Positions 1 through 64,000 of a DNA stretch of 64,000 nt are shown one piece after another (position 1 is the first letter of the stretch; each line of letters starts with the position of its first letter). The stretch is from Planctomycetota bacterium. GTDB taxonomy: Bacteria; Planctomycetota; GCA-002687715. The position numbers and the translations under genes are program-made. The stretch covers positions 64,467 through 128,466 of the forward strand of contig SIAO01000002.1 in assembly GCA_009691765.1 (NCBI GenBank), in the 5' to 3' direction. A model generated the notes under the pieces. The model had not been told where the DNA came from, searched no databases, and saw nothing but the letters and a program-made list of their open reading frames with translations.

Positions 1-2
1 TC

Positions 3-485
3 TTGCTGTCTTCGATCATGTTGGTGCTCATCGGCCTCGGCGGGTTTCTCTCACTCAGCATGGTCCCCGCCGCGATTGCTGTGGAACGCCGCGGCACCTA
101 CGACTCGATCGGAAAGTCCTTCAACTACATTCTCGCGCGACCCATCGTGGTGCTCGCGAACGGGCTGCTCGTCTTCGCACTCGTTTGGCTGCTGAAGGAC
201 TTGTTCCTCGGGCAGCGTGTCGTGGAACAGATCCTCGAGTTCACAGCGGTGCCGTTCTGGACCAACGAAACCTACGAGGCGATTCTGCGCGGGCAAGTTG
301 AGTCCCTCGAAGGCTTTGAGTGGTTCTGCGCCTCGGTCCACAGTCTCGTGCTGCGCATCTACGACTTGCTGGTGCGCGGACTGCTGCTCAGTTTCATCTT
401 CGGCGGAGGCACGTCGCTCTTCCTCATTCTGCGCCGCGACATTGACGGTTTGGATGAGGCTGAAATCGCACGCGAAAGCATGTGA
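3..485 (+). CDS. Integral membrane protein of unknown function (5' end outside window)
   Basis: Reading frame enters from the left edge and ends at TGA 483-485, so only the last ~160 residues are visible. They contain about three hydrophobic segments: one at the very start (SIMLVLIGLGGFLSLSMVP), one near PIVVLANGLLVFALVWLL, and one near LLVRGLLLSFIFGGGTSLFLIL. The tail is short and acidic (RRDIDGLDEAEIARESM). No family motif was recognised in the visible part. The pattern of a polytopic inner-membrane protein with a cytoplasmic tail is clear; function is not. It converges on the minus-strand gene that ends at 501, with only 15 bases between them. Confidence 0.75.
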   Translation: MLSSIMLVLIGLGGFLSLSMVPAAIAVERRGTYDSIGKSFNYILARPIVVLANGLLVFALVWLLKDLFLGQRVVEQILEFTAVPFWTNETYEAILRGQVESLEGFEWFCASVHSLVLRIYDLLVRGLLLSFIFGGGTSLFLILRRDIDGLDEAEIARESM

Positions 486-500
486 AGCGCAGCAGGCCCT

Positions 501-1082
501 TCAGCTCGTGCGCGTCCAACAGGTGAGATTGCCGAGTGCCGCCGCACTGAAGCCAGGCAATGTGCCGAGATTAAGCGCAGTATCCGGCGCCGCGATGACC
601 AGCGTGACTCTCTCGCCAAGGAACTGAAGTGCGCTGTGCGCTTGCTCCGCGAGCGTGCCTCGTCCGACCCCTGCGCCCACTGGCCCCAGTTCCACGCCGA
701 TGAGCACGACGCCTTGCGACTCATGCGCTAACGCCGCACAGGCCACACCCATCAAGGCCATTTCTACATCTTTGAAAGTTGCGCCACTGCTCTCGCTCTT
801 AGGGTCGCTACACGCCACGCCGACGAGCACGCGGTCCGCAGCAGACCCGAAACATTCGCAGCCAAGTGACAGCGCGCGACTCCCTACGACACGCGCGGTC
901 CCAGCAGCGCGGCGTGTCATCCCTTGCGGAACAGCGCCCAGCCAAACGACGACATCGTCCACGTTGTCACCATCCACAGCACTCAGCGATTCCACACGCA
1001 AAGCACCAGCGCCAGCATGCAAATGCCGCAACCAGTCGACGGGACCAGCACTGAAAAAACCCGGAAGCAGGTGCGCGTCCAT
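501..1082 (-). CDS. Hypothetical protein, last gene of the plsC-fumC-yqgE operon
   Basis: 193 residues from ATG at 1082 (MDAHLLPGFFSAGP), only 3 bases after the yqgE stop, so almost certainly co-transcribed and translationally linked. There is no signal peptide or membrane segment. The sequence is rich in Gly, Ala and Val, with several short hydrophobic strands (VVLIGVELG, VTLVIAAPDTA) that suggest an alpha/beta fold. I do not recognise a family and see no catalytic motif. Operon position after a YqgE/AlgH gene is the only functional hint. Confidence 0.6.
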   Translation of the reverse strand: MDAHLLPGFFSAGPVDWLRHLHAGAGALRVESLSAVDGDNVDDVVVWLGAVPQGMTRRAAGTARVVGSRALSLGCECFGSAADRVLVGVACSDPKSESSGATFKDVEMALMGVACAALAHESQGVVLIGVELGPVGAGVGRGTLAEQAHSALQFLGERVTLVIAAPDTALNLGTLPGFSAAALGNLTCWTRTS

Positions 1083-1085
1083 GGT

Positions 1086-1649
1086 TCAGTTCAGCCGTGC
1101 GAGGTCGATGAAGTTCGCGTTCGTGCCGCCGGGAAGCAAAGAACGAATGGACATTTCGGCCCATAGATCATCGTCGGTTCCAAACGGCGCCTGCGACCCA
1201 CAGGCTACGACGGCCCACGAGCCCTCACGGATCTCTGCTTCCAATTGGCCCGTGCCCCATCCAGCGAAACCCGCATAGCAGCGGTACACATCGCCGTCGA
1301 CGTCAGGCCCCGCCGCTTCCACGAGCCGCTTAGTGAACGCAGCGCCGCCTGCAAACCAAAGCCCGTCCATGACCGGTTCAGAAACTTGTTCAAGCGCCTG
1401 CAAGCGATGCAACATCCACAACGTTTCCGTTTCAACGGGCCCACCACGCCACAAACGCTCTTCACGACCTTTGGAGAGATCCGGCAGTGCCTTGCGCAGT
1501 GGCAACTTGCCCGCGCGATTGAGGATTAAACCGAAGGCCCCCGCTTCGGACGAGTAGCGACAAAGCAGCACCACCGTGCGGCTGAAATTCGCATCGTGCA
1601 AACTGGGCGCCGCCACGAGCAATCTTCCACTTGCGGGTGCTGCTGACAT
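1086..1649 (-). CDS. yqgE: YqgE/AlgH family protein (DUF179)
   Basis: 187 residues. The start ATG at 1649 (MSAAPASGRLLVAAPSL) lies 2 bases after the fumC stop. Features of the DUF179 family are visible: the N-terminal G-LLVAAPSLHDANFSRTV block, the FGLILNR segment, WRGGPVETETLWMLH, and the CYAGFAGWGTGQLE-EI-EGSW block near the C terminus. This family of small cytosolic proteins is widespread and has been linked to transcriptional control (AlgH) in pseudomonads, but its biochemical role is unsettled. The frame stays open upstream inside fumC; that extension overlaps fumC and lacks family similarity, so the internal ATG is preferred. Confidence 0.9.
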   Translation of the reverse strand: MSAAPASGRLLVAAPSLHDANFSRTVVLLCRYSSEAGAFGLILNRAGKLPLRKALPDLSKGREERLWRGGPVETETLWMLHRLQALEQVSEPVMDGLWFAGGAAFTKRLVEAAGPDVDGDVYRCYAGFAGWGTGQLEAEIREGSWAVVACGSQAPFGTDDDLWAEMSIRSLLPGGTNANFIDLARLN

Positions 1650-1651
1650 GG

Positions 1652-3058
1652 TCACGCTTGGTCCGGATGGATCATGTTGCGGGGGTCCAACACCTTCGCG
1701 AGTTGCTCCGCCGGCAACACAGCGCGAGCCAACGCCACTTCGCGCACCGTGCGGCGCGTTTTCCAAGCGTCTTTGGCGATGTCCGCGGCGGCTTCGTAAC
1801 CGATGAGCGGCGCGAGACTCGTGCACATCGCGAGCGAGCCTTCGATCAACCCTTCGCAACGCTCCACATCAACTTCAATACCGCGCACGCACTTTTCTTC
1901 GAACGCAGTGACGCCGCCGGCAAGCAGCTCGACACTATCCAACACGTTGATCGTCATGACCGGGATCATGACATTGAGTTCGAACACGCCACTCTGACCG
2001 CCCACAGTGACCGCAACATCGTTGCCCATCACCTGCGCGCACACCATGGTCATGGCTTCGGCAATCACAGGGTTCACTTTGCCCGGCATGATGGATGAAC
2101 CAGGCTGCGTCGCAGGCAGAGCCAACTCGCCAATGCCGCAGCGCGGGCCTGAAGACAGCCAGCGAACGTCGTTCGAGATCTTCATCAAAGACACCGCCAC
2201 CACCTTCAACGCGCCACTCATTTCGACCATGGCGTCGCGGGAGCCCTGAGCCTCGAAGTGGTTTTCCGCTTCGCTGAAGCGCAATCCTGTCTGCTTAGAA
2301 AGCCGCGCAATGGTGAGCCGCGCGAAATCTTTGTGAGTGTTGATGCCGGTGCCCACCGCGGTGCCGCCAAGCGCCAGCTCGCACAGACGCGGCATGGCGG
2401 CATCAATGCGCTGACGCGCGCGTGCGATCTGCGTTGCCCAACCAGAAAACACTTGGCCCATCGTCACAGGGGTCGCGTCTTGCAAATGTGTGCGCCCGAT
2501 CTTCATGACCGTCGCAAACTGCTCGGCCTTGGCGCGCAGTGTGTTTTCTAAACGCTCAAGCGCAGGCAAGAGCGCTTCTTGCAAGCGCATCGCGGCCGAC
2601 ACATGGCTGGCCGTGGGGATCACGTCGTTGCTCGACTGCCCCATGTTCACGTGGTCGTTCTGATGCACAGGGCGCTCTTTGGCCGGGGCCGTGCGCAATC
2701 CCGCCACTTCGTTAGCGCGCGTCGCAATGACCTCGTTGGCGTTCATGTTGGTGCTGGTGCCCGAACCAGTCTGATACACATCGAGGATGAACTGAGCATC
2801 GAGCGTGCCTTGCGCTACTTCATCGGCAGCCTGCGTAATCAAAGCGCAGCGACGCTCGTCCAATTTGCCCAGCTCCTTGTTCGTTTCCGCGGCGCAGCGC
2901 TTGATCAATCCCAGCGCGCGAATGAACGAGCGCGGAAAACGGCGTCCGGAAATGCCCTGGAAATTGAGATGCGCCCTTTGCGTCGATGCGGCCCAGTAGG
3001 CCTCCAACGGCACCGCCATCTCGCCCATGCTGTCTTTTTCGATTCTCGTCTGGCTCAT
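1652..3058 (-). CDS. fumC: Class II fumarate hydratase
   Basis: 468 residues, normal for the class II (iron-independent) fumarases that interconvert fumarate and L-malate in the TCA cycle. Diagnostic stretches are visible: TQRAHLNFQ near residue 28, SGTSTNMNANEV near 100, GRTHLQDATPVTMGQ near 190, and the superfamily signature GSSIMPGKVNPV near 320, which carries the catalytic serine loop. It starts with ATG at 3058 and overlaps the stop of the upstream acyltransferase gene by 4 bases, so it is part of a minus-strand operon that continues into yqgE. Other lyases of the same superfamily (aspartase, argininosuccinate lyase) are less likely because the THLQDATPVT and NMNANEV blocks are fumarase-like. 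Confidence 0.96.
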   Translation of the reverse strand: MSQTRIEKDSMGEMAVPLEAYWAASTQRAHLNFQGISGRRFPRSFIRALGLIKRCAAETNKELGKLDERRCALITQAADEVAQGTLDAQFILDVYQTGSGTSTNMNANEVIATRANEVAGLRTAPAKERPVHQNDHVNMGQSSNDVIPTASHVSAAMRLQEALLPALERLENTLRAKAEQFATVMKIGRTHLQDATPVTMGQVFSGWATQIARARQRIDAAMPRLCELALGGTAVGTGINTHKDFARLTIARLSKQTGLRFSEAENHFEAQGSRDAMVEMSGALKVVAVSLMKISNDVRWLSSGPRCGIGELALPATQPGSSIMPGKVNPVIAEAMTMVCAQVMGNDVAVTVGGQSGVFELNVMIPVMTINVLDSVELLAGGVTAFEEKCVRGIEVDVERCEGLIEGSLAMCTSLAPLIGYEAAADIAKDAWKTRRTVREVALARAVLPAEQLAKVLDPRNMIHPDQA

Positions 3059-3789
3059 GACATGACCTCTTCAGACTGCTGTGCACCAACCTTGCGGTGC
3101 ATGCCCATCTGTGCAGGTGGGATCCAATGTGCTTCCAACGCCGCCTGCACGCGAGCGAGGACACTTGCAGCGCTGTCCGTGATTTGCGGCACAAAGCCGG
3201 GGCAGAACTCCACCACGACTCTGCGCCGAAACAAGCGCTTGCGAGCATACGAAATTGCCGTCGGCACCACGCAAACCGGAATGCCCGCCATCAAGACTGC
3301 AAGCGCGCTCTCGACTTCAAGCGTGCCTTTCATGCCGCGCAAGGCGCCAGCATCGCGTGTGCCTTCTGGAAACACCACCAACACACCGCCGCTTGCCAGC
3401 ACTTCCCGACGCGTGTCTTCAGCTACAGCATTCACGCGGCGCATGGTCTCAAGAGCGGCAGCCCTATCTCCGCTGCGCTCCGCGAGGCGCCGCACTTCTT
3501 TGGGGCGCATCACTGGGAAGCCACCGAGGCGGCACAACAGCGGGCTCAACGGCCCGAGCAGGCGATAGCCGATGAACGAACCCATTTGGAAATGCGGCAG
3601 GCGGCGCATGCGGGTGCGGCTCAAGTGTCCGAGCAGCAAGATGTCGAAAGCGCTCGCGTGCTTCGCGCAAAGCAACACCGGGCCCGTGGTGAGATGGCAA
3701 ACGCCTCGCACTTCAAGCGCGAGACGCAGATGCCACAGCCAGCGCGGCAGTATTTCGCAGAGTCGCCAGAGCAGCGGCCAGATGCGCAT
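3055..3789 (-). CDS. 1-acyl-sn-glycerol-3-phosphate acyltransferase (PlsC-like)
   Basis: 244 residues. The acyltransferase HX4D motif appears as HASAFD around residue 64, followed by the FPEGTRD block near 140 and VCVVPTAISYARK near 175, the standard order for lysophosphatidate acyltransferases. A basic/hydrophobic N terminus (MRIWPLLWRLCEILPRWLWHLRLAL) suggests peripheral or single-pass membrane attachment. The expected role is transfer of an acyl chain to the sn-2 position in phosphatidate synthesis; acylation of another acceptor cannot be excluded. It is the first gene of the operon with fumC (4-base overlap). A TATCAC hexamer ends 6 bases before the ATG, a near match to the leaderless promoter pattern seen elsewhere in the window. 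Confidence 0.88.
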   Translation of the reverse strand: MRIWPLLWRLCEILPRWLWHLRLALEVRGVCHLTTGPVLLCAKHASAFDILLLGHLSRTRMRRLPHFQMGSFIGYRLLGPLSPLLCRLGGFPVMRPKEVRRLAERSGDRAAALETMRRVNAVAEDTRREVLASGGVLVVFPEGTRDAGALRGMKGTLEVESALAVLMAGIPVCVVPTAISYARKRLFRRRVVVEFCPGFVPQITDSAASVLARVQAALEAHWIPPAQMGMHRKVGAQQSEEVMS

Positions 3790-3831
3790 GCCAGCGTGAT
3801 AGCACAGCTTGCGCTATGGTGCGCGCTCATC

Positions 3832-4689
3832 ATGCCGCGCCTCTGCTTGCTCGCTGCTGCTTTGCTCTTCTCTACGGCCGGAGTGGCCGTGAAAGGCAAT
3901 GGCTTCAGCACAGCGCAAATCGGTTGTTTTCGCGCTGTAGTGGCTGTGTTGACGCTCCTGCTCTTGGTGCCGGAAACGAGACGGCGACCAGACCGCGGCG
4001 CAGTGCTGCTGGCATTGGTGTATGGCGGCTGCATGGCGACCTTCGTGATCGCGACACGCCTCACCTACGCGGCCAATGCCATCTTCTTGCAATCCACCGC
4101 GCCGCTGTGGTTGTTGTTGCTCGGCCCGTTGGTGCTGCACGAACCGATGCGGCGTCGCGACCCACTCTTGCTACTGATGATGGCCGGCGGATTGATCCTG
4201 CTCTTCACAGCAGAAGCCGAAAGTGCAGCACACGCTCCAAATCCTGGACTCGGCAACATCGTGGCCATCGCGTCGGGGCTGTTCTGGGCCATCACTCTGC
4301 TGGGACTGCGTCGGCGCGCACGAGATGGAGTGCCCACCGGCCCTGTAATCTTGATGGGCAATGTGGCGGCGATCCTCTACTTCGCGCCCTTCGCCTTCCC
4401 TGTGGAAGCCGAAAGCACTGGCTCTTGGATTGGCATCTTCTGGCTCGGTGCCGTTCAGATCGGTCTGGCCTACATGCTCTTGGTACGCGGCCTTGCCAAA
4501 GTGCCAGTGCTGCAGGCTGCAATGTTGATGCTGATCGAACCAGTCCTGAACCCCATGTGGGCTTGGCTCGTGCATGACGAGCGTCCGCATGAACAAGTGA
4601 TTCTCGGAGGCGCTATCATCCTCGCCACCACGCTCGCAGACGCAGCAATTTCGGCACACGCCGCGCGCGGTACAAAAAGGAACGCATGA
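3832..4689 (+). CDS. EamA/DMT superfamily transporter
   Basis: 285 residues with about ten hydrophobic helices and two internally similar halves, typical of EamA (DUF6) metabolite exporters. Characteristic stretches are the N-terminal LLAAALLFSTAGVAVKG, FRAVVAVLTLLLL, and the second-half motif IEPVLNPMWAWLVHDERP followed by an Ile/Leu-rich last helix. The substrate is unknown. The frame is open far upstream, but ATG 3832 is chosen because the preceding part overlaps the divergent acyltransferase gene and lacks membrane character. A TATGGT hexamer at 3815-3820 is a plausible -10. It overlaps the following doxX by 4 bases. Confidence 0.88.
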   Translation: MPRLCLLAAALLFSTAGVAVKGNGFSTAQIGCFRAVVAVLTLLLLVPETRRRPDRGAVLLALVYGGCMATFVIATRLTYAANAIFLQSTAPLWLLLLGPLVLHEPMRRRDPLLLLMMAGGLILLFTAEAESAAHAPNPGLGNIVAIASGLFWAITLLGLRRRARDGVPTGPVILMGNVAAILYFAPFAFPVEAESTGSWIGIFWLGAVQIGLAYMLLVRGLAKVPVLQAAMLMLIEPVLNPMWAWLVHDERPHEQVILGGAIILATTLADAAISAHAARGTKRNA

Positions 4690-5102
4690 GAGAAACCTCA
4701 AAATCTGGGCTGCAAGATGCAGGCTTGCTCATCATTCGCGCGATGGTGTCCGTGGTTCTCATCTACCACGGCTCGCAGAAGCTCTTCGGTTGGTTTGGCG
4801 GCGACGGATTCGAACCGTTCGCAAAGTTCGTCGAGACACTGAGCCTTCCTGAGTCGCGCATCATGGCCTATGCCGCAGCGGTGTCCGAGCTTTTCGGAGG
4901 CTTGCTCTTACTTCTGGGCCTTGCCGGGCGTTGGCCTGCACTGCCCATGGCTATCACTATGAGCGTAGCCGTTTGGAAGCTGCACATGAACAGCTTCAGC
5001 GGTGCTGGCGGAGCTGAGTACCCGCTCACGTTGGGTGTCGTGCTCATAGGACTCCTGTTCACCGGACCTGGTGGCATCACCCTCATGCGATTCTTCAGGT
5101 GA
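4686..5102 (+). CDS. DoxX family membrane protein
   Basis: 138 residues with four predicted membrane helices. The DoxX-family hallmarks are visible: LIIRAMVSVVLIYHGSQKLFGWFGG at the N terminus (split here only for reading), EPFAKFVETLSLP, and the middle helix with ELFGGLLLLLGLAGRWPAL. Members are small inner-membrane proteins, some tied to quinol or thiosulfate oxidation or oxidative-stress complexes, but most have no defined reaction. It sits between an EamA exporter and an exonuclease III gene, with 4-base overlaps at both ends, so the three genes form an operon without an obvious shared pathway. Confidence 0.9.
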   Translation: MRETSKSGLQDAGLLIIRAMVSVVLIYHGSQKLFGWFGGDGFEPFAKFVETLSLPESRIMAYAAAVSELFGGLLLLLGLAGRWPALPMAITMSVAVWKLHMNSFSGAGGAEYPLTLGVVLIGLLFTGPGGITLMRFFR

Positions 5103-5935
5103 GCGAGCCCGCCCCTGCACCACGCGCGAGAAAACGCACGCGCATCGCCATCTGGAATGTCAACGGCCTACGCTCTTGCAACACCAAAGGTTTTGCGAAG
5201 TGGCTGGCGCGCGTGCATCCCGACATTCTCGGTTTGCAAGAAGTGCGTGCGTTCCCAGAAGCACTTCCCATCGGTGAATATGCCGCGATGGGGTATCTGT
5301 GCGCCTTCAATCCTGCGGTGAAGCCCGGATATTCCGGCACGGCGGTGTTTGCACTGGAAGAACCGAAGAAGCTGACCAAGTTGGACATCCCGCGCTTCGA
5401 CCGCGAAGGCCGCGTGCAAGTTGCAGACTTCGGTGAGTTCATCTTCATCAATGCCTACTTCCCCAAGGGTTCAGGGACTGCGCGCGACAACAGCCGCATT
5501 CCATTCAAGCTGGCTTTCGACATTGCGGTGCGCGATCTGGCAAGGCGCTACTTGCGTGCGGGGCGCCATGTCATCGTGGCTGGCGACTTCAACACCGCGC
5601 ACACCGAACTCGATTTGAAGAATTGGAAATCCAACGCGAAGTCTTCCGGATTCATGCCTGAAGAGCGCGCCAGCGTAGACATGTGGTTGCACGCAGGCTT
5701 TCGCGATGTCTTTCGCGATGCGCACAAAGGTGAAGACGGGCATTACTCGTGGTGGAGCCAGCGCCAAGGCGCGCGAGCCCGCAATGTGGGCTGGCGCATC
5801 GACTACTTCCTTGTGTCCGTGTCTCTCGCACCACGCGTGAAGCGCGCGTGGATTGACAAGAAAGTGAAAGGCTCGGACCACTGCCCTGTGCTGATCGAGA
5901 TCGCTCCGGCACCAGTGTCGAAGCGTGCCCGATAA
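5099..5935 (+). CDS. xth: Exodeoxyribonuclease III / AP endonuclease
   Basis: 278 residues starting at GTG 5099, inside a GTGA overlap with doxX. The endonuclease/exonuclease/phosphatase fold is clear: IAIWNVNGLRS near residue 16 (metal and active-site Asn), ILGLQEVRA with catalytic Glu48, VAGDFNTAHTELDLKN near 160 (the Asp-Asn pair), VGWRIDYFLVS near 235 and GSDHCPVLIEI near 262 with the catalytic His. Predicted to cleave at abasic sites and to act as a 3'-5' exonuclease in base-excision repair, in the cytoplasm. The first 13 residues (SEPAPAPRARKRTR) are a basic extension upstream of the conserved fold. Confidence 0.94.
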   Translation: MSEPAPAPRARKRTRIAIWNVNGLRSCNTKGFAKWLARVHPDILGLQEVRAFPEALPIGEYAAMGYLCAFNPAVKPGYSGTAVFALEEPKKLTKLDIPRFDREGRVQVADFGEFIFINAYFPKGSGTARDNSRIPFKLAFDIAVRDLARRYLRAGRHVIVAGDFNTAHTELDLKNWKSNAKSSGFMPEERASVDMWLHAGFRDVFRDAHKGEDGHYSWWSQRQGARARNVGWRIDYFLVSVSLAPRVKRAWIDKKVKGSDHCPVLIEIAPAPVSKRAR

Positions 5936-5940
5936 TTGGA

Positions 5941-7674
5941 TCAAGAGCCTGGCAGCGTTTCCGAAACGCGTCCGCCTTTCAGCGCGTCGTAGGTGAAGCG
6001 ACCTCGTGGAGCGCTGCCGTCCGCGGTGCTCACCCACCATTCGAGAATGACGCGGCCATGGCCCGCCACTCCGCCCGGGACTTGCAGCCGCTCAGCACGA
6101 TGTTCCTGCCGTTCGAGTTGCTCGTCGTGCACTGGACCGCTGATGATGCCGCCAGCAAGCACCTTAAGTTCGCCTTCAAGCGTGGCGAGATCGGGGCGAA
6201 CCACCGCACGCTTGCGGGCCAACGCGGCGATGGTCGGAATGAGCTTCTTGTTGTGCACTTCAGCGCGCACTTTCCATAGGCCAGCACCTGCTTTGGTGAC
6301 ACTCAGCATCGGCACTTCCAAGTGCGGCATCTCCGCTGCGTGATACAGCGTGAACGCCATGTTGCGATGGCAGAGTTCTTCGAGCATGAAGGGCGGTGGG
6401 ACTCGTGAAGATGTTTTGGCAAAGCCGCCGACTTCGATGTCGCCATGTTTCGGATGCTTGATGGCCGTCCACGGGCGCAGGTTCTTGCCGAGCTCCATGC
6501 GCTCGTCCCATTCAAGTCGCGACTTCTGTGAGTTTTCTTGATCGCCCGCGGAGCCGCCGCCGTACTGCGCATCGGCCCAAAGTTCGTTGGTGAATCCGAA
6601 GATGCCCAGGTTTTCAAACGCCCACGTGATGCTTCCGCCATGCACTTGGTACAGGTCCTTCCAGATGATCATGTAGCGATAGTGCGGGAGCATTTTTTCA
6701 CCTGCTTTACCGAGCTCGTCATACACAGCGACATCTTGTGAGGGGTATTCGGGGATCGTCTCCGCGCCGGGGCCGCGCAAGATCATGCCGCCATTGTTGT
6801 GGTAGCTCTGCAACGCAGCGATGTTTGGATGCGCGCGCAGGAAATCGCCCACGCAGCGGGTCTCTGGCCAGCAGAAGGGATATGGCCCCGCTCCACCCTG
6901 CAACCAATCGGGTTGCCAATCTGAAGGCCAGTTGCGATTCATGTCGTAGCCGCCAGGGCCGTCTTCATTCACTGCGCCATCACCATCGTTATCAATGCCT
7001 TCTTGACCAAGCATGATGTGAGTGCCTTGCACGCCGGGTTTGACGCGTTTCATCAAGCGCACGTCATCAGGGTCAATAATGTGTGTGCCACCACTGGCCA
7101 CGCACATACGCATTTGAGTGATGGAACCATCGCCATCAAGGTCGTCGGGGCCGTCCTCATCGAGGAGTCCATCACGATCGTTGTCCGTCGCGCCTTTGCC
7201 CGAGCGCGAACTCGAAGCGGTGTTGGCATCGTGAAACCAGAATTCGCGACCATCAGGGTTCATGCTCGGCAACACATAGAACGCCGCTCGAGCGAGCAAC
7301 TCGCGCACGCGCGGCAAACGCTCGCGGTTTTCCAGCAAGTACCAAAGCGTATACAGGCATGCCTCCGTGCCTTGGATCTCGTTGCCATGGATGTTGGCGT
7401 CAATCCACATCGCGGGCTTGGTTTCCGCTGCTGAGCCAGCAGGGTCGTTGATGGTCGCCAGCCACATCTCGCGGCCTTCCACGCTCGTCCCAAGGCTGCT
7501 GAGCTTCATCCAGCCAGACGACCCCGCTTCCATGAGCTTCAACGCTTCGGTCATTGCGCCGTAGTCGTAAAAACGGTTCCACTCCAGTTTCAATTGAGGC
7601 ACATGCGTGGGCGGAATCTGTTGCGCCAAGGTGCACGTTGCGCAAAACAGCAATGCGAATGCGATTCTGCTCAT
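5941..7674 (-). CDS. Secreted M14 family zinc carboxypeptidase
   Basis: 577 residues with a signal peptide (MSRIAFALLFCATCTLAQ). M14 zinc-site residues can be placed: His96 and Glu99 in IDANIHGNEIQGTE, and His292 in LQSYHNNGG. The substrate-binding Asn-Arg is in YDMNRNW (245-249) and the candidate catalytic Glu is Glu364 in GFTNELW. Two Asp-rich calcium-loop-like insertions, DNDRDGLLDEDGPDDLDGDG (164-183) and IDNDGDGAVNEDGPGG (227-242), interrupt the fold; such insertions are common in secreted planctomycete proteins. The C-terminal part (from about 430) looks like a beta-sandwich. Predicted to remove C-terminal residues from peptides outside the cytoplasm. It follows the next upstream gene, a catalytically degenerate paralogue, with a 1-base gap. 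Confidence 0.9.
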   Translation of the reverse strand: MSRIAFALLFCATCTLAQQIPPTHVPQLKLEWNRFYDYGAMTEALKLMEAGSSGWMKLSSLGTSVEGREMWLATINDPAGSAAETKPAMWIDANIHGNEIQGTEACLYTLWYLLENRERLPRVRELLARAAFYVLPSMNPDGREFWFHDANTASSSRSGKGATDNDRDGLLDEDGPDDLDGDGSITQMRMCVASGGTHIIDPDDVRLMKRVKPGVQGTHIMLGQEGIDNDGDGAVNEDGPGGYDMNRNWPSDWQPDWLQGGAGPYPFCWPETRCVGDFLRAHPNIAALQSYHNNGGMILRGPGAETIPEYPSQDVAVYDELGKAGEKMLPHYRYMIIWKDLYQVHGGSITWAFENLGIFGFTNELWADAQYGGGSAGDQENSQKSRLEWDERMELGKNLRPWTAIKHPKHGDIEVGGFAKTSSRVPPPFMLEELCHRNMAFTLYHAAEMPHLEVPMLSVTKAGAGLWKVRAEVHNKKLIPTIAALARKRAVVRPDLATLEGELKVLAGGIISGPVHDEQLERQEHRAERLQVPGGVAGHGRVILEWWVSTADGSAPRGRFTYDALKGGRVSETLPGS

Positions 7675-7675
7675 G

Positions 7676-9295
7676 TCAACGCACCTCCACTTTCAAACTC
7701 GCCGCATCGGCCCCCGAGCGCGGGGATTCCGTGCTCACTTTCACGTCCAGATGTCCGTCGGTTTGCACCAACCAACGCAGGCGTTCATGGCCTCCGTCGC
7801 CCAAGCGCTCCAACTTGGTCAGCACCGCGCCATCGATCAGCCGAGCTTCGCCGCAAGCAAAGCGCACAAGAAGCGGCTGTGCCACACGAGTCACACGCGC
7901 TTGCGCCGTCGCCATGGGCAGACTGCCACGACTGAAAATGTCTACGGTGATCTCGTGCAATCCGGATCCAAGGGCCTTGCTATCGAGAGTCTCGATACGC
8001 ACCACCGAAAACGCTTGCACGATGGCTGCCACCGCTTTCACTTGGGCTTGCAGCAGTACCGCGAGACGCTCCTCGTCGGCGCTCACCTTCCAGAGCGGCA
8101 TGAAGCCGCCGAGTTCCGCGCCCTTCCATGTCGGGTGCGCACAGGCCTTCCACGGCATGAAGCCCACGCCTCCCGTCAAATCAGAATGCAAGAGCCACTT
8201 GGCATCCACGCTCTCGGGCGCTTTGCCACTCGGCAGCTTTGCCTCTGCGGGCAATTCCGTGCGGTAGACGACACGCGATGCGAAAGCTGGCACGCCGTAC
8301 TGCGCGTACGCCCACTGATGGAATCCGCCATCGGCACTGTCTTCGGTGCCGTCATTGGCGCCCAAGATTTTCGCCAAACTCGCGGTGAGCGGTTTCGCCC
8401 AAGCGACATCCTCGGGCAACAAGCCATTCGGCGCGCGTGGCGCAGCGGCATCGTTGGTTCGGGCTAACTGCGCGATGTTGTCGCGCCAACCCAAGACATA
8501 CACAGCCGCCACTGTGCGGCGCTGAAGCACATGCTCCAGCAACGCCCTACTGGCGGTTTCAGAAGGGCAACTCGAACCCGCACTGCGCTCGGCCTCTTTC
8601 CAGCCATGCGCGAAGTTGCGATCGAGATCGACGCCACCGGGGCCATCCTCATTGACGAGCCCATCACCATCGTTGTCGATGCCTTCGCTGACGATCTTCC
8701 AAACTCCGCGCTCGCCTTTGCTGACATCCGCTTTCACCAACAAGCGCGCATCTTCATCGCTGCTGCGCCACACTCCGTTGGCATCCGGCGCACGCAGCGT
8801 CGCAATGATGCCGTCGCCATCCAGATCATCGGGGCCGTCTTCATCCACAAGCCCGTCGTTGTCATCGTCCACTGGCTCCGGCGTTGCACGACACTCACGC
8901 ACGGGACCGCTCGCCGCGAACTCAAGCGCCTCGGGTGCTGGCGCCGCAATCACTTCAATCGTGTAACGAGCAAGGGTTTCCGCGAGTGCAGTGTCCGTTT
9001 GCGCCGCAGCAAAAAGAGCGGCGGGCAGACGCGCAGCCAACTGCACACCGACGCGGTGATCGGGATTCAATCCGGCCACCACCAACAGGCAAGGTCGCTG
9101 CGAAGGTGGAACCGCTCCGGGCAACGCAACCAGCACTCCATCCACACGAGAACGCAGCGGCAAGAGCGTTGCGTTTGCGGGCGGCGTCTTCAGCGCCTCC
9201 AGCACAGCCGACACACCGGGCAAGTCGCGGTCAACTTGGGCCAGCAAGCTCACGGGCAAGATCATCAAGGTCAGCAAGCAGGAATGTCCGAACAT
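7676..9295 (-). CDS. Secreted M14-like protein lacking zinc and catalytic residues (probable pseudo-peptidase)
   Basis: 539 residues from ATG 9295, preceded by GAGGAG at about 11 bases; signal peptide MFGHSCLLTLMILPVSLLAQ. It is laid out like the downstream M14 carboxypeptidase: the same two Asp-rich loops (DDDNDGLVDEDGPDDLDGDG and IDNDGDGLVNEDGPGG), the same VDLDRNF block after the second loop, and a similar C-terminal beta region. The zinc-binding segment HGNE is replaced by NPDH (AGLNPDHRVGVQ, about 74-85), the SYHNNG segment by LGWRDN, and the FTNEL catalytic segment is not found. The frame is intact, so this looks like a maintained non-enzymatic paralogue (binding partner, chaperone or inhibitor of the neighbour) rather than decay. 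The frame stays open upstream, but ATG 9295 directly precedes the signal peptide. Confidence 0.82.
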   Translation of the reverse strand: MFGHSCLLTLMILPVSLLAQVDRDLPGVSAVLEALKTPPANATLLPLRSRVDGVLVALPGAVPPSQRPCLLVVAGLNPDHRVGVQLAARLPAALFAAAQTDTALAETLARYTIEVIAAPAPEALEFAASGPVRECRATPEPVDDDNDGLVDEDGPDDLDGDGIIATLRAPDANGVWRSSDEDARLLVKADVSKGERGVWKIVSEGIDNDGDGLVNEDGPGGVDLDRNFAHGWKEAERSAGSSCPSETASRALLEHVLQRRTVAAVYVLGWRDNIAQLARTNDAAAPRAPNGLLPEDVAWAKPLTASLAKILGANDGTEDSADGGFHQWAYAQYGVPAFASRVVYRTELPAEAKLPSGKAPESVDAKWLLHSDLTGGVGFMPWKACAHPTWKGAELGGFMPLWKVSADEERLAVLLQAQVKAVAAIVQAFSVVRIETLDSKALGSGLHEITVDIFSRGSLPMATAQARVTRVAQPLLVRFACGEARLIDGAVLTKLERLGDGGHERLRWLVQTDGHLDVKVSTESPRSGADAASLKVEVR

Positions 9296-9389
9296 GGCGG
9301 CGACTCCTCGTCTTTGGGCGGGCGCGCACCATACCCCGACGCCTCGATCCCTGCAGCGAAGAAACACTGCTGTGGCCTGCAACGGCGGA

Positions 9390-9395
9390 TAGGAT
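9390..9395 (+). promoter_or_regulatory. Leaderless-type -10 element TAGGAT
   Basis: TAGGAT ends exactly 6 bases before ATG 9402, placing the expected transcription start on the A of the start codon. There is no Shine-Dalgarno sequence between. It lies in GGATAGGATTCC, which recurs at 15416-15427 upstream of the GT2 gene, where the start codon is 11 bases further on. Confidence 0.5.
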
Positions 9396-9401
9396 TCCAG
9401 C

Positions 9402-11594
9402 ATGGTGCGCACCATTATCGTGGCCGCGTTCTGTCTCCTCGGAGGCGGAGCCATCGGCTACTTCTTCGCCTTCCAGCAAATGGACGAGGTGCGCCAAGTC
9501 AGTGCGAACCTCCCGGGAGAAGCGCGCGCGAATGAATCGGCCTCCAACGCAGAGCAATCCGTCGCGCCACACTTCACCCCACGCGCGATGTATGCAGAAG
9601 AACACGCCGTCGCCGCTGCACAAAAGCCAGCCGCCAAGGGCGTCATCAAGGGGCGCGTCGTAGACAAACTCGGCCGCGGCGTCGCTGGGACGTTGTTCAA
9701 GGCGCGACGCGCCAATGCATCCGACCCGCGCGGGTTCAACCGTCCCGGCGTGGCGCCTGAGTCGGTGCTGGGCCCCGAGGAAATGATCGCTCTGCTGCGC
9801 GAACGCATTAGCAGAGATCCGGCACTGGAAGTCACCGCATTCAGCGACAGCGAAGGCAACTTCGCGCTCAGTGGTCTTGAGAACCACCCCTACAACATCG
9901 AGAGCTACCTCACCAATCACACACTGGTCGGTCTCGAAGGACTGAGCCCCTTCTCAGGGCGTTGGCCGGGCGATGTGTTGCAACTGCGCGCCTTGCCGCT
10001 CTGCAGCGTCGATGTGGAGATTCGCCTTCCGGATGGCAGCGCACCGGCCACTGCGGAGTTGAGCGTGCGACGTAACGACAGCAACGAAACATGGCAATGG
10101 ACGCCGCAAGATCGTCTTATTCCGCTGTCGCCAGGCTTGTGGACTCTGCAAGCCCGTGGCGGCGACATGTGCATGTTTCGCTCGAAGGAAGAACTTGTAG
10201 AGGTAACGGAAGGTGGAACGCCTGCCACAGCCATCCTGCAACTTGCGGAGCGCCCTCTGATTCGCGGGCGCTTGTTGTTCGACGGCGCACCGCCAGCGAA
10301 GAACTACACCGTCATCGCATGGGCCGAGAAGCACAACCCTGCAACGAGCCAGACTTGGGAAGCGCCCAACATCAGCGATCAAGCACGCACCTTGGCGACC
10401 ACCGGCTTTCAGTTCGAAGACCTCGAGCCAGGGATTTATAGACTGAGTGTCAGCGACGGACAGAACGAACATCCGCCTGTGCTGGCCACGGTCACTCTCG
10501 CGGACAAGATGGTGATGCAAGATCTGCCTGTGGTGGTCAACCTCGGTGCGGAATGGGTTGTGCGTGTGTTGGATCCGAGCGGCGCGCCCGTTGATGATGC
10601 CAATTTGGAATCCAGTTTTTGGATGGGTCAGAACAACGGATGGGCTCGTGACCTTGAAGGGGCGTGGCACGCCAGCGTGTTCCATAATGTCGTCGATGAC
10701 GACAACAAAACGGTGTTGCTACTCACCGTTCAATCATCACAATGGGGCCGTCTCGGCGTCACCTTGCCTCGAGGCGCAGGTACTGTCGAAGTGCGCATGC
10801 AGCCCACGGGCTTCCTCAAGGCGCAACTTTCCAGCGGGCAATCCGGCGGAAAACAAAAACTCTCCGCGTCCCTCCAACTCGTGGGACCAGAGCGAGAAAC
10901 CCTCGCGTGGTTTGACGATTCCTCGGCCGGCGAAGACGGCGCTGTGAGTTTCTCGCCATTGCAGCCCGGCTCGTACGTCCTGCGCTTGAACATGCGTAGT
11001 GATAGCTGGGGTGGGAGCCAAAGCGTCGCCGAACAGGCTTTGCAAATCCACTCCGGGGAAAACCAGACCAGCTTAGGGGCTCCTGCACTGCACACTGTAA
11101 AAGTGCGCATTGACGCTGGAGATCAACACTTGACAGGTCATATTCAGTTGCAGCAACACCCCGATGTGATGGACACTCTGAACTACCAGACGTATGAGTC
11201 GATGATCAATGGTGTTGCACAGTTCGCAAACGTGCCCGCGGGTCGCTACTTGCTCAACTTCTGGGTACGTGGGCGCAACGGATCGACGGCCATCAATGTG
11301 CCCACTGCAGAAGTGCAGATCAAACTAGAAAACTTCCGCGCCTTGCGTCTGAAGCTGCACGACAAGGAATCGCCACTGTCCGCTTTGGGCTTCAAGGAAG
11401 GCGACCTGCTCGTGGGTTGCGACGGACGCGAGTTTGCCAACAGCTCTGAGCTGGACACAGCCATGCGCTTTGTCGGCAGCAAGGAAGATGTGCCCATGCT
11501 GATTCTGCGTAATGGCCAAGTGCAAACGCTCAATCTTTCCGGCAAGCTGTTTGTCGAATCCAAAGGCTTCTCTTGGAGTCTTGCCACCCGCTGA
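9402..11594 (+). CDS. Membrane-anchored multidomain protein with C-terminal PDZ-like domain
   Basis: 730 residues. An N-terminal hydrophobic segment (IIVAAFCLLGGGAIGYFFAF) acts as an anchor or uncleaved signal. Residues ~80-560 contain several beta-sandwich repeats of the carboxypeptidase-regulatory/CNA-B type, recognisable from phrases such as IKGRVVDKLGRGVAG, FALSGLENHPYNIES, FQFEDLEPGIYRLSV and FANVPAGRYLLNF. The last ~85 residues resemble a PDZ domain (SALGFKEGDLLVGCDGREF, VPMLILRNGQ). Predicted to face the periplasm or cell surface and bind peptide termini; no catalytic domain is visible. It has an apparently leaderless promoter and is followed after 6 bases by the ATP-grasp-like gene. 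Confidence 0.8.
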   Translation: MVRTIIVAAFCLLGGGAIGYFFAFQQMDEVRQVSANLPGEARANESASNAEQSVAPHFTPRAMYAEEHAVAAAQKPAAKGVIKGRVVDKLGRGVAGTLFKARRANASDPRGFNRPGVAPESVLGPEEMIALLRERISRDPALEVTAFSDSEGNFALSGLENHPYNIESYLTNHTLVGLEGLSPFSGRWPGDVLQLRALPLCSVDVEIRLPDGSAPATAELSVRRNDSNETWQWTPQDRLIPLSPGLWTLQARGGDMCMFRSKEELVEVTEGGTPATAILQLAERPLIRGRLLFDGAPPAKNYTVIAWAEKHNPATSQTWEAPNISDQARTLATTGFQFEDLEPGIYRLSVSDGQNEHPPVLATVTLADKMVMQDLPVVVNLGAEWVVRVLDPSGAPVDDANLESSFWMGQNNGWARDLEGAWHASVFHNVVDDDNKTVLLLTVQSSQWGRLGVTLPRGAGTVEVRMQPTGFLKAQLSSGQSGGKQKLSASLQLVGPERETLAWFDDSSAGEDGAVSFSPLQPGSYVLRLNMRSDSWGGSQSVAEQALQIHSGENQTSLGAPALHTVKVRIDAGDQHLTGHIQLQQHPDVMDTLNYQTYESMINGVAQFANVPAGRYLLNFWVRGRNGSTAINVPTAEVQIKLENFRALRLKLHDKESPLSALGFKEGDLLVGCDGREFANSSELDTAMRFVGSKEDVPMLILRNGQVQTLNLSGKLFVESKGFSWSLATR

Positions 11595-11600
11595 GCGGAT

Positions 11601-12959
11601 GTGCACCACCCCATGCGCTCCAGCCTCGCCGCCGCTGCACACTGGCACGAACTACTGGCAGCAGAATCCAACACAGAGTCCGCCAAGCAGTTTCGTGCTG
11701 CGCAAGATCGTGAGCGCTTGCTCTTCGGCGAGCGCCCTATCTGCAAGGTGTTGCGCCCGCTGTTCCTGTCACCGCAAGATGCGGAAATGCTCACCGCGAA
11801 TGTGCGCGTGTTGATGTCCGCGTACCGCAAGCTGCGTCACGTCTTGACAGCAGATTCACGCTTACGCGCTTGGTTGCAATTGAGCGGCGCTGAAGAAGCC
11901 ATCTTGGCCGCAGACCTGCAACCCTTCGAACCCGATGTGGTGGGACGCATGGACGGGTTCCTCGCCGACGGTGTGTTTCGCGTCGTGGAATACAACGCCG
12001 AAAGCCCCGGCGGCATTGGTTTCGGCGATCGACTTGCAACGCTGTTTGAAAACCTGCCCGTGATGCGGCGCTTTCACGAGCAGTGGAAGAGCACTGCGTT
12101 TCACGGATTGGAGCGCACGTTGGAGGCACTGAAGGCTGCCGACCGCTCGAGGCTTGGCGAACGCGCCAAACCGAATCCGGCTATCGCCATCGTCGATCGT
12201 CTCGATGTGCCCACAGTGCGTGAATTCGAACTGTGCGCTGAGTCCTTCCGCGCTGCTGGTTGCACGGCGCAAGTCATCGACGTGCACGCGCTACGTTTCG
12301 AAAACGGCGTCCTGCACGCCGACGGTTTCAAGCCCGACATCGTCTACAAGCGCGCGTTGGTGAAAGATCTGCTCAAGCTCGGCGGCGCGCAGCACCCGTT
12401 GGCGCGGGCAGTGGCAGCCCGAGCAGTCACCTGCGCCAGTGGATTCGGTGTGCATCTGCTGTTCCGCAAAGAACTGTTCGCAATGCTGCACGATTCTGCC
12501 TTTCACGCGACGCTCGATGCCAAGGAACGCGCCGCAGTGCAAACCCATGTGCCATGGTCGTCCTTTGTGAACGAAGAAGGACACGCCGCAGATGGCAGTG
12601 CGTTGTTGCCTTGGATCCGCAGCAACAAAGCTCAGTTGGTGCTGAAACCCACCGATGATTACGGCGGCGCGGGAGTCGTCCTCGGCTGGACGGTGGATGA
12701 CGCCGCGTGGAGCGCCGCGCTGCAAGGCGCGCTCGAAGCGCCGCACATCGTGCAACAGCGTGTGACTCTGCCGCGTGAATCATTCCCGCTGCTGGAAGAG
12801 CCTCAGCGCCTAGCCCAGTTCTACACAGATGTGGACCCTTATGTGTGGAACGGCACCAATGTCGAGGGTTTCGGCGCGCGCCTCGCTCCGGGCGAACTCT
12901 TGAATGTCACCGCGGGTGGCGGCTCTGCGGTGCCAGTGTTCATCGTCGAGAAGCGCTGA
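11601..12959 (+). CDS. Permuted ATP-grasp / glutathionylspermidine synthase-like protein
   Basis: 452 residues from GTG 11601; an in-frame ATG at 11613 (MRSSLAAAAHWHEL) is equally possible because neither has a strong ribosome-binding site. The central and C-terminal parts look like a permuted ATP-grasp ligase of the glutathionylspermidine-synthase type: RVVEYNAESPGGIGFGDR near residue 128, PAIAIVDRLDVPTV near 195, and the nucleotide-binding LVLKPTDDYGGAGVVLG near 340. ATP-grasp enzymes join a carboxylate to an amine or thiol; the substrate here cannot be read from sequence. It begins 6 bases after the PDZ protein gene and is 45 bases from the deacetylase gene that opens the glycosylation cluster. 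Confidence 0.68.
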   Translation: MHHPMRSSLAAAAHWHELLAAESNTESAKQFRAAQDRERLLFGERPICKVLRPLFLSPQDAEMLTANVRVLMSAYRKLRHVLTADSRLRAWLQLSGAEEAILAADLQPFEPDVVGRMDGFLADGVFRVVEYNAESPGGIGFGDRLATLFENLPVMRRFHEQWKSTAFHGLERTLEALKAADRSRLGERAKPNPAIAIVDRLDVPTVREFELCAESFRAAGCTAQVIDVHALRFENGVLHADGFKPDIVYKRALVKDLLKLGGAQHPLARAVAARAVTCASGFGVHLLFRKELFAMLHDSAFHATLDAKERAAVQTHVPWSSFVNEEGHAADGSALLPWIRSNKAQLVLKPTDDYGGAGVVLGWTVDDAAWSAALQGALEAPHIVQQRVTLPRESFPLLEEPQRLAQFYTDVDPYVWNGTNVEGFGARLAPGELLNVTAGGGSAVPVFIVEKR

Positions 12960-12992
12960 TGTCGCAATGATCCCAGCGCCAGCGTCGGGTGA

Positions 12993-12998
12993 TACGCT
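12993..12998 (+). promoter_or_regulatory. Leaderless-type -10 element TACGCT
   Basis: TACGCT ends exactly 6 bases before ATG 13005 of the polysaccharide deacetylase gene; no Shine-Dalgarno sequence is present. Same geometry as at 9402 and 17716. Confidence 0.45.
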
Positions 12999-13004
12999 CG
13001 CGCC

Positions 13005-13844
13005 ATGACGGCGCTGCTCTTCACGGTGGATGCGGAGGAGTTTGATCTCCCTGCGGAGTATGGGCTGGCGCAAGCCCCCGGCGATGACGCGGCGATCAGC
13101 CGCGTGGGCTACGAACGCCTGTTGGGTTTGTTGCATGAGCGCGGCGTCGTAGCCACTCACTTCGCAACGGCGTTGTTCGCTGACGCCGCTGCGGGTCCGA
13201 TACGCGAGGCCTTGGTGCGCGGACACGAACTGGCTTTGCATGCATGGTCCCACCGCGATGATTGCGCCAGCATGACGCCCGAAGCTGCCAGCGCGCGCCT
13301 GTCCGCAGCCAAGCGACATCTTGAAGCCAACTTCTCCGTCACTGTGCGCGGCTATCGCGCGAACCGTTTCCGCTCGCCAGCGCGCGCGGTGCTGCGCGAC
13401 ATTGGTTTGCAATGGACCAGCAATCTGCATCCGACATGGGTGCCTGGTTCTTACAACCATTTCCGTGCTCCACGCTGCATTCACATGGATGGCGGCCTCT
13501 TGGAAGTGCCCATCTCCGTTACGCCAGTCTTGCGCTTGCCGCTCTCATGGTTTTGGTTGCGCAACTTCGGTTGGAGTTGGTTTCGAGCCTGCGTGCGTCG
13601 CGCCTCAGCACACAGCGGTTATTTGCATCTCTATGTGCATCCTTGGGAGTTCACAGAGCATGCGCCGCTGCTTGGGCTACCGCTGAAGGGCCGACTCTCA
13701 CTGCGCCGCAGCGGTACGCCGTTCCTCGACCTTGTGGCGCGGGTGTTGCGCTATGCACAAGAGCACGACCACACGCCGCAAACCATCAGCGCGCACTTGC
13801 GGGAGCGCGGCTACGAAATGAAAGAGGCTTGCGAGTGCTGTTGA
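13005..13844 (+). CDS. Polysaccharide deacetylase family protein
   Basis: 279 residues with no signal peptide. The NodB-type fold is indicated by TVDAEEF near residue 6 (metal-binding Asp), the HxxxH metal motif in LALHAWSHRD near 80, and a late YLHLYVHPWEF segment near 210 with the second conserved His. These enzymes remove N-acetyl groups from sugars in polysaccharides or lipid-linked glycans. The first gene of a plus-strand run continuing with a membrane glycosyltransferase, a GT2 enzyme and a methyltransferase, so the substrate is probably an envelope glycolipid or exported glycan. Its last 10 bases overlap the next gene. Confidence 0.85.
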   Translation: MTALLFTVDAEEFDLPAEYGLAQAPGDDAAISRVGYERLLGLLHERGVVATHFATALFADAAAGPIREALVRGHELALHAWSHRDDCASMTPEAASARLSAAKRHLEANFSVTVRGYRANRFRSPARAVLRDIGLQWTSNLHPTWVPGSYNHFRAPRCIHMDGGLLEVPISVTPVLRLPLSWFWLRNFGWSWFRACVRRASAHSGYLHLYVHPWEFTEHAPLLGLPLKGRLSLRRSGTPFLDLVARVLRYAQEHDHTPQTISAHLRERGYEMKEACECC

Positions 13845-15406
13845 AACGGCTGCCACTGTTGGCGCTGTTGTTGATTGCGCTCGGGCTGCGTTTGAGCGTG
13901 ATCTGCTCACCCGCCAGTGCCGTCGTGGAAATCGACGGCGCTGAATATTGCCGCATGGCTGAGAACATCGCTGCGGGCGAAGGGCTGCGTGGCATGTTGC
14001 CAGGCAGCGCGACCATGATGCCGCCGCTGTATCCGCTGTGCATTGCTGCGTTGATGCCGTTGTGTTCTGGGGACAGCGTCCTCGCTGCGCGCATCGTTGC
14101 GTGCTGCGCATCGCTCGCGAGTGTTGCCTTGGCGTGGTGCTTGCTGCGGCGTGTCATGGGCGGCGCAGCAGCTTTTGCCGGCGGCCTTGCTCTCTCCATA
14201 GCTCCACTCTTCGTTCTCTGCGGCAGCAGCACCTTTGCTGAAGCGTTGCAAATGGCAGTGCTGTTGGGCGCTCTGCTCTGCGCGCACGCAACCTTGCAAT
14301 CACGAAGCAGCGGAACAGCTTTGTTGACGGGAGCACTCTTCGGACTTGCATCCCTCACTCGCATCGAATCGGTCGTGCTCGCGGCACTGTGCGCGGCATG
14401 GATGCTGCTGCCGCATGGCACCCATTCGTTGAAGGCACGCTTACGCAGCGCGACGCTCTGCGGCGCAGGTTGCGTGGTGTTGCTCGCACCGTGGGTAGTT
14501 CACTTGCACGAGGCCACAGGAGCGTGGCGCCTTGAAGCCAAGAGTGCGCGCGTTGCGGCGACCGTCGAGCGCTTTGCTCTTGGGCTCGATTACGCCAACG
14601 CCAACTATGGCATTGATGACGCAGGCGCGGTGCAAGGGCCTTGGCTGCGCCCGGATCTCGCGTGGCCTGCAGCAGAGCGAGGCCTCTGCAGCGTTTGGGC
14701 AGCCCATCCCACGGAAGTGTTGCGCTACTGGGGTGGCAACTTGAAGCGCACCGGTTGGTGGTTTCTCAGCGGACATGTTCTGAGTTCAGCTTTGGTGTTG
14801 ATCGGCGCATGGTACGGCTGGCGCGCCTTGCGCCGTGGCACGAGTGGCATGGCAGGCTTGCTCGCACTCATCGTTGTCACCGTTATCTGCCTAGGGTGCC
14901 TCTACAAACCCGTGCTGCGTTACAGCGCGCCAGCGTCGCTCTGCTTGTGGCTCTTGGCCGCAGTAGCCGCGGGACACGTGGCCTCTACGACGAAACGACC
15001 AACTTTGTTTGCATCCGTACTAGTGTTGCTCTGCGCACTCACTACGCTCCGTGGAGTGCCCGAGCACATGGCGGAGTTTGGTGAAGGCAGCAATGATGTC
15101 GCCTATGTCGCTGGCGTTGCACTACGAAAAAACGACATGCCTCATGGTCCGTTGTTATGCAGCGATGCACGCTTGCCCTTCGCGTGCGGCCGAACTTGGT
15201 TGCCCCTGCCCGCGGCACCTTCAGCAACAGCGCTCGCACGTCATGCCACGGATTGCGGCGCCGCGGCGCTGCTTTGGCGGCGTGACGACCCCGCCTGCGC
15301 GAAACGCCCCGGTGCATTTGCACTCGACGCGGATCTTTCTCTGGCCGGTTACAGCGAATCAGCGGCTCCCCCGCAAGGCTGGCGCATGTTCGTGCGCTCA
15401 CGCTGA
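13835..15406 (+). CDS. Multi-pass membrane glycosyltransferase, GT39/ArnT-like
   Basis: 523 residues from GTG 13835, which overlaps the end of the deacetylase gene by 10 bases and immediately precedes the first helix (LLKRLPLLALLLIALGLRLS). About ten hydrophobic helices follow. After helix one comes an acidic loop, VVEIDGAEYCRMAENIAAG, the place where polyprenyl-phosphate sugar transferases of the GT-C class carry their catalytic Asp/Glu. Another family-like feature is TLIPMPPLYPL-type sequence in this protein's MPPLYPLCIAALMP. Predicted to move a sugar from a lipid carrier to an acceptor on the outer face of the membrane. The frame is open further upstream but that part overlaps the deacetylase and has no membrane character. 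Confidence 0.75.
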   Translation: MLLKRLPLLALLLIALGLRLSVICSPASAVVEIDGAEYCRMAENIAAGEGLRGMLPGSATMMPPLYPLCIAALMPLCSGDSVLAARIVACCASLASVALAWCLLRRVMGGAAAFAGGLALSIAPLFVLCGSSTFAEALQMAVLLGALLCAHATLQSRSSGTALLTGALFGLASLTRIESVVLAALCAAWMLLPHGTHSLKARLRSATLCGAGCVVLLAPWVVHLHEATGAWRLEAKSARVAATVERFALGLDYANANYGIDDAGAVQGPWLRPDLAWPAAERGLCSVWAAHPTEVLRYWGGNLKRTGWWFLSGHVLSSALVLIGAWYGWRALRRGTSGMAGLLALIVVTVICLGCLYKPVLRYSAPASLCLWLLAAVAAGHVASTTKRPTLFASVLVLLCALTTLRGVPEHMAEFGEGSNDVAYVAGVALRKNDMPHGPLLCSDARLPFACGRTWLPLPAAPSATALARHATDCGAAALLWRRDDPACAKRPGAFALDADLSLAGYSESAAPPQGWRMFVRSR

Positions 15407-15438
15407 CTCTGCACAGGATAGGATTCCGAAAGCACACC

Positions 15439-16182
15439 ATGTCAGGCACCACACCGTCGATTTCCGCCGTAATTCCCATGCACAACGAAGCTCCGTATGT
15501 GCAGCGCTGCCTCGACGCCGTTTGTGCGGCACTCGCTGCGCTGACGGCAGACTTCGAAGTCGTCGTGGTGGATGACGCCAGCAACGATGGCACTGGTGCA
15601 CTGGTCAAGGCCTACGCGCAACACGAACCGCGCGTGCGCTGTGTGCGCAACGAAGTGAACCTGACTCTCGGTGGCACCTTGCGCAACGGCTTCAACGCGG
15701 CCACCAAAGACCTCGTTTTCTACACCGACGCGGACCTGCCCTTCGATCTCGGCTTGTTAGAGAAGGCTGTGCGCCTGTTGCGCTTTCAGGAAGCGGATTT
15801 GGTGGTGGCTTACCGCTTCACACGCACTGAAGAAGGCGTGTTGCGCACGATCTACTCCTTCTTCTACAACTCACTCGTGCGCGTGCTGCTGAAAGTGCGT
15901 GTGCGCGACATCAACTTCTCCTTCAAGCTGTTCCGCAGAGCGATTCTGCCGGATCTGGAATTGAAATCTGGCGGATCGTTCATTGACGCTGAACTTGTGG
16001 CCAAGACCATTCACCGCGGGTATCGCGTGATCCAATTCGGCGTGGACTACTTCCCTCGCAGCATTGGCGTGAGCAAACTCTCCAGTTTCAAAGTGATCGC
16101 CCGCATCCTCAGCGAGTTCTTGCGCCTGCGCGGCGAAACCGTGAAACGTCGCCCGCGCGCCGGCGGCGAGAACGGCGCGTGA
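15439..16182 (+). CDS. GT2 glycosyltransferase (polyprenyl-phosphate sugar synthase-like)
   Basis: 247 residues, the usual length for single-domain dolichyl-phosphate-mannose synthase-like GT2 enzymes. Visible motifs: SAVIPMHNEA at the N terminus, FEVVVVDDASNDGTGAL near 40 (nucleotide binding), LGGTLRNGFNAATKDLVFY near 77, and the DxD-type TDADLPFD near 96. No C-terminal membrane helices. Predicted to charge a polyprenyl phosphate with a sugar from a nucleotide sugar, which would supply the donor for the adjacent GT39-like enzyme. GGATAGGATTCC lies 11 bases before the ATG. It overlaps the next gene by 4 bases. Confidence 0.88.
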   Translation: MSGTTPSISAVIPMHNEAPYVQRCLDAVCAALAALTADFEVVVVDDASNDGTGALVKAYAQHEPRVRCVRNEVNLTLGGTLRNGFNAATKDLVFYTDADLPFDLGLLEKAVRLLRFQEADLVVAYRFTRTEEGVLRTIYSFFYNSLVRVLLKVRVRDINFSFKLFRRAILPDLELKSGGSFIDAELVAKTIHRGYRVIQFGVDYFPRSIGVSKLSSFKVIARILSEFLRLRGETVKRRPRAGGENGA

Positions 16183-16835
16183 AAGCGGATCTGTTCCGCG
16201 CGGTGCTCTTGCGCTACGCGGCGGCGCCGTTGAGCACACGCTTGCATGTGTACGGCCGCTTGCGCTCGGTTCCTGTCGCTCCAATCTTGGCCGCTCTCCC
16301 CCGCGAAGGGTTGATTGCGTCTGTCGGCTGCGGTCATGGTGCGCTCGAAATCGCTGCGGTGTTAGATGCTCCTGAACGCCGCGTGATCGCTGGCGACATC
16401 GACAGCGCAAAGCTGCAACATCTGCGGGCCGCTGCGCAGGGCCTGCCACTCCGCATGGTGGATGGCTCTGTGTTGGAGGGACTTGGCGAACCCTTGGACG
16501 CGGCGCTCATCGTCGACGTGCTGTATTTGTTGCCGCCCGAGGAGCAGCGCCAATTGCTTGCCGCGTTGTTTCAAGCGCTTCGCCCCGGAGGCCGCATCGT
16601 CATCAAGGAAATGGACACGCGCCCGCGCACGAAGGCGCTGTGGAACCGCTTCCAAGAGTTCCTTGCGCTCAAAGTGCTGCGCATCACGCGCCATCGCGCC
16701 GGCACTTGCGGCTTGCGCTCTTGCGAGGCCCAACTTGCGGATCTCAGCGCGGCGGGATTCACGCTGTTGCGCAGCACACCCTTGCACGGCGGCTGGCTAC
16801 ATCCGCACCTACTGCTGACTGCGGTGAAACCGTAG
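16179..16835 (+). CDS. Class I SAM-dependent methyltransferase
   Basis: 218 residues from GTG 16179 within a GTGA overlap with the GT2 gene. The Rossmann-type SAM site is visible as LIASVGCGHGALEIAAVLD near residue 45, an acidic end of strand two in VIAGDIDSAKLQHL, and the strand-four segment LDAALIVDVLYLLPPEEQ near 107, followed by RPGGRIVIKEMDTRP. The substrate is not evident. As the last gene of the cluster it may methylate the glycolipid or an exported sugar. It converges on the DUF2752 gene, with 5 bases between. Confidence 0.85.
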   Translation: MKADLFRAVLLRYAAAPLSTRLHVYGRLRSVPVAPILAALPREGLIASVGCGHGALEIAAVLDAPERRVIAGDIDSAKLQHLRAAAQGLPLRMVDGSVLEGLGEPLDAALIVDVLYLLPPEEQRQLLAALFQALRPGGRIVIKEMDTRPRTKALWNRFQEFLALKVLRITRHRAGTCGLRSCEAQLADLSAAGFTLLRSTPLHGGWLHPHLLLTAVKP

Positions 16836-16840
16836 TTCCA

Positions 16841-17251
16841 TTACGCGCTGAGCTGAGTCATGGCACGCACAGCGCTGTAGGCGAGCCAAGTTCCGAAGAG
16901 CACCCACGCAGGCCAGCGCAAGCGAGGCGATGACGCGGCGCGGAGCACCGCATGACCGCGCGGATTCATGCGCAACAGCAACCAAACTGCGGCTGCGACG
17001 AACAGCATTGCTCCAAAGGCGTTGGCTTCGAAGGCTGCGGCGAAATCGCCATGCCCAGTGGCCACCCACGCATGCGTCATGCCGCAGCCGGGGCAAGGCA
17101 CACCGTAGATGCGCTTGATCCAGCAAACCACGGGCGCAGCATCCAACCACGCCATGGGCAACACAACGGAAACGACAAGCGCTGCTGCAACGGCCAATTC
17201 CAGCCGCAACAAACGCACGAGATTCCAGCGTGTGACGAGCGCTGTCTGCAT
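16841..17251 (-). CDS. DUF2752 family membrane protein
   Basis: 136 residues with three hydrophobic helices. The DUF2752 signature is present as YGVPCPGCGMTHAW near residue 50. Function of the family is unknown; the conserved Cys pair could bind a metal or form a disulfide. It begins 1 base after the stop of the TM2-domain gene, so the two are one operon. DUF2752 and TM2 proteins are frequent neighbours in this kind of genome. Confidence 0.88.
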   Translation of the reverse strand: MQTALVTRWNLVRLLRLELAVAAALVVSVVLPMAWLDAAPVVCWIKRIYGVPCPGCGMTHAWVATGHGDFAAAFEANAFGAMLFVAAAVWLLLRMNPRGHAVLRAASSPRLRWPAWVLFGTWLAYSAVRAMTQLSA

Positions 17252-17252
17252 T

Positions 17253-17651
17253 TCAGCGCTTCAACGGCAGACCTTGTTCATCCTGCACCTTGTTCAGCGC
17301 AATCAAGATGATGTCGATGAGGGACCAGATACCGAGACCGCCGCAGGTCAGCAGCTTCGCAATGCCGAGGCCAATGTGCCCGACATAGAAGCGGTCGATA
17401 CCAAGGCCACCGATAAGGATGGCCAACAGCAAAGCGACAATCCATTCCTTCTGTGAATAGAGCCCGGGAAGGTTTTTGGCTTCAAACCACTGCCCATCAG
17501 CAACGCGCACCGCAGTGTTGCCGTCAATCACGCGGCTCACAGCCATGCTGCGTAGCGCATAAATGTTGTAAGGCCCTTCTTCGCGTCCCATGCGCATGAT
17601 GAAAATGTTGTTCTGTTCATCTGCACCCGGCTGTCCCATGTACACATTCAT
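17253..17651 (-). CDS. GYF_2-like plus TM2 domain membrane protein
   Basis: 132 residues. The N-terminal half (IFIMRMGREEGPYNIYALRS to VADGQWFEAKNL) resembles a GYF_2 domain, a small peptide-binding module. The C-terminal half is a TM2 domain with two helices and the family pattern GGLGIDRFYVGHIGLGIAKLL, then GLGIWSLIDIILI. ATG 17651 is preceded by AAGGAG at about 7 bases, a clear ribosome-binding site. It is predicted to sit in the inner membrane with the GYF_2 part in the cytoplasm; no enzymatic role is visible. Upstream gene of a two-gene operon with the DUF2752 protein. Confidence 0.88.
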   Translation of the reverse strand: MNVYMGQPGADEQNNIFIMRMGREEGPYNIYALRSMAVSRVIDGNTAVRVADGQWFEAKNLPGLYSQKEWIVALLLAILIGGLGIDRFYVGHIGLGIAKLLTCGGLGIWSLIDIILIALNKVQDEQGLPLKR

Positions 17652-17703
17652 CGTTCAGCTCCTTCTTGATCGCCAGCAGACTATCAGGTGCCGCTGCGTG
17701 CGC

Positions 17704-17709
17704 TACATT
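17704..17709 (+). promoter_or_regulatory. Leaderless-type -10 element TACATT
   Basis: TACATT ends 6 bases before ATG 17716 with no Shine-Dalgarno sequence. The region is shared with the divergent TM2 gene, whose transcript by contrast has a leader with AAGGAG. Confidence 0.5.
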
Positions 17710-17715
17710 TGGGCC

Positions 17716-18930
17716 ATGAAAGTTCATGCTTGGATTGGAGTGGTGGTCTGGGGTTGCGTTGTGGGACTCGCTCCAGCGCAGGATGGCGATCCAAGACCGG
17801 GCGCAATCGCGCCGAATGCAACTCCCCTCGTCGCGCCAGCGCTCACGCGGGATGCTGCGGCGAAAGCCAGTGCAGCAGCGTGGTCCGAATACGCGCAGCA
17901 TGAGCAACCCAAATGCGAGGCCGAACTCGCAAACCACCTCGTGCAAATCGGCGACGCGAAGATGCCGATCTGGTCCAAGAGTTACGGGACAGCGCCAGCA
18001 ACGGGGGCTGCGTTGTTCATCTCGCTGCATGGCGGTGGCGCAGCGCCGACAGCAGTGAATAACCAACAATGGGAAAACCAGAAACTGCTCTATGAACCCG
18101 CAGAGGGCCTGTATGTAGCACCCCGCGCGCCCACGGATTCATGGAACATGTGGCATCAAGCACCGCTGGACGCGCTGCTCGCACGCTTGATTCAGGATTT
18201 GGTGCTGTGCCGTGGTGTGGATTCGAACCGCGTTTACATCATGGGCTACAGCGCCGGTGGTGATGGCGTTTATCAACTCGCCCCACGCATGGCGGATCGC
18301 TGGGCGGCCGTGGCGATGATGGCCGGGCACCCCAACGACGCACGGCCCGACAATCTGAGCAACATCGGATTCGCACTGCACATGGGCGCCAACGACGGCG
18401 CGTTCAATCGCAACAAAGTGGCCGGAGAGTGGCAGGTACAGCTTGCTGCACTCGCCGCCAAAAACGAAGGCCGCTACCTGCACATCGTGAAACTGCACGA
18501 GGGGCTTGGCCACTGGATGAATCGCAAAGACGCGGTTGCTGTTCCATGGATGGCCGCGTTTCGTCGCGATCCACGCCCGCGAGAGGTGGTGTGGTTGCAA
18601 GGCAATGTGCTCCATCAGCGGTTCTATTGGCTGGCGACAACGCAGCCCATGATCGGGGCGCGCTGCGTGGTGCGGCGCGACGGACAGAGCTTCCACATCG
18701 AAGATCACACCGGCATGAAGGACCTGCTCGTGCGCTTGGACGATTCCATGTGCGACCTCGATCAGCCTGTCAGTGTGAGCGTTGACGGCAAGGTCGTATT
18801 CAGCGGCATCGTGCCGCGCCAGCTCGAAGTGATCCGCAAGACCATCGACGAACGCGGCGACCCGCACGGCATCTTCAGCGCCGAGATCCGCGTGCCGCTG
18901 CCTCTGCCACCAGCACCTCAACCGCGCTGA
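17716..18930 (+). CDS. Secreted alpha/beta-hydrolase (esterase)
   Basis: 404 residues from ATG 17716, directly followed by a signal peptide ([22 protein letters not shown]). Alpha/beta-hydrolase features: the oxyanion-type [12 protein letters not shown] near residue 98, the nucleophile elbow [10 protein letters not shown] near 178 (Ser in GxSxG), and a candidate catalytic His in [14 protein letters not shown] near 265. The C-terminal ~120 residues look like an added beta domain. Similar to secreted PHB-depolymerase/feruloyl-esterase-type hydrolases; substrate unknown. Its 3' end overlaps the convergent pseudouridine synthase gene by 13 bases. Confidence 0.82.
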
Positions 18931-19655
18931 GTCGCAGCAGTGCGAGACAGCGCCTTCACTTCCTGCGACGTGAGCGCACGCACCTCCCCCGGCGCGAGCG
19001 CGCCCAATTCGAGCGGGCCTATGGCAACACGAATCAGCTCTTGCACTTCCAAGTCCAGCAGTTCGCAGATGCGCCGGATCTGACGGTTGCGGCCTTCATC
19101 CAGATGAATGAGCAGCCACGCTCCCTTCGTGGTGACTCGCTCCACCATCACGTCCGCCACGGCCAAACGACCGAGCTCTGGGTCTTTCACACCGCCCCGC
19201 ATGCGCCGCAGCATGGCATCGTCCACCACGCCGCGCACTTTCACGCGGTAGCGCTTGATCACTCCGGACTTCGGATCCGTCAACCGATCCGCCCAAGTGT
19301 TGTCATTCGTAAGCAAGAGCAATCCAGCAGAAGCCATATCCAAGCGTCCGACGGGCCCTACCCACGGCGTGTCTTTGGGGAGCAGGTCGTAAACCGTGCG
19401 CCTACCCTTCTCATCACTGCGCGTCGTCAAGACTCCACGCGGCTTGTTCAAAGCAAGATGAACCAGCGTTGCCGCAACGGCGCTCTGTCCAGCAACGGTG
19501 ATGGCGTCGTGCTCAAGTTCCACCAATCTGGCCGGAGAACGGGTCACGACACCGTTCACGCGCACTTCGCCTGCTGCGATGAGGCGCGCCCCCACCGCCC
19601 TCGAAGCGAGGCCTAACTTGGAAAGTGCTCGATCGAGGCTGACTTTGACGGCCAT
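18918..19655 (-). CDS. RsuA/RluB family rRNA pseudouridine synthase
   Basis: 245 residues. ATG 19655 opens an S4 RNA-binding domain ([27 protein letters not shown] is the start; [16 protein letters not shown] follows). The catalytic domain has [17 protein letters not shown] with the essential Asp near residue 108, and the late [18 protein letters not shown] motif. The likely reaction is isomerisation of a uridine in 23S rRNA (RluB-like) or 16S rRNA (RsuA-like); sequence reading alone does not separate them. The longer open frame upstream is rejected because a TATCAT hexamer sits 6 bases before this ATG. It converges with the esterase gene. Confidence 0.92.
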
Positions 19656-19661
19656 GCTGCG

Positions 19662-19667
19662 ATGATA
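19662..19667 (-). promoter_or_regulatory. Leaderless-type -10 element TATCAT
   Basis: On the minus strand TATCAT ends exactly 6 bases before ATG 19655, with no Shine-Dalgarno sequence. One of seven identical arrangements in the window. Confidence 0.5.
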
Positions 19668-19695
19668 AACCCCTCTCACTGAATAGGAGATTCCG

Positions 19696-20349
19696 ATGCG
19701 TGCAACTTGGATCATCGCTGTGTTCAGCGCTGCCTTGGCCTTCACGGCGTGGCAAGACATTTTCTGTGGCTTTGAAGCGGACAAGGACGGCGGCGCCGCA
19801 GCGGGATTCAGCGTTGGCGAAACCGCCGGCACTGGCAAGCCCGCAACGTGGATTGTGCGCAGCGCGGCCGGCGCTTCTTGCGGGCGCAACTTCTTGAGCA
19901 TCAGCGCCAACGAGAACACAGGCTCGACCTACAACATGCTGCTGCTCGACAAGGCAGTGCCCGCCGATGCAACGGTTTCGGTGCGGCTGCGCGCTGCCTC
20001 CGGCGATGAAGATCGCGGCGGCGGATTGGTGTGGCGCGCGGCGGACACATCGAACTACTACGTCACGCGCTGGAATCCTCTGGAGAAGAATCTGCGTGCG
20101 TACAAGGTGGTGGAGGGCAAGCGCTCCAGCGCCTTCGGCAGCGTCAACATCGACGCAGATGCGAGCGTGTGGCACGCCATGAAAGTGCGCATGGAAGGAA
20201 GCAAGGCCACCATCTTCTTTGATGGGGCTGTCGTGCTCGAGTTCAGCGACGACAATTTGAAGGCCGGCGGCAAAACGGGGCTTTGGACCAAAGCCGACGC
20301 CTGTACAGATTTCGACGACTTGGAGATCATGTCGCGCGAAGGACCCTGA
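19696..20349 (+). CDS. Secreted DUF1080/concanavalin-like protein
   Basis: 217 residues with AGGAGA 5 bases before ATG 19696 and a signal peptide ([19 protein letters not shown]). The rest reads as a beta-sandwich of the DUF1080 (3-keto-disaccharide hydrolase) or LamG type: [60 protein letters not shown], and a C-terminal FDDLEIMS. This module usually binds or hydrolyses sugars, and is abundant in planctomycetes. No catalytic residue can be assigned with confidence. It is followed after 5 bases by a small membrane protein gene. Confidence 0.78.
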
Positions 20350-20354
20350 CCCCT

Positions 20355-20948
20355 ATGCGCCAACTCCTCAGCCTGATGATCGTTGCCTTCGCCACCAACC
20401 TTATATGCAGCGGCATCTACACGGAGGCGCAAGCGAAGGCGGCTCATGCAGCACTTGGGCCCCGGCCGCCCGAAGCGGAGTTGGCGCGGATTGCTTCCGA
20501 CTTCCCCTACACAGCCACGGCGGTCGCTGCGCGCGGTGCGCTGCTGGAGCGCTGGATAGACGCGCGCCGTGCTCCCGAGGCACAGCCGTTTGATGATCGT
20601 CTCTTCGATCAACTGCGCGCCAGTTTCACAGAAACGCCGCCGTACGCAGCGCCTGGCGGAGCCGCGGTCCTCGGCGTACTGTTGCTCATCTTCACGGTGT
20701 TCTTGCCGGGCACACGCCTGCGAGGGATGGCGGTTCTGGGCACATTGATAGCGGTGCTGCTACTCACTCCGGGCTTTCTGCAACCGGGTTTTCAAGCCAA
20801 TCTCGTGGGCCGTGAACTCCCACTGGTGCGCAGCCTCCTCGCGCAATTCCCGCGAATTGCCCTCTGGACCATCATTTTCGCTGGCGTGATGCTCGTGCTG
20901 CCGCGGCGTGGCGCTTCCAGTGGAGGGGCGGCCACGAGTCCCTCGTAG
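20355..20948 (+). CDS. Hypothetical membrane protein
   Basis: 197 residues from ATG 20355. An N-terminal signal or anchor (LLSLMIVAFATNLICSGIY) is followed by a helical soluble stretch of ~85 residues and then three hydrophobic segments (AAVLGVLLLIFTVFLPG, GMAVLGTLIAVLLLTPG, RIALWTIIFAGVMLVLP). The tail is Gly/Ser-rich. No family recognised. Probably translated with the upstream secreted protein, which ends 5 bases earlier. Confidence 0.65.
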   Translation: MRQLLSLMIVAFATNLICSGIYTEAQAKAAHAALGPRPPEAELARIASDFPYTATAVAARGALLERWIDARRAPEAQPFDDRLFDQLRASFTETPPYAAPGGAAVLGVLLLIFTVFLPGTRLRGMAVLGTLIAVLLLTPGFLQPGFQANLVGRELPLVRSLLAQFPRIALWTIIFAGVMLVLPRRGASSGGAATSPS

Positions 20949-20954
20949 AAGGCT

Positions 20955-20999
20955 GCGCCCGGGCGCGTACTATGCAGGCCCCGTGCCCCCATCATGGGG
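20955..20999 (+). promoter_or_regulatory. Candidate promoter with two palindromes
   Basis: Contains the perfect 12-base palindrome GCGCCCGGGCGC (20955-20966), a -10-like TACTAT (20968-20973) and the hairpin CCCCAT-C-ATGGGG (20987-20999). The gene at 21024 follows, with an AGGAG ribosome-binding site at about 21014. The palindromes could be operator sites; no factor can be named. Confidence 0.35.
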
Positions 21000-21023
21000 A
21001 ATGTCCTTGCACTAGGAGCCACC

Positions 21024-23048
21024 ATGCGCGTCATCGCCTCTCTCTTCCTTGCTCTCTCGTTCTTCGTCACTGATGTTGCAGCGCAAAGCCTCGCGCAAAG
21101 CCTGCCAGCAGACACGATGCTGTATATGCGCCAGAACGACCCCATCGGCGGGCTGCAGAAGTTCGCCAGCAACACCATGCTGTGGTCGACCCCCATGGAT
21201 ACCTCGGCTGTGCTGGATCAGATGGACGAGGGATTGAGCTTCGCTGACCAGATGCTCGGTTTCGAAACCGGCAGCGTCAGCACCATGGTGAAGTCCATCC
21301 AGACCCTGGAAGGGGCCGTCATCAAGTTCGAGATGACCGACGGCTCTCCGATTTTCGACTTCGTCTTCATCCTCACCACGCCGCAAGCGGAGCGCATCTA
21401 CAAGATCGCATCGGGCAAGGTCATCGAAGAACAACTCGGCACCAAAGTTGACGACAGCGAAACCGAAGTCGGGATGGAAAACTTCTCGATGAACATCGGT
21501 ATTCGTGGCGATCAGCTCATCATCGCCTCGAGCTCCTCACGCTTGCGCGAGACCATGAAGACCTATGGCTCCGTAGTGCAGGGCTGCCTTTCGCAACAAC
21601 CCGCGTTTCAGAACGCCATCAAGAGCGATGGTGGTGCAACATGTTTCTACGTGCGTTTGGACGCAGTGCTGAAGATTCTGCGCGACGAAGGCGTGTTCAA
21701 CATGCTTGGCCGCATGAGGCGCGGCGGAATGACCGGTGAAGGTGGCGGCGGTCCCGGATCAGGAATGTTCGGTTCCATGATCGGGAAGGGCCTCGAAAAC
21801 CTCGGCGTGTTTCAGTTGGCCACCCTCGGCTGGGTCGAAGACGATGCGTGGAGTCGCGCATCGCTCACTGCGAGCGCACCAATCCCGCTCTTCGACATCT
21901 TCGCGAGCGAGCAGGGTTCGCCTGAACTCTTGGGGATGCTGCCAGCAGACACCGCTTTCGCCTTCACTTGGCACGGCGACCTCGGAACGCTTTACAAGAA
22001 AGCCGCGCCGCTGTTGCTCGACACCAAGAAGAACCCGATGGCGCCTTTCCTCGTGGAAGGCATTGCGCAATTCCAGCGCGAAACGGGACTGAAAATTGAA
22101 GAGACCCTTGCGCTGCATAAGTCCGGTCTCGTATTCGCAATGCTGCCGGACGAAAACGGCCGCATGAAGCCGGATCGCGGCGAAGGGATCCTCGTAATGA
22201 TTCGCGTCACAGACCGGGCCATCACTCGCGACGCGATCACCAAGCTCATCGAGCTGCGCGCCAAGCGCCACGGCGGCGAATCGGGTGTCACAGTGCGCGA
22301 AGAAGGCGAATCCGTGTTCTTCACCTTTGCCATGAACAACCGCGAGCTCGACAAGAATGTGCTCGTGCTCACCGGAGAGTGGCTGGCTTTCGGCCAAGAA
22401 ACCAATGTGCGCAAGGTGGTGATGCTCTCACAGGGGCAATACCCGAGCCTCGCAACAACGGGCTCACTCAAGGGTCTGAAGGCCAATAGCACGGCCTACA
22501 TGTATCTCGGACTCAAGTCGATCTTCGGACTCCAAAACGATTTCGCTCCCGCCTATGCGGCTATCAAAGATACTGCGGGCATCGCCGCGTCTTTCACTGT
22601 GACGCCCGACAGCGGCATCTTCCAAAGTACCCCATCTGTCAGCTACGCCATCAACGCCTTCACCGGCGCGAGCGCCATGTACGCGAAGCAGAGTGAAGAA
22701 CGCAATGCAGCGCTGCGCGACATGGCCATCATCGCCAAGGCCTATCGCGAGTATCGCGGCCTGCAGGGCAAGAATCCCACCTCCATCGATCAACTTGGGA
22801 TTCCCAAAGAAAAGGCCGTGGCCTTCCCACCCACGCGTCCAGCCAGCGATACGGGGCGCGCCTATGTGCTCGTAGCCGCTTGCGAGCCGAGCGAATCTAT
22901 CTCCGAAGATCAAATCATCGTGGCAACAGTACCCGACACTTCTCTCGGCCGCCTCGTCGTCACTATGAATGGCCAAGCCGGCGCTTGGGCCGAATCTCGT
23001 TTCCGCGATCAAATGGCCAAGCAGGCCAAGGCGCTCGCCGCGAAGTAA
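21024..23048 (+). CDS. Large secreted/periplasmic protein of unknown function
   Basis: 674 residues. ATG 21024 is chosen because it follows AGGAG and opens a signal peptide (MRVIASLFLALSFFVTDVAAQ). No transmembrane helix follows. The architecture resembles DUF3352-type surface proteins: LPADTMLYMRQNDPIGGLQK early, a repeated LPADTAFAFTWHGDLGTLYKK near 305, and alternating acidic and Gly-rich stretches (GMTGEGGGGPGSGMFGS near 235). The two LPADT phrases suggest two copies of one domain. The last ~100 residues (IIAKAYREYRG to GIPKEKAVAFP) resemble a pseudopilin-like sorting tail. No catalytic motif is visible. Confidence 0.7.
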   Translation: MRVIASLFLALSFFVTDVAAQSLAQSLPADTMLYMRQNDPIGGLQKFASNTMLWSTPMDTSAVLDQMDEGLSFADQMLGFETGSVSTMVKSIQTLEGAVIKFEMTDGSPIFDFVFILTTPQAERIYKIASGKVIEEQLGTKVDDSETEVGMENFSMNIGIRGDQLIIASSSSRLRETMKTYGSVVQGCLSQQPAFQNAIKSDGGATCFYVRLDAVLKILRDEGVFNMLGRMRRGGMTGEGGGGPGSGMFGSMIGKGLENLGVFQLATLGWVEDDAWSRASLTASAPIPLFDIFASEQGSPELLGMLPADTAFAFTWHGDLGTLYKKAAPLLLDTKKNPMAPFLVEGIAQFQRETGLKIEETLALHKSGLVFAMLPDENGRMKPDRGEGILVMIRVTDRAITRDAITKLIELRAKRHGGESGVTVREEGESVFFTFAMNNRELDKNVLVLTGEWLAFGQETNVRKVVMLSQGQYPSLATTGSLKGLKANSTAYMYLGLKSIFGLQNDFAPAYAAIKDTAGIAASFTVTPDSGIFQSTPSVSYAINAFTGASAMYAKQSEERNAALRDMAIIAKAYREYRGLQGKNPTSIDQLGIPKEKAVAFPPTRPASDTGRAYVLVAACEPSESISEDQIIVATVPDTSLGRLVVTMNGQAGAWAESRFRDQMAKQAKALAAK

Positions 23049-23216
23049 TCACCAGACCGCGTCAAGATCACAACGGGGCTGTTGCCGCGCGATCATCGTG
23101 CCGCAGCAGCCTTCGCACATCACGCACTTTGGCGCACCGGCCAATCACCGACGCCATCAGTTGGTGCGGCACCGCAACATCAAGAGCGTACATCGTGCGA
23201 GCATCCGAAAAGTGGA

Positions 23217-23456
23217 CTAGACGAACAGGCGATCGCGCAAGAACTCCGGCGCGAAATCTGCGCCGTTTTCCCAAACCAACGTTTCCAATTCCGAATCGAT
23301 ACGAAACGGCTTGAACTTCTCGATGTCTATAAGCTGCTCAAACATCTCGCCATAGAGCTCGTCCTTCAAATCAACGATGCCTTCAGACGCATCATTGAAT
23401 CTGAGCCAGATGCGGTAGTCGCCTTTGTACTCTGCCTTGATGACATGAGGAATCAT
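23217..23456 (-). CDS. DUF2442 family small protein
   Basis: 79 residues from ATG 23456 (MIPHVIKAEYKGDYRIWLRF), preceded by CTGGAG at about 9 bases. A nine-residue longer start at 23483 is possible. The DUF2442 pattern is visible: a short N-terminal strand pair, DASEGIVDLKDEL, then FRIDSELETLVWENGADFAPEFL. Such genes often sit beside DUF4160 genes in two-gene units thought to behave like toxin-antitoxin or mobile cargo. No DUF4160 partner was found: the 168 bases between the upstream CDS and this gene hold no convincing reading frame. Confidence 0.82.
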   Translation of the reverse strand: MIPHVIKAEYKGDYRIWLRFNDASEGIVDLKDELYGEMFEQLIDIEKFKPFRIDSELETLVWENGADFAPEFLRDRLFV

Positions 23457-23627
23457 CGTGTTCACTCCAGAGGTGCAATGCACCGCAAGGGCTTTCGATC
23501 CTGCGCCAACATCCAGTCTTCTACCAGCTCAGCTCGATGCAGCTGTCGCCACGGTACTTCGCATGGAAGTGCGCTGGGGCATGTGGCCCGTCGGGTAGGC
23601 TGTGCGCGGGAACGGAATACCCCGTGC

Positions 23628-24740
23628 ATGCACAAACTGCCGCTTCATTTTGCAATCTGGACACTGCTGGCCCTCAGTGCCGCGTGCGCCCATGAGGCCC
23701 GCGTGGAACTGAAATCGCAACCATTCGGACAACTGCCCGATGGACGACCGGTGGAGTTGTTCACACTCAGCAATGAGGGCGGCGTCACGCTGCAGGTGAT
23801 GAGCTATGGCGGCATCGTCACCTCGGTGAAGATGCCAGACCGCAAGGGCGTGGAAGCCGATGTTGTCCTCGGATTTTCAAGCCTCCCCGCCTACTTGAAG
23901 GGGCACCCGTATTTCGGATGCATCACCGGGCGCGTCGCGAATCGCATCGCCGGGGCGCACTTCTCTCTCGAAGGGCGCGAGTATCGCCTCGCCGCCAACA
24001 ACAGCAAACATCACTTGCATGGCGGCGTGCGCGGCTTCGACAAACAACTGTGGTCCGCCGTGCAGTTCCGCGACGAGCGTGGCGCCGGTGTGGTGTTGAC
24101 GCGTCGCAGCGTAGATGGCGAAGAGAGCTATCCCGGCAATCTCGATTGCGAAGTGCTGTACCGACTGACCACCGACAACGATTTCGAGATCGAGTACACC
24201 GCCGTCAGCGACCGCACCACTTTGGTGAACCTCACACACCACAGCTACTTCAACCTTGGCGGGCGCGAAACGGGCAGCGTGCTCGACCACGATTTGATGC
24301 TGCGCGCGCGGCGTTACACGCCCGTAGATGGTGACGGCATTCCCAATGGCACGGTTGCCACCGTGGCAGGCACGCCCTTCGATTTCAGCGACTACAACCG
24401 CCTTGGCGCGCGCATCGATCAAGTCGAAGGTGGCTACGACATCAACTACGCCCTCGACAGCGAAGGCCGGGGTTGCGAGTTGGCCGCCGTGCTGCTGCAT
24501 CAGAAGAGCGGACGAAGCGTTGAAGTCTGGACCGATCAACCTGGCCTGCAGTTGTACACCGGCAATTTCCTCGATGGCACGCTGAGTGATGGCACGGCTG
24601 TCTACACCAAGCATGCGGGTGTGTGCCTCGAAGCTCAGCGCTTCCCTGATGCTCCGCACCAGCCGCATTTCCCCACCACCGTGCTGCGCAAGGGCGATGT
24701 GTACCGTCAGCGCACCGTCTACAAGTTCCGTGTGCGCTAA
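23628..24740 (+). CDS. galM: Aldose 1-epimerase (galactose mutarotase)
   Basis: 370 residues with an N-terminal signal or lipoprotein-like segment (MHKLPLHFAIWTLLALSAACAHE, with Cys20 in a possible lipobox SAAC). The epimerase fold is clear: GGIVTSVKMPDRKG near 58, YFGCITGRVANRIAGAHF near 92, NSKHHLHGGVRGFDKQLW near 120 with a conserved His pair, and LTHHSYFNLGG near 200 with the catalytic His. A late block near 340 carries the catalytic Glu (CLEAQRFPDAPHQP). It interconverts alpha and beta anomers of hexoses; export suggests it acts before uptake. The first gene of the sugar locus, 10 bases before the binding-protein gene. Confidence 0.93.
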   Translation: MHKLPLHFAIWTLLALSAACAHEARVELKSQPFGQLPDGRPVELFTLSNEGGVTLQVMSYGGIVTSVKMPDRKGVEADVVLGFSSLPAYLKGHPYFGCITGRVANRIAGAHFSLEGREYRLAANNSKHHLHGGVRGFDKQLWSAVQFRDERGAGVVLTRRSVDGEESYPGNLDCEVLYRLTTDNDFEIEYTAVSDRTTLVNLTHHSYFNLGGRETGSVLDHDLMLRARRYTPVDGDGIPNGTVATVAGTPFDFSDYNRLGARIDQVEGGYDINYALDSEGRGCELAAVLLHQKSGRSVEVWTDQPGLQLYTGNFLDGTLSDGTAVYTKHAGVCLEAQRFPDAPHQPHFPTTVLRKGDVYRQRTVYKFRVR

Positions 24741-24750
24741 GGAGACCTGC

Positions 24751-25752
24751 ATGTTGCCTTCCCCACGCTCTTGCTTTGCGCTTCTGCTTTGTGTTTTGTG
24801 CGCCTGCGGCGATGGCTCTTCCAGCGAAATCACGGTGGGCTTTGTCTCCAACGGCGTGGACCCTTTCTGGACCATCGCGGGCGCAGGTGCCGCCGAAGGC
24901 GCACGCGAATTCTCGGTGAAGGCCATCTCGCGCTTCCCCAACGAGGGCATTGCAGACCAACAACGCATCGTGGAAGACCTCATCGCCATGGGCGTGAAGG
25001 GCATCGCGATTTCACCGATTGACCCCGTGAATCAGCGTGGATTCCTCGACGCCACTGCGCAGCGCTGTGCGCTCATCACGCAAGACAGCGACGCCGTTGG
25101 CAGCAAACGCATTTGCTACGTAGGTATGGACAACTACAGCGCAGGACGCATGTGCGGCGCCTTGGTGCGCGAAGCACTGCCGCAAGGCGGCGAAGTGATG
25201 ATCTTCATCGGGCGCATCGAGCAAGAGAATGCGCGACGGAGGCGTCAAGGCGCCATCGACGAAATCCTCGGGCGTTCGCATGACCCAGATCGCTTCGACC
25301 CGCCGGGGCAAGCGCTCACTGCCGGCCCCTTCACGATCATCGACACGCGCACAGATGGTTTCGACAAAGCGCGCGCCAAAGCCAACGTGGAAGATGCACT
25401 CGCTCGCCACGCAGAACTCGACGCAGTGGTGGGCTTGTTCGCCTACAACGTGCCCGCTTGCATGGAAGCACTCCGTGGCGCCGGCAAGTTAGGTGTCATC
25501 AAGGTCATCGGTTTCGACGAAGCGGAAGAATGCCTCGCGGGTATCGCGGCCGGGACAGTGGTTGGAACCGTAGTGCAAAACCCCTTCGAATACGGACGCC
25601 AATCCGTGCGCATCCTCGCGGGGCTGGCACGCGGCGATCGCAGCGTGCTGCCGAAAGACAACATCCTGAGTGTGCCGGCACGGGTCATTCGCAAAGCTGA
25701 GGTGGATGACTTCCGCAAACAAGTGCGTGCTCACCTCGAAGCGGGTCGATGA
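24751..25752 (+). CDS. Ribose-type sugar ABC transporter, substrate-binding lipoprotein
   Basis: 333 residues from ATG 24751 with AAGGAG at 24739-24744 overlapping the galM stop. Lipoprotein signal ALLLCVLCACGDGSS. The periplasmic-binding-protein type I (RbsB-like) fold shows as ITVGFVSNGVDPFWTIAG, GVKGIAISPIDPVNQRGFL near 98, YVGMDNYSAGRMCGALV near 130, DAVVGLFAYNVPACMEAL near 228 and VIGFDEAEECLAGI near 253. The ligand is probably a monosaccharide; the identity is unknown. It overlaps the ATPase gene by 4 bases. Confidence 0.92.
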   Translation: MLPSPRSCFALLLCVLCACGDGSSSEITVGFVSNGVDPFWTIAGAGAAEGAREFSVKAISRFPNEGIADQQRIVEDLIAMGVKGIAISPIDPVNQRGFLDATAQRCALITQDSDAVGSKRICYVGMDNYSAGRMCGALVREALPQGGEVMIFIGRIEQENARRRRQGAIDEILGRSHDPDRFDPPGQALTAGPFTIIDTRTDGFDKARAKANVEDALARHAELDAVVGLFAYNVPACMEALRGAGKLGVIKVIGFDEAEECLAGIAAGTVVGTVVQNPFEYGRQSVRILAGLARGDRSVLPKDNILSVPARVIRKAEVDDFRKQVRAHLEAGR

Positions 25753-27245
25753 ACGGACCTGCGCTGCTGAACCTGCGCGGCGTCGCGCGATCCTTCGGGG
25801 CAGTGCAGGCGCTGAAGCCGCTGGATCTGGAAGTTCATGCGGGCGAAGTGCACGCCATCGTTGGTGAGAATGGCGCCGGAAAAAGCACGCTCTTGAAACT
25901 CGTCGCCGGAGTGCTGCGCCCGGATGCAGGCGTCATCAGCATCCACGGACAAACGCAACGCTTTTCCGGACCCAAAGCCGCACGCCGCGCTGGCATCGCA
26001 CTGCTGCCGCAAGAAGTGGAAGTTCCCGAAAACATGACCGCGGCCGATTGCATTGCGCTCGGCCGTGAAAAACGCGGTGGCTGGTGGCGTCAGCGCCGCG
26101 CCGAAGTGGCTGAAGCGCAGCGCGTCTTGGCGCTCGTGCACGCGCAGTTCGCGGCAGACACACCCGTGGAGCAACTGTCCATCGGTGCACGCCAACAATT
26201 GCTCTTGGCTCGCGCCCTCGCTGAAGATGCAAAACTATTGGTGCTCGACGAACCCACATCGGCCCTCTCAGCGCGTGAAGCCGAACAGTTGATGCTGCTT
26301 GTTGAGAGCTTGCGAGCACGCGGTGCCGGCATCTTGTTCATTTCACACCGCCTGCCAGAAGTCCTGCGCTTGGCCGATCGTGTGACCGTACTGCGTGACG
26401 GCGAGCGCGTCGCTGAGTTTGCACGCGCAACATGCAGCGCAGCCGGCCTCGTGGCCGCGATGGTCGGGCGCAATCTCCCTGCTCCGCAAACTCGCGCGCT
26501 CGCGCAACACGACACGCTGTTGCAAGTGCGAGGATTGCGCACCGCAGCACATGCCGCACACAGCGTAGATTTCGATATGAAACGCGGCGAGATCGTGGCG
26601 CTGTCGGGGCTGGTCGGTTCAGGCCGCACTGAAATTCTGCGCAGCGTGTTCGGAGCCGACATGTCACGCGCCGGAAATGTTGCCATCAATGGCGTGACCA
26701 TCGTTCCTGGCAGCCCGCTGCACAGCACACGCGCAGGCTTCGCGTTCGTGCCCGAAGATCGCCGCGCTGATGGCATATTCGACGGCTTCAGCGTTGAGAA
26801 CAATCTCGGCATGTCCAGCGTGCAAAGCTCAGCCGGTGCTTGGTGGCGCTCGCCCGCACGAGAGCGCCAGAACGCGCAGCGCGTGGCCGCTGACGCTGGC
26901 ATCGCTGCGACGCGCCTTGCGGTTGCGGCCGAGACGCTGTCCGGGGGCAACCAACAAAAAGTCATGTTGGCCCGCTGGCTCACGAAAAGTCCAACGCTGC
27001 TGCTGCTGGACGAACCCACACGCGGCATCGACGTGGCCGCACGCGCTGAGATCCACGCATTGCTGTTGCGTCTCGCAGCCGCTGGCACGTCGGTGCTCTT
27101 CGCCAGTTCTGAGATGGAAGAAGTGCTGCACCTCGCCGATCGTGTGCTCGTATTGCACGAAGGACGCCTCGCTGGCACCTTGGAGCGCGCCGATCTCAAC
27201 GAAGAACGCTTGCTCGCTCTTGCGACCGGAGCCCACGCCGCATGA
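25749..27245 (+). CDS. Ribose-type sugar ABC transporter, double ATPase subunit
   Basis: 498 residues with two ABC domains as in RbsA/MglA. Domain one: Walker A GENGAGKSTLLK near 38, signature LSIGARQQLLLARAL near 140, Walker B LLVLDEPTSALS near 162. Domain two: an altered Walker A LVGSGRTEILR near 289 (no GKS/T), signature LSGGNQQKVMLARW near 398 and Walker B LLLLDEPTRGIDV near 418. The degenerate second Walker A is normal for this family. It hydrolyses ATP to drive sugar import with the flanking permease. 4-base overlaps link it to both neighbours. Confidence 0.95.
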   Translation: MNGPALLNLRGVARSFGAVQALKPLDLEVHAGEVHAIVGENGAGKSTLLKLVAGVLRPDAGVISIHGQTQRFSGPKAARRAGIALLPQEVEVPENMTAADCIALGREKRGGWWRQRRAEVAEAQRVLALVHAQFAADTPVEQLSIGARQQLLLARALAEDAKLLVLDEPTSALSAREAEQLMLLVESLRARGAGILFISHRLPEVLRLADRVTVLRDGERVAEFARATCSAAGLVAAMVGRNLPAPQTRALAQHDTLLQVRGLRTAAHAAHSVDFDMKRGEIVALSGLVGSGRTEILRSVFGADMSRAGNVAINGVTIVPGSPLHSTRAGFAFVPEDRRADGIFDGFSVENNLGMSSVQSSAGAWWRSPARERQNAQRVAADAGIAATRLAVAAETLSGGNQQKVMLARWLTKSPTLLLLDEPTRGIDVAARAEIHALLLRLAAAGTSVLFASSEMEEVLHLADRVLVLHEGRLAGTLERADLNEERLLALATGAHAA

Positions 27246-28201
27246 ACCCAGAACGCCAACGCATTCTCGGGATCTTTGGTCTCCTCGTGATGGTGGTTGG
27301 CATCACCGCTGCGTTGAACCCCGATTTCCTCGGCGCCTACAACCTCGGCAACATCTTGCGCTGGACGGCACTGTTCGGTGTGCTCTCACTCGGCGCAGCG
27401 CTCGTCATCATGACTGGCGGCATCGACCTTTCGCTCGGCTCCATGGCGGGACTGGCCGGAGCCTTGTTGCCTTGGCTGCTGCGCGTGCATGGTTGGCCGG
27501 CGTGGGCCGCAATGATGTTGTTGCTTGCAGGTTGCGCGCTCTTGGGGCTGCTGCATGGAGTTCTCGTGACACGCCTGCGCCTCGCGCCCTTCGTCGTCAC
27601 GCTCTGCGGTTTGCTCATCTACCGCGGCGCAGCGCGCACCATCACCAGTGAGCAAGTGATCGGTTACGGAGTGGAGCATGAACAACTGCGGCTGTTGGCT
27701 ACCGGCTCCGTGTTCGGAATCCCTGCGCCGTTGCTGCTCCTCGTCGGCGTCGCACTGCTCACACACTTGTTCTTGGCACGCTCAGTAGCCGGACGCTGGC
27801 TGCTCGCCACTGGGCGCAATCCTGCCGCTGCGCGCCTATGCGGTGTGCCCACCAACAGCATGATCACGCTGGCCTATGTGCTCTGCGCCATGCTTGCTGG
27901 GCTCGGCGGCATGCTCTTCTCACTGGATCTCAACTCGGTAACGCCGGCCCAATTCGGGCAGTCCTACGAGCTCTACGCCATTGCTGCGGCCGTCCTTGGA
28001 GGCTGTTCGTTACGCGGCGGCGAAGGCACCGTGCTCGGAGTGCTCATTGGCACCGCTGTCATTCGCGTGCTCTACAACGCCACCAACTTGCTTGGCATCC
28101 CAACGCAACTCGAATTCGCCATCATCGGCGGTGTGATCTTGCTCGGCGTCACCGCTGACGAGCTTCTGCGCCGATTGCGTCAGAGCCGCTCCGCGCTGTA
28201 G
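27242..28201 (+). CDS. Ribose-type sugar ABC transporter, permease subunit
   Basis: 319 residues with eight to ten membrane helices, RbsC-like. Family features: GAALVIMTGGIDLSLGSM near residue 46, GLLHGVLVTRLRLAPFVVTL near 105, ATGRNPAAARLCGVPT near 185 and SYELYAIAAAVLGGCSLRGG near 242, the ATPase-contacting EAA-like region. Only one permease gene is present, so a homodimer is expected. Translationally coupled to the ATPase gene (4 bases). Confidence 0.94.
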   Translation: MNPERQRILGIFGLLVMVVGITAALNPDFLGAYNLGNILRWTALFGVLSLGAALVIMTGGIDLSLGSMAGLAGALLPWLLRVHGWPAWAAMMLLLAGCALLGLLHGVLVTRLRLAPFVVTLCGLLIYRGAARTITSEQVIGYGVEHEQLRLLATGSVFGIPAPLLLLVGVALLTHLFLARSVAGRWLLATGRNPAAARLCGVPTNSMITLAYVLCAMLAGLGGMLFSLDLNSVTPAQFGQSYELYAIAAAVLGGCSLRGGEGTVLGVLIGTAVIRVLYNATNLLGIPTQLEFAIIGGVILLGVTADELLRRLRQSRSAL

Positions 28202-28216
28202 CATTCGGGCCGACTC

Positions 28217-28222
28217 AAGGAG
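28217..28222 (+). promoter_or_regulatory. Shine-Dalgarno AAGGAG that points to an ATC start
   Basis: AAGGAG stands 8 bases before ATC at 28231, which is in frame with the oxidoreductase fusion. No ATG, GTG or TTG is in frame between this site and ATG 28279, which itself lacks a ribosome-binding site. Confidence 0.55.
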
Positions 28223-28230
28223 TATCCAAC

Positions 28231-29484
28231 ATCGGCATTCCAGAAGGACATGTTTGCATCGCTCGGGCGCGCTCCCGCATGGAGGCGCAGTTGCTGCAAG
28301 GGCTGCTGGCGTCCCAAGGCTTACACGTCATTGTCCCGGGCGAAAGTTTGCTCGATGAATGGGCCATGGCGCAAGAATCCATGAACTGTCTGTCTTGCGA
28401 CGTCTATGTGCCCGAAGCGGAAGCGACCGCGGCCACAGAAATCCTTGCAACGGCCCGCGCTTCGGCGCTGGAAGACCCCGCATCACGCCCTGTGCGCTTC
28501 GGAGTCGTCGGTGCCGGACGCATTGTGAGCGGCCGCTTCATCCCCGCACTTCACGCCTGTGCAGACGCCACGCTGCAAGTCGTGGCCACGCGCGAGCCGG
28601 CACGAGCCCGCACACTCGGCGCCGAGAGAGTGACCACTCGCTACGACGATGTGTTTGAAGATCCGAGCATTGATGCGGTTTACATCGGCACCCACAACGG
28701 CTTGCACCACGAGCACGCATTGGCTGCACTCCGTCATGGGAAACACGTGCTTTGCGAAAAGCCACTCGGGCGCAACGCCGCTGAATGCCGCGAAGTCTTC
28801 GAGGCTGCGCAGAACGCTGGCGTGCTGCTCATCGAGGCCTTCATGTATCGCTCGCATCCGCAAATCGCGCTGCTGCGTCAACTCTTGGCGCAAGGCGCCA
28901 TCGGCTCGGTGCGCAGCGTAGAAGCGTCGTTCTCGTTCTTGCTCACCAAGAACGATGATGTGCGCTTGGTGCCCGAATGGGGTGGCGGCGCGCTCCTCGA
29001 TGTGGGTTGCTACTGCGTCAACTTCAGCCGCATGATTCTGGGTGATTCGCCACGCCGCGTCTGCGCCGTCGCCGGTTTCGATCCGCACTTCGGTGTCGAC
29101 ACGAGCCTCTCCGCGCTGCTGGACTATGGCGACGGGCGCCATGCGCTGCTGGCTTGCGGCTTCGATGGCGGCCTGCGCAATCGCGCGCTTATCAACGGCA
29201 CCGAAGGTGTTCTCGAATTGCCTGATGCATTTCTGACTTTCCCGGACAAGGGCACACGCGTGCTGCTCCACCGCAACGGCGCCACGGAAACCCACGAAAT
29301 CCAGGCTGCGGACAGTTTCTCTTTGATGCTTGCCAGTTTTGTCGCAGCTGCCCGCGGACTCGCAGAAACGCATCTGGCGCCAGACGAAGGCTGGAAAAAT
29401 GCCCGCATCATGGACGCACTACTGCATTCCGCACGCAGCGCCGGCAATACGCAGGCGTTAGACCCCTTTCCCGAACGCGTATAG
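28231..29484 (+). CDS. DUF2007 domain fused to Gfo/Idh/MocA family oxidoreductase
   Basis: 417 residues if started at ATC 28231, 401 if at ATG 28279. Residues ~8-75 match the DUF2007 pattern (HVCIARARSRMEAQLLQGLL, then VIVPGESLLDEW and CDVYVPEAEATAATEIL), and the first strand of that domain is encoded upstream of ATG 28279, which supports the earlier start. The rest is a Gfo/Idh/MocA dehydrogenase: Rossmann FGVVGAGRIVSGRF, YIGTHNGLHHEHALAALRHG, the EKP motif in HVLCEKPLGRNAAEC, and GGALLDVGCYCVNFSRMIL. It probably oxidises or reduces a sugar or inositol with NAD(P). Last gene of the sugar-import operon, suggesting it acts on the imported sugar. Confidence 0.8.
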   Translation: MGIPEGHVCIARARSRMEAQLLQGLLASQGLHVIVPGESLLDEWAMAQESMNCLSCDVYVPEAEATAATEILATARASALEDPASRPVRFGVVGAGRIVSGRFIPALHACADATLQVVATREPARARTLGAERVTTRYDDVFEDPSIDAVYIGTHNGLHHEHALAALRHGKHVLCEKPLGRNAAECREVFEAAQNAGVLLIEAFMYRSHPQIALLRQLLAQGAIGSVRSVEASFSFLLTKNDDVRLVPEWGGGALLDVGCYCVNFSRMILGDSPRRVCAVAGFDPHFGVDTSLSALLDYGDGRHALLACGFDGGLRNRALINGTEGVLELPDAFLTFPDKGTRVLLHRNGATETHEIQAADSFSLMLASFVAAARGLAETHLAPDEGWKNARIMDALLHSARSAGNTQALDPFPERV

Positions 29485-29531
29485 TGCTCGCAATCGCTTG
29501 GCTTAGGCCAGTGTGAAAGGAACAGTGCCCT

Positions 29532-30092
29532 ATGGAAGGTGGATGGATTGTCCTCATCGTCGTGGTCGGCCTTGGCATCATCGTCGCGCTCTGGTTTGTA
29601 GGCATCTACAACAGCCTCGTCCGCGCGCGCAACGAAGTGAAGAGTGCGTGGTCGCACATTGATGTGCAACTGAAACGCCGCCACGACCTGATTCCGAATC
29701 TCGTGGAAACAGCTCGCGGTTATATGCAGCACGAGCGCGGCACGCTCGAAGCCGTCACTAACGCACGCAACCTCGCTGCTGGCGCACGCACTCCGGCGGC
29801 GGCGGGAAAAGCCGAAGGCATCCTCGGCCAAGCGCTCAGCGGTTTCTTCGCTATTGCAGAAAACTATCCCGAGCTAAAAGCCAACACCAACTTCCTCAAG
29901 CTGCAAGACGAGCTTGCGGAAACGGAGAACCGCATCGCCTTCGTGCGTCAGGGTTACAACGACGCCGCCATGCGCTTCAACAATCTGCGCGAGGTGTTTC
30001 CAAACTCGCTCATCGCCGGTTCCTTCGAACGCGCTGAGATGTTCGAAATCACCAACCCCGCAGAGCGCGAGGTCCCCAAAGTGAGCTTCTGA
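29532..30092 (+). CDS. lemA: LemA family protein
   Basis: 186 residues. One N-terminal membrane helix (WIVLIVVVGLGIIVALWFV), then the helical LemA domain: IYNSLVRARNEVKSAWSHID, VQLKRRHDLIPNLVETARGY, FFAIAENYPELKANTNFLKL, and the closing FNNLREVFPNSLIAG. Extracytoplasmic or cytoplasmic coiled bundle of unsettled function, found across bacteria. Candidate promoter: TATAGT at 29480-29485. A second, fused LemA domain is encoded at 48377-49780. The broken kinase gene starts 3 bases downstream. Confidence 0.93.
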   Translation: MEGGWIVLIVVVGLGIIVALWFVGIYNSLVRARNEVKSAWSHIDVQLKRRHDLIPNLVETARGYMQHERGTLEAVTNARNLAAGARTPAAAGKAEGILGQALSGFFAIAENYPELKANTNFLKLQDELAETENRIAFVRQGYNDAAMRFNNLREVFPNSLIAGSFERAEMFEITNPAEREVPKVSF

Positions 30093-30095
30093 GTC

Positions 30096-30371
30096 GTGAG
30101 CGCCTTCCTGCGCACTTGGACCGACGATCTCATTGCCGGCAGTGGCTATGCCGCCGAACACTACTGCGCACTGTTCCCCAACGTGCCCCCCGAGCTCATC
30201 CACGCGGAAATCGAGCGCGCCGAACAAGCGCTCCCCCACGCTGGCGAGCTCCGTGTCGATGCGGTCCTTGTGGAGCGGTATCACCTCATCCGTTTGATTG
30301 GTTCGGGTTCATTCGGCACCGTGTGGGAGGCTGAAGATCTGCGCTTGCGACGGCGTGTCGCACTGAAGATG
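30096..30371 (+). pseudogene. Ser/Thr protein kinase, N-terminal fragment
   Basis: From GTG 30096 the frame encodes a ~60-residue leader and then the start of a Hanks-type kinase: YHLIRLIGSGSFGTVWEAED (glycine loop) and RRRVALKM, the beta-3 lysine at 30366-30368. Directly after this lysine the kinase similarity stops, and the sequence becomes the antisense strand of a sigma-factor fragment; the open frame runs on to 30437 without kinase character. All catalytic-loop and DFG regions are missing, so no kinase activity is expected. It follows lemA by 3 bases, which suggests the intact ancestor was in that operon. Confidence 0.8.
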
Positions 30372-30754
30372 TCGCGCTCAGTATCGTTGAGTCGCTTGAG
30401 CGCGCGGAAAAAGTGCGACGCACAGTCCCGTTCGTGAGCCAATTTGCTCGCACTCTGCAACAAGATCTTGCGCTGGACTTCGGAAACAATGTTGCCACGG
30501 AGCTTGATCTCGCGCGCGACTTCGCGCTGAATCTCCTGTACGCGGTACTTCACAGCATGCAGCAGCCATGCACGTGCCTTTGTCTCAACCTCGTGCTCGG
30601 TCCCAATGAAGTCCGAACGCCACAGCCCAGCAAGCATGAAACTCAGAAGCGCGTCCTCGACCATGCCTTCTGGATCAAGGTAGCGATTCGCGTCGCCAAG
30701 TAGGTCTGTTGCTAGGCGCTTCAGTTGAGGACCAAGATGAACTTGATTCTCCAT
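30365..30754 (-). pseudogene. ECF-like sigma factor, 3'-truncated
   Basis: Starting at ATG 30754 (MENQVHLGPQLKRLATDLLG), the frame resembles region 2 of an ECF-type sigma factor (YLDPEGMVEDALLSFMLAG, AWLLHAVKYRVQEIQREV) and the beginning of region 4 (FFRALKRLNDTERDIF). Similarity ends at DIF (30365-30373), where the opposite-strand kinase fragment begins; the remaining frame to 30281 is antisense kinase sequence. Promoter-recognition helices of region 4 are lost, so it should not function. The stretch looks AT-richer than its neighbours. Assignment to the sigma-70 family rests on reading only. Confidence 0.6.
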
Positions 30755-30955
30755 GCCAAGAGCGGTCCTCTGGCGAAAACGCGGTATTGCTTGGCTCGGT
30801 GCCCTTGCCCAGGTCGGCGCCGTCGTTGGCGCCAGTATCAGCAGGTACTCCTGTCACTTCGTTCATGTCTCGCATCAGGCACAAGATATGCCGCCACCTT
30901 GGTGAGCTTCAAATGGTAGTTCGCGCGGCGCGGTAATCTGCAGCGGGAGCAATAA

Positions 30956-32920
30956 GTGATCCAGCCCGAAGACAGCGAAATCTTGTGGATGCCCGACGCT
31001 GCGCGCAGTTCGCACTCGGCGATGGCGACGTTCATGAAGGCCGCTCGCAGCGTCAGTGGACTCCCATTGCCAGACACCGAAGCCTTGCATAGATGGTCGG
31101 TGCAAGAGCCTGCCCAGTTTTGGAGCCTCGTAGCCGAACGCTGCGGCCTGGTCGCGGATGGCCCGTACCATCCGGCCTTTGTGCCCGGCAACAGCCTGCG
31201 CGACGCCCGTTTCTTCCCTGAACTGCGCTTGAACTACGCCGAAAACTTGTTGCGTCGTCGCGACGATGCGCCAGCGCTCATCGCCTGGGGCGAGGGGCGC
31301 GTACGTCGTGAAACGAGTTTCAGTGACCTACATGAACGCGTGCGTTGCTGTAGCGCAGCGTTACGCGCTGCCGGTGTAGAAGCTGGCGACCGTGTTGCGG
31401 GCCTGATGCCCAATGTGCCTGAAGCCGTTGTGGCCATGCTCGCCAGCGCGAGCCTCGGCGCCGTGTGGTCCAGTTGCTCACCAGATTTCGGCGTCGACGG
31501 CGTCGTAGACCGCTTCGGCCAGATCGAACCCAAAGTGCTCTTCGCCACCGATGGCTACTACTACGGTGGCAAGGTGTTCCTCGCGGCGGAACGCCTACGC
31601 GAAATCCTGAAGCAATTGCCCAGCGTCCAGCTAACCATCATCACCAACTACATTGGCGACGCCGAAGCCCCTCTGCTTTCTCATGGCATCGAGTTCGAGC
31701 GTTTCTTGAATACAGCGCCGAACGAACCCCTCAACTTCGCGCGCCTCCCTTTCCGGCACCCGCTGTTCATCATGTACTCCTCGGGGACCACAGGAAAACC
31801 CAAGTGCATCGTGCATGGCCACGGTGGAACACTGTTGCAGCACTTGAAAGAGCACACGCTGCATTGCGACATCAGGCCTGCCGATCGCGTGTTTTATTTC
31901 AGTACCTGTGGTTGGATGATGTGGAACTGGTTGGTGAGTGCCTTGGCCACTGGCGCGTGCATAGTGCTCTACGACGGCAGTCCCTTTTTCCCACGCCCGA
32001 AAGTGCTGTGGGACATGGCCGCGGCGGAACGGATCACCTTTTTCGGCACCTCGGCGAAATACATCGACGCTCTGCACAAAGTCGGCTACGAGCCCGCACA
32101 ACACCACGATCTCTCGGCACTGCGCACTCTTGCGTCCACCGGATCACCGCTCGCACCAGAAGCCTTCGATTTCATCCACGATTCCATTGGCGCGCATTTG
32201 CAAACCACTTCCATTTCCGGAGGCACCGACATTCTCTCGTGCTTCGTGCTGGGCAATCCGCTGCTGCCTGTGCGGCGCGGCGAGATTCAATGCCGCGGCC
32301 TCGGCATGGATGTCGCGGTGTTCGACGACGCTGCGCGCCCGCGCATCGACGAGCCCGGTGAGTTGGTTTGTCGCAATGCCTTTCCTTCGATGCCCGTAGG
32401 TTTCTGGAACGACCCCGACGGCGCTCTGTATCACAAGGCCTACTTCAAACGCTTCCCCGGAGTCTGGTGTCACGGCGACTGGGTGCGCCTGACAGCACAA
32501 GGCGGCATGGTCATCCATGGCCGCAGTGACGCAGTGCTCAACCCCGGCGGGGTGCGCATCGGCACAGCAGAAATCTATCGCCAAGTCGAGAAGCTCCAGG
32601 AAGTGGAAGAGAGCCTCTGCATTGGGCAGGATTATGAAGCCGATGTGCGCGTAGTGTTGTTTGTGCGCTTGCGCGCAGGGCTCACCCTCGACGACGCCTT
32701 GTGCGACCGCATCCGCAAGACCATTCGCGCGAGCACCACGCCGCGCCATGTCCCAGCCGTGATTCTGCAAGTTCCAGACATCCCACGCACCAAGAGCGGG
32801 AAGATCACAGAACTGGCCGTGCGGGATGTCGTGCACGGGCGCGAAGTGAAAAACCTGCAGGCTTTGGCCAATCCTGAAGCCCTCTCACACTTTGTAGGAC
32901 GCCCCGAGCTCCAGTCTTGA
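30956..32920 (+). CDS. Acetoacetyl-CoA synthetase
   Basis: 654 residues from GTG 30956, with CGGGAG about 7 bases upstream. ANL-superfamily ligase: ACAS-type N-terminal block FFPELRLNYAENLLRR near 86, the AMP-binding P-loop MYSSGTTGKPKCIVHGHGG near 270, the STCGWMMWNWLVSAL region near 315, GVRIGTAEIYR near 533 and the C-terminal catalytic lysine in RTKSGKITEL near 610. The length and the GWMMWNW/PNEPL context fit acetoacetyl-CoA synthetase rather than acetyl-CoA synthetase. It activates acetoacetate to its CoA thioester using ATP. It stands alone; the 201 bases before it (30755-30955) hold no gene. Confidence 0.92.
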   Translation: MIQPEDSEILWMPDAARSSHSAMATFMKAARSVSGLPLPDTEALHRWSVQEPAQFWSLVAERCGLVADGPYHPAFVPGNSLRDARFFPELRLNYAENLLRRRDDAPALIAWGEGRVRRETSFSDLHERVRCCSAALRAAGVEAGDRVAGLMPNVPEAVVAMLASASLGAVWSSCSPDFGVDGVVDRFGQIEPKVLFATDGYYYGGKVFLAAERLREILKQLPSVQLTIITNYIGDAEAPLLSHGIEFERFLNTAPNEPLNFARLPFRHPLFIMYSSGTTGKPKCIVHGHGGTLLQHLKEHTLHCDIRPADRVFYFSTCGWMMWNWLVSALATGACIVLYDGSPFFPRPKVLWDMAAAERITFFGTSAKYIDALHKVGYEPAQHHDLSALRTLASTGSPLAPEAFDFIHDSIGAHLQTTSISGGTDILSCFVLGNPLLPVRRGEIQCRGLGMDVAVFDDAARPRIDEPGELVCRNAFPSMPVGFWNDPDGALYHKAYFKRFPGVWCHGDWVRLTAQGGMVIHGRSDAVLNPGGVRIGTAEIYRQVEKLQEVEESLCIGQDYEADVRVVLFVRLRAGLTLDDALCDRIRKTIRASTTPRHVPAVILQVPDIPRTKSGKITELAVRDVVHGREVKNLQALANPEALSHFVGRPELQS

Positions 32921-32968
32921 ATCGCTGGCACGAGTTGGCAGCGCGCTGCATGCGCGGAGAATGAACCC

Positions 32969-34213
32969 ATGACGACCGAACGAGGCTTCTTCAATCGTCA
33001 CCCTTGGTGGGGTGCGTGTTTGTTCTTTGCACTTCTTGTGGGAGTGGGGCTGGTGCTTGTGTACACCGTTGGCGAGCGCCCGCACTACCGCAACAGCACA
33101 TGGCAACTCTTCACGGAGCGGCCCGTGCAAGGCGCGGCGCCCACCGACAGCGCATGGGCGAATGATCCCGTGCATGTTCAAGTGCTCGTGCGCGTGCAGT
33201 CCGCGGCTGGCGCACCCATCCTCGGAGTCGAAGCCGCGCTGGCTCGGCTCGGGGACACTGAAACCGCCGTGTTCGGTATCAGTGGCGCACCCGGTGGCCA
33301 TGTTCAACTTCCCGTCCCCGCGCGCTTCGACGAAGATCTCTTTGCTGGACGGCTCGGCACAACCCTGTTCCTGCCTAGTGGCCCACAAGAACAGCAAATC
33401 GTGCCACCGGACAAGGGCGAGTGGATAGTGCATTACGAATTGGAAGGACGCAGCAGCGTCGCGTATCGCATCCTCGAAGCCGACGGCAGCGCATTCGGTA
33501 GTGACGCACGCGCTTTCCCACACGCTGTGGTGGCCATGCCGGATCCGCGCGCGCGAGGGCTGCCCGTTGTGCAAGGTACTGTCAACATCGGGGGCTGCGA
33601 AACAGCGAAGCCCTTCGGACTCACCGTGTTCGCTGCAGACGGGAGAGCGAAATCCGTAACGGTGACTCCGGCAGATCCAGCAACGCTGCAACTGCTGTTG
33701 CCGGCGCTTGCTGAGTGTTGTGAAGGAAGTGCGGTAGATATTGAAGGTCAACCGGTGCGCCTCGGATTCATGGGGACCATTCCGCTCGAAGCAGGCGCTT
33801 CAAGCAGCACGCAACAACTGCGAAACGCCGACGGGAAGTTCGCGCTCGTGGCTCCATCTGGACGCTATCGCATCGAAGTCGTGACTGAAGGCGGGCACAC
33901 CCGCAGCGGAGTGCTGCAAGGGGCGCAACACGGAATCAAACTTCAGTTGCTGCCCACAGGCACCATCATCGGCCGCGTGGCTGACGTGAAATCCGGCAGC
34001 ATCGTGGCGCTCTTCGATCCCGAAGCGGCCCAGCAGAAACCGCTCGCGCAGGCCATCGTGTTTCCTGATGGTCAATTCCAACTCCCCGGAGTGCCCGCTG
34101 GAACTTGGGACTTTGAACTGCGGCGCCCGAATTTTGCGCACGTGCGCCTTGCCGGCCTCGTGGTGGCTCCGGGAGCTGCGTGCGCTGATCCACGCTTGCA
34201 AAACATTCGCTGA
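32969..34213 (+). CDS. Membrane-anchored protein with carboxypeptidase-regulatory-like domains
   Basis: 414 residues. A short cytoplasmic start (MTTERGFFNRHPWWG) precedes one membrane helix (ACLFFALLVGVGLVLVYTV). The outside part is beta-rich and resembles the regulatory-like domains of the protein at 9402: VHVQVLVRVQSAAGAPILGV, GKFALVAPSGRYRIEVV and FQLPGVPAGTWDFELRRPNF. There is no PDZ or enzymatic domain. Predicted to be an envelope-anchored binding or structural protein. GAGAAT ends 6 bases before the ATG, a weak match to the leaderless pattern. Confidence 0.68.
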   Translation: MTTERGFFNRHPWWGACLFFALLVGVGLVLVYTVGERPHYRNSTWQLFTERPVQGAAPTDSAWANDPVHVQVLVRVQSAAGAPILGVEAALARLGDTETAVFGISGAPGGHVQLPVPARFDEDLFAGRLGTTLFLPSGPQEQQIVPPDKGEWIVHYELEGRSSVAYRILEADGSAFGSDARAFPHAVVAMPDPRARGLPVVQGTVNIGGCETAKPFGLTVFAADGRAKSVTVTPADPATLQLLLPALAECCEGSAVDIEGQPVRLGFMGTIPLEAGASSSTQQLRNADGKFALVAPSGRYRIEVVTEGGHTRSGVLQGAQHGIKLQLLPTGTIIGRVADVKSGSIVALFDPEAAQQKPLAQAIVFPDGQFQLPGVPAGTWDFELRRPNFAHVRLAGLVVAPGAACADPRLQNIR

Positions 34214-34214
34214 T

Positions 34215-35219
34215 TCAGCGCAGGCCAAGAGCGGCAGCTTGTTCGAACTCGCCTGCCTCGCTGTGGATTTGAAACACCAATTCGAGCGCCTTGGCTTGGC
34301 GCGTCAGGATGCGCAGCACGCGTTGGCGCATACGCGGCCAGTGCTCTGGCGCGACGCAGCGGCGCAACGCCTCAAACGCGGCAAGTGTCGGATGAGCGAA
34401 CAGCGCACGCTCGCGTGAGCGACACTGCGCACGTCCCCCCGTTGTAGGCTCAAGCGCCACCAGTTCATCGTGAATAGCCACCACACGCTCGCGCTGCCAA
34501 GTGCGGACGCTGTGGAGTGCCCGCCGCGCCACGGCCAATGCTTCCTCATACATGCCAGCACGCTGCATCGTGCGCAACAGATCCAACACATCCCCGGTGC
34601 GTCTCCAATGCTCTTTGGCCACCAAGACGGCGAGCGCGAAAGATCCATCCACGGCAAGCACTTCGCCCATCAAGCGATTGAGTCTGTGGCGCTCCGCCAG
34701 CAAGAGAGTCCGACGCAGTTCATCAGGTGCGCCAGCGATAGGAGGCAGAACCAACGGCAACTCTGCAAGTCGCTGCCTCAGGAGTTCTGCGATCAGCCTG
34801 CGTTCAACATCTGAATGCGTGACGCGGAGCAGCAACAGATCCCAATCGGCGCAATGGCCAGCAGGATCGTCAACCCACAGCTCAAAGATGGAACGCAACG
34901 CTTTCGGGCGATCAAGGTCGACAGCGCCGCTCAACACAAGCTCGAGAATGCCCGACAACTTCGGGAACAACCCTGCAGCACGCCCAATAGGGTCATGCAA
35001 AGCGTCGAACTGTCTTTGAAGCAAGCGCACACTTTCGATCGCCACATCCATCACAGCCACAGGTTCGCTGCGTGCGAGGCGGCGCAGTTCGTCCACCAAC
35101 AGACACAACTTCGGAAGCGCGGCCACCGCAGTCGGTTCAGACGCAGGTGCTTGAGCAGCACTCAGTGTCGCCGAGAACCGACGCGACCAACGCAAGGCGG
35201 CAACACCTTTGACACCCAT
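34215..35219 (-). CDS. Hypothetical helical repeat protein
   Basis: 334 residues from ATG 35219, which overlaps the stop of the upstream gene by one base (TGATG), so translation is coupled. The sequence is almost entirely helical and Leu/Ala/Arg-rich with no signal peptide. Segments such as DVLDLLRTMQRAGMYEEALA and KALELVFQIHSEAGEFEQAA look like TPR-type helical hairpins. No family is recognised. It could be a scaffold acting with the secreted protein encoded upstream, but nothing in the sequence shows how. Confidence 0.6.
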   Translation of the reverse strand: MGVKGVAALRWSRRFSATLSAAQAPASEPTAVAALPKLCLLVDELRRLARSEPVAVMDVAIESVRLLQRQFDALHDPIGRAAGLFPKLSGILELVLSGAVDLDRPKALRSIFELWVDDPAGHCADWDLLLLRVTHSDVERRLIAELLRQRLAELPLVLPPIAGAPDELRRTLLLAERHRLNRLMGEVLAVDGSFALAVLVAKEHWRRTGDVLDLLRTMQRAGMYEEALAVARRALHSVRTWQRERVVAIHDELVALEPTTGGRAQCRSRERALFAHPTLAAFEALRRCVAPEHWPRMRQRVLRILTRQAKALELVFQIHSEAGEFEQAAALGLR

Positions 35220-36154
35220 CAGCGTGCAAGACCTTCGGCCGTGAAGCGCGCTGCATCCGCCGGCTTATTCACACACCGCGCACTGAATTGCAATACGAGG
35301 AACGCACCGTCGGTGCCCCAAAGCAGTTTGCGCGACGTGCTCAAGCGGAAGCCATCACAGTCGCCGTTGGTGTCTGTGAAACTCACGCGCGCTTTGCTCT
35401 CAGTGTCCACCGCGCCCCGCAGCAGCGCCGCATTGCTGCGATCGAAGACCAAGCGCAGCGGGTCCTTGCGTCCATGACGAGGACGCGCGCGCAACTGCGC
35501 CAACGCTTGTTTGCCCTCAGAGGCTTCACCCGTGTGTTCGAACGCCATGTGCACAGGATCGAGCGGCAGCAAATCGAAGAGCAGCACCGGGCCACGCAAC
35601 ACGATGGCCAGAGGATCTTCGCCAAGCGGCAACGCACCCTTCTCTGCTGTGTGACGCCAAGCACTGCAACGCCCAGCGCTCGTGGTGACGAACAGGATGC
35701 GTTCTTCAGCAGCCTTCACGCCACGCTCCTCCCCAGCAATCTGCAAGCGCTCGCGCAACGTGCCGTCCGTGGAACGCAGCGCCTCATAGCGCCCGCGTGC
35801 TTGCCATAGCAACCCAACAGGACCGTACTCAGCCGCGACGAAGTCCGCCGCCTGCGAACGCACACTCTTCATGCGCTTCTCGAGCGCCGCAAGGAATGAC
35901 AACGCTCGTTCTTCCGGCACAGGCTTGAAACGCACCGCGCTACTTCCGCCGTCTTGCGTTGGCTCTGGTTCGCTCGCGTCGTCGCGCCGCTCCTTCGCAA
36001 TGCGCTCTGCGCCGGCACGCTGCGTTCGCTCTGCTGCTGCGCCAAAGCCGCGCTCGCGCGGCTCATTACGCGGTGCTGGCGGGCGCGCTTGAGCGCCAGC
36101 AACTTGCGTGAATAGAAACAAAACAAACGCCAAAACCAGTGAGCTTCTCCGCAT
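35219..36154 (-). CDS. Secreted protein of unknown function, possibly LolA-like
   Basis: 311 residues. ATG 36154 is preceded by GGAGAAAG at about 7 bases and followed by a signal peptide (MRRSSLVLAFVLFLFTQVAGAQA); an 11-residue longer start exists at 36187. Residues 25-80 are a charged, Arg/Glu/Pro-rich linker. The remainder alternates strands in a way that recalls outer-membrane lipoprotein carrier folds (ADFVAAEYGPVGLLWQARGR, LRLVFDRSN, FRLSTSRKLLWGTDG), but this is a weak impression. A TATGGT hexamer about 19 bases before the ATG is a candidate -10. First gene of a two-gene unit with the helical protein. Confidence 0.6.
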   Translation of the reverse strand: MRRSSLVLAFVLFLFTQVAGAQARPPAPRNEPRERGFGAAAERTQRAGAERIAKERRDDASEPEPTQDGGSSAVRFKPVPEERALSFLAALEKRMKSVRSQAADFVAAEYGPVGLLWQARGRYEALRSTDGTLRERLQIAGEERGVKAAEERILFVTTSAGRCSAWRHTAEKGALPLGEDPLAIVLRGPVLLFDLLPLDPVHMAFEHTGEASEGKQALAQLRARPRHGRKDPLRLVFDRSNAALLRGAVDTESKARVSFTDTNGDCDGFRLSTSRKLLWGTDGAFLVLQFSARCVNKPADAARFTAEGLAR

Positions 36155-36316
36155 CACGCTTTCTCCACAGATCACCATACGGTTCATATACAGAACAGCT
36201 TAGCCACGGTCGATGAGGTACGTGTCCGAAGCGCACGCAATATTCTCAGGGCAACCTGAAGCGACGCCGCGAGTGAGCTTGAAGCTTTGAGAAACACTCC
36301 CTGGAGTCAAGGCACA

Positions 36317-38863
36317 GTGAAGCATCTTCTCAATACACCCTCTTGGTTGGTCCTGCTCTGCGCGCTTGGGCTCAGCCTTCAGGCTCAGGGGTTGCGACTT
36401 GAGGTCACCAACCCAACGACGAGCAGCATACAGAACACGCCTGTCAGTTTTGGCGTGCCAGCTCCTGCGAACTGGAATATCACTTCCATGCAGCAGTACT
36501 CCTTCGGCGTAGTGGATGCTGGAAACACGCCGGTACCAACGCAATTCAAAGTGCTCTCACGGTGGGGTGGCGACCGCAGCGATGTGACCAAACCTATTCG
36601 TTGGGTGCTAGTGACCTTTCCTGCAACGGTTGGAGCAAGCACGACAGCAACTTATTGGCTGCGCACAACGCCCACGCTTGGCGGCCTACTAAGCATCAAC
36701 ACCACGAGCAGTGACATCGTGGTGCAAACGAAGCCGGGCACGCAATTCACCATCGATAAACTTGCCTTCCGCTTGTTCCGTTCCGTGTTGGTGAACGGAT
36801 CCACCATCGTGGCTGCCCCGGGTGGTGGCCTCGAACTCACTGACCCGAACGGCGCCATAGTCCCAGCGACTGTGACGGAAACCGTCGTGGAAAGCTCAGG
36901 TTCGGTGCGTGCGGTGCTGCGCCAGCGCGGCACCATCGGTGCACTGCGCTTCACTTGTCGGTGGACGTTTCATTCTGAACGCGCCGATGTGGGTGTCGAT
37001 TTCACTCTCGAAAACCCAGGTGCTTACGGGCACTTCTTCTCGGTGACGCCTGGCACCAGCTACTTCGATTCTTTCTATCTACGACTCCCGGTGCAATCTG
37101 CGGCGCTGCTCACAACGCCGACGGAGTCCACCGTGTTGGCTGGGCAACAGTGGCGCCTCGACCAATCGTTCAACATGACCAATATGACGGACCAGCTCCA
37201 AAACTTCAGCTGGACGTCGACGCTTGGCAATACCGGAGTCGGCAGCGGGTCGCGCTTCTGTGGCGCGGTGGACTTGAGCGGTGGGTCTGGCGGCGTCACG
37301 GTTGCCATGGATCGCTTCTGGCAGAACTACCCCAAGGCCTACAAGGCTGCGAACTCTGAGCTGAAGATTGGCTTGTGGCCAGAATGGGGCAATGGTCCTG
37401 AATACCGCGGCATCTACGCCACGCCGACCTCACTCGATCCCATCGATCCGATGGCGGTGTCCAACTACCGCTTCGAAGGCGGACGCTGGAAAGCCCACCG
37501 CATGAACTTCGACTTTCATAACGGTGATCGTTCTGGAGCCGCCGTGGGCTTGAGTGCAGAGCGCACCAACCGCCCGCTGATGGGCCGCGCCGATCCGCTG
37601 TGGACCAAGCGCAGTTTCGCGACTGGAATGATTTTCACCGAACGCCGCGACTGGACAGGTGCACCCACACTACAACGCGCGGACCGCCTTGCAGAAATCG
37701 CGGTGATGGACTCCGCCGCGGATCCGATCCCCACCTACGGCCAAATGGGACTGCCCGGTTTCCGCAACAACGGTGGTCCATGGGGCGGACGCAATTTCTA
37801 TGGCTGGGACAACTTTGGTGACATCCCTTGGGCCGATGGTTACTCCAGCCTGCACTACGACTGGCCCATGTCCATGATGTTGAATTGGGTGCGCGGCGGG
37901 GACTACGACTTCTTCGATACCGGCCGCGACATGGCCTGGATTCGCCGCGACTACAAACAAAATCACAGCACGAACACGAGTGAGTTCTGGCGTGGGGCAG
38001 CCTCCTACGAAAAGGGCTGGTGGGGCGGCAACTACCGTTGGGGTGAGCAGAGCCACACTTGGATTCACGGAGTGCTCCTGCACTACGTGCTCACTGGTGA
38101 AGAGGCCAGCCGCGAAGCCGCCATCGAATGCGCCGAGTACCAAGTGCGCAACACGCCACGCAACTGGAACGGACAATGGGGCGCTCGCATCCCAGGCTGG
38201 GCCATCGAGTGCTTGCTCGACGCGTGGAACTACCTCGGCAACCCTGTGTACCTCGCAGAGGCGCGCGCCGGTGTGGCACGCTTCGAGCAGATCGAATTGC
38301 AACAAGGCGGCAATGGCTACACCATTGATCAAGCCACGGCATACTCCGGCGGCGGCCTCACCATCCCCGCCAACTGCGCTCCGTGGATGCACAACATCTT
38401 CTACAACGCGGCCGCACGCTACAGCGTCTGCACCAACGACATACAGTTTGTGCCGTTCTTGAACCGCATGTCCAACTGGTTCACGACGCAAGTCATCATT
38501 CCCGCGACCGGGACAAACTCAGCATTGCGTTTGCCCGGCGTGCACTCGCAATGGGCACCGGGCTGGAGTGGCGGTGAATCGCTGCACTTGCTGTGGCCCA
38601 TGCTGGAGAGCATGACCTGGAACTTCGTGCTCACCGGCAACAGCAACTCTTACACCATGGCCGCTTCGATCTTCGATGTGCTCACGCGCTTCTATCAAGC
38701 GCCTGTGGCTTCGACGGTGAATCTGAACGCGTCCAACACTTGGTCGCCGATCACCTTCCACATGAACCAATACCCGGGGACTGAAAGCAAGATCCTCGGT
38801 AATGCATTGCGCTGGAGCTTGTCACTGCCGGGGGCCTACACATGGGTCAACGGGACGTGGTGA
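36317..38863 (+). CDS. Secreted PcRGLX/YetA-like polysaccharide-active enzyme
   Basis: 848 residues from GTG 36317, preceded by GGAG and followed by a signal peptide (MKHLLNTPSWLVLLCALGLSLQAQG). Three-part layout as in the PcRGLX/YetA (exo-rhamnogalacturonan lyase-like) family: an N-terminal RIFT-type barrel (PVSFGVPAPANWNI, KPIRWVLVTFPATV), a central beta-sandwich (~200-450), and an alpha/alpha-toroid C-terminal half rich in aromatic residues (WADGYSSLHYDWPMSMMLNW, YRWGEQSHTWIHGVLLHYVL, GWAIECLLDAWNYLGNPVYL). Members cleave rhamnose-containing acidic polysaccharides, but substrate here is unproved. It stands alone and is followed by a strong terminator. Confidence 0.72.
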   Translation: MKHLLNTPSWLVLLCALGLSLQAQGLRLEVTNPTTSSIQNTPVSFGVPAPANWNITSMQQYSFGVVDAGNTPVPTQFKVLSRWGGDRSDVTKPIRWVLVTFPATVGASTTATYWLRTTPTLGGLLSINTTSSDIVVQTKPGTQFTIDKLAFRLFRSVLVNGSTIVAAPGGGLELTDPNGAIVPATVTETVVESSGSVRAVLRQRGTIGALRFTCRWTFHSERADVGVDFTLENPGAYGHFFSVTPGTSYFDSFYLRLPVQSAALLTTPTESTVLAGQQWRLDQSFNMTNMTDQLQNFSWTSTLGNTGVGSGSRFCGAVDLSGGSGGVTVAMDRFWQNYPKAYKAANSELKIGLWPEWGNGPEYRGIYATPTSLDPIDPMAVSNYRFEGGRWKAHRMNFDFHNGDRSGAAVGLSAERTNRPLMGRADPLWTKRSFATGMIFTERRDWTGAPTLQRADRLAEIAVMDSAADPIPTYGQMGLPGFRNNGGPWGGRNFYGWDNFGDIPWADGYSSLHYDWPMSMMLNWVRGGDYDFFDTGRDMAWIRRDYKQNHSTNTSEFWRGAASYEKGWWGGNYRWGEQSHTWIHGVLLHYVLTGEEASREAAIECAEYQVRNTPRNWNGQWGARIPGWAIECLLDAWNYLGNPVYLAEARAGVARFEQIELQQGGNGYTIDQATAYSGGGLTIPANCAPWMHNIFYNAAARYSVCTNDIQFVPFLNRMSNWFTTQVIIPATGTNSALRLPGVHSQWAPGWSGGESLHLLWPMLESMTWNFVLTGNSNSYTMAASIFDVLTRFYQAPVASTVNLNASNTWSPITFHMNQYPGTESKILGNALRWSLSLPGAYTWVNGTW

Positions 38864-38900
38864 ACTTCGGCTAGCGTTTCCTGACACCTTCCATCGCCCT

Positions 38901-38938
38901 GGACCGCTCGGTCCGTCCTTCCCGAGCGGTCCCCTTTT

Positions 38939-38940
<2 letters not shown>
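38901..38940 (+). terminator. Rho-independent terminator
   Basis: A perfect 11-bp stem (GGACCGCTCGG at 38901-38911, CCGAGCGGTCC at 38922-38932) with a 10-base loop, followed by CC and six T. It ends transcription of the polysaccharide enzyme gene just before the convergent DUF255 gene. Confidence 0.92.
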
Positions 38941-40966
<2,026 letters not shown>

Positions 40967-41036
40967 TGCTGCGCTCCAGCGCACACTATCACTCAGAATG
41001 GTCGCTGCGCCCTGCGTGCGGTAATCTTCGCGCGCC

Positions 41037-43805
41037 ATGCAGAGGGACAACAGACCAAGCGCCGCCACCTTTGCCGGAGTCTTCCTCATCGCTTTTAGCG
41101 TGCTCTTGCTGGAAGTGGCCATCACGCGCGTGTTCGCCATCGTGATGTGGCACCACTTCGCCTACATGGTGATCTCGTTGGCGCTCTTGGGTTTCGGCGC
41201 CAGTGGCAGCTTGCTCACCGCGCGCGGCGCTTCAAAACCCGCAGGGCTCAGCCCACGCGCCGTGACCTTCGCGGCCAGTGCCTACGGTGCTGCGGTTGTA
41301 GCCGCCTTCATGCTCGTCACGCGCATTGAAGTGGACAGTTTAGAAATCTGGAACGACGCTTCTGGGGTTGTCGGTTTGCTCGGGTGCTTTCTCGCGCTCT
41401 CGCTGCCCTTCTTGATGGCTGGCCTCGCTCTCGGCGGCACTTTCACGCGGCATCCCAAACACATCTCCACACTCTATGGCGTAGATCTCATTGGCAGCGC
41501 GTGCGGCGGAGCTTTCGCGCCATTGTTGCTCGAATCCTATGGCTCTACCGCGACAGTGATGCTGGCCGCCGGCATCGGCGCGCTCGCGGCGCTGGCATTC
41601 TCACGCGGCTTGCCTCCGCGTGTCGCCGCCATTCCATGTGCGCTCACTATCGCGCTCACTTTCGCCTGCGTCGGTTTCTGCGGTGGCTTCGGTGTGGTGC
41701 CCGCTTTGAACTGGCATGTGCCCTTCGCGCCGCACAAAGAAGTGCCGCGCCTATTTCCCGACGGGAAGAGCGAAACCACGCTGCACTCTGCAACGGCCCA
41801 AGTGGATATTTCCAATCCCACCGAAGCCTACATGTCCATCGGCGGACACTTCGGCGATGTGGATTGGATGCGCGCCGAACAACGCGCCGTGACGCAAGAC
41901 GGCACAGCGCCGACGGTGCTCTACAAAGATGCCAGCAGCATCGAGCGTTTTCCGGCACTCGATGATTCGCAAGCAGCCTCTGGCTACATCGCACACCGCG
42001 CGGCGGGGCGCAAAAAACTGGATGTCTTAGTGATTGGCTGCGGCGGTGGCGTCGATGTCATGACGGCGCTCTACTGCGGCGCCGCCTCTGTCGTCGCTGT
42101 GGACGTGAACACAGCCATGATCCACATGGTGAAGTCTCTGTATGCGAACTACATCGGGCACTTGTTTGATGACCCGCGCGTGACGCTGGTGAATGCTGAA
42201 GGCCGTGCCTATGCGCGCTCCAGCGACAAGTTGTATGACCAAATCCAACTGAGCGGCGTCGACACCTACACCGCTCTCGCAAGTGGCGCGTACACACTTT
42301 CGGAGAGCTACCTCTACACAGTTGAAGCCGTGCGCGATTTCGTGGAGCACTTGAAGCCCGACGGCATCGTCACTTGGTCGCGCTTCATGATGACCTACCC
42401 GAAGCAGGCGCGCGAAACGATTCGCCTCGCCAACATCGCACGCACCGCGCTGGAAGACATGGGCACGCCTGAACCGTGGCGCCACATCGTGGTGCTGCAA
42501 GCCCACGGTTGGGCTTCCACCATGGTGAAGCGCAGCCCATGGACGGAACAAGAACTCGTCGCGTTACGCGAGTTCAGCGCGAAGCAGAATTTCCTTGGCA
42601 TGGTGTTTGACCCAGGCCGAGGGCCAGACGGCCCCTTCGAAGGCTCGCGCATGGCCACTATCACCTGCAAAATCCGCGCCGACGCGGCCTTGCGTGACGC
42701 GGCGCAGAGCATTTCCGGCGTCAGTCATGACGGGCCTGTGCCCGCTGAGTGGTCAAAGGCTGCCACCGCGAGTTTTCGCGCCGCTGCCGATGGTGACAAC
42801 GCACTGTCAGAGCGTCTGCTCGATGAGTTCCTCACGACGCTGCCTGTCGACGTGCGTGCGCCCAGCCGCAGCGTGCTGCTGCAAGCCACAGAAAACTTGC
42901 TGGGTTTCATGAAGGCAGAAGCCACTTACTTCAAAGCGCAGCAACTGGATTTCGCAACGCTGATTCGCGGCGAGCGCGCCGAGCATGACGCTTTCGTAGC
43001 CAACTACTTTTACGACCTCTCTCCGTCTCGCGACGACCGCCCCTTCTTCTTCGATTACTTCCGCCTCTCGCGCTTCCGCGAAGCTGCTGCACGCAAGGGC
43101 GATTGGAAGGATGAGTACCACCCAGATTTTCCAGTAGGCCACATGGTGTTGCTCACTTCGGTGCTGCAAATCATGGTGCTCGCTGCCGTGTTCATTCTGC
43201 TGCCGTTGCGCCGCCTGCGTCACAAGGGCGTCGTAATCCATAGTCGCTGGCGCTGGTTCGCGTGGTTCGGCGCCCTGGGTGTCGGTTTCATGTTTCTCGA
43301 AATCGCGTTGATGCAGAAGCTGACGCTGTTCCTCGGACATCCGGCCTACGCATTGTCCGTGGTGCTCACCGGCATGCTCGCATTCAGTGGGCTTGGTTCG
43401 TTACTCAGCGCGCGCGTGAAATCCAGCGGAGCACGCTCGCTCACTCTCGTGGTGTTGGGCATCGCTGTGCTCGGGGTCGCGAACGCGCTGTGGCTCGGCG
43501 ACATCTTGGACGCATTGCTCGGGCTTTCCTTCACTTTGCGCGTGGGCGTAGCCATGCTGATCTTGGCGCCAATCTCGCTCCTGCTTGGAATGCCCTTCCC
43601 TCTCGGCATCCGTGCGCTTGAAGGTTGCGCCCCCACACTCGTGCCTTGGGGCTGGGCTGTGAACGGATTCTTGAGCGTGCTCAGTTCCATGCTGGCCACT
43701 TTGATGGCCATGCAGACCGGCTTCGCCATGCTGCTCTTCACCGCTTCGATCTTGTATGTGCTGGGGTTGCTCGCCGTGCGACGCTTGCTGCCCGTGACGG
43801 CTTAG
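41037..43805 (+). CDS. Large membrane protein with spermidine-synthase-like SAM domain
   Basis: 922 residues. Residues 1-~215 hold six or seven helices ([56 protein letters not shown]). A soluble part follows with a spermidine-synthase-like Rossmann site: [20 protein letters not shown] near 328 and [14 protein letters not shown] near 355. The last ~230 residues return to six helices ([57 protein letters not shown]). Many bacteria have such fused membrane proteins, and polyamine synthesis is not established for them. TAATCT ends 9 bases before the ATG. Divergent from the DUF255 gene. Confidence 0.82.
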
Positions 43806-43831
43806 GCGTCCGCCGCCGCGCGCCGCGGCTA

Positions 43832-44551
43832 TCAACAACGGAACGACGGAATAGCAATGAGCTGCGCGTCTGGCGCTTCAGCATCCGGCGAATGCACCGT
43901 GAGCAACAAGAAGTGCTGCGCCCCGGGGAAACTGCGCAAGAACAGATTCGCGTTGCCAGGCTCGTTTTCAAAAGTCGCGACGACGGTTCCGCCGAGCGCT
44001 GCAATCGCCGTTAGCGCTTGTTGCTTGAACGCACGATCTGCGGTTTCGAAGTTGGGTTTCAAGTGCAAGATTGCGTGCCCGCCGTACAGCGGAAACCCAT
44101 GCTGCACGAGCGACGCTGCGGTGCCTTGTTCCATGCCGCCGACATGCCGCCCTGTCAGGTAATAGAGCAGCGCACCCTCGGCACGACATTTCGCAGCAAA
44201 CGCCACCGCACCTTCGAGCGGTTCATCGTGCAGCACATACTCGTTGGTGAAGAAGCGCTCCGCCCAGAACTTTTTCAAACGCGCATGCAGCGTTGCATCG
44301 TGCAGTCCGCGGGCTTTCAAAGCCTCATTCACATTCCAACCCATGTCGGCTGGAACGAGATGCTCCACCACCGCCGCCACACCGGGATGGTCCGCGCTGT
44401 GCGCGACGCAGAAGTCGCGCAAGATTTTCAGATTCCGCGGGCCCGTGCAAAACAACGTGGAATCGAGATCGAACACCACCACAGGCACAGCGCCACTTAT
44501 CGCCGTAGCGCGTACCGCATCGAGCACTTTGTTCAAACTGGCCGCTGGCAT
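43832..44551 (-). CDS. HAD superfamily hydrolase/phosphatase
   Basis: 239 residues from ATG 44551. HAD motif I is VVVFDLDSTLF near residue 22 (nucleophile and acid Asp), motif II is in LLYYLTGRH near 128 (Thr), a Lys is available in NFETADRAFKQQAL, and motif IV-type acids lie in VVATFENEPGNANLF near 195. The cap between motif I and II is helical. Such enzymes hydrolyse small phosphate esters. The gene is divergent from an organophosphate/phosphate antiporter and shares an operator-like inverted repeat with it, which suggests a joint role in using phosphorylated substrates. A longer start at 44590 is possible but lies beyond the leaderless-type hexamer. Confidence 0.85.
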   Translation of the reverse strand: MPAASLNKVLDAVRATAISGAVPVVVFDLDSTLFCTGPRNLKILRDFCVAHSADHPGVAAVVEHLVPADMGWNVNEALKARGLHDATLHARLKKFWAERFFTNEYVLHDEPLEGAVAFAAKCRAEGALLYYLTGRHVGGMEQGTAASLVQHGFPLYGGHAILHLKPNFETADRAFKQQALTAIAALGGTVVATFENEPGNANLFLRSFPGAQHFLLLTVHSPDAEAPDAQLIAIPSFRC

Positions 44552-44557
44552 GGGTGC

Positions 44558-44563
44558 ACCATA
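44558..44563 (-). promoter_or_regulatory. Leaderless-type -10 element TATGGT
   Basis: On the minus strand TATGGT ends 6 bases before ATG 44551 of the HAD phosphatase gene; no Shine-Dalgarno sequence lies between. Confidence 0.5.
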
Positions 44564-44575
44564 GCGCACGCACCG

Positions 44576-44604
44576 CACGAGAGCATGCACAGCGTGCTCT
44601 CGTG
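44576..44604. promoter_or_regulatory. Operator-like inverted repeat between divergent promoters
   Basis: CACGAGAGCA (44576-44585) and TGCTCTCGTG (44595-44604) form a perfect 10-bp inverted repeat around a 9-base centre. It covers the expected -35 region of both divergent promoters: the minus-strand -10 TATGGT at 44558-44563 and the plus-strand -10 TAGAGT at 44605-44610. A bound dimeric regulator here could control both genes. Confidence 0.55.
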
Positions 44605-44610
44605 TAGAGT
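44605..44610 (+). promoter_or_regulatory. Candidate -10 element TAGAGT of the antiporter gene
   Basis: TAGAGT ends 9 bases before ATG 44620, giving an expected leader of only about 3 bases. It abuts the inverted repeat at 44576-44604. Confidence 0.4.
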
Positions 44611-44619
44611 CCGCGCACC

Positions 44620-46023
44620 ATGATCAGCAGCTGGCCAGCGTGGCTCAACAATCTGTTGCCAATCGTGCTGCTACTCGCCGCTGTAGCCGCCGTCATCTCG
44701 CGCTTGCCGAAAGTCGCGCTTGGGCATTCTCCGGCGTTTCTTAGCCGCCGCTTGCGCAACTGGCTCCCGCTCGGCCTCGCTTACGCCTTCCTGTACATGG
44801 GCCGCTACAACCTCACGGTGGCCAAAGTCGCATTCGGCGACCGCATGACCAAAGGAGATTTCGGCACCATCTTCTTTTGGGGAACGCTCATCTACGGCCT
44901 CTCCTTCGTGGTGAACGGCCCACTCACCGACCGCTACGGCGGACGCCGCACCATGCTGTGGGCGACAGGCGGCGCTGCTGTGTGCAATTTGCTGATGGGC
45001 CTTGCTGCCACACCAGGCGGGCCCTTTGCCGAGTTCGCGATGGTGCCCGTGTTCTCGACGCTCTACGCCGCGAACATGTATTTCCAGAGTTTCGGCGCCG
45101 TGAGCATCGTGAAGGTGAACGCGCATTGGTTCCACGTGCGCGAGCGCGGCACTTTCGGCGGCATCTTCGGCATTCTGATTTCGCTTGGCATTTACTTTGC
45201 CTACGACTGGGGCCAGATCATCGTCGACAACTTGCCGCTGGCCTACGTGTTCCATGTGCCGGCGATGATTCTTCTCGCATTCCTCGGAATCACCGCGCTG
45301 TGTGTGCGCGACACCCCAGGAGACGCTGGTTTCAAAAATTTCGATTGTGGCGACGGAAGCTCGGATGATGGCGGTCCTGCGTTACCTGTGTTCGCTGTCG
45401 CGAAACGCTTGATCTGCAATCCTGTCGTGCTGACCATCGCGTGCATCGAGTTTTGCAGTGGCTGGCTGCGCCAAGCGATCATGCAGTGGGGCAAGATCCA
45501 CGCTTCTGAAACCGGCTCCAAAGACGATTTCGTTCCCGCGCACTGGGGATTGCTGCTCTGCATCGCTGGCATCCTTGGTGGCGTCTTCGCCGGCATCGTG
45601 TCCGATCACGTGTTTCATTCGCGACGCGGTCCGTCGGCGGGGATTCTGTACGCGGCCATGGTGCTGGGTTCGCTCGTGATGGTTTGGTGCCTCGGCACGC
45701 CGATGCTCGGTTGGCTTCTCGTAGCTATGTCGCTGTGCATCATTGGAGTGCATGGCATGCTCTCGGGAACTGCGAGCGCTGACTTCGGTGGCAAGCGCAA
45801 TGTCGGAGTCGCCGTGGGGCTGATCGACGGCATGGTTTATCTCGGCACGGCAGCTCAAGCTCTCGTGCTCGGCGCACTCCTGCCTAACGACAAAGTGGCG
45901 CAGCGCGACCCCGCCAATTGGGGCGCTTGGCCGTTGGCGATGCTGCCTTTGGCCGTGATCGGCTTCGCCCTCACGCTGCGCATTTGGAACGCCAAGCCGC
46001 GCGGCGCCGGCGCCACCCACTGA
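44620..46023 (+). CDS. MFS transporter of the organophosphate:phosphate antiporter type (GlpT/UhpT-like)
   Basis: 467 residues with about twelve helices. The OPA-family helix-one pattern is LPLGLAYAFLYMGRYNLTVA near residue 48; the MFS loop signature is NGPLTDRYGGRRTML near 95; SFGAVSIVKVNAHWFHVRERG near 160 and a long middle loop (residues ~235-255) follow. Known relatives exchange glycerol-3-phosphate or hexose phosphates for phosphate. The N-terminal 35 residues include one extra helix (NLLPIVLLLAAVAAVISR) upstream of the conserved core. Divergent from the HAD phosphatase. Confidence 0.88.
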   Translation: MISSWPAWLNNLLPIVLLLAAVAAVISRLPKVALGHSPAFLSRRLRNWLPLGLAYAFLYMGRYNLTVAKVAFGDRMTKGDFGTIFFWGTLIYGLSFVVNGPLTDRYGGRRTMLWATGGAAVCNLLMGLAATPGGPFAEFAMVPVFSTLYAANMYFQSFGAVSIVKVNAHWFHVRERGTFGGIFGILISLGIYFAYDWGQIIVDNLPLAYVFHVPAMILLAFLGITALCVRDTPGDAGFKNFDCGDGSSDDGGPALPVFAVAKRLICNPVVLTIACIEFCSGWLRQAIMQWGKIHASETGSKDDFVPAHWGLLLCIAGILGGVFAGIVSDHVFHSRRGPSAGILYAAMVLGSLVMVWCLGTPMLGWLLVAMSLCIIGVHGMLSGTASADFGGKRNVGVAVGLIDGMVYLGTAAQALVLGALLPNDKVAQRDPANWGAWPLAMLPLAVIGFALTLRIWNAKPRGAGATH

Positions 46024-46205
46024 GCGCAGCGCCCTCACCGGTGCGTCGAAGAACCGACACCCCGTTACGAATTGGAAACAACCTACGGTGAATGACCCAA
46101 CGTACCGCCGGTGGGAGCATTGATCCAAACCACGGATTCCCAATGACTTGCGTTCCTTCGGCCATTTCAGCTGCGCACGGCACGCTGTGTGCTTATGTGT
46201 TTGGC

Positions 46206-47222
46206 ATGAAGCCCTTCACCCGCATGCCTGCACGCCAGCTGCTTTGCCTCTTTGTCGCCGTAGCCGCAGTGATCAGTGCATGCTCCTCCGGTTCTGAGAA
46301 CGCCGCTTCCAGCGGTACGAAGACGGTGCCAGCGGCCGCCGTACCGGCTCCAACAACGGCGTGGGAACGCGCAGGCCAAGTGACGCTTCCCGCTCGCAAA
46401 GGCACAGACATGCCAGGGCTTCACAACGTGTTCGTGCTCAGCAAGAACATCATCTCGGGTAGCGAACCGCACGGCCGCGAAGGCCTCGCGTCGGTCGCGA
46501 AGCTCGGGGTGAAAACAGTCATCTCTGTGGATGGCCAAGTGCCCGACGCTGAAGAAGCCCGAGCCCTCGGCATGCGCTATGTGCACTTGCCCATTCAATA
46601 CAAACAGATCGCGCAAGATGAGTGGATGGCGCTCACCAAAACTTTCCGTGAATGCACACCGCCCTTCTATGTGCATTGTTTCCATGGTCAGCACCGCGGG
46701 CCAACAGCAGCGGCCGTCGGACGTCGCACGCTCGATGCCGCCAATGCTGAGCAGGCCATAGCAGAAATGCGCCACTGGATGGGCACAGCCCAAATGTATG
46801 AAGGTCTCTACAGCACCATCCTCACACATGCAGTGCCAAGCGCTTCAAGCACCGCAGCGTTTACCTTTGCGTTCCCTGAAGCACAACGCCCCGATGGCAT
46901 CGCCGAGCACATGACGCACATTGCGCGCGCTCACGACGCGCTCAAAGCCCTCAACAAACTTGGTTGGAAGGCCGATGCAGAGCACCCAGATTTGGATGCC
47001 GGCAATGAAGCGCGCAAACTCGTAGCGCAAATGGACGCCAATTGGGCGCAAGACGCCGAGCCGCTGCTCGCAGGGTTAGCGGACGAACAGCGCACGGCAA
47101 CAACTGCTGCACACGCGCTGTTGCAGTCTCTCGAGAAAAAGGACCTCGCCGCAGCCAGCGCAGCATTTCTGCGCGTGGACTCAAGCTGCAAGGCCTGCCA
47201 CCAGCAATTCCGCAATCACTGA
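46206..47222 (+). CDS. Lipoprotein with tyrosine-phosphatase-like domain fused to cytochrome c'-like tail
   Basis: 338 residues from ATG 46206; MPARQLLCLFVAVAAVISAC gives a lipoprotein signal with the lipid-binding Cys near 25. Residues ~70-200 resemble a dual-specificity/tyrosine phosphatase: VKTVISVDGQVPDAEEARAL, then the HCx5R loop YVHCFHGQHRGPT with Cys158 and Arg164. Residues ~235-338 are helical and end in SSCKACHQQFRNH (haem motif CxxCH, Cys328), the C-terminal position typical of cytochrome c'. Both halves face the periplasm if the signal is right. The reaction is unknown; haem could report gas or redox state to the phosphatase part. The 182 bases upstream hold no gene. Confidence 0.78.
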   Translation: MKPFTRMPARQLLCLFVAVAAVISACSSGSENAASSGTKTVPAAAVPAPTTAWERAGQVTLPARKGTDMPGLHNVFVLSKNIISGSEPHGREGLASVAKLGVKTVISVDGQVPDAEEARALGMRYVHLPIQYKQIAQDEWMALTKTFRECTPPFYVHCFHGQHRGPTAAAVGRRTLDAANAEQAIAEMRHWMGTAQMYEGLYSTILTHAVPSASSTAAFTFAFPEAQRPDGIAEHMTHIARAHDALKALNKLGWKADAEHPDLDAGNEARKLVAQMDANWAQDAEPLLAGLADEQRTATTAAHALLQSLEKKDLAAASAAFLRVDSSCKACHQQFRNH

Positions 47223-47279
47223 ACTGTGCAGCGCGAGAAGCCGTTGGCGGCGCAGCGTGGATTCATGCCGGAACGAGGA

Positions 47280-48266
47280 TCAACCAAGATCAACCACTGT
47301 CTGCCCCACAGTGCTCCCGAGGCGGTTCAAGCGACGCGCATCGCACCACGGATTGAGTGCCGCCACTTCTTCTGAACGCAACAAACCGAGATGCACCAGT
47401 GTCGCTGTCATGACGCGCTCGCTAGCGCTGGTGGCGCCGTCATCGATGTGCAACGCGATACCGGTGCCCGTTGCGCGACAGAACGCACCGAAGAATCCGT
47501 CGGCGCCGGTCTTCGCTTGCACGCGCCCGCCCGTGGCCGTAGCAATTCCAGTGCAAAAGCGGCCGTCGCCAGCCAACATGCCTGGTTGCGCAGCGACAGC
47601 TTGTGCGAGCGTGTGCGCGTTGCTGCCATGCTCAATACTCTCGACTGCGAAGCGTGCAAAGGCGCGCGCTGCCGCTTCGACGGGCATCGAGAACGTTGGT
47701 GCAGAACAACCGTCCAGCGCAACGCCTATCGACTGTGCACCTGAATACTCGCGCATCAAAGCAACGATGGCCAACTGGTGCGGATGCTCTGGCGAGAGAT
47801 AGCTCTCCAAATCAAAACCCTGAAGTTGCGACGCGAGCAACATGCCCGCGTGTTTGCCGGAACAGTTGTTGTGCAGCGCGGTGGGCTTCGCACTCACTGC
47901 GCTGAGAGCTTGCGCCGCTCTCGCATTCATGGGCCAGTGGCTGCCACAGCGCAGGTGCGCAGCATTCAATCCTCCACGCCCGAGAAGTCGCGCTGCAACT
48001 TCCACATGACGCGGCTCACCGCCATGGGAAGCACACATGAGTGCGAGCTCGTCAGTTTGCAGCGCATGCCGTTGCAGCAAACCGCAGCGCAGCGCCGACA
48101 CAGCCTGAAAGTACTTGGCGGTGGAGCGCAGAAAACACGGTTCTTGTGCGTCGCCGCGCGAGAACAGCGAGGCAGCGCCGCGCCAGGCCACCACCACGCC
48201 ACGGTGACAGATCTCTGGCAATCCGCCGCGATCCGAACGCACCAACACAGGATTAGGAGCTGACAT
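47280..48266 (-). CDS. Asparaginase (AnsA/PF06089-type L-asparaginase II)
   Basis: 328 residues from ATG 48266 (MSAPNPVLVRSDRGGLPEIC). This is the Rhizobium-etli-type asparaginase family rather than the classical one: VRSDRGGLPEICHRGVVVAW, ALMCASHGGEPRHVEVAARLL, LHNNCSGKHAGML near 133 with the conserved Cys-Ser-Gly-Lys-His, and IGVALDGCSAPTFSMPV near 180. It hydrolyses L-asparagine to aspartate and ammonia. TAACAT ends 8 bases before the ATG, a near-leaderless arrangement. Convergent with the phosphatase-cytochrome gene. Confidence 0.9.
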   Translation of the reverse strand: MSAPNPVLVRSDRGGLPEICHRGVVVAWRGAASLFSRGDAQEPCFLRSTAKYFQAVSALRCGLLQRHALQTDELALMCASHGGEPRHVEVAARLLGRGGLNAAHLRCGSHWPMNARAAQALSAVSAKPTALHNNCSGKHAGMLLASQLQGFDLESYLSPEHPHQLAIVALMREYSGAQSIGVALDGCSAPTFSMPVEAAARAFARFAVESIEHGSNAHTLAQAVAAQPGMLAGDGRFCTGIATATGGRVQAKTGADGFFGAFCRATGTGIALHIDDGATSASERVMTATLVHLGLLRSEEVAALNPWCDARRLNRLGSTVGQTVVDLG

Positions 48267-48376
48267 GACGCGCGATGTTACGCATTGACGCGGCGGCTCA
48301 AGGGAAGCCGACTCCGTCAGTGGAGTCCATGCCAACACGACGGCTGCAGATACGGTCGTGGTAGAAGGGACAGCGG

Positions 48377-49780
48377 ATGCGAGATGAAGCACTCACATGG
48401 GCCGGGGTCTGTGGCTTACTCACACTGATCCTGTTTTGGATTGGGCAGCGCAAGCTCCGTATGAAGCGCCTGATCCAAGACATCCCAACTTCGAAGGCTG
48501 CGGGCGTTTGCATTGGGCTCAGCGAGATCAAAGGCAAAGCCGAGTGCGAAGCGCCGCTCACGAGCTACCTCGCAGAGGCCGAGGTAGTTCACTACTCATG
48601 GAATGTGCAGGAACATTGGCGCCGCATCGAAACCTACACCGACTCCAAAGGGCGCACGCAAATCCGCGTCGTCAGCGGCTGGACCACCGTGGCCAGCGGC
48701 GGCGAGCAAATCCCGTTCGACTTGCGCGACACCACAGGCGCCGTGCGTGTCGAACCCGTGGGAGCTGATGTCGAAGGGCAGAGCATCTTCAGCCGCACTG
48801 TGAGCATCGAGCATCCGCTTTATTACGGCAAAGGTCCCGGCGGCGGCGTGCCCTATTCCACGTTCACGCGCTCGTTTTCTGAAACCGCCATCGTGAATGG
48901 CGCGCAGCTCTACATCCTCGGCAGTGCACGCTTACGCACCGAGGTGGCGGCGCCTGTCATCACACAGGTGAAATCCGAGGATCCGTACTTGATCTCGGTT
49001 CGCAGCGAAGAACAAATCGTGCGTGGCAAGGCTTGGGGCACAGCGCTCTGCCACATCGGTGGACTTCTCGGAGCCATGGCGATTGGCGCGATCCTCGACA
49101 CGACGCCCACGAGCACATGGGAACTCGAAGCCTCGTCCACTTCGTACCGGGTGTCGCGCGAATCGAACTTTGGCGATTTCCTTGCGGCCCATTGGCGCGG
49201 CTTGCTGCTTGGCGCTCTTTGCTACGGAGCGCTGCTCACGGCCGGATGGATGTGGCTTATTCACAATGGCCTCGTGCGCCTGCGCAATCGCCTGCACTCC
49301 GCGTGGAGTCTCGTCGATGTGCAACTCAAACGCCGTCACGACCTCATTCCCAATCTCGTGAAAGTGGTGCAAGGCTCGCAAAGACATGAGAAAGATCTGC
49401 AAACCCTGATCGCCGAAGCGCGCACGGCTGCCGCTGACGCACGCAGCAATGGCGACAATCTCAGCGAGATCAAGTCCCACGGCGGCGGATTGGTGAAGCA
49501 TCTCGTCGCCGTGCGGGAGGCTTATCCCGATCTCGGAGCCAACGCAAATTTCTCACGCTTGATGGATCAGCTCATCGACACGGAGGATCGCATCGCCCTT
49601 GCCACGCAGTTCTCCAACGACTGCCTCACCAATTTGCGCAATCGCATGGAGACCATTCCCGATCTGTTCGTGGTGAAGCTCGCGCGCTTCAGCCCCGAGA
49701 AGCGCGGCTGGTACAACGCCGCTCCTACCGAACGCGCCGTGCCAAGTGCGGAACTGACAGCTTCGCGCCGTGCGAGCTGA
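48377..49780 (+). CDS. GIDE domain-LemA domain fusion membrane protein
   Basis: 467 residues. An N-terminal helix (TWAGVCGLLTLILFWIGQ) is followed by a GIDE-type (E3 ubiquitin-ligase-like) extracytoplasmic domain without a RING finger: TSKAAGVCIGLSEIKGKAEC, YLAEAEVVHYSWNVQEHWRR, VPYSTFTRSFSETAIVNGAQ and ARLRTEV. Two more helices lie near 225 and 275. The C-terminal part is a LemA domain (IHNGLVRLRNRLHSAWSLVD, VQLKRRHDLIPNLVKVVQGS). The LemA part shares long identical stretches with the separate LemA protein at 29532. Function of either domain in bacteria is unknown. It overlaps no neighbour; the convergent RluA gene ends 3 bases beyond its stop. Confidence 0.85.
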   Translation: MRDEALTWAGVCGLLTLILFWIGQRKLRMKRLIQDIPTSKAAGVCIGLSEIKGKAECEAPLTSYLAEAEVVHYSWNVQEHWRRIETYTDSKGRTQIRVVSGWTTVASGGEQIPFDLRDTTGAVRVEPVGADVEGQSIFSRTVSIEHPLYYGKGPGGGVPYSTFTRSFSETAIVNGAQLYILGSARLRTEVAAPVITQVKSEDPYLISVRSEEQIVRGKAWGTALCHIGGLLGAMAIGAILDTTPTSTWELEASSTSYRVSRESNFGDFLAAHWRGLLLGALCYGALLTAGWMWLIHNGLVRLRNRLHSAWSLVDVQLKRRHDLIPNLVKVVQGSQRHEKDLQTLIAEARTAAADARSNGDNLSEIKSHGGGLVKHLVAVREAYPDLGANANFSRLMDQLIDTEDRIALATQFSNDCLTNLRNRMETIPDLFVVKLARFSPEKRGWYNAAPTERAVPSAELTASRRAS

Positions 49781-49783
49781 GCC

Positions 49784-50539
49784 TCACTGAGGCCGTTTCT
49801 TGCGCCGTACAAGTTCACCGCGTGTGGGCGCCGGGGGCCGCGTAGTGCGCGCCGACGGCCGCGTAGTGCGCGCCGGGGGCCGCGTGGTGCGCGCCTTGTC
49901 CAACAGTTGGCGCATGTCAGCGGGCAGCGGCGATTCGAAACGGCGTGGTGCGGTTTCCCAAGGCAGCGTCAACTCGATGACGTTGGCATGCAGCGCGCAG
50001 CGTTTGTGCTTGATGCGCGCATCACGACGCAAGGCGTATTTCGTTTCGCCCGCAATCGGCATCCCAGCGTGAGCCGCATGCAAGCGCGCTTGATTGTGCC
50101 GGCCCGTCACCAGCTCCATTTCCATCAACACCACAGGGCCTGCGCGCTCCAAGATCTTCCAGCGTGTCTCGGCCGCTTGACCCTCGGGCGAAATCTCCGC
50201 ATGCGCTCCAAGGTCTCTGATGGAGAACTCCCAAGAGCCATTCTCCTTGCGCGGATTGCCTTGCACCACGGCCAGATAAGTCTTGTGCACTCCGCGGGCC
50301 TTGAACAGCTTCATGATAGCCAAGCGAGAAGGCTCGTCGCGAATGCAGAGAAGCAAGCCAGACGTCTCGCGGTCGATGCGATGCACTGGCGCTGCAATGA
50401 TGTCTAAGCGCCGCAGAATCTCCTCTACATGCGCGCTGCCGTCGCGTTGGCCTTTCGGCGGCGGCACGGACAAAAGCCCAGCGGGCTTGTCCACCACGAC
50501 AATGTGCTCATCGGAATAAACAACCTTCAGGCGTTCCAT
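49784..50539 (-). CDS. RluA family pseudouridine synthase with repeat-encoded basic tail
   Basis: 251 residues from ATG 50539. RluA-type catalytic domain: VDKPAGLLSVPPPKG near 17, the active-site Asp in VHRIDRETSGLLLCI near 52, ARGVHKTYLAVVQG near 79, and GRHNQARLHAAHAGMPIAGE near 148. It isomerises uridines in rRNA or tRNA. No S4 domain is present. The tail from about 220 is a threefold ARTTRPP/S repeat ending in RRKKRPQ, probably an RNA-contacting disordered extension. The frame is open upstream but a leaderless-type TACCAT precedes this ATG. Confidence 0.9.
   Translation of the reverse strand: MERLKVVYSDEHIVVVDKPAGLLSVPPPKGQRDGSAHVEEILRRLDIIAAPVHRIDRETSGLLLCIRDEPSRLAIMKLFKARGVHKTYLAVVQGNPRKENGSWEFSIRDLGAHAEISPEGQAAETRWKILERAGPVVLMEMELVTGRHNQARLHAAHAGMPIAGETKYALRRDARIKHKRCALHANVIELTLPWETAPRRFESPLPADMRQLLDKARTTRPPARTTRPSARTTRPPAPTRGELVRRKKRPQ
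49830..49892. repeat. Three tandem copies of a 21-bp unit inside the RluA gene
   Basis: Units at 49830-49850, 49851-49871 and 49872-49892 differ at only a few positions (GGGGG/GACGG, TAG/TGG). Read on the minus strand each encodes the heptapeptide ARTTRPP or ARTTRPS. Copy number is in frame, so length changes alter only the tail. Confidence 0.95.
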
Positions 50540-50545
50540 CGTCGG

Positions 50546-50551
50546 ATGGTA
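50546..50551 (-). promoter_or_regulatory. Leaderless-type -10 element TACCAT
   Basis: On the minus strand TACCAT ends exactly 6 bases before ATG 50539 of the RluA gene; no Shine-Dalgarno sequence is present. Confidence 0.45.
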
Positions 50552-50606
50552 CCGCGCTGCAGTGCACGCCACCGTGAGCACGGGTTCCGCATGTCCTGAA
50601 GGGATT

Positions 50607-50850
50607 CCGGACCGCACTCCGCCAGCGCTAACTCTTGCCCATGCGAACGTAAGCGAGGGCAGAGTGCGGTCCGGAGGGGGCGGAGCATTCCGTTGGAGTG
50701 CATCCGAACCCGGAATGCGTAGTCCCCTCCGGCTGCACGGAGCCCATGCGAACGTAAGCGAGGGCAGAGTGCGGTCCGGAGGGGGCGGAGCATTCCGTTG
50801 GAGTGCATCCGAACCCGGAATGCGTAGTCCCCTCCGGCTGCACGGAGCCC
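50607..50850. repeat. Palindromic element: two identical 105-bp tandem units plus a partial inverted arm
   Basis: Units at 50641-50745 and 50746-50850 appear identical. Each contains nested inverted repeats: CCGGAGGGG with CCCCTCCGG (50671-50679 and 50724-50732 in copy one) and inside them GCATTCCG with CGGAATGC (50685-50692, 50711-50718), so each unit can fold into a long hairpin. Left of copy one, CCGGACCGCACTC (50607-50619) is the exact reverse complement of GAGTGCGGTCCGG inside the unit (50662-50674), and the sequence beyond it continues to resemble an inverted, decayed copy. This fills the 332-base gap between the RluA and YaaA genes; no gene is visible in it. Confidence 0.93.
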
Positions 50851-50871
50851 TTGCTCACAACTAGGCCGTGC

Positions 50872-51705
50872 TCAACGCACGAAGACGAGCGTGCGGTCGC
50901 GACCGAGAGTTTTGCAGAGATCTGGGCGCAAGACGTGCCCAGCACTACTCTTGAAGTTGGCGAGATCCTCTGGCGCGGTGTGCGCGGAACTCAGGATCAC
51001 ACGCACGAGTTCACCCGCGAGACGTTGTGAGGCCGCGTGATCAGATTGCACTCGGCCAGCGGCATTCACACGACCGAAGACCACATAGACCATCTCTGCG
51101 GCGCTCCCCGACTGGGGCCACAGCGCCTGCAAACGTGCAGGCAAGAAGGTGTAGACACGACGGCCGCGGCACAAGCGATCGAGCGCAACCGACAAATGCG
51201 GTTTCCACCACGCATGGAGCGAGCCAAACTCAGGAATCTGCGCTCCGACGGCGCAACGATATTCCGGCACGTGATCTGTCGAAGCCAAGAGACCAAGCAG
51301 CGGGCAAACCACCACGAGGTCGTTGCGAAGACGCCGCGCAGCAGCCGTGTCGAGGCTCGCGGCATCGAGCGCCATGAACAACGGACCATGCTCGCGTTCC
51401 AACACGCCCATCAGCGGGCCCTTTTGAAACTCGAGATTCACCGCGGTGGCTTGCTGCAACACGCGCCCCTTCAAACGCAGCACCGACGCGGCGTGGCCCG
51501 CACCATTCACCGCATGCAGAAACACTTGCAGCGCTTTCTGTCGCGCTTGCGTGAGTGAAGAGAAACGGTTTTGCGTGCGCTCTGCCTGCGCTTCAGCGAA
51601 GGTGTACGCGCGGCTACCGCCGCTGCGCTTTCTTTCTGATGACGGCACAAGAATGCGATGACGCAACAACAAGGGGGGAACTCCGACACTTCCACGCGTG
51701 CGCAT
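50872..51705 (-). CDS. yaaA: YaaA family peroxide-stress protein (DUF328)
   Basis: 277 residues from ATG 51705. The DUF328 pattern is seen: ILVPSSERKRSGGSR near residue 18, FMALDAASLDTAAARRL near 109 (family LYxGLD region), STDHVPEYRCAVGAQIPEFG near 143 with the conserved P-Y-R and G, and the late VYVVFGRVNAAGR near 206. In Escherichia coli YaaA lowers intracellular free iron during peroxide stress. Its stop lies 21 bases from the palindromic repeat. Confidence 0.78.
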   Translation of the reverse strand: MRTRGSVGVPPLLLRHRILVPSSERKRSGGSRAYTFAEAQAERTQNRFSSLTQARQKALQVFLHAVNGAGHAASVLRLKGRVLQQATAVNLEFQKGPLMGVLEREHGPLFMALDAASLDTAAARRLRNDLVVVCPLLGLLASTDHVPEYRCAVGAQIPEFGSLHAWWKPHLSVALDRLCRGRRVYTFLPARLQALWPQSGSAAEMVYVVFGRVNAAGRVQSDHAASQRLAGELVRVILSSAHTAPEDLANFKSSAGHVLRPDLCKTLGRDRTLVFVR

Positions 51706-51774
51706 GAAGGGCCTGCATTGTCACCTCCCATGGAAGGCGAGCAAGCGCCGGGAGACAAGATTTTCTCGGCGCAA

Positions 51775-52935
51775 TTAGCGTGCCGCTCCAGAACTCTCGC
51801 GAATGTCCAAACCGCGCTTGCGCACGGCCGCGAGCAAGGGTTCTAAAACTGTGAGGCGCTCGGAAGTCGTCGCCCCTGCGGGAACGGCTCCGCTCACCTG
51901 CAAGTGCAAAGTGGCCGCGGCCGGAAATGCGGTGCAGCGCTCCATGGCGCTGAAGCCTGTGCATGCGTCCGCGAGGTCCAGCAAGTCGAAGCGGAGTGAT
52001 TCATCGGCGCCGTAGGCTTCCGCGCGCAGCACCACCAAATCTGAGTCTTCCGGATGCGCAAGTCGTGGTGCAGCCACGACATGAAACAAATCGCGCGGCA
52101 CGACCGAAACGCCGCGCACCAGCACGGGATCCAAATCGAACAGCCCAAGATCGCGCACGGCACGTACTTTTTCGCAGTGGCCCGGGTAACGCACAGTCTT
52201 GTACTCGTAGCTGTCGAGACGCCCGAGGAAGGTGGCACAGGCCGTGCTGGTGCCTCCGCTGGTGGTGAATGCCTCCGCTTGCTCCAAGGGAGCCGCGAAC
52301 GCCACGCGCTCGAGCTCGCTCAAAGTTGGCACTTGCTGCAAGCGGCCATCGCGCAACACTTCAGCAAAGCCCATGTACTCATTGGTCAGACCACCAATGT
52401 GGAACACAAGCTTGTAATCCCATGGCGGTTGTGGATGTTGCGGCAAGCCACCGCAGTAGATGCGCACGTGCTTTGCGTTGCGTAAGCGGCCAAGCGCGCA
52501 AGCCGCTAGCACATTGCCGAGGCCCGGAGCAAGCCCGCAATCGGGAATGACGCTCACGCCTCGCTGTTTCGCAAGCGCATCGAGTTCGAGCGTGGCTCGC
52601 ACCACAGCGGTGTTGCCGCCGAGATCGCAAAAACTCGCGCCGGCTTCCACTGCCGCGCGAGCTGCTGCTGGATTGAAAGAGTAAGGCAAGGCAGAAAAGA
52701 CGCCTTGAACTCCATGGAGCGCCGCCCCGAGTGCTGTGCTGTTGGCTGCATCACAGGCAACCGTGCGGACTTGAAGTTGCGGCAGCAGCGCTCGCAAGCG
52801 ATCCGCTGAGCGCGAAAGTCCATCAGAGTCGCGATCGAGCAGCAACACGGAAGCCGCTTCACCATGCAGCCCCAAGTCGTAGGCTGCCGCCGTGCCCTGC
52901 ATCCCAGAACCAAGAACTGCGTAGTGGAAGCGCAT
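51775..52935 (-). CDS. Saccharopine dehydrogenase-like NAD(P)-binding protein
   Basis: 386 residues from ATG 52935. A Rossmann start HYAVLGSGMQGTAAAYDLG and an early VLLLDRD are followed by the saccharopine-dehydrogenase family blocks GVQGVFSALPYSFNPAAARA near 78, SFCDLGGNT near 106 and VIPDCGLAPGLGNVLAACAL near 133. Known members act in lysine synthesis or breakdown, or make carboxynorspermidine; the sequence does not say which. Divergent from ispH across 53 bases, with GCGAGG about 6 bases before the ATG. Confidence 0.87.
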   Translation of the reverse strand: MRFHYAVLGSGMQGTAAAYDLGLHGEAASVLLLDRDSDGLSRSADRLRALLPQLQVRTVACDAANSTALGAALHGVQGVFSALPYSFNPAAARAAVEAGASFCDLGGNTAVVRATLELDALAKQRGVSVIPDCGLAPGLGNVLAACALGRLRNAKHVRIYCGGLPQHPQPPWDYKLVFHIGGLTNEYMGFAEVLRDGRLQQVPTLSELERVAFAAPLEQAEAFTTSGGTSTACATFLGRLDSYEYKTVRYPGHCEKVRAVRDLGLFDLDPVLVRGVSVVPRDLFHVVAAPRLAHPEDSDLVVLRAEAYGADESLRFDLLDLADACTGFSAMERCTAFPAAATLHLQVSGAVPAGATTSERLTVLEPLLAAVRKRGLDIRESSGAAR

Positions 52936-52988
52936 CAAGACCTCGCTGTGCGTTGACCAATCAACGCGGGCAGGCTACCAAGACACCT

Positions 52989-53918
52989 GTGAGCCACCTC
53001 AAAGTCACTCTTGCCGCACCGCGCGGGTTTTGTGCCGGTGTGGAACGCGCCATCGAAATCGTCGAACGCGCCCTCCAGCGCTATGGACCACCGGTCTATG
53101 TGCGTAAAGAAATCGTTCACAACCCGCATGTGGTGGAAGACCTCCGCCGCCGCGGTGCCGTGTTCGTAGAGGATCTCAACGAAGTCCCAGCCGGCGCAGT
53201 GACGATCTTCTCCGCGCACGGAGTTTCACCGGCCGTGCGCAGCGACGCTGAAGCGCGGCACTTGCGCGTCATCGACGCCACCTGCCCGCTGGTCACCAAA
53301 GTGCACACCGAAGCCGTTCGCTTCGCGGCGGATGGCAGCACCATTCTGCTCATCGGACACGAAGGGCACGAAGAGGTTGAAGGCACCATGGGCGAAGCGC
53401 CGCAGCGTATGCGTCTCGTGACTTCAGTTGCGGATGTCGCCATGCTCGACATCGAAGCCGGAGCCGATGTCGCCGTGCTGACGCAAACGACGCTTTCGGT
53501 GGATGACACGCGGGAAATCATCGACGCTATCCAGCGCCGCTTCCCGCAAGCGCGCACCCCGCGCAAAGACGACATCTGTTACGCCACGCAAAACCGACAA
53601 GCCGCTGTAAAGACCTTGGCCGCGGAAGCAGACCTCGTGCTCGTGATCGGCGCAGAAAACTCTTCGAACTCGCAACGCTTGAAAGAAGTGGCGCTCGCCC
53701 GTGGCGCGCGTGCACATCTTGTGTCTGATGCCAGTCGCTTGGATCCTGCTTGGTTTGTCGGAGTGCGCCATGTGGTTGTCACGGCTGGCGCCAGCGCACC
53801 GGAGCATTTGGTACAAGGCTTATTGGCCAAGCTGCAAGAGTTCGGTGCTGGCGTAGCAACGGAATATGTCGAAGTCGAAGAGGATGTGAAGTTCCCGCTG
53901 CCGCCGGAAGTGCTCTGA
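52989..53918 (+). CDS. ispH: 4-hydroxy-3-methylbut-2-enyl diphosphate reductase
   Basis: 309 residues from GTG 52989 (MSHLKVTLAAPRGFCAGVER). The three cluster-binding cysteines are visible in GFCAGV (Cys15), VIDATCPLV (near 98) and DDICYATQNRQ (near 197), together with the catalytic-region GHEGHEEVEGTMGE and the late GAENSSNSQRLKEV. It is the last step of the MEP isoprenoid pathway, making IPP and DMAPP. The longer open frame upstream overlaps the divergent gene. A TACCAA hexamer ends 7 bases before the GTG. The next gene starts 3 bases after its stop. Confidence 0.96.
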   Translation: MSHLKVTLAAPRGFCAGVERAIEIVERALQRYGPPVYVRKEIVHNPHVVEDLRRRGAVFVEDLNEVPAGAVTIFSAHGVSPAVRSDAEARHLRVIDATCPLVTKVHTEAVRFAADGSTILLIGHEGHEEVEGTMGEAPQRMRLVTSVADVAMLDIEAGADVAVLTQTTLSVDDTREIIDAIQRRFPQARTPRKDDICYATQNRQAAVKTLAAEADLVLVIGAENSSNSQRLKEVALARGARAHLVSDASRLDPAWFVGVRHVVVTAGASAPEHLVQGLLAKLQEFGAGVATEYVEVEEDVKFPLPPEVL

Positions 53919-53921
53919 CAC

Positions 53922-56105
53922 ATGCGCGGCTTCGTGTTTGTGTTCGCGCTGCTGCTCAGTGCCTTACCGCTTTGTGGGCAACACAGCGCTGATGTTCCTG
54001 AGTGCCCGAGGCGGCCGGTGATCGACGGCGTGATCACACCGGACGAATGGGACAGCGCCACGCGCATCAGCGACTTTCGCCAAGTGGAACCGGTCGAAGG
54101 TGGCGAGCCCAGCGAGAGAACGGTGCTGTGGTTGTGCGCTGACGCTGACTCGCTGTACATCGCAGTGCAGTGCTTCGATTCCGAACCCGAGAAGATTATC
54201 GCCACGCTGCAACGTCGCGACGCCAATCTCGATCCCGACGATCGCATCGAAATCATCCTCGACACGTTTCTCGACAAGCGCAACGCGTATTTCATTCAGC
54301 TCGGTGCAGGCGGATCGCGTGGTGACGCGCTCATCGGCAACAACGGCACGCAGTTCTCGAAAGACTGGGACGGCATCTGGGAAGGCGCCGTGTCGCGCAA
54401 CAGCGAGGGCTGGATGGCCGAGTTCGCGCTGCCCGCTGCGTCATTTTCCATGAGTGCCGATCACCGCAGCTTCGGCTTCAACATTGAGCGCACCATCAAA
54501 CGCAAGAATGAAGAAATCCGCTGGGCCAACCCTTCGCGCCGCTGGCGTTTCTTCACTCCGGTGTCCGCTGGAATCATCAACGGACTCGAACGCCTCGACC
54601 AAGGGCATGGCTTGGACATCCGCCCGTACGTGAAAGCCCGCGCCACCCGCGATTGGATGGACCAGACGAGTCACTCGTCCCTCGATTTGGGCTTCGACGC
54701 ACGCTGGCGCATCAACAGCGCATTGACTGCAACATTCACAGTGAATACCGACTTCGCCGAAACCGAAGTGGACTCGCGCGTCATCAACCTCGAACGCTTT
54801 CCGGTGTTCTTTCCTGAGAAGCGCGATTTCTTCTTGGAAGATGTTTCGATCTTTGCTTTCGGCGGCCTCGGTGGAATGCGGGGCGCTCTAGGCGATCCCG
54901 TTCCGCTGTTCACTCGCAGCATCGGGCTTGCCGCTGACGGACGCACTGTGCCAATCCTCGGTGGCGTGCGCGTCACGGGGCGCATGAATGACTGGAACAT
55001 TGGCGTGCTCGATGTGCAACTGGATTCGATCGCAGGACTGCCTGGTGGCAACATCGGTGTCGCGCGCATCTCTCGCAACATCCTCGAAGAATCGACTGTG
55101 GGCATTCTGGCGACCGGCGGCGATCCCGCTTCGCTCGGACGCGACGCCATGGCCGGAGCCGATTTCACTTGGCGCATCAGCGACTTCCTCGGCGACAAAG
55201 TGCTGAAGGCCGATTTCTTTGCGCTCGGGACTTTTCCAGATTCCACTCTCTTCACCGCCGACGAGGATTTCGGTTGGGCCTTGGGCGCAAAGCTCACCTA
55301 CCCCAATGACATCGTCTTCGCAGAATTGTCGTGGCGCGAAATCTCCGAGTCCTTCGACCCTGCTCTTGGCTTCAGCCCGCGCCAAGGCGTGCGCCGCCTA
55401 CTCGCAGGTTTTGAATACCGCCCACGCCTCGGCACCAACATTCGCCGCCTCGAGTTTGGCATTCAACCCGATGTGTGGCTGTGGCGGGACACAGGTGAGG
55501 TGCAATCGGCCACTATCGAGTTCAAACCCATTGGCATCGAGCTCGAATCCGAAGACGAATTCGCTTTGGTCATTGCGCCTGAATGGTCCGGCTTGCGCGA
55601 GCCCTTCGAAATCTATGAGGGTGTCATCATCCCGCCGGGGTTGTACGACTTCGTCAACGCCGGGGTCGAGTTCTCCAGCAGCAATTCGCGCGCGTTGCGC
55701 TGCGAGGGCGGTGCTGTCTTTGGCACTTTCTATGGCGGGCACGCCACGCGCATCGGTGGCGAACTGGAATACCGCCCTGGTTCCGGTCTGCTCTTCGCAC
55801 TTGGCGCCGAACACGACAGCGTCACCTTGCCGCAAGGTAATTTCAGCGTTGCTCTCGCAAGTCTGCGCACAGAAGTGCAATTCAGCCCAAATGTCTCTTG
55901 GATGAACTTCGTGCAATACGACACCGAGTCGCGCAGCATCGGCATCAATAGCCGCCTGCACTGGTCCCTGCGTGACGGTGACGACGCCTATCTCGTGCTG
56001 AACCAAGGCTTGCAAGAGCGCGACATTCTGAGCCCCAACGTCAGTGGTTTCGAACCCACCACCACCAACCTCGCCTTGAAGCTCGCACTCACTTTTCGCT
56101 TCTGA
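53922..56105 (+). CDS. DUF5916 outer-membrane-type protein with N-terminal CBM9-like domain
   Basis: 727 residues with a signal peptide (MRGFVFVFALLLSALPLCGQ). Residues ~30-195 are a carbohydrate-binding-family-9-like domain: RRPVIDGVITPDEWDSATRI, TVLWLCADADSLYIAVQCFD, DPDDRIEIILDTF and WMAEFALPAASF. The DUF5916 part follows, with LTATFTVNTDFAETEVDSRV, NLERFPVFFPEKRDFFLED near 290 and a long beta-strand-rich C terminus that ends in LALKLALTFRF, a barrel-like aromatic C terminus. Predicted to be a beta-barrel in the outer membrane; role unknown. It starts 3 bases after ispH. Confidence 0.87.
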   Translation: MRGFVFVFALLLSALPLCGQHSADVPECPRRPVIDGVITPDEWDSATRISDFRQVEPVEGGEPSERTVLWLCADADSLYIAVQCFDSEPEKIIATLQRRDANLDPDDRIEIILDTFLDKRNAYFIQLGAGGSRGDALIGNNGTQFSKDWDGIWEGAVSRNSEGWMAEFALPAASFSMSADHRSFGFNIERTIKRKNEEIRWANPSRRWRFFTPVSAGIINGLERLDQGHGLDIRPYVKARATRDWMDQTSHSSLDLGFDARWRINSALTATFTVNTDFAETEVDSRVINLERFPVFFPEKRDFFLEDVSIFAFGGLGGMRGALGDPVPLFTRSIGLAADGRTVPILGGVRVTGRMNDWNIGVLDVQLDSIAGLPGGNIGVARISRNILEESTVGILATGGDPASLGRDAMAGADFTWRISDFLGDKVLKADFFALGTFPDSTLFTADEDFGWALGAKLTYPNDIVFAELSWREISESFDPALGFSPRQGVRRLLAGFEYRPRLGTNIRRLEFGIQPDVWLWRDTGEVQSATIEFKPIGIELESEDEFALVIAPEWSGLREPFEIYEGVIIPPGLYDFVNAGVEFSSSNSRALRCEGGAVFGTFYGGHATRIGGELEYRPGSGLLFALGAEHDSVTLPQGNFSVALASLRTEVQFSPNVSWMNFVQYDTESRSIGINSRLHWSLRDGDDAYLVLNQGLQERDILSPNVSGFEPTTTNLALKLALTFRF

Positions 56106-56166
56106 CCAAGATCAAGCGGCGAAAGTCGGCGCGAACTGGCGCGTAGAAAGCCCAGGAGATCCTGAC

Positions 56167-56934
56167 ATGCGCTGTTTAGCCCTGTGCCTTGCGCTGCTCG
56201 CCGTTGCTGTTGCTCAACAGAGTGTGCCTGCACCAAGTGCAGCGGATCCCCTGCTCATCTTGCGCGAGCTTCCCCGCAAGGCGGACACCGCGACGAAGGT
56301 TGCGGCACTGCGCGGCGTAGCTCTGTTGCAAGACGACACGGTGGTGGCACTCGTGCAACGTCACGCGCAAGACGAAGACGCCGCAGTGCGCAAATTGGCC
56401 ATTCAAGTGCTTCGCTATTCCCCCGTTGACAAGGCTGAGGCCGCCCTCGTAACGCTCTTGGATGACCACGAATTAAATAAGGACGAAACGCTGCACGCGG
56501 AGTTATTGATGGCCTTGGGACAGCGCGGCAATCCCAAGATGGTGAAATTGCTTGGCGACGGCATTTGGGACACACGCAAAGGCGTGCCGCAAGCGCGTAT
56601 GCTCGCGCTCAGTCACATTCGCTGCAAAGAAAGCATTGACTGCCTCGTAGATTCCCTCAGTCTTGGCATAACGGGCGGAGGACGGAAAGACGAGAAGGGA
56701 CCTGAGCGCAAGGCCATTAACACCGCATTGACCAGTCTCAGCGGAGAAAGTTTCGCCACAGAACACGAATGGCGCCAATGGTGGAAAGCGGCACGGCCCA
56801 AGTTCACGCCCAGTGCCACACCGCGCTTCCAAGACGACAAGCAGCAACAACAATGGGAGAAGCTCTGGAGCAACCCATTCCTGCAAGCCGAGCGCAAGGC
56901 TGAACGCAAAGCCAAAAACGACAAAGGAAACTGA
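56167..56934 (+). CDS. Secreted HEAT-repeat protein
   Basis: 255 residues with AGGAGA about 6 bases before ATG 56167 and a signal peptide (MRCLALCLALLAVAVAQQ). Helical HEAT-type repeats cover ~30-165 (ATKVAALRGVALLQDDTVVA, DAAVRKLAIQVLRYSPVDKA, LHAELLMALGQRGNPKMVKL). The C-terminal tail is Lys/Glu/Arg-rich (AERKAERKAKNDKGN). Predicted to be a periplasmic scaffold. The M28 peptidase gene begins 41 bases after its stop. Confidence 0.8.
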   Translation: MRCLALCLALLAVAVAQQSVPAPSAADPLLILRELPRKADTATKVAALRGVALLQDDTVVALVQRHAQDEDAAVRKLAIQVLRYSPVDKAEAALVTLLDDHELNKDETLHAELLMALGQRGNPKMVKLLGDGIWDTRKGVPQARMLALSHIRCKESIDCLVDSLSLGITGGGRKDEKGPERKAINTALTSLSGESFATEHEWRQWWKAARPKFTPSATPRFQDDKQQQQWEKLWSNPFLQAERKAERKAKNDKGN

Positions 56935-56975
56935 GCGCGGATTCACACTGCGCGCTGGCTCTATGATGGCCGCGC

Positions 56976-58589
56976 ATGCGCAGCCTCATCAGCCTCATTC
57001 TCTTCGCCGCCGTTTGCGCGGCACAAGTGCCCATCTCCGTCACGAACGTGGAAGGGCTCATCACGGTGGACGCCATCGCGGGCCCGCTGGAGTTCCTTTC
57101 ATCGGACGCACTTGAAGGCCGTGGTGTCGGTTCGCGCGGCGATCGCCTTGCGCGCGACTACATCGCGAGCACCTTGCGCCTGATGGGTTGCACCAGCGCT
57201 CTCGCGGACGGCGGTTTCCAGCAGCCCGTTCCTATCGTGGGCATCCGCTCGTCCCTCGACGCACCTGTGACGCTCAGCGGTCCCAAAGGCACCCTTGTCG
57301 CGCGCTCGCCGGAAGAGTTCACGCTCTGGGCATCGCGCCCCGACGCGCAAAGTGTTTGGCGCGAAGCGGAAGTGGTGTTCATCGGCTACGGGATCGAAGC
57401 GCCGGAATTTCAATGGGACGACTACAAGGGCTGCGACCTCGCTGGCAAGGTGGCGTTGGTCATGAACAACGACCCGTCGTCAGATCCTGCGTTGTTCGCG
57501 GGCTCCACGCGGCTCTATTACGGGCGCTGGTCTTACAAATATGAGCAAAGTGCGAGGCGTGGCGCCATCGGCACCATTGTCATTCACACCACGCCATCCG
57601 CCGGTTATCCCTTTCAAGTGATTCAGGCCGGGCATGGTCAAGAACACTTTTATTTGCCTTTCAACGACCGCACCGCGTTGCCGGTGCAATCGTGGTGTTC
57701 TGAGGACGCGGCCAAAGCGCTGTGCACACTCGGTGGTTTCGATTTGGACACGCTGCGCACTGCGGCGGAAACCCGCGAGTTCAAACCCGTGCCCTTGGGT
57801 GTGCGCGTCTCGACGACGCTGAACAACACCGTGCGCGAACTGGCCAGTGGCAATGTGGTGGCGCGCTGGGAAGGCTCAGACCCTGAATTGAAACAACAGC
57901 ACGTGGTGGTGTCTGCGCACTTCGACCACTTGGGCATCGGGACCGAAAAGAATGGCGACGCCATCTACAACGGCGCGCTCGACAATGCTTCTGGCTGCGC
58001 AGCGATGCTGGCCTTGGCACGCGCAATCACGGCGCTGCCCGAGCGCCCGAAGCGCAGCATCATCTTCACTTCGGTCACGGCAGAAGAATCTGGGCTCCTC
58101 GGCTCGGAGTATTTCGCAACTCATCCGCCTGTGCCGGTGAAATCCATCGTGGCCAACTACAACATCGATGGCATCAACATCTGGGGACGCACCAAGGACC
58201 TCGCCATGGTGGGCTACGGCAAAAACTCGCTGACAGCATTAGCCGCGGAAGTAGCGGCGCGTCGCGGACGCACCTTCGAAGCCGATCCTGAAGGCGACAA
58301 GGGCATGTTCTATCGCTCCGATCACTTCAACTTTGCGCGCGTCGGCGTCCCCTGCGCCTACTTCAAAGCTGGCAGCGACTTCTTCGAGGATGGCGAAAAG
58401 CGCCGCCGCGTGAAACAGGCCTACACCACCTTTCACTATCACCAGCCCAGCGATCAAATGGATGCTCGCTGGCATCTCGATGGCGCGGTGGATGACTTGC
58501 GCCTGATGCTCGAATGTCTGCTGCGCACGGCCCAAGATCCAGCGGTGCCTTCGTGGACCAAGGGTGACGAGTTCGAAAAGGCGCGATGA
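56976..58589 (+). CDS. Secreted M28 family zinc aminopeptidase
   Basis: 537 residues with a signal peptide (MRSLISLILFAAVCAAQ). The di-zinc M28 site is readable: VSAHFDHLGIGTE near 312 (His and Asp), YNGALDNASGCAAMLAL near 330 (bridging Asp), TAEESGLLGSEYF near 370 (catalytic Glu then ligand Glu), YNIDGINIWGR near 390 (Asp) and FHYHQPSDQMD near 488 (last His). A PA-type insert lies between ~130 and 260. It removes N-terminal residues from peptides outside the cytoplasm. TATGAT ends 8 bases before the ATG. It overlaps the cytochrome gene by 4 bases. Confidence 0.93.
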   Translation: MRSLISLILFAAVCAAQVPISVTNVEGLITVDAIAGPLEFLSSDALEGRGVGSRGDRLARDYIASTLRLMGCTSALADGGFQQPVPIVGIRSSLDAPVTLSGPKGTLVARSPEEFTLWASRPDAQSVWREAEVVFIGYGIEAPEFQWDDYKGCDLAGKVALVMNNDPSSDPALFAGSTRLYYGRWSYKYEQSARRGAIGTIVIHTTPSAGYPFQVIQAGHGQEHFYLPFNDRTALPVQSWCSEDAAKALCTLGGFDLDTLRTAAETREFKPVPLGVRVSTTLNNTVRELASGNVVARWEGSDPELKQQHVVVSAHFDHLGIGTEKNGDAIYNGALDNASGCAAMLALARAITALPERPKRSIIFTSVTAEESGLLGSEYFATHPPVPVKSIVANYNIDGINIWGRTKDLAMVGYGKNSLTALAAEVAARRGRTFEADPEGDKGMFYRSDHFNFARVGVPCAYFKAGSDFFEDGEKRRRVKQAYTTFHYHQPSDQMDARWHLDGAVDDLRLMLECLLRTAQDPAVPSWTKGDEFEKAR

Positions 58590-60496
58590 CTCGACGCGGG
58601 CGCGTGTTGTTGTGTGTTGCGCTGGGCGCAGTGCTGCTCTGCGGCACGCTGCTGCTACGCGCTGCCGCCGAACGCACACTGACTGCGCCTATTGATTTCA
58701 GCTCCACGGCCTACGCAGGCTCTGCGGCCTGCCAGCAATGCCACAGCGACCGTCATGCGAGTTGGTCGCGCACTTTCCATCGCACCATGACGCAAGAAGC
58801 CACGCCCGAAAGCGTGGAGGGCGTTTTTGATGGACGCGAGCTGAGCTTCGAAGGCCAGCCCGTGCGGCTGCGCCGCGAAGGCCCGCTGCACAGTTTCGAA
58901 TATCTCGACAAGCCCGGTGGCACTGCGGTGCGTTCGCTGCCTATCGTGCGCACCGTGGGTTCACGGCGCTACCAGCAGTACCTGGTGAGCGATCCAACGG
59001 CGCAAGACAACAGTTTGTGGCGCGCTCCTTTGCTGTGGCACATCGAAGAGCGCCGCTGGATGCACTTGAACGGTGCATTTCTCGGGCATGACGGCATGCC
59101 CTTCGACAAGCATCTGACTCTCTGGAATCAGAATTGCATCTTCTGCCACAACACCGGCGCTGCGCCACGTGCCACCAACATCGCCGACCTGCAAGCACGC
59201 GAGTCCAAGGGCGAAAGCGTAGATGTGGAACAAGACTTGCGCTTCCGTTCGCAAGTCGCCGAATTGGGCATCGGCTGTGAAGCGTGCCACGGACCGGGCG
59301 CAGAGCATGTGCAACGACAGACTTCGTGGGCGGCAACCATGGGCGACCGAACGCTCGATGTGTCGATCATCAACCCGCGCAAACTCTCGCCCGAGCGCTC
59401 CACCGATGTCTGCGCTCAATGCCACGCGGGCAGAGTGCCGCGCCAAGAAGTGGCCATGTTGGACTGGCTTGTCACCGGTCACCCTTTCCGTCCAGGCGAC
59501 AACTTGCAGGAGCACGTGAACTTCATCCGCAAAGACACGCCTGTGCCAGGGCGCGGCTCCGACGACCCGCTGTTCTCGTTGCGCTTCTGGAATGACGGCA
59601 CGCCGCGCTTGAGCGCTTATGAAGCGCAAGGGCTGACGGCTTCGCGCTGTGCTGAAGGCGGACTCACCTGCATCGATTGCCATTCCATGCACGCGGGCGA
59701 CCCCAAGGGCATGATCCTGCCCTCGAAGCGCACAGCCGCAGCGTGCGCGCGTTGTCACCAAGACATCACCCGCGACGCCGCTGCGCACAGCCTGAAAACT
59801 GCAGGCTGTGCATCCACCGATTGCTACGAGTGCCACATGCCGCGCATGGTTTATGGCGTGATGGACATCCACCGCAGCCACAAGATTGAACGGCCCGACC
59901 CCGCTGGCGCCACTGCAACCGGCCGCCCCGACGCATGCACCAATTGCCACATGGATCGCTCGCCATCGTGGGCAGCCGAACAGTTGCGCGCACACGGAGC
60001 GAAAGCACTCAGCGCCGACAAGCCGCGTGCGGATGGCGCTTCCATCGAACACGCAGACGGTGCGGCCAGCTTGCATGCCGGTGACGCGCTGCGCCGCGCA
60101 GTCGCAGCCCGTCTCGCAGGCAACAAGGCGACAGCTTTGCGCCCCGAGCAACGCGCTTGGATGGTGCCGCATCTGCTCATCACGCTCAGCGATGGATGGC
60201 CGAGTGTGCGCTTTCAAGCGTGGCGCAGTTTGCGTGCGCTGGATAGCGAACTGCGCGCAGCAGGCATCGTCGACGGCTGGGGCGAGGCACTGACGCGCTT
60301 CGATCCTCAAGGACCACGCGAGCAGCGCCGTGCGGTGCAAGACGAACTCTTGGCCGCTTGGTCACGCGCGGACAAGCGAGCGATTCCGCAACCGCCCGCC
60401 TCGCTCCTTCTCGACAGCACTTTGATGCCGCGCCTCGAATTGATCCGTGTGCTGCTCGCCCTTCAAGTCGGGCGCATCATCGACATCGGCGAGTGA
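58586..60496 (+). CDS. Eight-haem c-type cytochrome
   Basis: 636 residues. An N-terminal membrane anchor (VLLCVALGAVLLCGTLLLRA) is followed by eight CxxCH sites, with first Cys at residues 49 (CQQCH), 184 (CIFCH), 231 (CEACH), 276 (CAQCH), 362 (CIDCH), 387 (CARCH), 413 (CYECH) and 451 (CTNCH). After the last haem come ~180 residues of helical, repeat-like sequence. Such proteins carry electrons or reduce small nitrogen or sulfur compounds in the periplasm; no specific catalytic signature (for example a CxxCK haem) is seen. Translationally coupled to the M28 peptidase gene. Ends 7 bases before the convergent queF stop. Confidence 0.9.
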   Translation: MTRRGRVLLCVALGAVLLCGTLLLRAAAERTLTAPIDFSSTAYAGSAACQQCHSDRHASWSRTFHRTMTQEATPESVEGVFDGRELSFEGQPVRLRREGPLHSFEYLDKPGGTAVRSLPIVRTVGSRRYQQYLVSDPTAQDNSLWRAPLLWHIEERRWMHLNGAFLGHDGMPFDKHLTLWNQNCIFCHNTGAAPRATNIADLQARESKGESVDVEQDLRFRSQVAELGIGCEACHGPGAEHVQRQTSWAATMGDRTLDVSIINPRKLSPERSTDVCAQCHAGRVPRQEVAMLDWLVTGHPFRPGDNLQEHVNFIRKDTPVPGRGSDDPLFSLRFWNDGTPRLSAYEAQGLTASRCAEGGLTCIDCHSMHAGDPKGMILPSKRTAAACARCHQDITRDAAAHSLKTAGCASTDCYECHMPRMVYGVMDIHRSHKIERPDPAGATATGRPDACTNCHMDRSPSWAAEQLRAHGAKALSADKPRADGASIEHADGAASLHAGDALRRAVAARLAGNKATALRPEQRAWMVPHLLITLSDGWPSVRFQAWRSLRALDSELRAAGIVDGWGEALTRFDPQGPREQRRAVQDELLAAWSRADKRAIPQPPASLLLDSTLMPRLELIRVLLALQVGRIIDIGE

Positions 60497-60503
60497 CGCG
60501 GCT

Positions 60504-60857
60504 TCAGCGCTTCTTGCGCTCGTAGCTCGCTTCGATGTTGGAGCGAATGCCACCGCGGCCAGTCCACTCAGTGCGCAGCACCATCCAGCGCGGCTTCGTG
60601 GCAGCAACGAGATCTTCAAGCAAGCGGTTGGTGACATCCTCGTAGAAGATGCCTTTGTTGCGAAAGCTCTGGTAGTAGAGCTTCAGGCTCTTCAGCTCGA
60701 CGCAAGACTTGTCCGCCACATAGCGCAGCACGACGCGGCCGAAATCCGGATGCCCCGTTTTGGGGCACACCGACGTGAACTCCTCCGCGATGTGCTCGAT
60801 CACGAAATCGCGCTTCGGATGCGGGTTCGGAAATACTTCCAGCAAGGCCTTGGTCAT
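60504..60857 (-). CDS. queF: NADPH-dependent 7-cyano-7-deazaguanine reductase (QueF, short type)
   Basis: 117 residues from ATG 60857 ([20 protein letters not shown]); a TTG two codons upstream is less likely. The catalytic Cys31 is in [15 protein letters not shown] with Asp38, and the QueF motif [18 protein letters not shown] follows near 56. It reduces preQ0 to preQ1 in queuosine synthesis, in the cytoplasm. The short length fits the unimodular YkvM type. TACAGT ends 6 bases before the ATG, so there is no room for a preQ1 riboswitch in a leader. Confidence 0.96.
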
Positions 60858-60863
60858 GGCCAA

Positions 60864-60869
60864 ACTGTA
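60864..60869 (-). promoter_or_regulatory. Leaderless-type -10 element TACAGT
   Basis: On the minus strand TACAGT ends exactly 6 bases before ATG 60857 of queF. No Shine-Dalgarno sequence is present; the promoter lies between queF and the upstream lamin-tail gene, so queF can be transcribed separately. Confidence 0.5.
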
Positions 60870-60903
60870 GCCGCCTAGCGCGCGGTCGCCACCTTCCGTG
60901 AAA

Positions 60904-61830
60904 TTAGAAGGTCGTTTCGTCCACTGCTGCGGGGCCCACGAGATTCACGCCGTCGATGACCACGCATGTAGCTTCGATGAAGAACCCCGCAGGCATGCCT
61001 GTAGAAGCGAACGCGAAATTGCCGCCGCCATCAAGGAGTCCGTGGAATGGAGATCCGGGAATCAGAGGCTGCATGATCTGCGGCAGCACGTCGAAGCCAA
61101 CACCGAAGAACGGGCCAGAACCATTGGGCGTGAAGTTCTGGAAGGAGTAGACGGCGTAGAACTCGGCGTTCGGACGAGCGGGGAAAGTGCTGATGCTGAC
61201 GGCAATGTTGCCGACGCTCGGCGAAGTCACCACCATGCTCACTGCTGGAGTCGGAGGCGGGAATGCCTGGCCGGGGTTTAGCGCGCAACCCGTTGGGCCT
61301 GTGGCCACAACGGCCCAGTCACCAGCGGTGTTGGTGTCCGTAATGTTGATGCGACGCACGTTGTTGCCGGTCGTGGCAATGATGCCAGCCCAAGTTGTGC
61401 CAGCAGGCAAGTTGGGAGAAGCGGCGCCACCATACGGATTGCGAAATACATAGTCCACGCCAACGCCAGCAGCGTTTTTCAGCACTATCTCGACGCCAGC
61501 CATGTCAGTCCAGCTGTAATTGAAACCTACATAGCTTGAACAACCGCCCACGGTGCCCGTGGCGCTGTCATGTTTCGCGAGGAATCCCTGCGCACCGATC
61601 ATGGTGCCCGCGGGGAAAGTGAACAGCGTCTCCGCAGTGAGCACCGTAGCGGCCGATGTGCGCACCCAGCTCTGCAAGGTCCAGCCGCCAATGTTGACGG
61701 CCGTGGAACCGACATTCAGCAGCTCGATGAAGTCTGGCGTGCTGGTGTCGATTTCATTGATGAGCACCTGCGCGGGCAGGCATGCGGTAGAGAGAGCGAG
61801 GACAAGAACTACAACATAGATACGGAGCAT
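60904..61830 (-). CDS. Secreted lamin-tail-domain protein
   Basis: 308 residues from ATG 61830, preceded by GGAGG at about 6 bases. Signal peptide [21 protein letters not shown]. Residues ~22-130 are a lamin-tail-like (LTD) Ig fold: [51 protein letters not shown]. The rest ([20 protein letters not shown] to [11 protein letters not shown]) resembles secreted planctomycete beta domains of unknown role. Probably surface-exposed or exported. Confidence 0.88.
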
Positions 61831-61948
61831 AGAAGGCCTCCGAAACAACACAGTGAATTGGGTGATGGGTTCGCGAGAGAGACTATCAGGACGGCCACGA
61901 ACGGAGCAAATCAAAGCTGGCAATCGATCCCAACAGCCTCAAATCCCG

Positions 61949-61982
61949 AAAAAAAGCGCCGATCGGAGCAAGTCCGACCGAC
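61949..61982 (-). terminator. Rho-independent terminator of the glutamine synthetase gene
   Basis: On the minus strand a 10-bp stem (61973-61982 with 61958-61967, two G-T pairs) around a 5-base loop is followed by GC and seven T (61949-61955). It lies about 35 bases beyond the glutamine synthetase stop at 62018. Confidence 0.8.
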
Positions 61983-62017
61983 GCAACGCCTCCCCAGAGG
62001 CTTTCGCCAACACCCTC

Positions 62018-64000
62018 TCAATGAACGAAGAGCATCTCCCGGTACTTCGGCAGAGGCCAAAGTTCATCGTCCATGCAGGCTTCCAAAGCGTCACACAGTT
62101 CGCGGACGCGTGCCATCGCAGGAACAACTTGATCACGGATGAATGCAGCCCGGCCGATGCCGTGCTCACCATGCCCCACGGAATCCACTTTGCCGGTGAC
62201 CTGCTCCAGAGCCGCGTTGGCGCGGAGCAGCCCACTGACATGATTGCTGATGCTCTTCAGTAGAGCCTCCTGCGGAGCGAGATCAAGCGTGCTGTCCGCC
62301 GTCCGCGCCGCCGACACAGATGACGCCACGCGCTGCTGCATTTGCAGTGCGCTCGGCACCACCATCGTCGCAGCGATGTCCAAGCATGCTTGGGCCTCGA
62401 TGGCGATGTGCTTCTCGTAATGCTCAATGGCGATGGTGGCACGCGACTCGAGTTCGCGGCGCGTGAACACGCCCATGCTCTCGAAGAGTTCGACATTCGC
62501 GGCGCACGCTGAATGCTCCAAGGCATCCACCGTGTTGCGCATGTTGGGCAAGCCGCGCTTCTCGGCTTCCACTTGCCACTCCGCGCCGTAGCCGTTGCCA
62601 TTGAAGACCACGCGGTAGTGCTGCTTCAGTTCCTCTTGCACCACCTGTTGCACCGCAGCCTCGAGGCCGGACTTACGCGCCAATTCTTCGATGCGGTTGG
62701 CCATGTGACGGAACGATTCCGCCGCGATAGTGTTCAACGCGATGTTCGGGCCTGCGCACGATTGACTGGAGCCGACAGCGCGAAACTCAAACTTGTTGCC
62801 AGTGAAAGCGAAAGACGACGTGCGATTGCGATCTGTCGAATCGCGCGGCAGCGGCGGCAAGCTGGTAACGCCGAGTCGCATTGCTTGAGTGCCCTTGCGC
62901 TCTCCTTGGACCGAGCCCGCGATAAGTCCGCGACAAACTTCATCGAGCTCGCCGCCGAGATACGCCGAGATGATCGCTGGTGGCGCTTCGTTCGCTCCCA
63001 AGCGGTGATCGTTCCCAGGCGTGGCAATGGCAGCGCGCAAAAGATCTGCGTGAATGTCGACAGCACGCAAAACCGCGGTGAGCACCACGACAAAGCGCGC
63101 GTTCTGTCCTGGGTCCGTACCCGGCTCCAAGAGGTTTTCGCCAGCATCCGTGGCCATGGACCAATTGTTGTGCTTGCCGCTGCCGTTCACGCCGGCGAAA
63201 GGCTTCTCGTGCAAGAGGCACACCAACCCGTGCTGCAAAGCAGTCTTGCGCAGCACATCCATGGTGAGCATGTTGTGGTCCACCGCCACTGAAGTGCGCT
63301 CGAAGATGGGCGCGAGTTCGAACTGCCCCGGAGCCACTTCATTGTGCCGCGTCTTGACGGGCACGCCGAGACGCCAGAGCTGCTCTTCGCAATCTTCCAT
63401 GTATGCAAGCACGCGATCGCTGATGGTGCCGAAGTAATGATCTTCAAGTTCTTGGCCCTTTGCGGGCCGCGCACCCATCAACGTGCGGCCGCAAGCCACG
63501 AGGTCCGGGCGCGCGACGAAGTAGCGACGGTCGATGAGGAAATATTCCTGCTCGCTACCGAGCGTCGTGAACACTTGGCGCACTTCCGTGCGGCCGAGCA
63601 CATGCAACAGACGCACCGCTTCGCGCGAGAGCGCTTCGCTACTGCGCAAGAGAGGTGTTTTGGTGTCCAACGCTTCGCCAGTCCACGAACAGAAAGCCGT
63701 TGGGATGCACAGTGTTGACGAGCGAGTGCCACGCCGAATGAAAGCTGGCGAGGTTGGGTCCCACGCGGTGTAGCCACGCGCTTCAAAGGTGGAACGAATG
63801 CCCCCGCTCGGAAAAGATGAAGCATCAGGCTCGCCTTTGACCAAGGCCTTGCCACTGAACTCCACGACAGGCTGATCGCCCGAGAAGCTCAAGAACGCAT
63901 CGTGTTTCTCAGCCGTGTGGCCCGTCATGGGCTGGAACCAATGCGAAAAGTGCGTTGCCCCGCGCTCCACAGCCCATTCCTTCATGGCGTTGGCCACAAT
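62018..64000 (-). CDS. glnN: Glutamine synthetase type III (N terminus outside window)
   Basis: 660 residues are visible and the frame runs off the right edge; full-length relatives are about 700-730. GSIII features: [20 protein letters not shown] at the visible start, [57 protein letters not shown] near 240, [16 protein letters not shown] near 290 and [20 protein letters not shown] near 440. It condenses ammonia and glutamate using ATP; large dodecameric class found in Bacteroidetes, cyanobacteria and planctomycetes. The conserved helical C-terminal tail ([11 protein letters not shown] region) is present. A terminator follows the stop. Confidence 0.95.

Follow-up and report, generated by a model that had tools for sequence, protein, structure and literature searches.

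The window, a stretch of 64,000 nt from a Planctomycetota contig, carries on its minus strand two adjacent genes for M14-type proteins, which we call U (upstream) and D (downstream; Table 1). The stop codon of U (7676-7678) and the ATG of D (7672-7674) leave a single nucleotide between the genes, and the Shine-Dalgarno-like GGAGG within the end of U suggests that their translation is coupled. Coordinates, reading frames and the 1-base spacing are as the initial annotation gave them, and its description of the upstream copy as having a full frame is borne out: U is a full-length paralogue of D, and the sole copy within the source genome. Downstream of the pair lies a convergent exonuclease-type gene; the gene on the upstream side is divergent and has carboxypeptidase-regulatory-like and PDZ matches. 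Because of these orientations the unit here consists of the two genes. Promoter and terminator scans gave signals no higher than in shuffles.

Table 1. Features of the U-D gene pair in the window.
Feature	Position	Strand	Description	Basis
U gene	7676..9295	-	Predicted secreted M14 pseudo-carboxypeptidase, 539 aa, first gene of pair	BLASTP, profiles
D gene	5941..7674	-	Predicted secreted M14 zinc carboxypeptidase, intact active site, 577 aa, second gene of pair	Pfam
GGAGG	7684..7688	-	Shine-Dalgarno-like, inside U 3' end, 9 nt before D ATG	Sequence read directly
D zinc motif	7378..7389	-	HGNE, residues 96-99	H and E both kept in 150/150 D rows
D third zinc ligand	6787..6807	-	H292 (SYHNNGG)	Kept in 147/147 ungapped D rows
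D catalytic Glu	6577..6594	-	E364 (FTNELW)	Kept in 144/144 ungapped D rows
U NPDH	9056..9067	-	Residues 77-80, at place of zinc motif HGNE	Alignments
U third-ligand region	8477..8497	-	Residues 267-273, G269 instead of third zinc His	Alignments
U catalytic-Glu region	8261..8302	-	Residues 332-345, R341 instead of catalytic Glu	Alignments
U loop 1	8810..8869	-	Calcium-type, residues 143-162	Carboxylates 97-100% conserved in U, 151 pairs
U loop 2 and DRNF block	8612..8686	-	Calcium-type, residues 204-228	Conservation; R226 aligns with R145 (CPA numbering)
D loop 1	7126..7185	-	Calcium-type, residues 164-183	Conservation
D loop 2 and NRNW block	6928..7002	-	Calcium-type, residues 225-249	Conservation

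The two proteins are 27% identical across 562 columns (BLASTP, E 2e-23), and a comparison of the U profile with the D profile gives probability 100 and E 8e-102 over 519 columns; chance similarity is thereby ruled out. Pfam Peptidase_M14 matches D at E 1.2e-45, while the window U falls below the cut-off (E 0.067). It is the only exception among 75 U rows, 74 of which match PF00246 at E<=0.01, so that automatic annotation is likely to name U a peptidase; NCBIfam matches among the same rows are few, each single, weak and unrelated. The U profile also finds solved M14 structures at E 1e-18. By homology and fold, U is thus an M14 protein by descent, but only D has the HxxE and His zinc ligands and the catalytic Glu of an active M14 enzyme.

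D comprises a Sec-type signal peptide, an M14 catalytic domain carrying the two calcium-type loops, and a C-terminal beta-rich domain. Foldseek aligns its AlphaFold2 model (pLDDT 92.0, pTM 0.91) with CPA and CPT at E values of ~1e-20. For the U model (pLDDT 91.6, pTM 0.91) the closest solved fold is carboxypeptidase T of Thermoactinomyces (M14A, a funnelin), at Z 26.1 and rmsd 3.3 over 285 residues, and the same structure is among the best for D. The profile match of carboxypeptidase T to U comes in two stretches that leave out the Asp-rich double insert. Carboxypeptidase T is encoded by a single gene with a prodomain and, unlike D, has no known pseudo-partner. Signal-peptide-like hydrophobic N-terminal stretches are found in 140/142 U and 133/133 D, by a rule that picks the most hydrophobic start and so leans positive, and both proteins are probably secreted.

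The initial annotation held that the upstream copy has NPDH in place of HGNE and lacks the third zinc ligand and the catalytic Glu, and the alignments agree. Specifically, the zinc ligands of D, H96, E99 and H292 (69, 72 and 196 in CPA-type numbering), align with N77, H80 and G269 of U, and the catalytic E364 (270) aligns with R341. Of the other cleft residues, N246 (144) and Y342 (248) correspond to D225 and D319, and R247 (145) is retained as R226. Three alignments, one made with MAFFT, one between profiles and one of a profile to the solved carboxypeptidase T, agree that U lacks the four catalytic residues; in the profile alignments to D and carboxypeptidase T the U consensus reads d, h and g at the three zinc ligands (His, Glu and His) and r at the catalytic Glu. 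Zinc ligands displaced to other places in U are ruled out by the same MAFFT and profile alignments; the reservation in the initial annotation, that other His or Glu residues might occupy the zinc site, did not materialize.

Across the family the difference is nearly complete. His-Glu-His-Glu is present in 144/144 D rows with all four sites aligned, while of the 141 complete U rows 125 retain none of these residues, 12 retain one and 4 retain two; these counts leave out the rows gapped at the four sites, 10 of U and 6 of D, and the 151 U rows stand against 150 D rows because one locus (L246) contributes two U fragments and one D. H69 is replaced by Asp in 62 U rows, by Glu in 48 and by Lys in several Bacteroidota, H196 by Gly in 108, and E270 by many different letters. 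Asp or Glu at the first zinc position and His at the second are the most frequent substitutes (DxxH in 31 and ExxH in 20 of 151 rows), and two of the three positions are metal-capable in 73/141 complete rows, as might be expected if U had retained some other metal site and catalysed another reaction. However, Gly, Ser or another letter occupies the third position in nearly all rows, all three are metal-capable in 1/141, and the only other invariant His, H387, belongs to an HPxxG turn common to U and D, which makes a second metal site very improbable.

We collected 158 tandem pairs, of which 151 are distinct after dropping 7 same-contig copies. They fall mainly in Planctomycetota (121), the rest being from Bacteroidota (9), Acidobacteriota (4), Gemmatimonadota (3), Verrucomicrobiota (3), Calditrichota (2), Rhodothermota (2) and unranked lineages (7), and the pair also occurs in KSB1 and Aminicenantes. 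Phylum labels of named-genome loci are given as recorded; L139, labelled Vicinamibacteraceae, groups with planctomycetes in the tree. The named-genome scan used a loop pattern and covered the best 80 of 562 candidates, which says nothing on prevalence; among these 80 are loci from the cultured Siphonobacter aquaeclarae DSM 21668 (L138), from Gemmatimonadales and Phycisphaerales chromosomes, and from Calditrichota, KSB1, Acidobacteriota, Aminicenantes and Verrucomicrobia. With this many distinct pairs a recent local duplicate is ruled out. A search of a plasmid collection gave a single weak match, to an M14 of a haloarchaeon.

With the window U as query, relatives appear in 32 of the 99 genomes close to the source genome. 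A profile of 21 upstream copies matches at 1e-10 in 142/392 Planctomycetota genomes, D and unpaired relatives included, and one of 21 downstream copies matches at 1e-100 in 92/392. If D-type is defined as at least 600 bits, there are 82 places in 82 of the 392 genomes, and in 81 of these U or a piece of U lies immediately upstream; in the 82nd (L252, G109) D sits at a contig end and U at the end of another contig. A separate survey of 296 Bacteroidota genomes, not part of the 151-pair set, found D in 31 genomes (33 places), 29 of which have U adjacent, with one locus cut at the contig start (G532) and one genome with U on another contig (G589). Conversely, wherever a fetched locus has U and no D, U stops close to or at the end of its contig (L045, L054, L090, L109, L135, L144, L146/L239, L211, L232, L242); in G149, where no D was found, U likewise lies at the end of a contig.

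The order is U then D in 158/158 pairs before de-duplication, and neither a fusion nor a reversed pair was seen among them, so the pair is indeed kept together in the related genomes, a point the initial annotation had marked for checking. The median gap from U to D is -1 nt, with a 4-nt overlap in 62/147 and a 1-nt overlap in 19/147 for rule-chosen start codons. The genes around the pair are not conserved: in 111 of the 115 flanking ORFs at 30 loci (4 large ORFs were left out) the commonest family accounts for 4/111. An operon with a larger pathway is ruled out, no family recurring among these 111 ORFs, and the conserved partner of U is therefore D.

U could also be an ordinary tandem duplicate that decays by drift and is kept by linkage, and two genomes do have U split into two ORFs beside an intact D (L246 in G120; L288 in G513, where two D genes follow the two-piece U). 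The initial annotation had regarded frameshifted copies in relatives as evidence against its reading, and such copies thus exist, but in 2 genomes set against the 151 distinct pairs, from several phyla, of the main set. The U matches listed in the 392-genome profile search contain no internal stop codons, the one TAG (G319) falling in the D gene. We completed six dN/dS comparisons; in the three with dS near 1 (Phycisphaerales MAGs) the ratio is 0.10-0.12 for U, as against 0.05-0.08 for D. These ratios place U under purifying selection, and selection and breadth together refute decay by drift as a general account of U, leaving it next to no probability.

The history of the pair was followed in an unrooted tree of 47 of the 151 pairs plus 13 unpaired relatives. 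The U rows fall to one side of a branch with support 96, the D rows to one side of another with support 99. The subclades of one half are mirrored in the other, with Verrucomicrobia beside some Phycisphaerae in both. Patristic distances in U and D are correlated (rho 0.62; 0/2000 permutations as high), the nearest neighbour is the same in the U and D trees for 24/47 rows, and U paths are 1.64 times longer. Such a pattern is consistent with a single old duplication and a single loss of catalysis, after which the two genes were inherited or transferred jointly. Rooting with an own-genome outgroup M14 was unsafe, as the outgroup rows are <40% filled; U then needs 3 changes, as against 1 unrooted. 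The 13 unpaired relatives also show that active close relatives with the same loops exist outside pairs: both loops are present in 8/13, and the loops are thus older than the U-D pair.

The Asp-rich loops, which the initial annotation had described as common to both proteins, are what U conserves best. Six acids in loop 1 (D143, D145, D147, E152, D153, D157) and six in loop 2 (E204, D207, D209, D211, E216, D217) are 99-100% conserved in U, and the same twelve are 99-100% conserved in D; in U, D296, G323 and G334 also reach 99-100%. The DxDxDG...E pattern suggests that the loops bind calcium, and the EF-hand family PF00036 matches one of 75 U rows (0.0027). Residues fixed in D and variable in U include R157, R300, Y332, Y342, N363, R424 and R437. 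What U has retained would so be a scaffold stiffened by calcium-type loops.

The initial annotation further took the DRNF substrate-site block to be kept, which holds in part: in the window U the Arg (R226) remains but the Asn is already Asp (D225), and across the family R145 is retained in 102 of the 146 U rows with a letter there. This retention, with lipobox-like ends on a few U (5/143; 2/147 in D, scarce in both), would suit a substrate- or cell-surface-binding protein that is merely co-transcribed with D and whose old cleft holds C-terminal carboxylates. We consider this quite improbable: U does not conserve N144, R127, Y248 (CPA numbering) or the other cleft residues, and position 69 may be Asp, Glu, Lys, Asn, Ala or Gly. 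The variability of the catalytic positions and cleft argues that U was not kept for a conserved ligand pocket like the original one.

The gene order, co-occurrence, overlap, purifying selection and mirrored trees support the earlier proposal of a conserved pseudo-enzyme in a functional pair, and that a functional pair is conserved, whatever its role, we regard as almost certain. Our preferred reading, with a probability of roughly 55%, is that U and D form a two-subunit secreted carboxypeptidase in which one subunit is catalytically dead. D would be the catalytic subunit, and U a full-length sister whose zinc and catalysis were lost in a single ancient event and which has been retained as a partner without catalytic function. 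U would be translated first and D started inside or just after the 3' end of U, a coupled start by which the two would be made in similar amounts before export. Most likely they would then assemble into a U-D complex, in which U may hold or shape D by acting as a clamp, by stabilizing it or by governing substrate access, a role modelled on the inactive alpha subunit of M16B peptidases. We infer from these data both a physical association of U with D and a need of U for D activity. The full length of U and the probable coupling of translation favour a stoichiometric subunit, and the coupled production of two full-length homologues, one of them dead, is the appearance expected of a paralogous heteromer. 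Against a complex, mirrored trees and co-occurrence could also be explained by simple linkage and joint transfer, the unpaired active relatives imply that M14 enzymes of this branch need not have a partner, two genomes have split U genes beside an intact D, and U evolves faster (~1.6 times D) with an unconserved cleft.

Alternatively, U may be a folding or export helper, a steric chaperone that is made first, binds nascent D and then leaves, being absent from the working enzyme. Its invariable upstream position, the signal-peptide-like stretches on both proteins and the one genome with U unlinked to D (G589) would suit such a role. However, U equals D in length (median matched regions 572 and 575 aa) and retains every loop acid, which seems more than a transient helper requires, and the unpaired active relatives do without U; a helper is therefore unlikely. 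An inhibitor that covers the D active site until needed, as immunity-like or zymogen-like control, would also suit the gene order and overlap, which place U before D. Both prodomains and protein inhibitors are known to control M14 enzymes, and inhibitor complexes are among the structure matches of the models. But for an inhibitor U would be large, being a full-length copy that has a C-terminal domain and calcium-type loops of its own, and no small conserved U-specific insert or tail is seen in the alignment of 21 upstream copies, so that we find this role rather improbable.

The two-subunit enzyme that we prefer has its closest parallel in the M16B pairs (mitochondrial processing peptidase alpha/beta and bacterial homologues), where, according to the accessible sections of a review on metallo-pseudopeptidases, an active subunit is joined by a homologous one without the zinc motif, the bacterial pairs are encoded by two-gene operons, and the inactive subunit helps form the active centre (PMC11266112). 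The likeness is one of arrangement: the M16 endopeptidases have another fold and family than the M14 funnelins, U and D both belong to M14 by profile and fold and not to the M16 fold with HxxEH, and the M16B complex is known whereas the U-D association is a prediction. Within M14, the eukaryotic pseudopeptidases AEBP1, CPXM1, CPXM2, CPD domain III and Ecm14 are described in the same sections as having, like U, an M14 fold with lost catalytic residues and a secreted or extracellular location (PMC11266112). As far as these sections describe them, they keep part of the zinc site (e.g., H69 and E72 in AEBP1), whereas U loses essentially all of it; they are not gene-paired with an active sister, whereas U adjoins its enzyme; and CPD domain III shares one chain with other domains, whereas U has its own gene. 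The M14 cases in those sections come from vertebrates, Drosophila and yeast only (PMC11266112).

Enzyme/pseudoenzyme pairs are thus a known kind, but in the M14 family of bacteria they do not seem to have been described: we found no such pair in the open literature, subscription journals and preprints being outside the scope of the search. To our knowledge, bacterial pseudoproteases have been little studied. A wider generalization would be that U and D represent a widespread bacterial two-component M14 carboxypeptidase, with an obligate dead subunit from one ancient duplication, moved as a unit between phyla, with the calcium loops at the subunit contact, and so the M14 counterpart of the M16B heterodimers; this we hold tentatively, at somewhat short of even odds. 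The recurrence of the pair in the same order across many phyla points to a two-part enzyme. It offers a clear-cut way to test why inactive copies of enzymes persist, and a possible two-part carboxypeptidase for study, for which Siphonobacter aquaeclarae DSM 21668 provides a cultured host.

M14 carboxypeptidases that keep an intact HxxE motif but stand without a partner occur at nine loci (L060, L065, L066, L067, L071, L073, L237, L238 and L241), and all eight of those tested (all except L067) carry both Asp-rich loops of the pair formed by the ligand-less upstream paralogue, U, and the active enzyme, D. These nine enzymes are apparently active without a partner, and provide a natural control for the pair. 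The window's own genome (G000), small at 2.6 Mb, encodes at least seven M14 domains beyond the pair. The divergent neighbour of U showed no sign of travelling with the pair.

Features outside the pair and at a locus with a split U
Feature	Location	Coordinates	Strand	Remarks
Gene divergent from U	window	9402-11594	+	730 aa; carboxypeptidase-regulatory-like and PDZ matches
Two D in tandem behind split U	L288 (G513:C74)	2716-7861		Bacteroidota genome
Further M14 domains	G000: C5, C4, C6, C7, C12, C21, C8	137064 (C8)		

At L288, U is broken into two ORFs followed by two intact D genes, perhaps reflecting a second duplication, of D, after U broke. Most U copies of Bacteroidota loci L264-L276 read KxxH (Lys at 69, His at 72), with a basic residue at the exact former zinc position.

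Seven U copies have not lost the catalytic site completely and retain one or two of its residues, usually E72 and in some also H69: L056, L227, L234, L235 and L240, which belong to a single planctomycete family (f24), as well as L046 and L050. These seven possibly represent an early branch, which could reveal the sequence in which the catalytic residues were lost.

Follow-up and report, generated by a model that had tools for sequence, protein, structure and literature searches.

A planctomycete lipoprotein joining a tyrosine-phosphatase-like domain to a class II cytochrome c domain, and the conservation of this pairing across Planctomycetota

The closest solved relative of the phosphatase domain described here is TpbA of Pseudomonas aeruginosa (PA3885; PDB 4r0s and 2m3v), a periplasmic dual specificity phosphatase (DUSP) that acts on TpbB/YfiN. 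TpbA shares with the present family the PTP/DUSP fold, an HCxHGxxR P-loop and export from the cytoplasm, and it is the best PDB match by both sequence and fold. However, it carries no cytochrome and has both the general acid Asp105 and a Thr after the P-loop Arg, whereas the family has HCxHGxHR with a His before the Arg, a Gly or Ser after it, and conserved Asp109, His127 and Tyr132. PRL (PTP4A) proteins also have a residue other than Ser/Thr after the P-loop Arg, with predicted slow phosphocysteine hydrolysis (PMC12192612), yet these are cytoplasmic animal proteins without haem and are only weakly similar to the family in sequence. Blh/DUF442 proteins (TIGR01244, NF040641) show weak profile similarity across the PTP-fold core, with matches far under the cut-offs, and they have no cytochrome, their partner domain being a dioxygenase instead.

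On the haem side, cytochrome c'/c556 (PF01322) and the engineered cytochrome cb562 share a four-helix bundle and a C-terminal CxxCHxx[YF]R with the family at Foldseek TM scores of 0.6–0.74. The family differs from cytochrome c'/c556 in being fused to a phosphatase and in its diverged helices 1 and 2, and its invariant helix-1 Met is like that of c556/b562 and unlike c'. The highest TM scores to the cytochrome domain (0.73–0.76) are those of the class II-like Kusta0087/Kusta0088 (NaxLS) from the anammox planctomycete Kuenenia, a member of the same phylum. These proteins have no phosphatase domain, and the PDB mutants C32M/C101M suggest that their distal ligand is a Cys, not a Met. Each of the two domains therefore belongs to a known superfamily; what we found no description of is the pairing, the P-loop signature and a class II haem domain with an invariant Met together. 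The sequence-only reading had known of no protein with this pairing, and a full-text literature search likewise found no description of it, an earlier mention being possible in Burroughs and Aravind's rhodanese-phosphatase survey or in the NaxLS structure paper.

The gene is located in a window of 64,000 nucleotides (the whole stretch of planctomycete DNA that was analyzed), and its features are collected in Table 1. An in-frame ATG is also present further upstream, at 46092, but position 46206 was taken as the start because the signal peptide is then N-terminal, matching the homologues. The VISA-C26 lipobox fits a predicted lipoprotein: Cys26 is kept in at least 90% of a 21-sequence alignment and a lipobox-like motif occurs in 85 of 128 homologues. 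As the sequence-only reading had it, an HCx5R loop containing Cys158 and Arg164 (residues 157–164) and a CxxCH tail (residues 328–332) are found within this one protein.

Table 1. Features of the fused gene (window positions) and positions of the unfused gene pairs on their own sequences
Feature	Position	Strand	Remarks
Complete CDS	46206..47222	+	338 aa, stop included; secreted lipoprotein with PTP/DUSP-type phosphatase and class II cytochrome c domains
Lipoprotein signal peptide, ending at lipobox VISA-Cys26	46206..46283	+	From sequence
PTP/DUSP domain (about aa 67–210)	46404..46835	+	Pfam PTP-SAK; TpbA closest solved relative
Asp109-Gly110, family-specific pair	46530..46535	+	D109 in 126/128, G110 in 119/128
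His127, family-specific conserved residue	46584..46586	+	127/128
Tyr132 (invariant) and Lys133	46599..46604	+	Lys133 aligns with TpbA general acid Asp105
P-loop H157-C158-F-H160-G161-Q-H163-R164-G165	46674..46700	+	Family signature HC[FH]HGxHR
G193-T194...Y198-x-G200-L201 motif, past the PTP core	46782..46808	+	Y198, G200 and L201 each in 127/128
Class II cytochrome c domain, four-helix bundle	46896..47219	+	Helices 231–251, 265–277, 288–310, 314–335
Met236, proposed sixth (distal) haem ligand, helix 1	46911..46913	+	Met in 128/128 and in three split cytochromes
CKACH haem-attachment motif, Cys328, Cys331, His332	47187..47201	+	128/128
Arg336, four residues after His332 as in cytochrome c'	47211..47213	+	126/128
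Unfused phosphatase/class II cytochrome pair, L186	4910-6078	same strand	
Unfused phosphatase/class II cytochrome pair, L187	8273-9935	same strand	
Unfused phosphatase/class II cytochrome pair, L188	6975-8071	same strand	

Searched as a single sequence against Pfam, the protein contains both expected domains, each less than one bit below the gathering score: PTP-SAK at residues 81–171 (E 5.7e-6; score 26.9, cut-off 27 bits) and Cytochrom_C_2 at residues 292–336 (E 2.3e-5; score 25.8, cut-off 26.5 bits). In the genome scan Cytochrom_C_2 reached 27.0 bits, above the cut-off of 26.5, and this was the sole match to that model in the protein's own genome. Across 21 homologues PTP-SAK was found in 17 and Cytochrom_C_2 in 19, and a PDB sequence search with the protein returned TpbA and cytochrome c'. 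Searching Pfam and NCBIfam for a better domain name gave weak or sub-threshold relatives only. AlphaFold2 modelled the whole protein with a pLDDT of 88.7, and together with Foldseek it gave both of the folds proposed earlier, including the four-helix bundle.

A profile of 21 homologues matched TpbA 2m3v in the PDB search (E 5.6e-11), and Foldseek of the AlphaFold2 model aligned TpbA 4r0s with a TM(target) of 0.73 (E 3.8e-6). Structural matches of the PTP domain comprised TpbA, Cdc14, VHZ and AtPFA-DSP1, with E-values of about 1e-5. Within the P-loop, Cys158, Gly161 and Arg164 are present in all 128 aligned copies, His157 in 127, and His160 and His163 in 125; because the Cys and Arg are invariant, the loop is under strong selection. 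Exported planctomycete PTPs outside the family, recovered in the same search, have HCxxxxxRT, so that the HC[FH]HGxHR signature sets the family apart from them. Past the core, the G193–L201 motif is probably the equivalent of the alpha4-alpha5/Q-loop. Regulation of Cys158 through a disulfide with another Cys was considered and rejected, since any other Cys of the PTP domain is present in at most 32 of 128 copies; judged from the alignment, such regulation is unlikely.

Two features of classical PTPs, the general-acid Asp and a Ser/Thr after the P-loop Arg, are both missing in this copy. Of 128 homologues, 69 have Asp at position 133 and 59 have lost it; this copy has Lys there, and nearly all members of its clade carry Lys, Arg or Ser. 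This substitution went unremarked in the sequence-only reading, as did the phylum-wide extent of the pairing; the Gly after the P-loop Arg, which that reading did point out, proved to be the family norm (at position 165 Gly 101, Ser 24 and Ala 3 of 128). Cdc25 is a known exception to the rule of Ser/Thr after the P-loop Arg. PRL is another: in PRL1 a residue other than Ser/Thr at this site extends the phosphocysteine intermediate to more than 1 hour, and without both Asp and Ser/Thr the phosphocysteine is stable for weeks (PMC12192612). In TpbA, loss of the general acid through D105A costs only about half of the catalytic efficiency (PMC4409338), and by analogy the missing Asp is treated here as affecting activity and not membership of the fold. 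Because of these PRL1 and TpbA precedents for positions 165 and 133, the present protein may work as a phosphatase that turns over slowly or as a phospho-Cys switch, and relatives having Asp133 and Ser165 look conventional as phosphatases.

The cytochrome domain alone was modelled by AlphaFold2 with a pLDDT of 93.2. Its Foldseek matches (cytochrome c', cb562 and Kusta0087/0088; TM 0.6–0.76) had E-values of only about 0.01, so that the fold assignment draws chiefly on the sequence profile and on the CxxCH motif. A profile built from 86 cytochrome domains matched PDB cytochrome c' with an E-value of 7e-9, and profile-profile comparison matched proteobacterial class II cytochromes with a probability of 97.7%; against the c556-type and proteobacterial c' proteins helices 3 and 4 align, while helices 1 and 2 do not. 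Haem is almost certainly held covalently by Cys328 and Cys331 with His332 as proximal ligand, and attachment is to be expected, since a cytochrome c assembly protein of the CcsA type is encoded in the organism's genome.

The distal side of the haem is where the domain probably departs from the cytochrome c' type assigned to it in the sequence-only reading. Met236 is near the start of helix 231–251 and His332 near the end of helix 314–335, which places both at the same end of the up-down-up-down bundle. Other well-conserved aliphatic or aromatic columns of the domain mix L, I, V, F and M, while column 236 holds Met only, which is the behavior that a ligand would be predicted to show. The ligand Met7 of b562 falls on Met236 in a global alignment and three residues off in the HMMER local alignment. 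We consider it likely that Met236 is the distal ligand, which would make the haem six-coordinate, redox-active and c556-like. The class II fold of the earlier assignment stands; judged by residue conservation, an open-site five-coordinate haem of the c' type is unlikely.

Among 392 Planctomycetota genomes, a profile search located the fused protein in 134, from 32 family-level groups; the 134 carriers include a few copies cut by contig ends. Residue counts were taken from 128 aligned copies, 108 of which are pairwise below about 62–65% identity. Pro129, Tyr132, Cys158, Gly161, Arg164, Met236, Cys328, Cys331 and His332 are invariant in these 128, and Asp109, His127, His157, His160, His163, Tyr198, Gly200 and Leu201 are nearly so. 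Because the two motifs are in frame together and conserved in 128 homologues, their pairing is not due to chance. The gene can nevertheless be missing in close relatives, as in a genome of the same genus (G002). A homologue from a Planctomycetales MAG was identified by a non-exhaustive contig scan with six peptide patterns, and plasmid-borne homologues occur in Aquisphaera giovannonii (NZ_CP042998.1, locus L191, 5902-6837) and Planctomyces sp. SH-PL62 (NZ_CP011274.1, 75975-76787). The names given to deposited copies, either 'dual specificity protein phosphatase' or 'hypothetical protein', do not reveal the haem and call for correction, and a gas-sensing role should not be taken for granted for the haem domain.

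Three unfused phosphatases with HCxxGxHR were present in the sample (L186, L187 and L188), two incomplete copies that run off their contigs (L181 and L182) not being counted as unfused. Each of them is directly followed, on its own strand, by a gene that codes for a small class II cytochrome lipoprotein. The split cytochromes matched the cytochrome-domain profile with domain E-values of 3.6e-12, 7.7e-8 and 3.7e-10 (three-sequence search), and each has retained the helix-1 Met. The downstream cytochrome is the sole match to this profile genome-wide in two of the genomes (G011 and G136) and one of two in the third (G012). As a control, eight loci with HCx5R phosphatases of another type were inspected and none had a class II cytochrome neighbor. 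The split pairs are independent evidence that both domains work together. In the phosphatase ORF of L187 (8982-9935, minus strand) what looks like a CsaA/tRNA-binding-type N-terminus abuts the central part of the PTP domain, and a second PTP-like repeat comes after it; this may be a junction, close to the end of the contig, that arose in assembly or through a deletion.

All 134 fusion carriers contain a strong haem-copper oxidase match, and the fusion is absent from every one of the 92 genomes that lack such an oxidase (Fisher 2e-20, a statistic that ignores phylogeny). Because phylogeny is uncontrolled, the association is to be taken as a lead and not as proof. The protein would be a lipid-anchored, extracytoplasmic Cys-based PTP/DUSP phosphatase of TpbA-like fold, permanently partnered with a class II c-type haem domain. 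It is reasonably likely that Cys158 and Arg164 dephosphorylate a substrate in the envelope by way of a phospho-Cys intermediate, with slow turnover in the present protein owing to Gly165 and Lys133. The haem would either exchange electrons with the cytochromes c of the envelope pool or sense oxidants, and its redox state might determine whether substrate reaches the P-loop or how fast it is turned over there, or might keep Cys158 reduced; for this exchange and gating we would claim something just short of an even chance. Dephosphorylation would then track the respiratory state. That the protein is an envelope phosphatase with its output coupled to respiratory redox state we regard as an evenly balanced proposition, and only tentatively do we extend it to a phylum-wide, redox-gated signalling enzyme in which an envelope Cys phosphatase is under the direct control of a c-type cytochrome electrically linked to the respiratory chain. 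Phosphorylation signalling and respiratory electron transfer, which are normally separate, here lie on one polypeptide, and the pairing is kept in dozens of planctomycete families even when it takes the form of two genes. We know of no described phosphatase controlled by a c-type cytochrome and of very little published on envelope phosphorylation in Planctomycetota. If the coupling is true, it would represent a novel mode of phosphatase control and offer an entry point to that phosphorylation.

Several other explanations of the same protein were weighed. Cytochrome c' is a known binder of NO and CO, and it had been suggested on that basis that a five-coordinate c' domain senses these gases and controls the phosphatase. 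The class II fold and the Cytochrom_C_2 match agree with this suggestion. However, cytochrome c' proteins have varied, non-ligating residues at the helix-1 position where this family has an invariant Met at the haem end, and helices 1 and 2 remain unaligned with the proteobacterial c'/c556 profiles. Met236, present in all 128 copies and retained by the three split cytochromes, is best interpreted as a sixth ligand; gas sensing is then improbable, and if the haem does control the phosphatase, redox coupling is the plausible route. The invariance of Cys158 and Arg164 speaks against a different reading, in which the protein is a pseudophosphatase that binds a phosphoprotein, or a switch that holds a long-lived phosphocysteine as PRL does, with the haem as an attached electron carrier or reporter. 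Gly or Ala after the Arg in 104 of 128 copies, the loss of Asp133 in 59 of 128, the weeks-long phosphocysteine of PRL1 lacking Asp and Ser/Thr (PMC12192612) and the presence of PRL among the weak PDB matches are all consistent with such a switch, but Asp133 in 69 of 128 and Ser165 in 24 of 128 make many relatives seem catalytically competent, and as an account of the family we hold it to be quite unlikely.

The P-loop domain could instead perform oxyanion or sulfur redox chemistry in the manner of the sulfurtransferase-like DUF442/Blh proteins, the haem accepting or donating the electrons. NCBIfam Blh was weakly matched by 19 of 21 members (best 4.9e-7) and the TIGR01244 sulfur transferase model by 14 of 21, and both the haem-copper oxidase association and the His-rich P-loop specific to the family would suit such chemistry. 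The protein itself nevertheless scores far under the curated cut-offs (20.7 against 85.85 bits for Blh, 16.9 against 625 for TIGR01244), its Cx5R loop has phosphatase spacing, and the closest solved relative is a tyrosine phosphatase, so that sulfur chemistry is on the whole unlikely though worth bearing in mind. An accidental or local gene fusion, or an assembly artefact, without functional meaning would be compatible with the sub-threshold single-sequence Pfam scores and with nothing else; 134 genomes in 32 family-level groups, together with adjacent split versions, refute it, and its probability is practically nil. The preferred reading is that of a phosphatase which may be coupled to the respiratory redox state.

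Gene neighbors were compared at 21 loci (19 stretches of at most 20 kb, the Planctomycetales MAG homologue L002 and the window), with this gene and its antisense ORFs set aside, and none was common to more than four loci; the neighborhood therefore gives no clue to a substrate or kinase. By eye, PSCyt1-like proteins adjoin homologues. A search of the organism's own assembly for 16S gave none, and its phylum was deduced from these proteins, from the Planctomycetales MAG homologue and from the plasmid-borne homologues of Aquisphaera and Planctomyces. Class II-like cytochromes without a PTP domain were seen in the same genomes at L192 (640-1788, minus strand), L193 (654-1370, minus), L194 (419-1561, plus), L195 (568-1422, minus) and L196 (546-1355, minus), among which those of 381 and 383 aa seem to form a conserved family of their own that has a second helical region. 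Elsewhere in the window, positions 48377-49777 (plus strand) encode a GIDE-type (E3 ubiquitin ligase-like) domain and a LemA domain in one protein, and a 105-bp tandem repeat (2.1 copies, 99% matching) is located at 50637-50854 between the pseudouridine synthase and YaaA genes.
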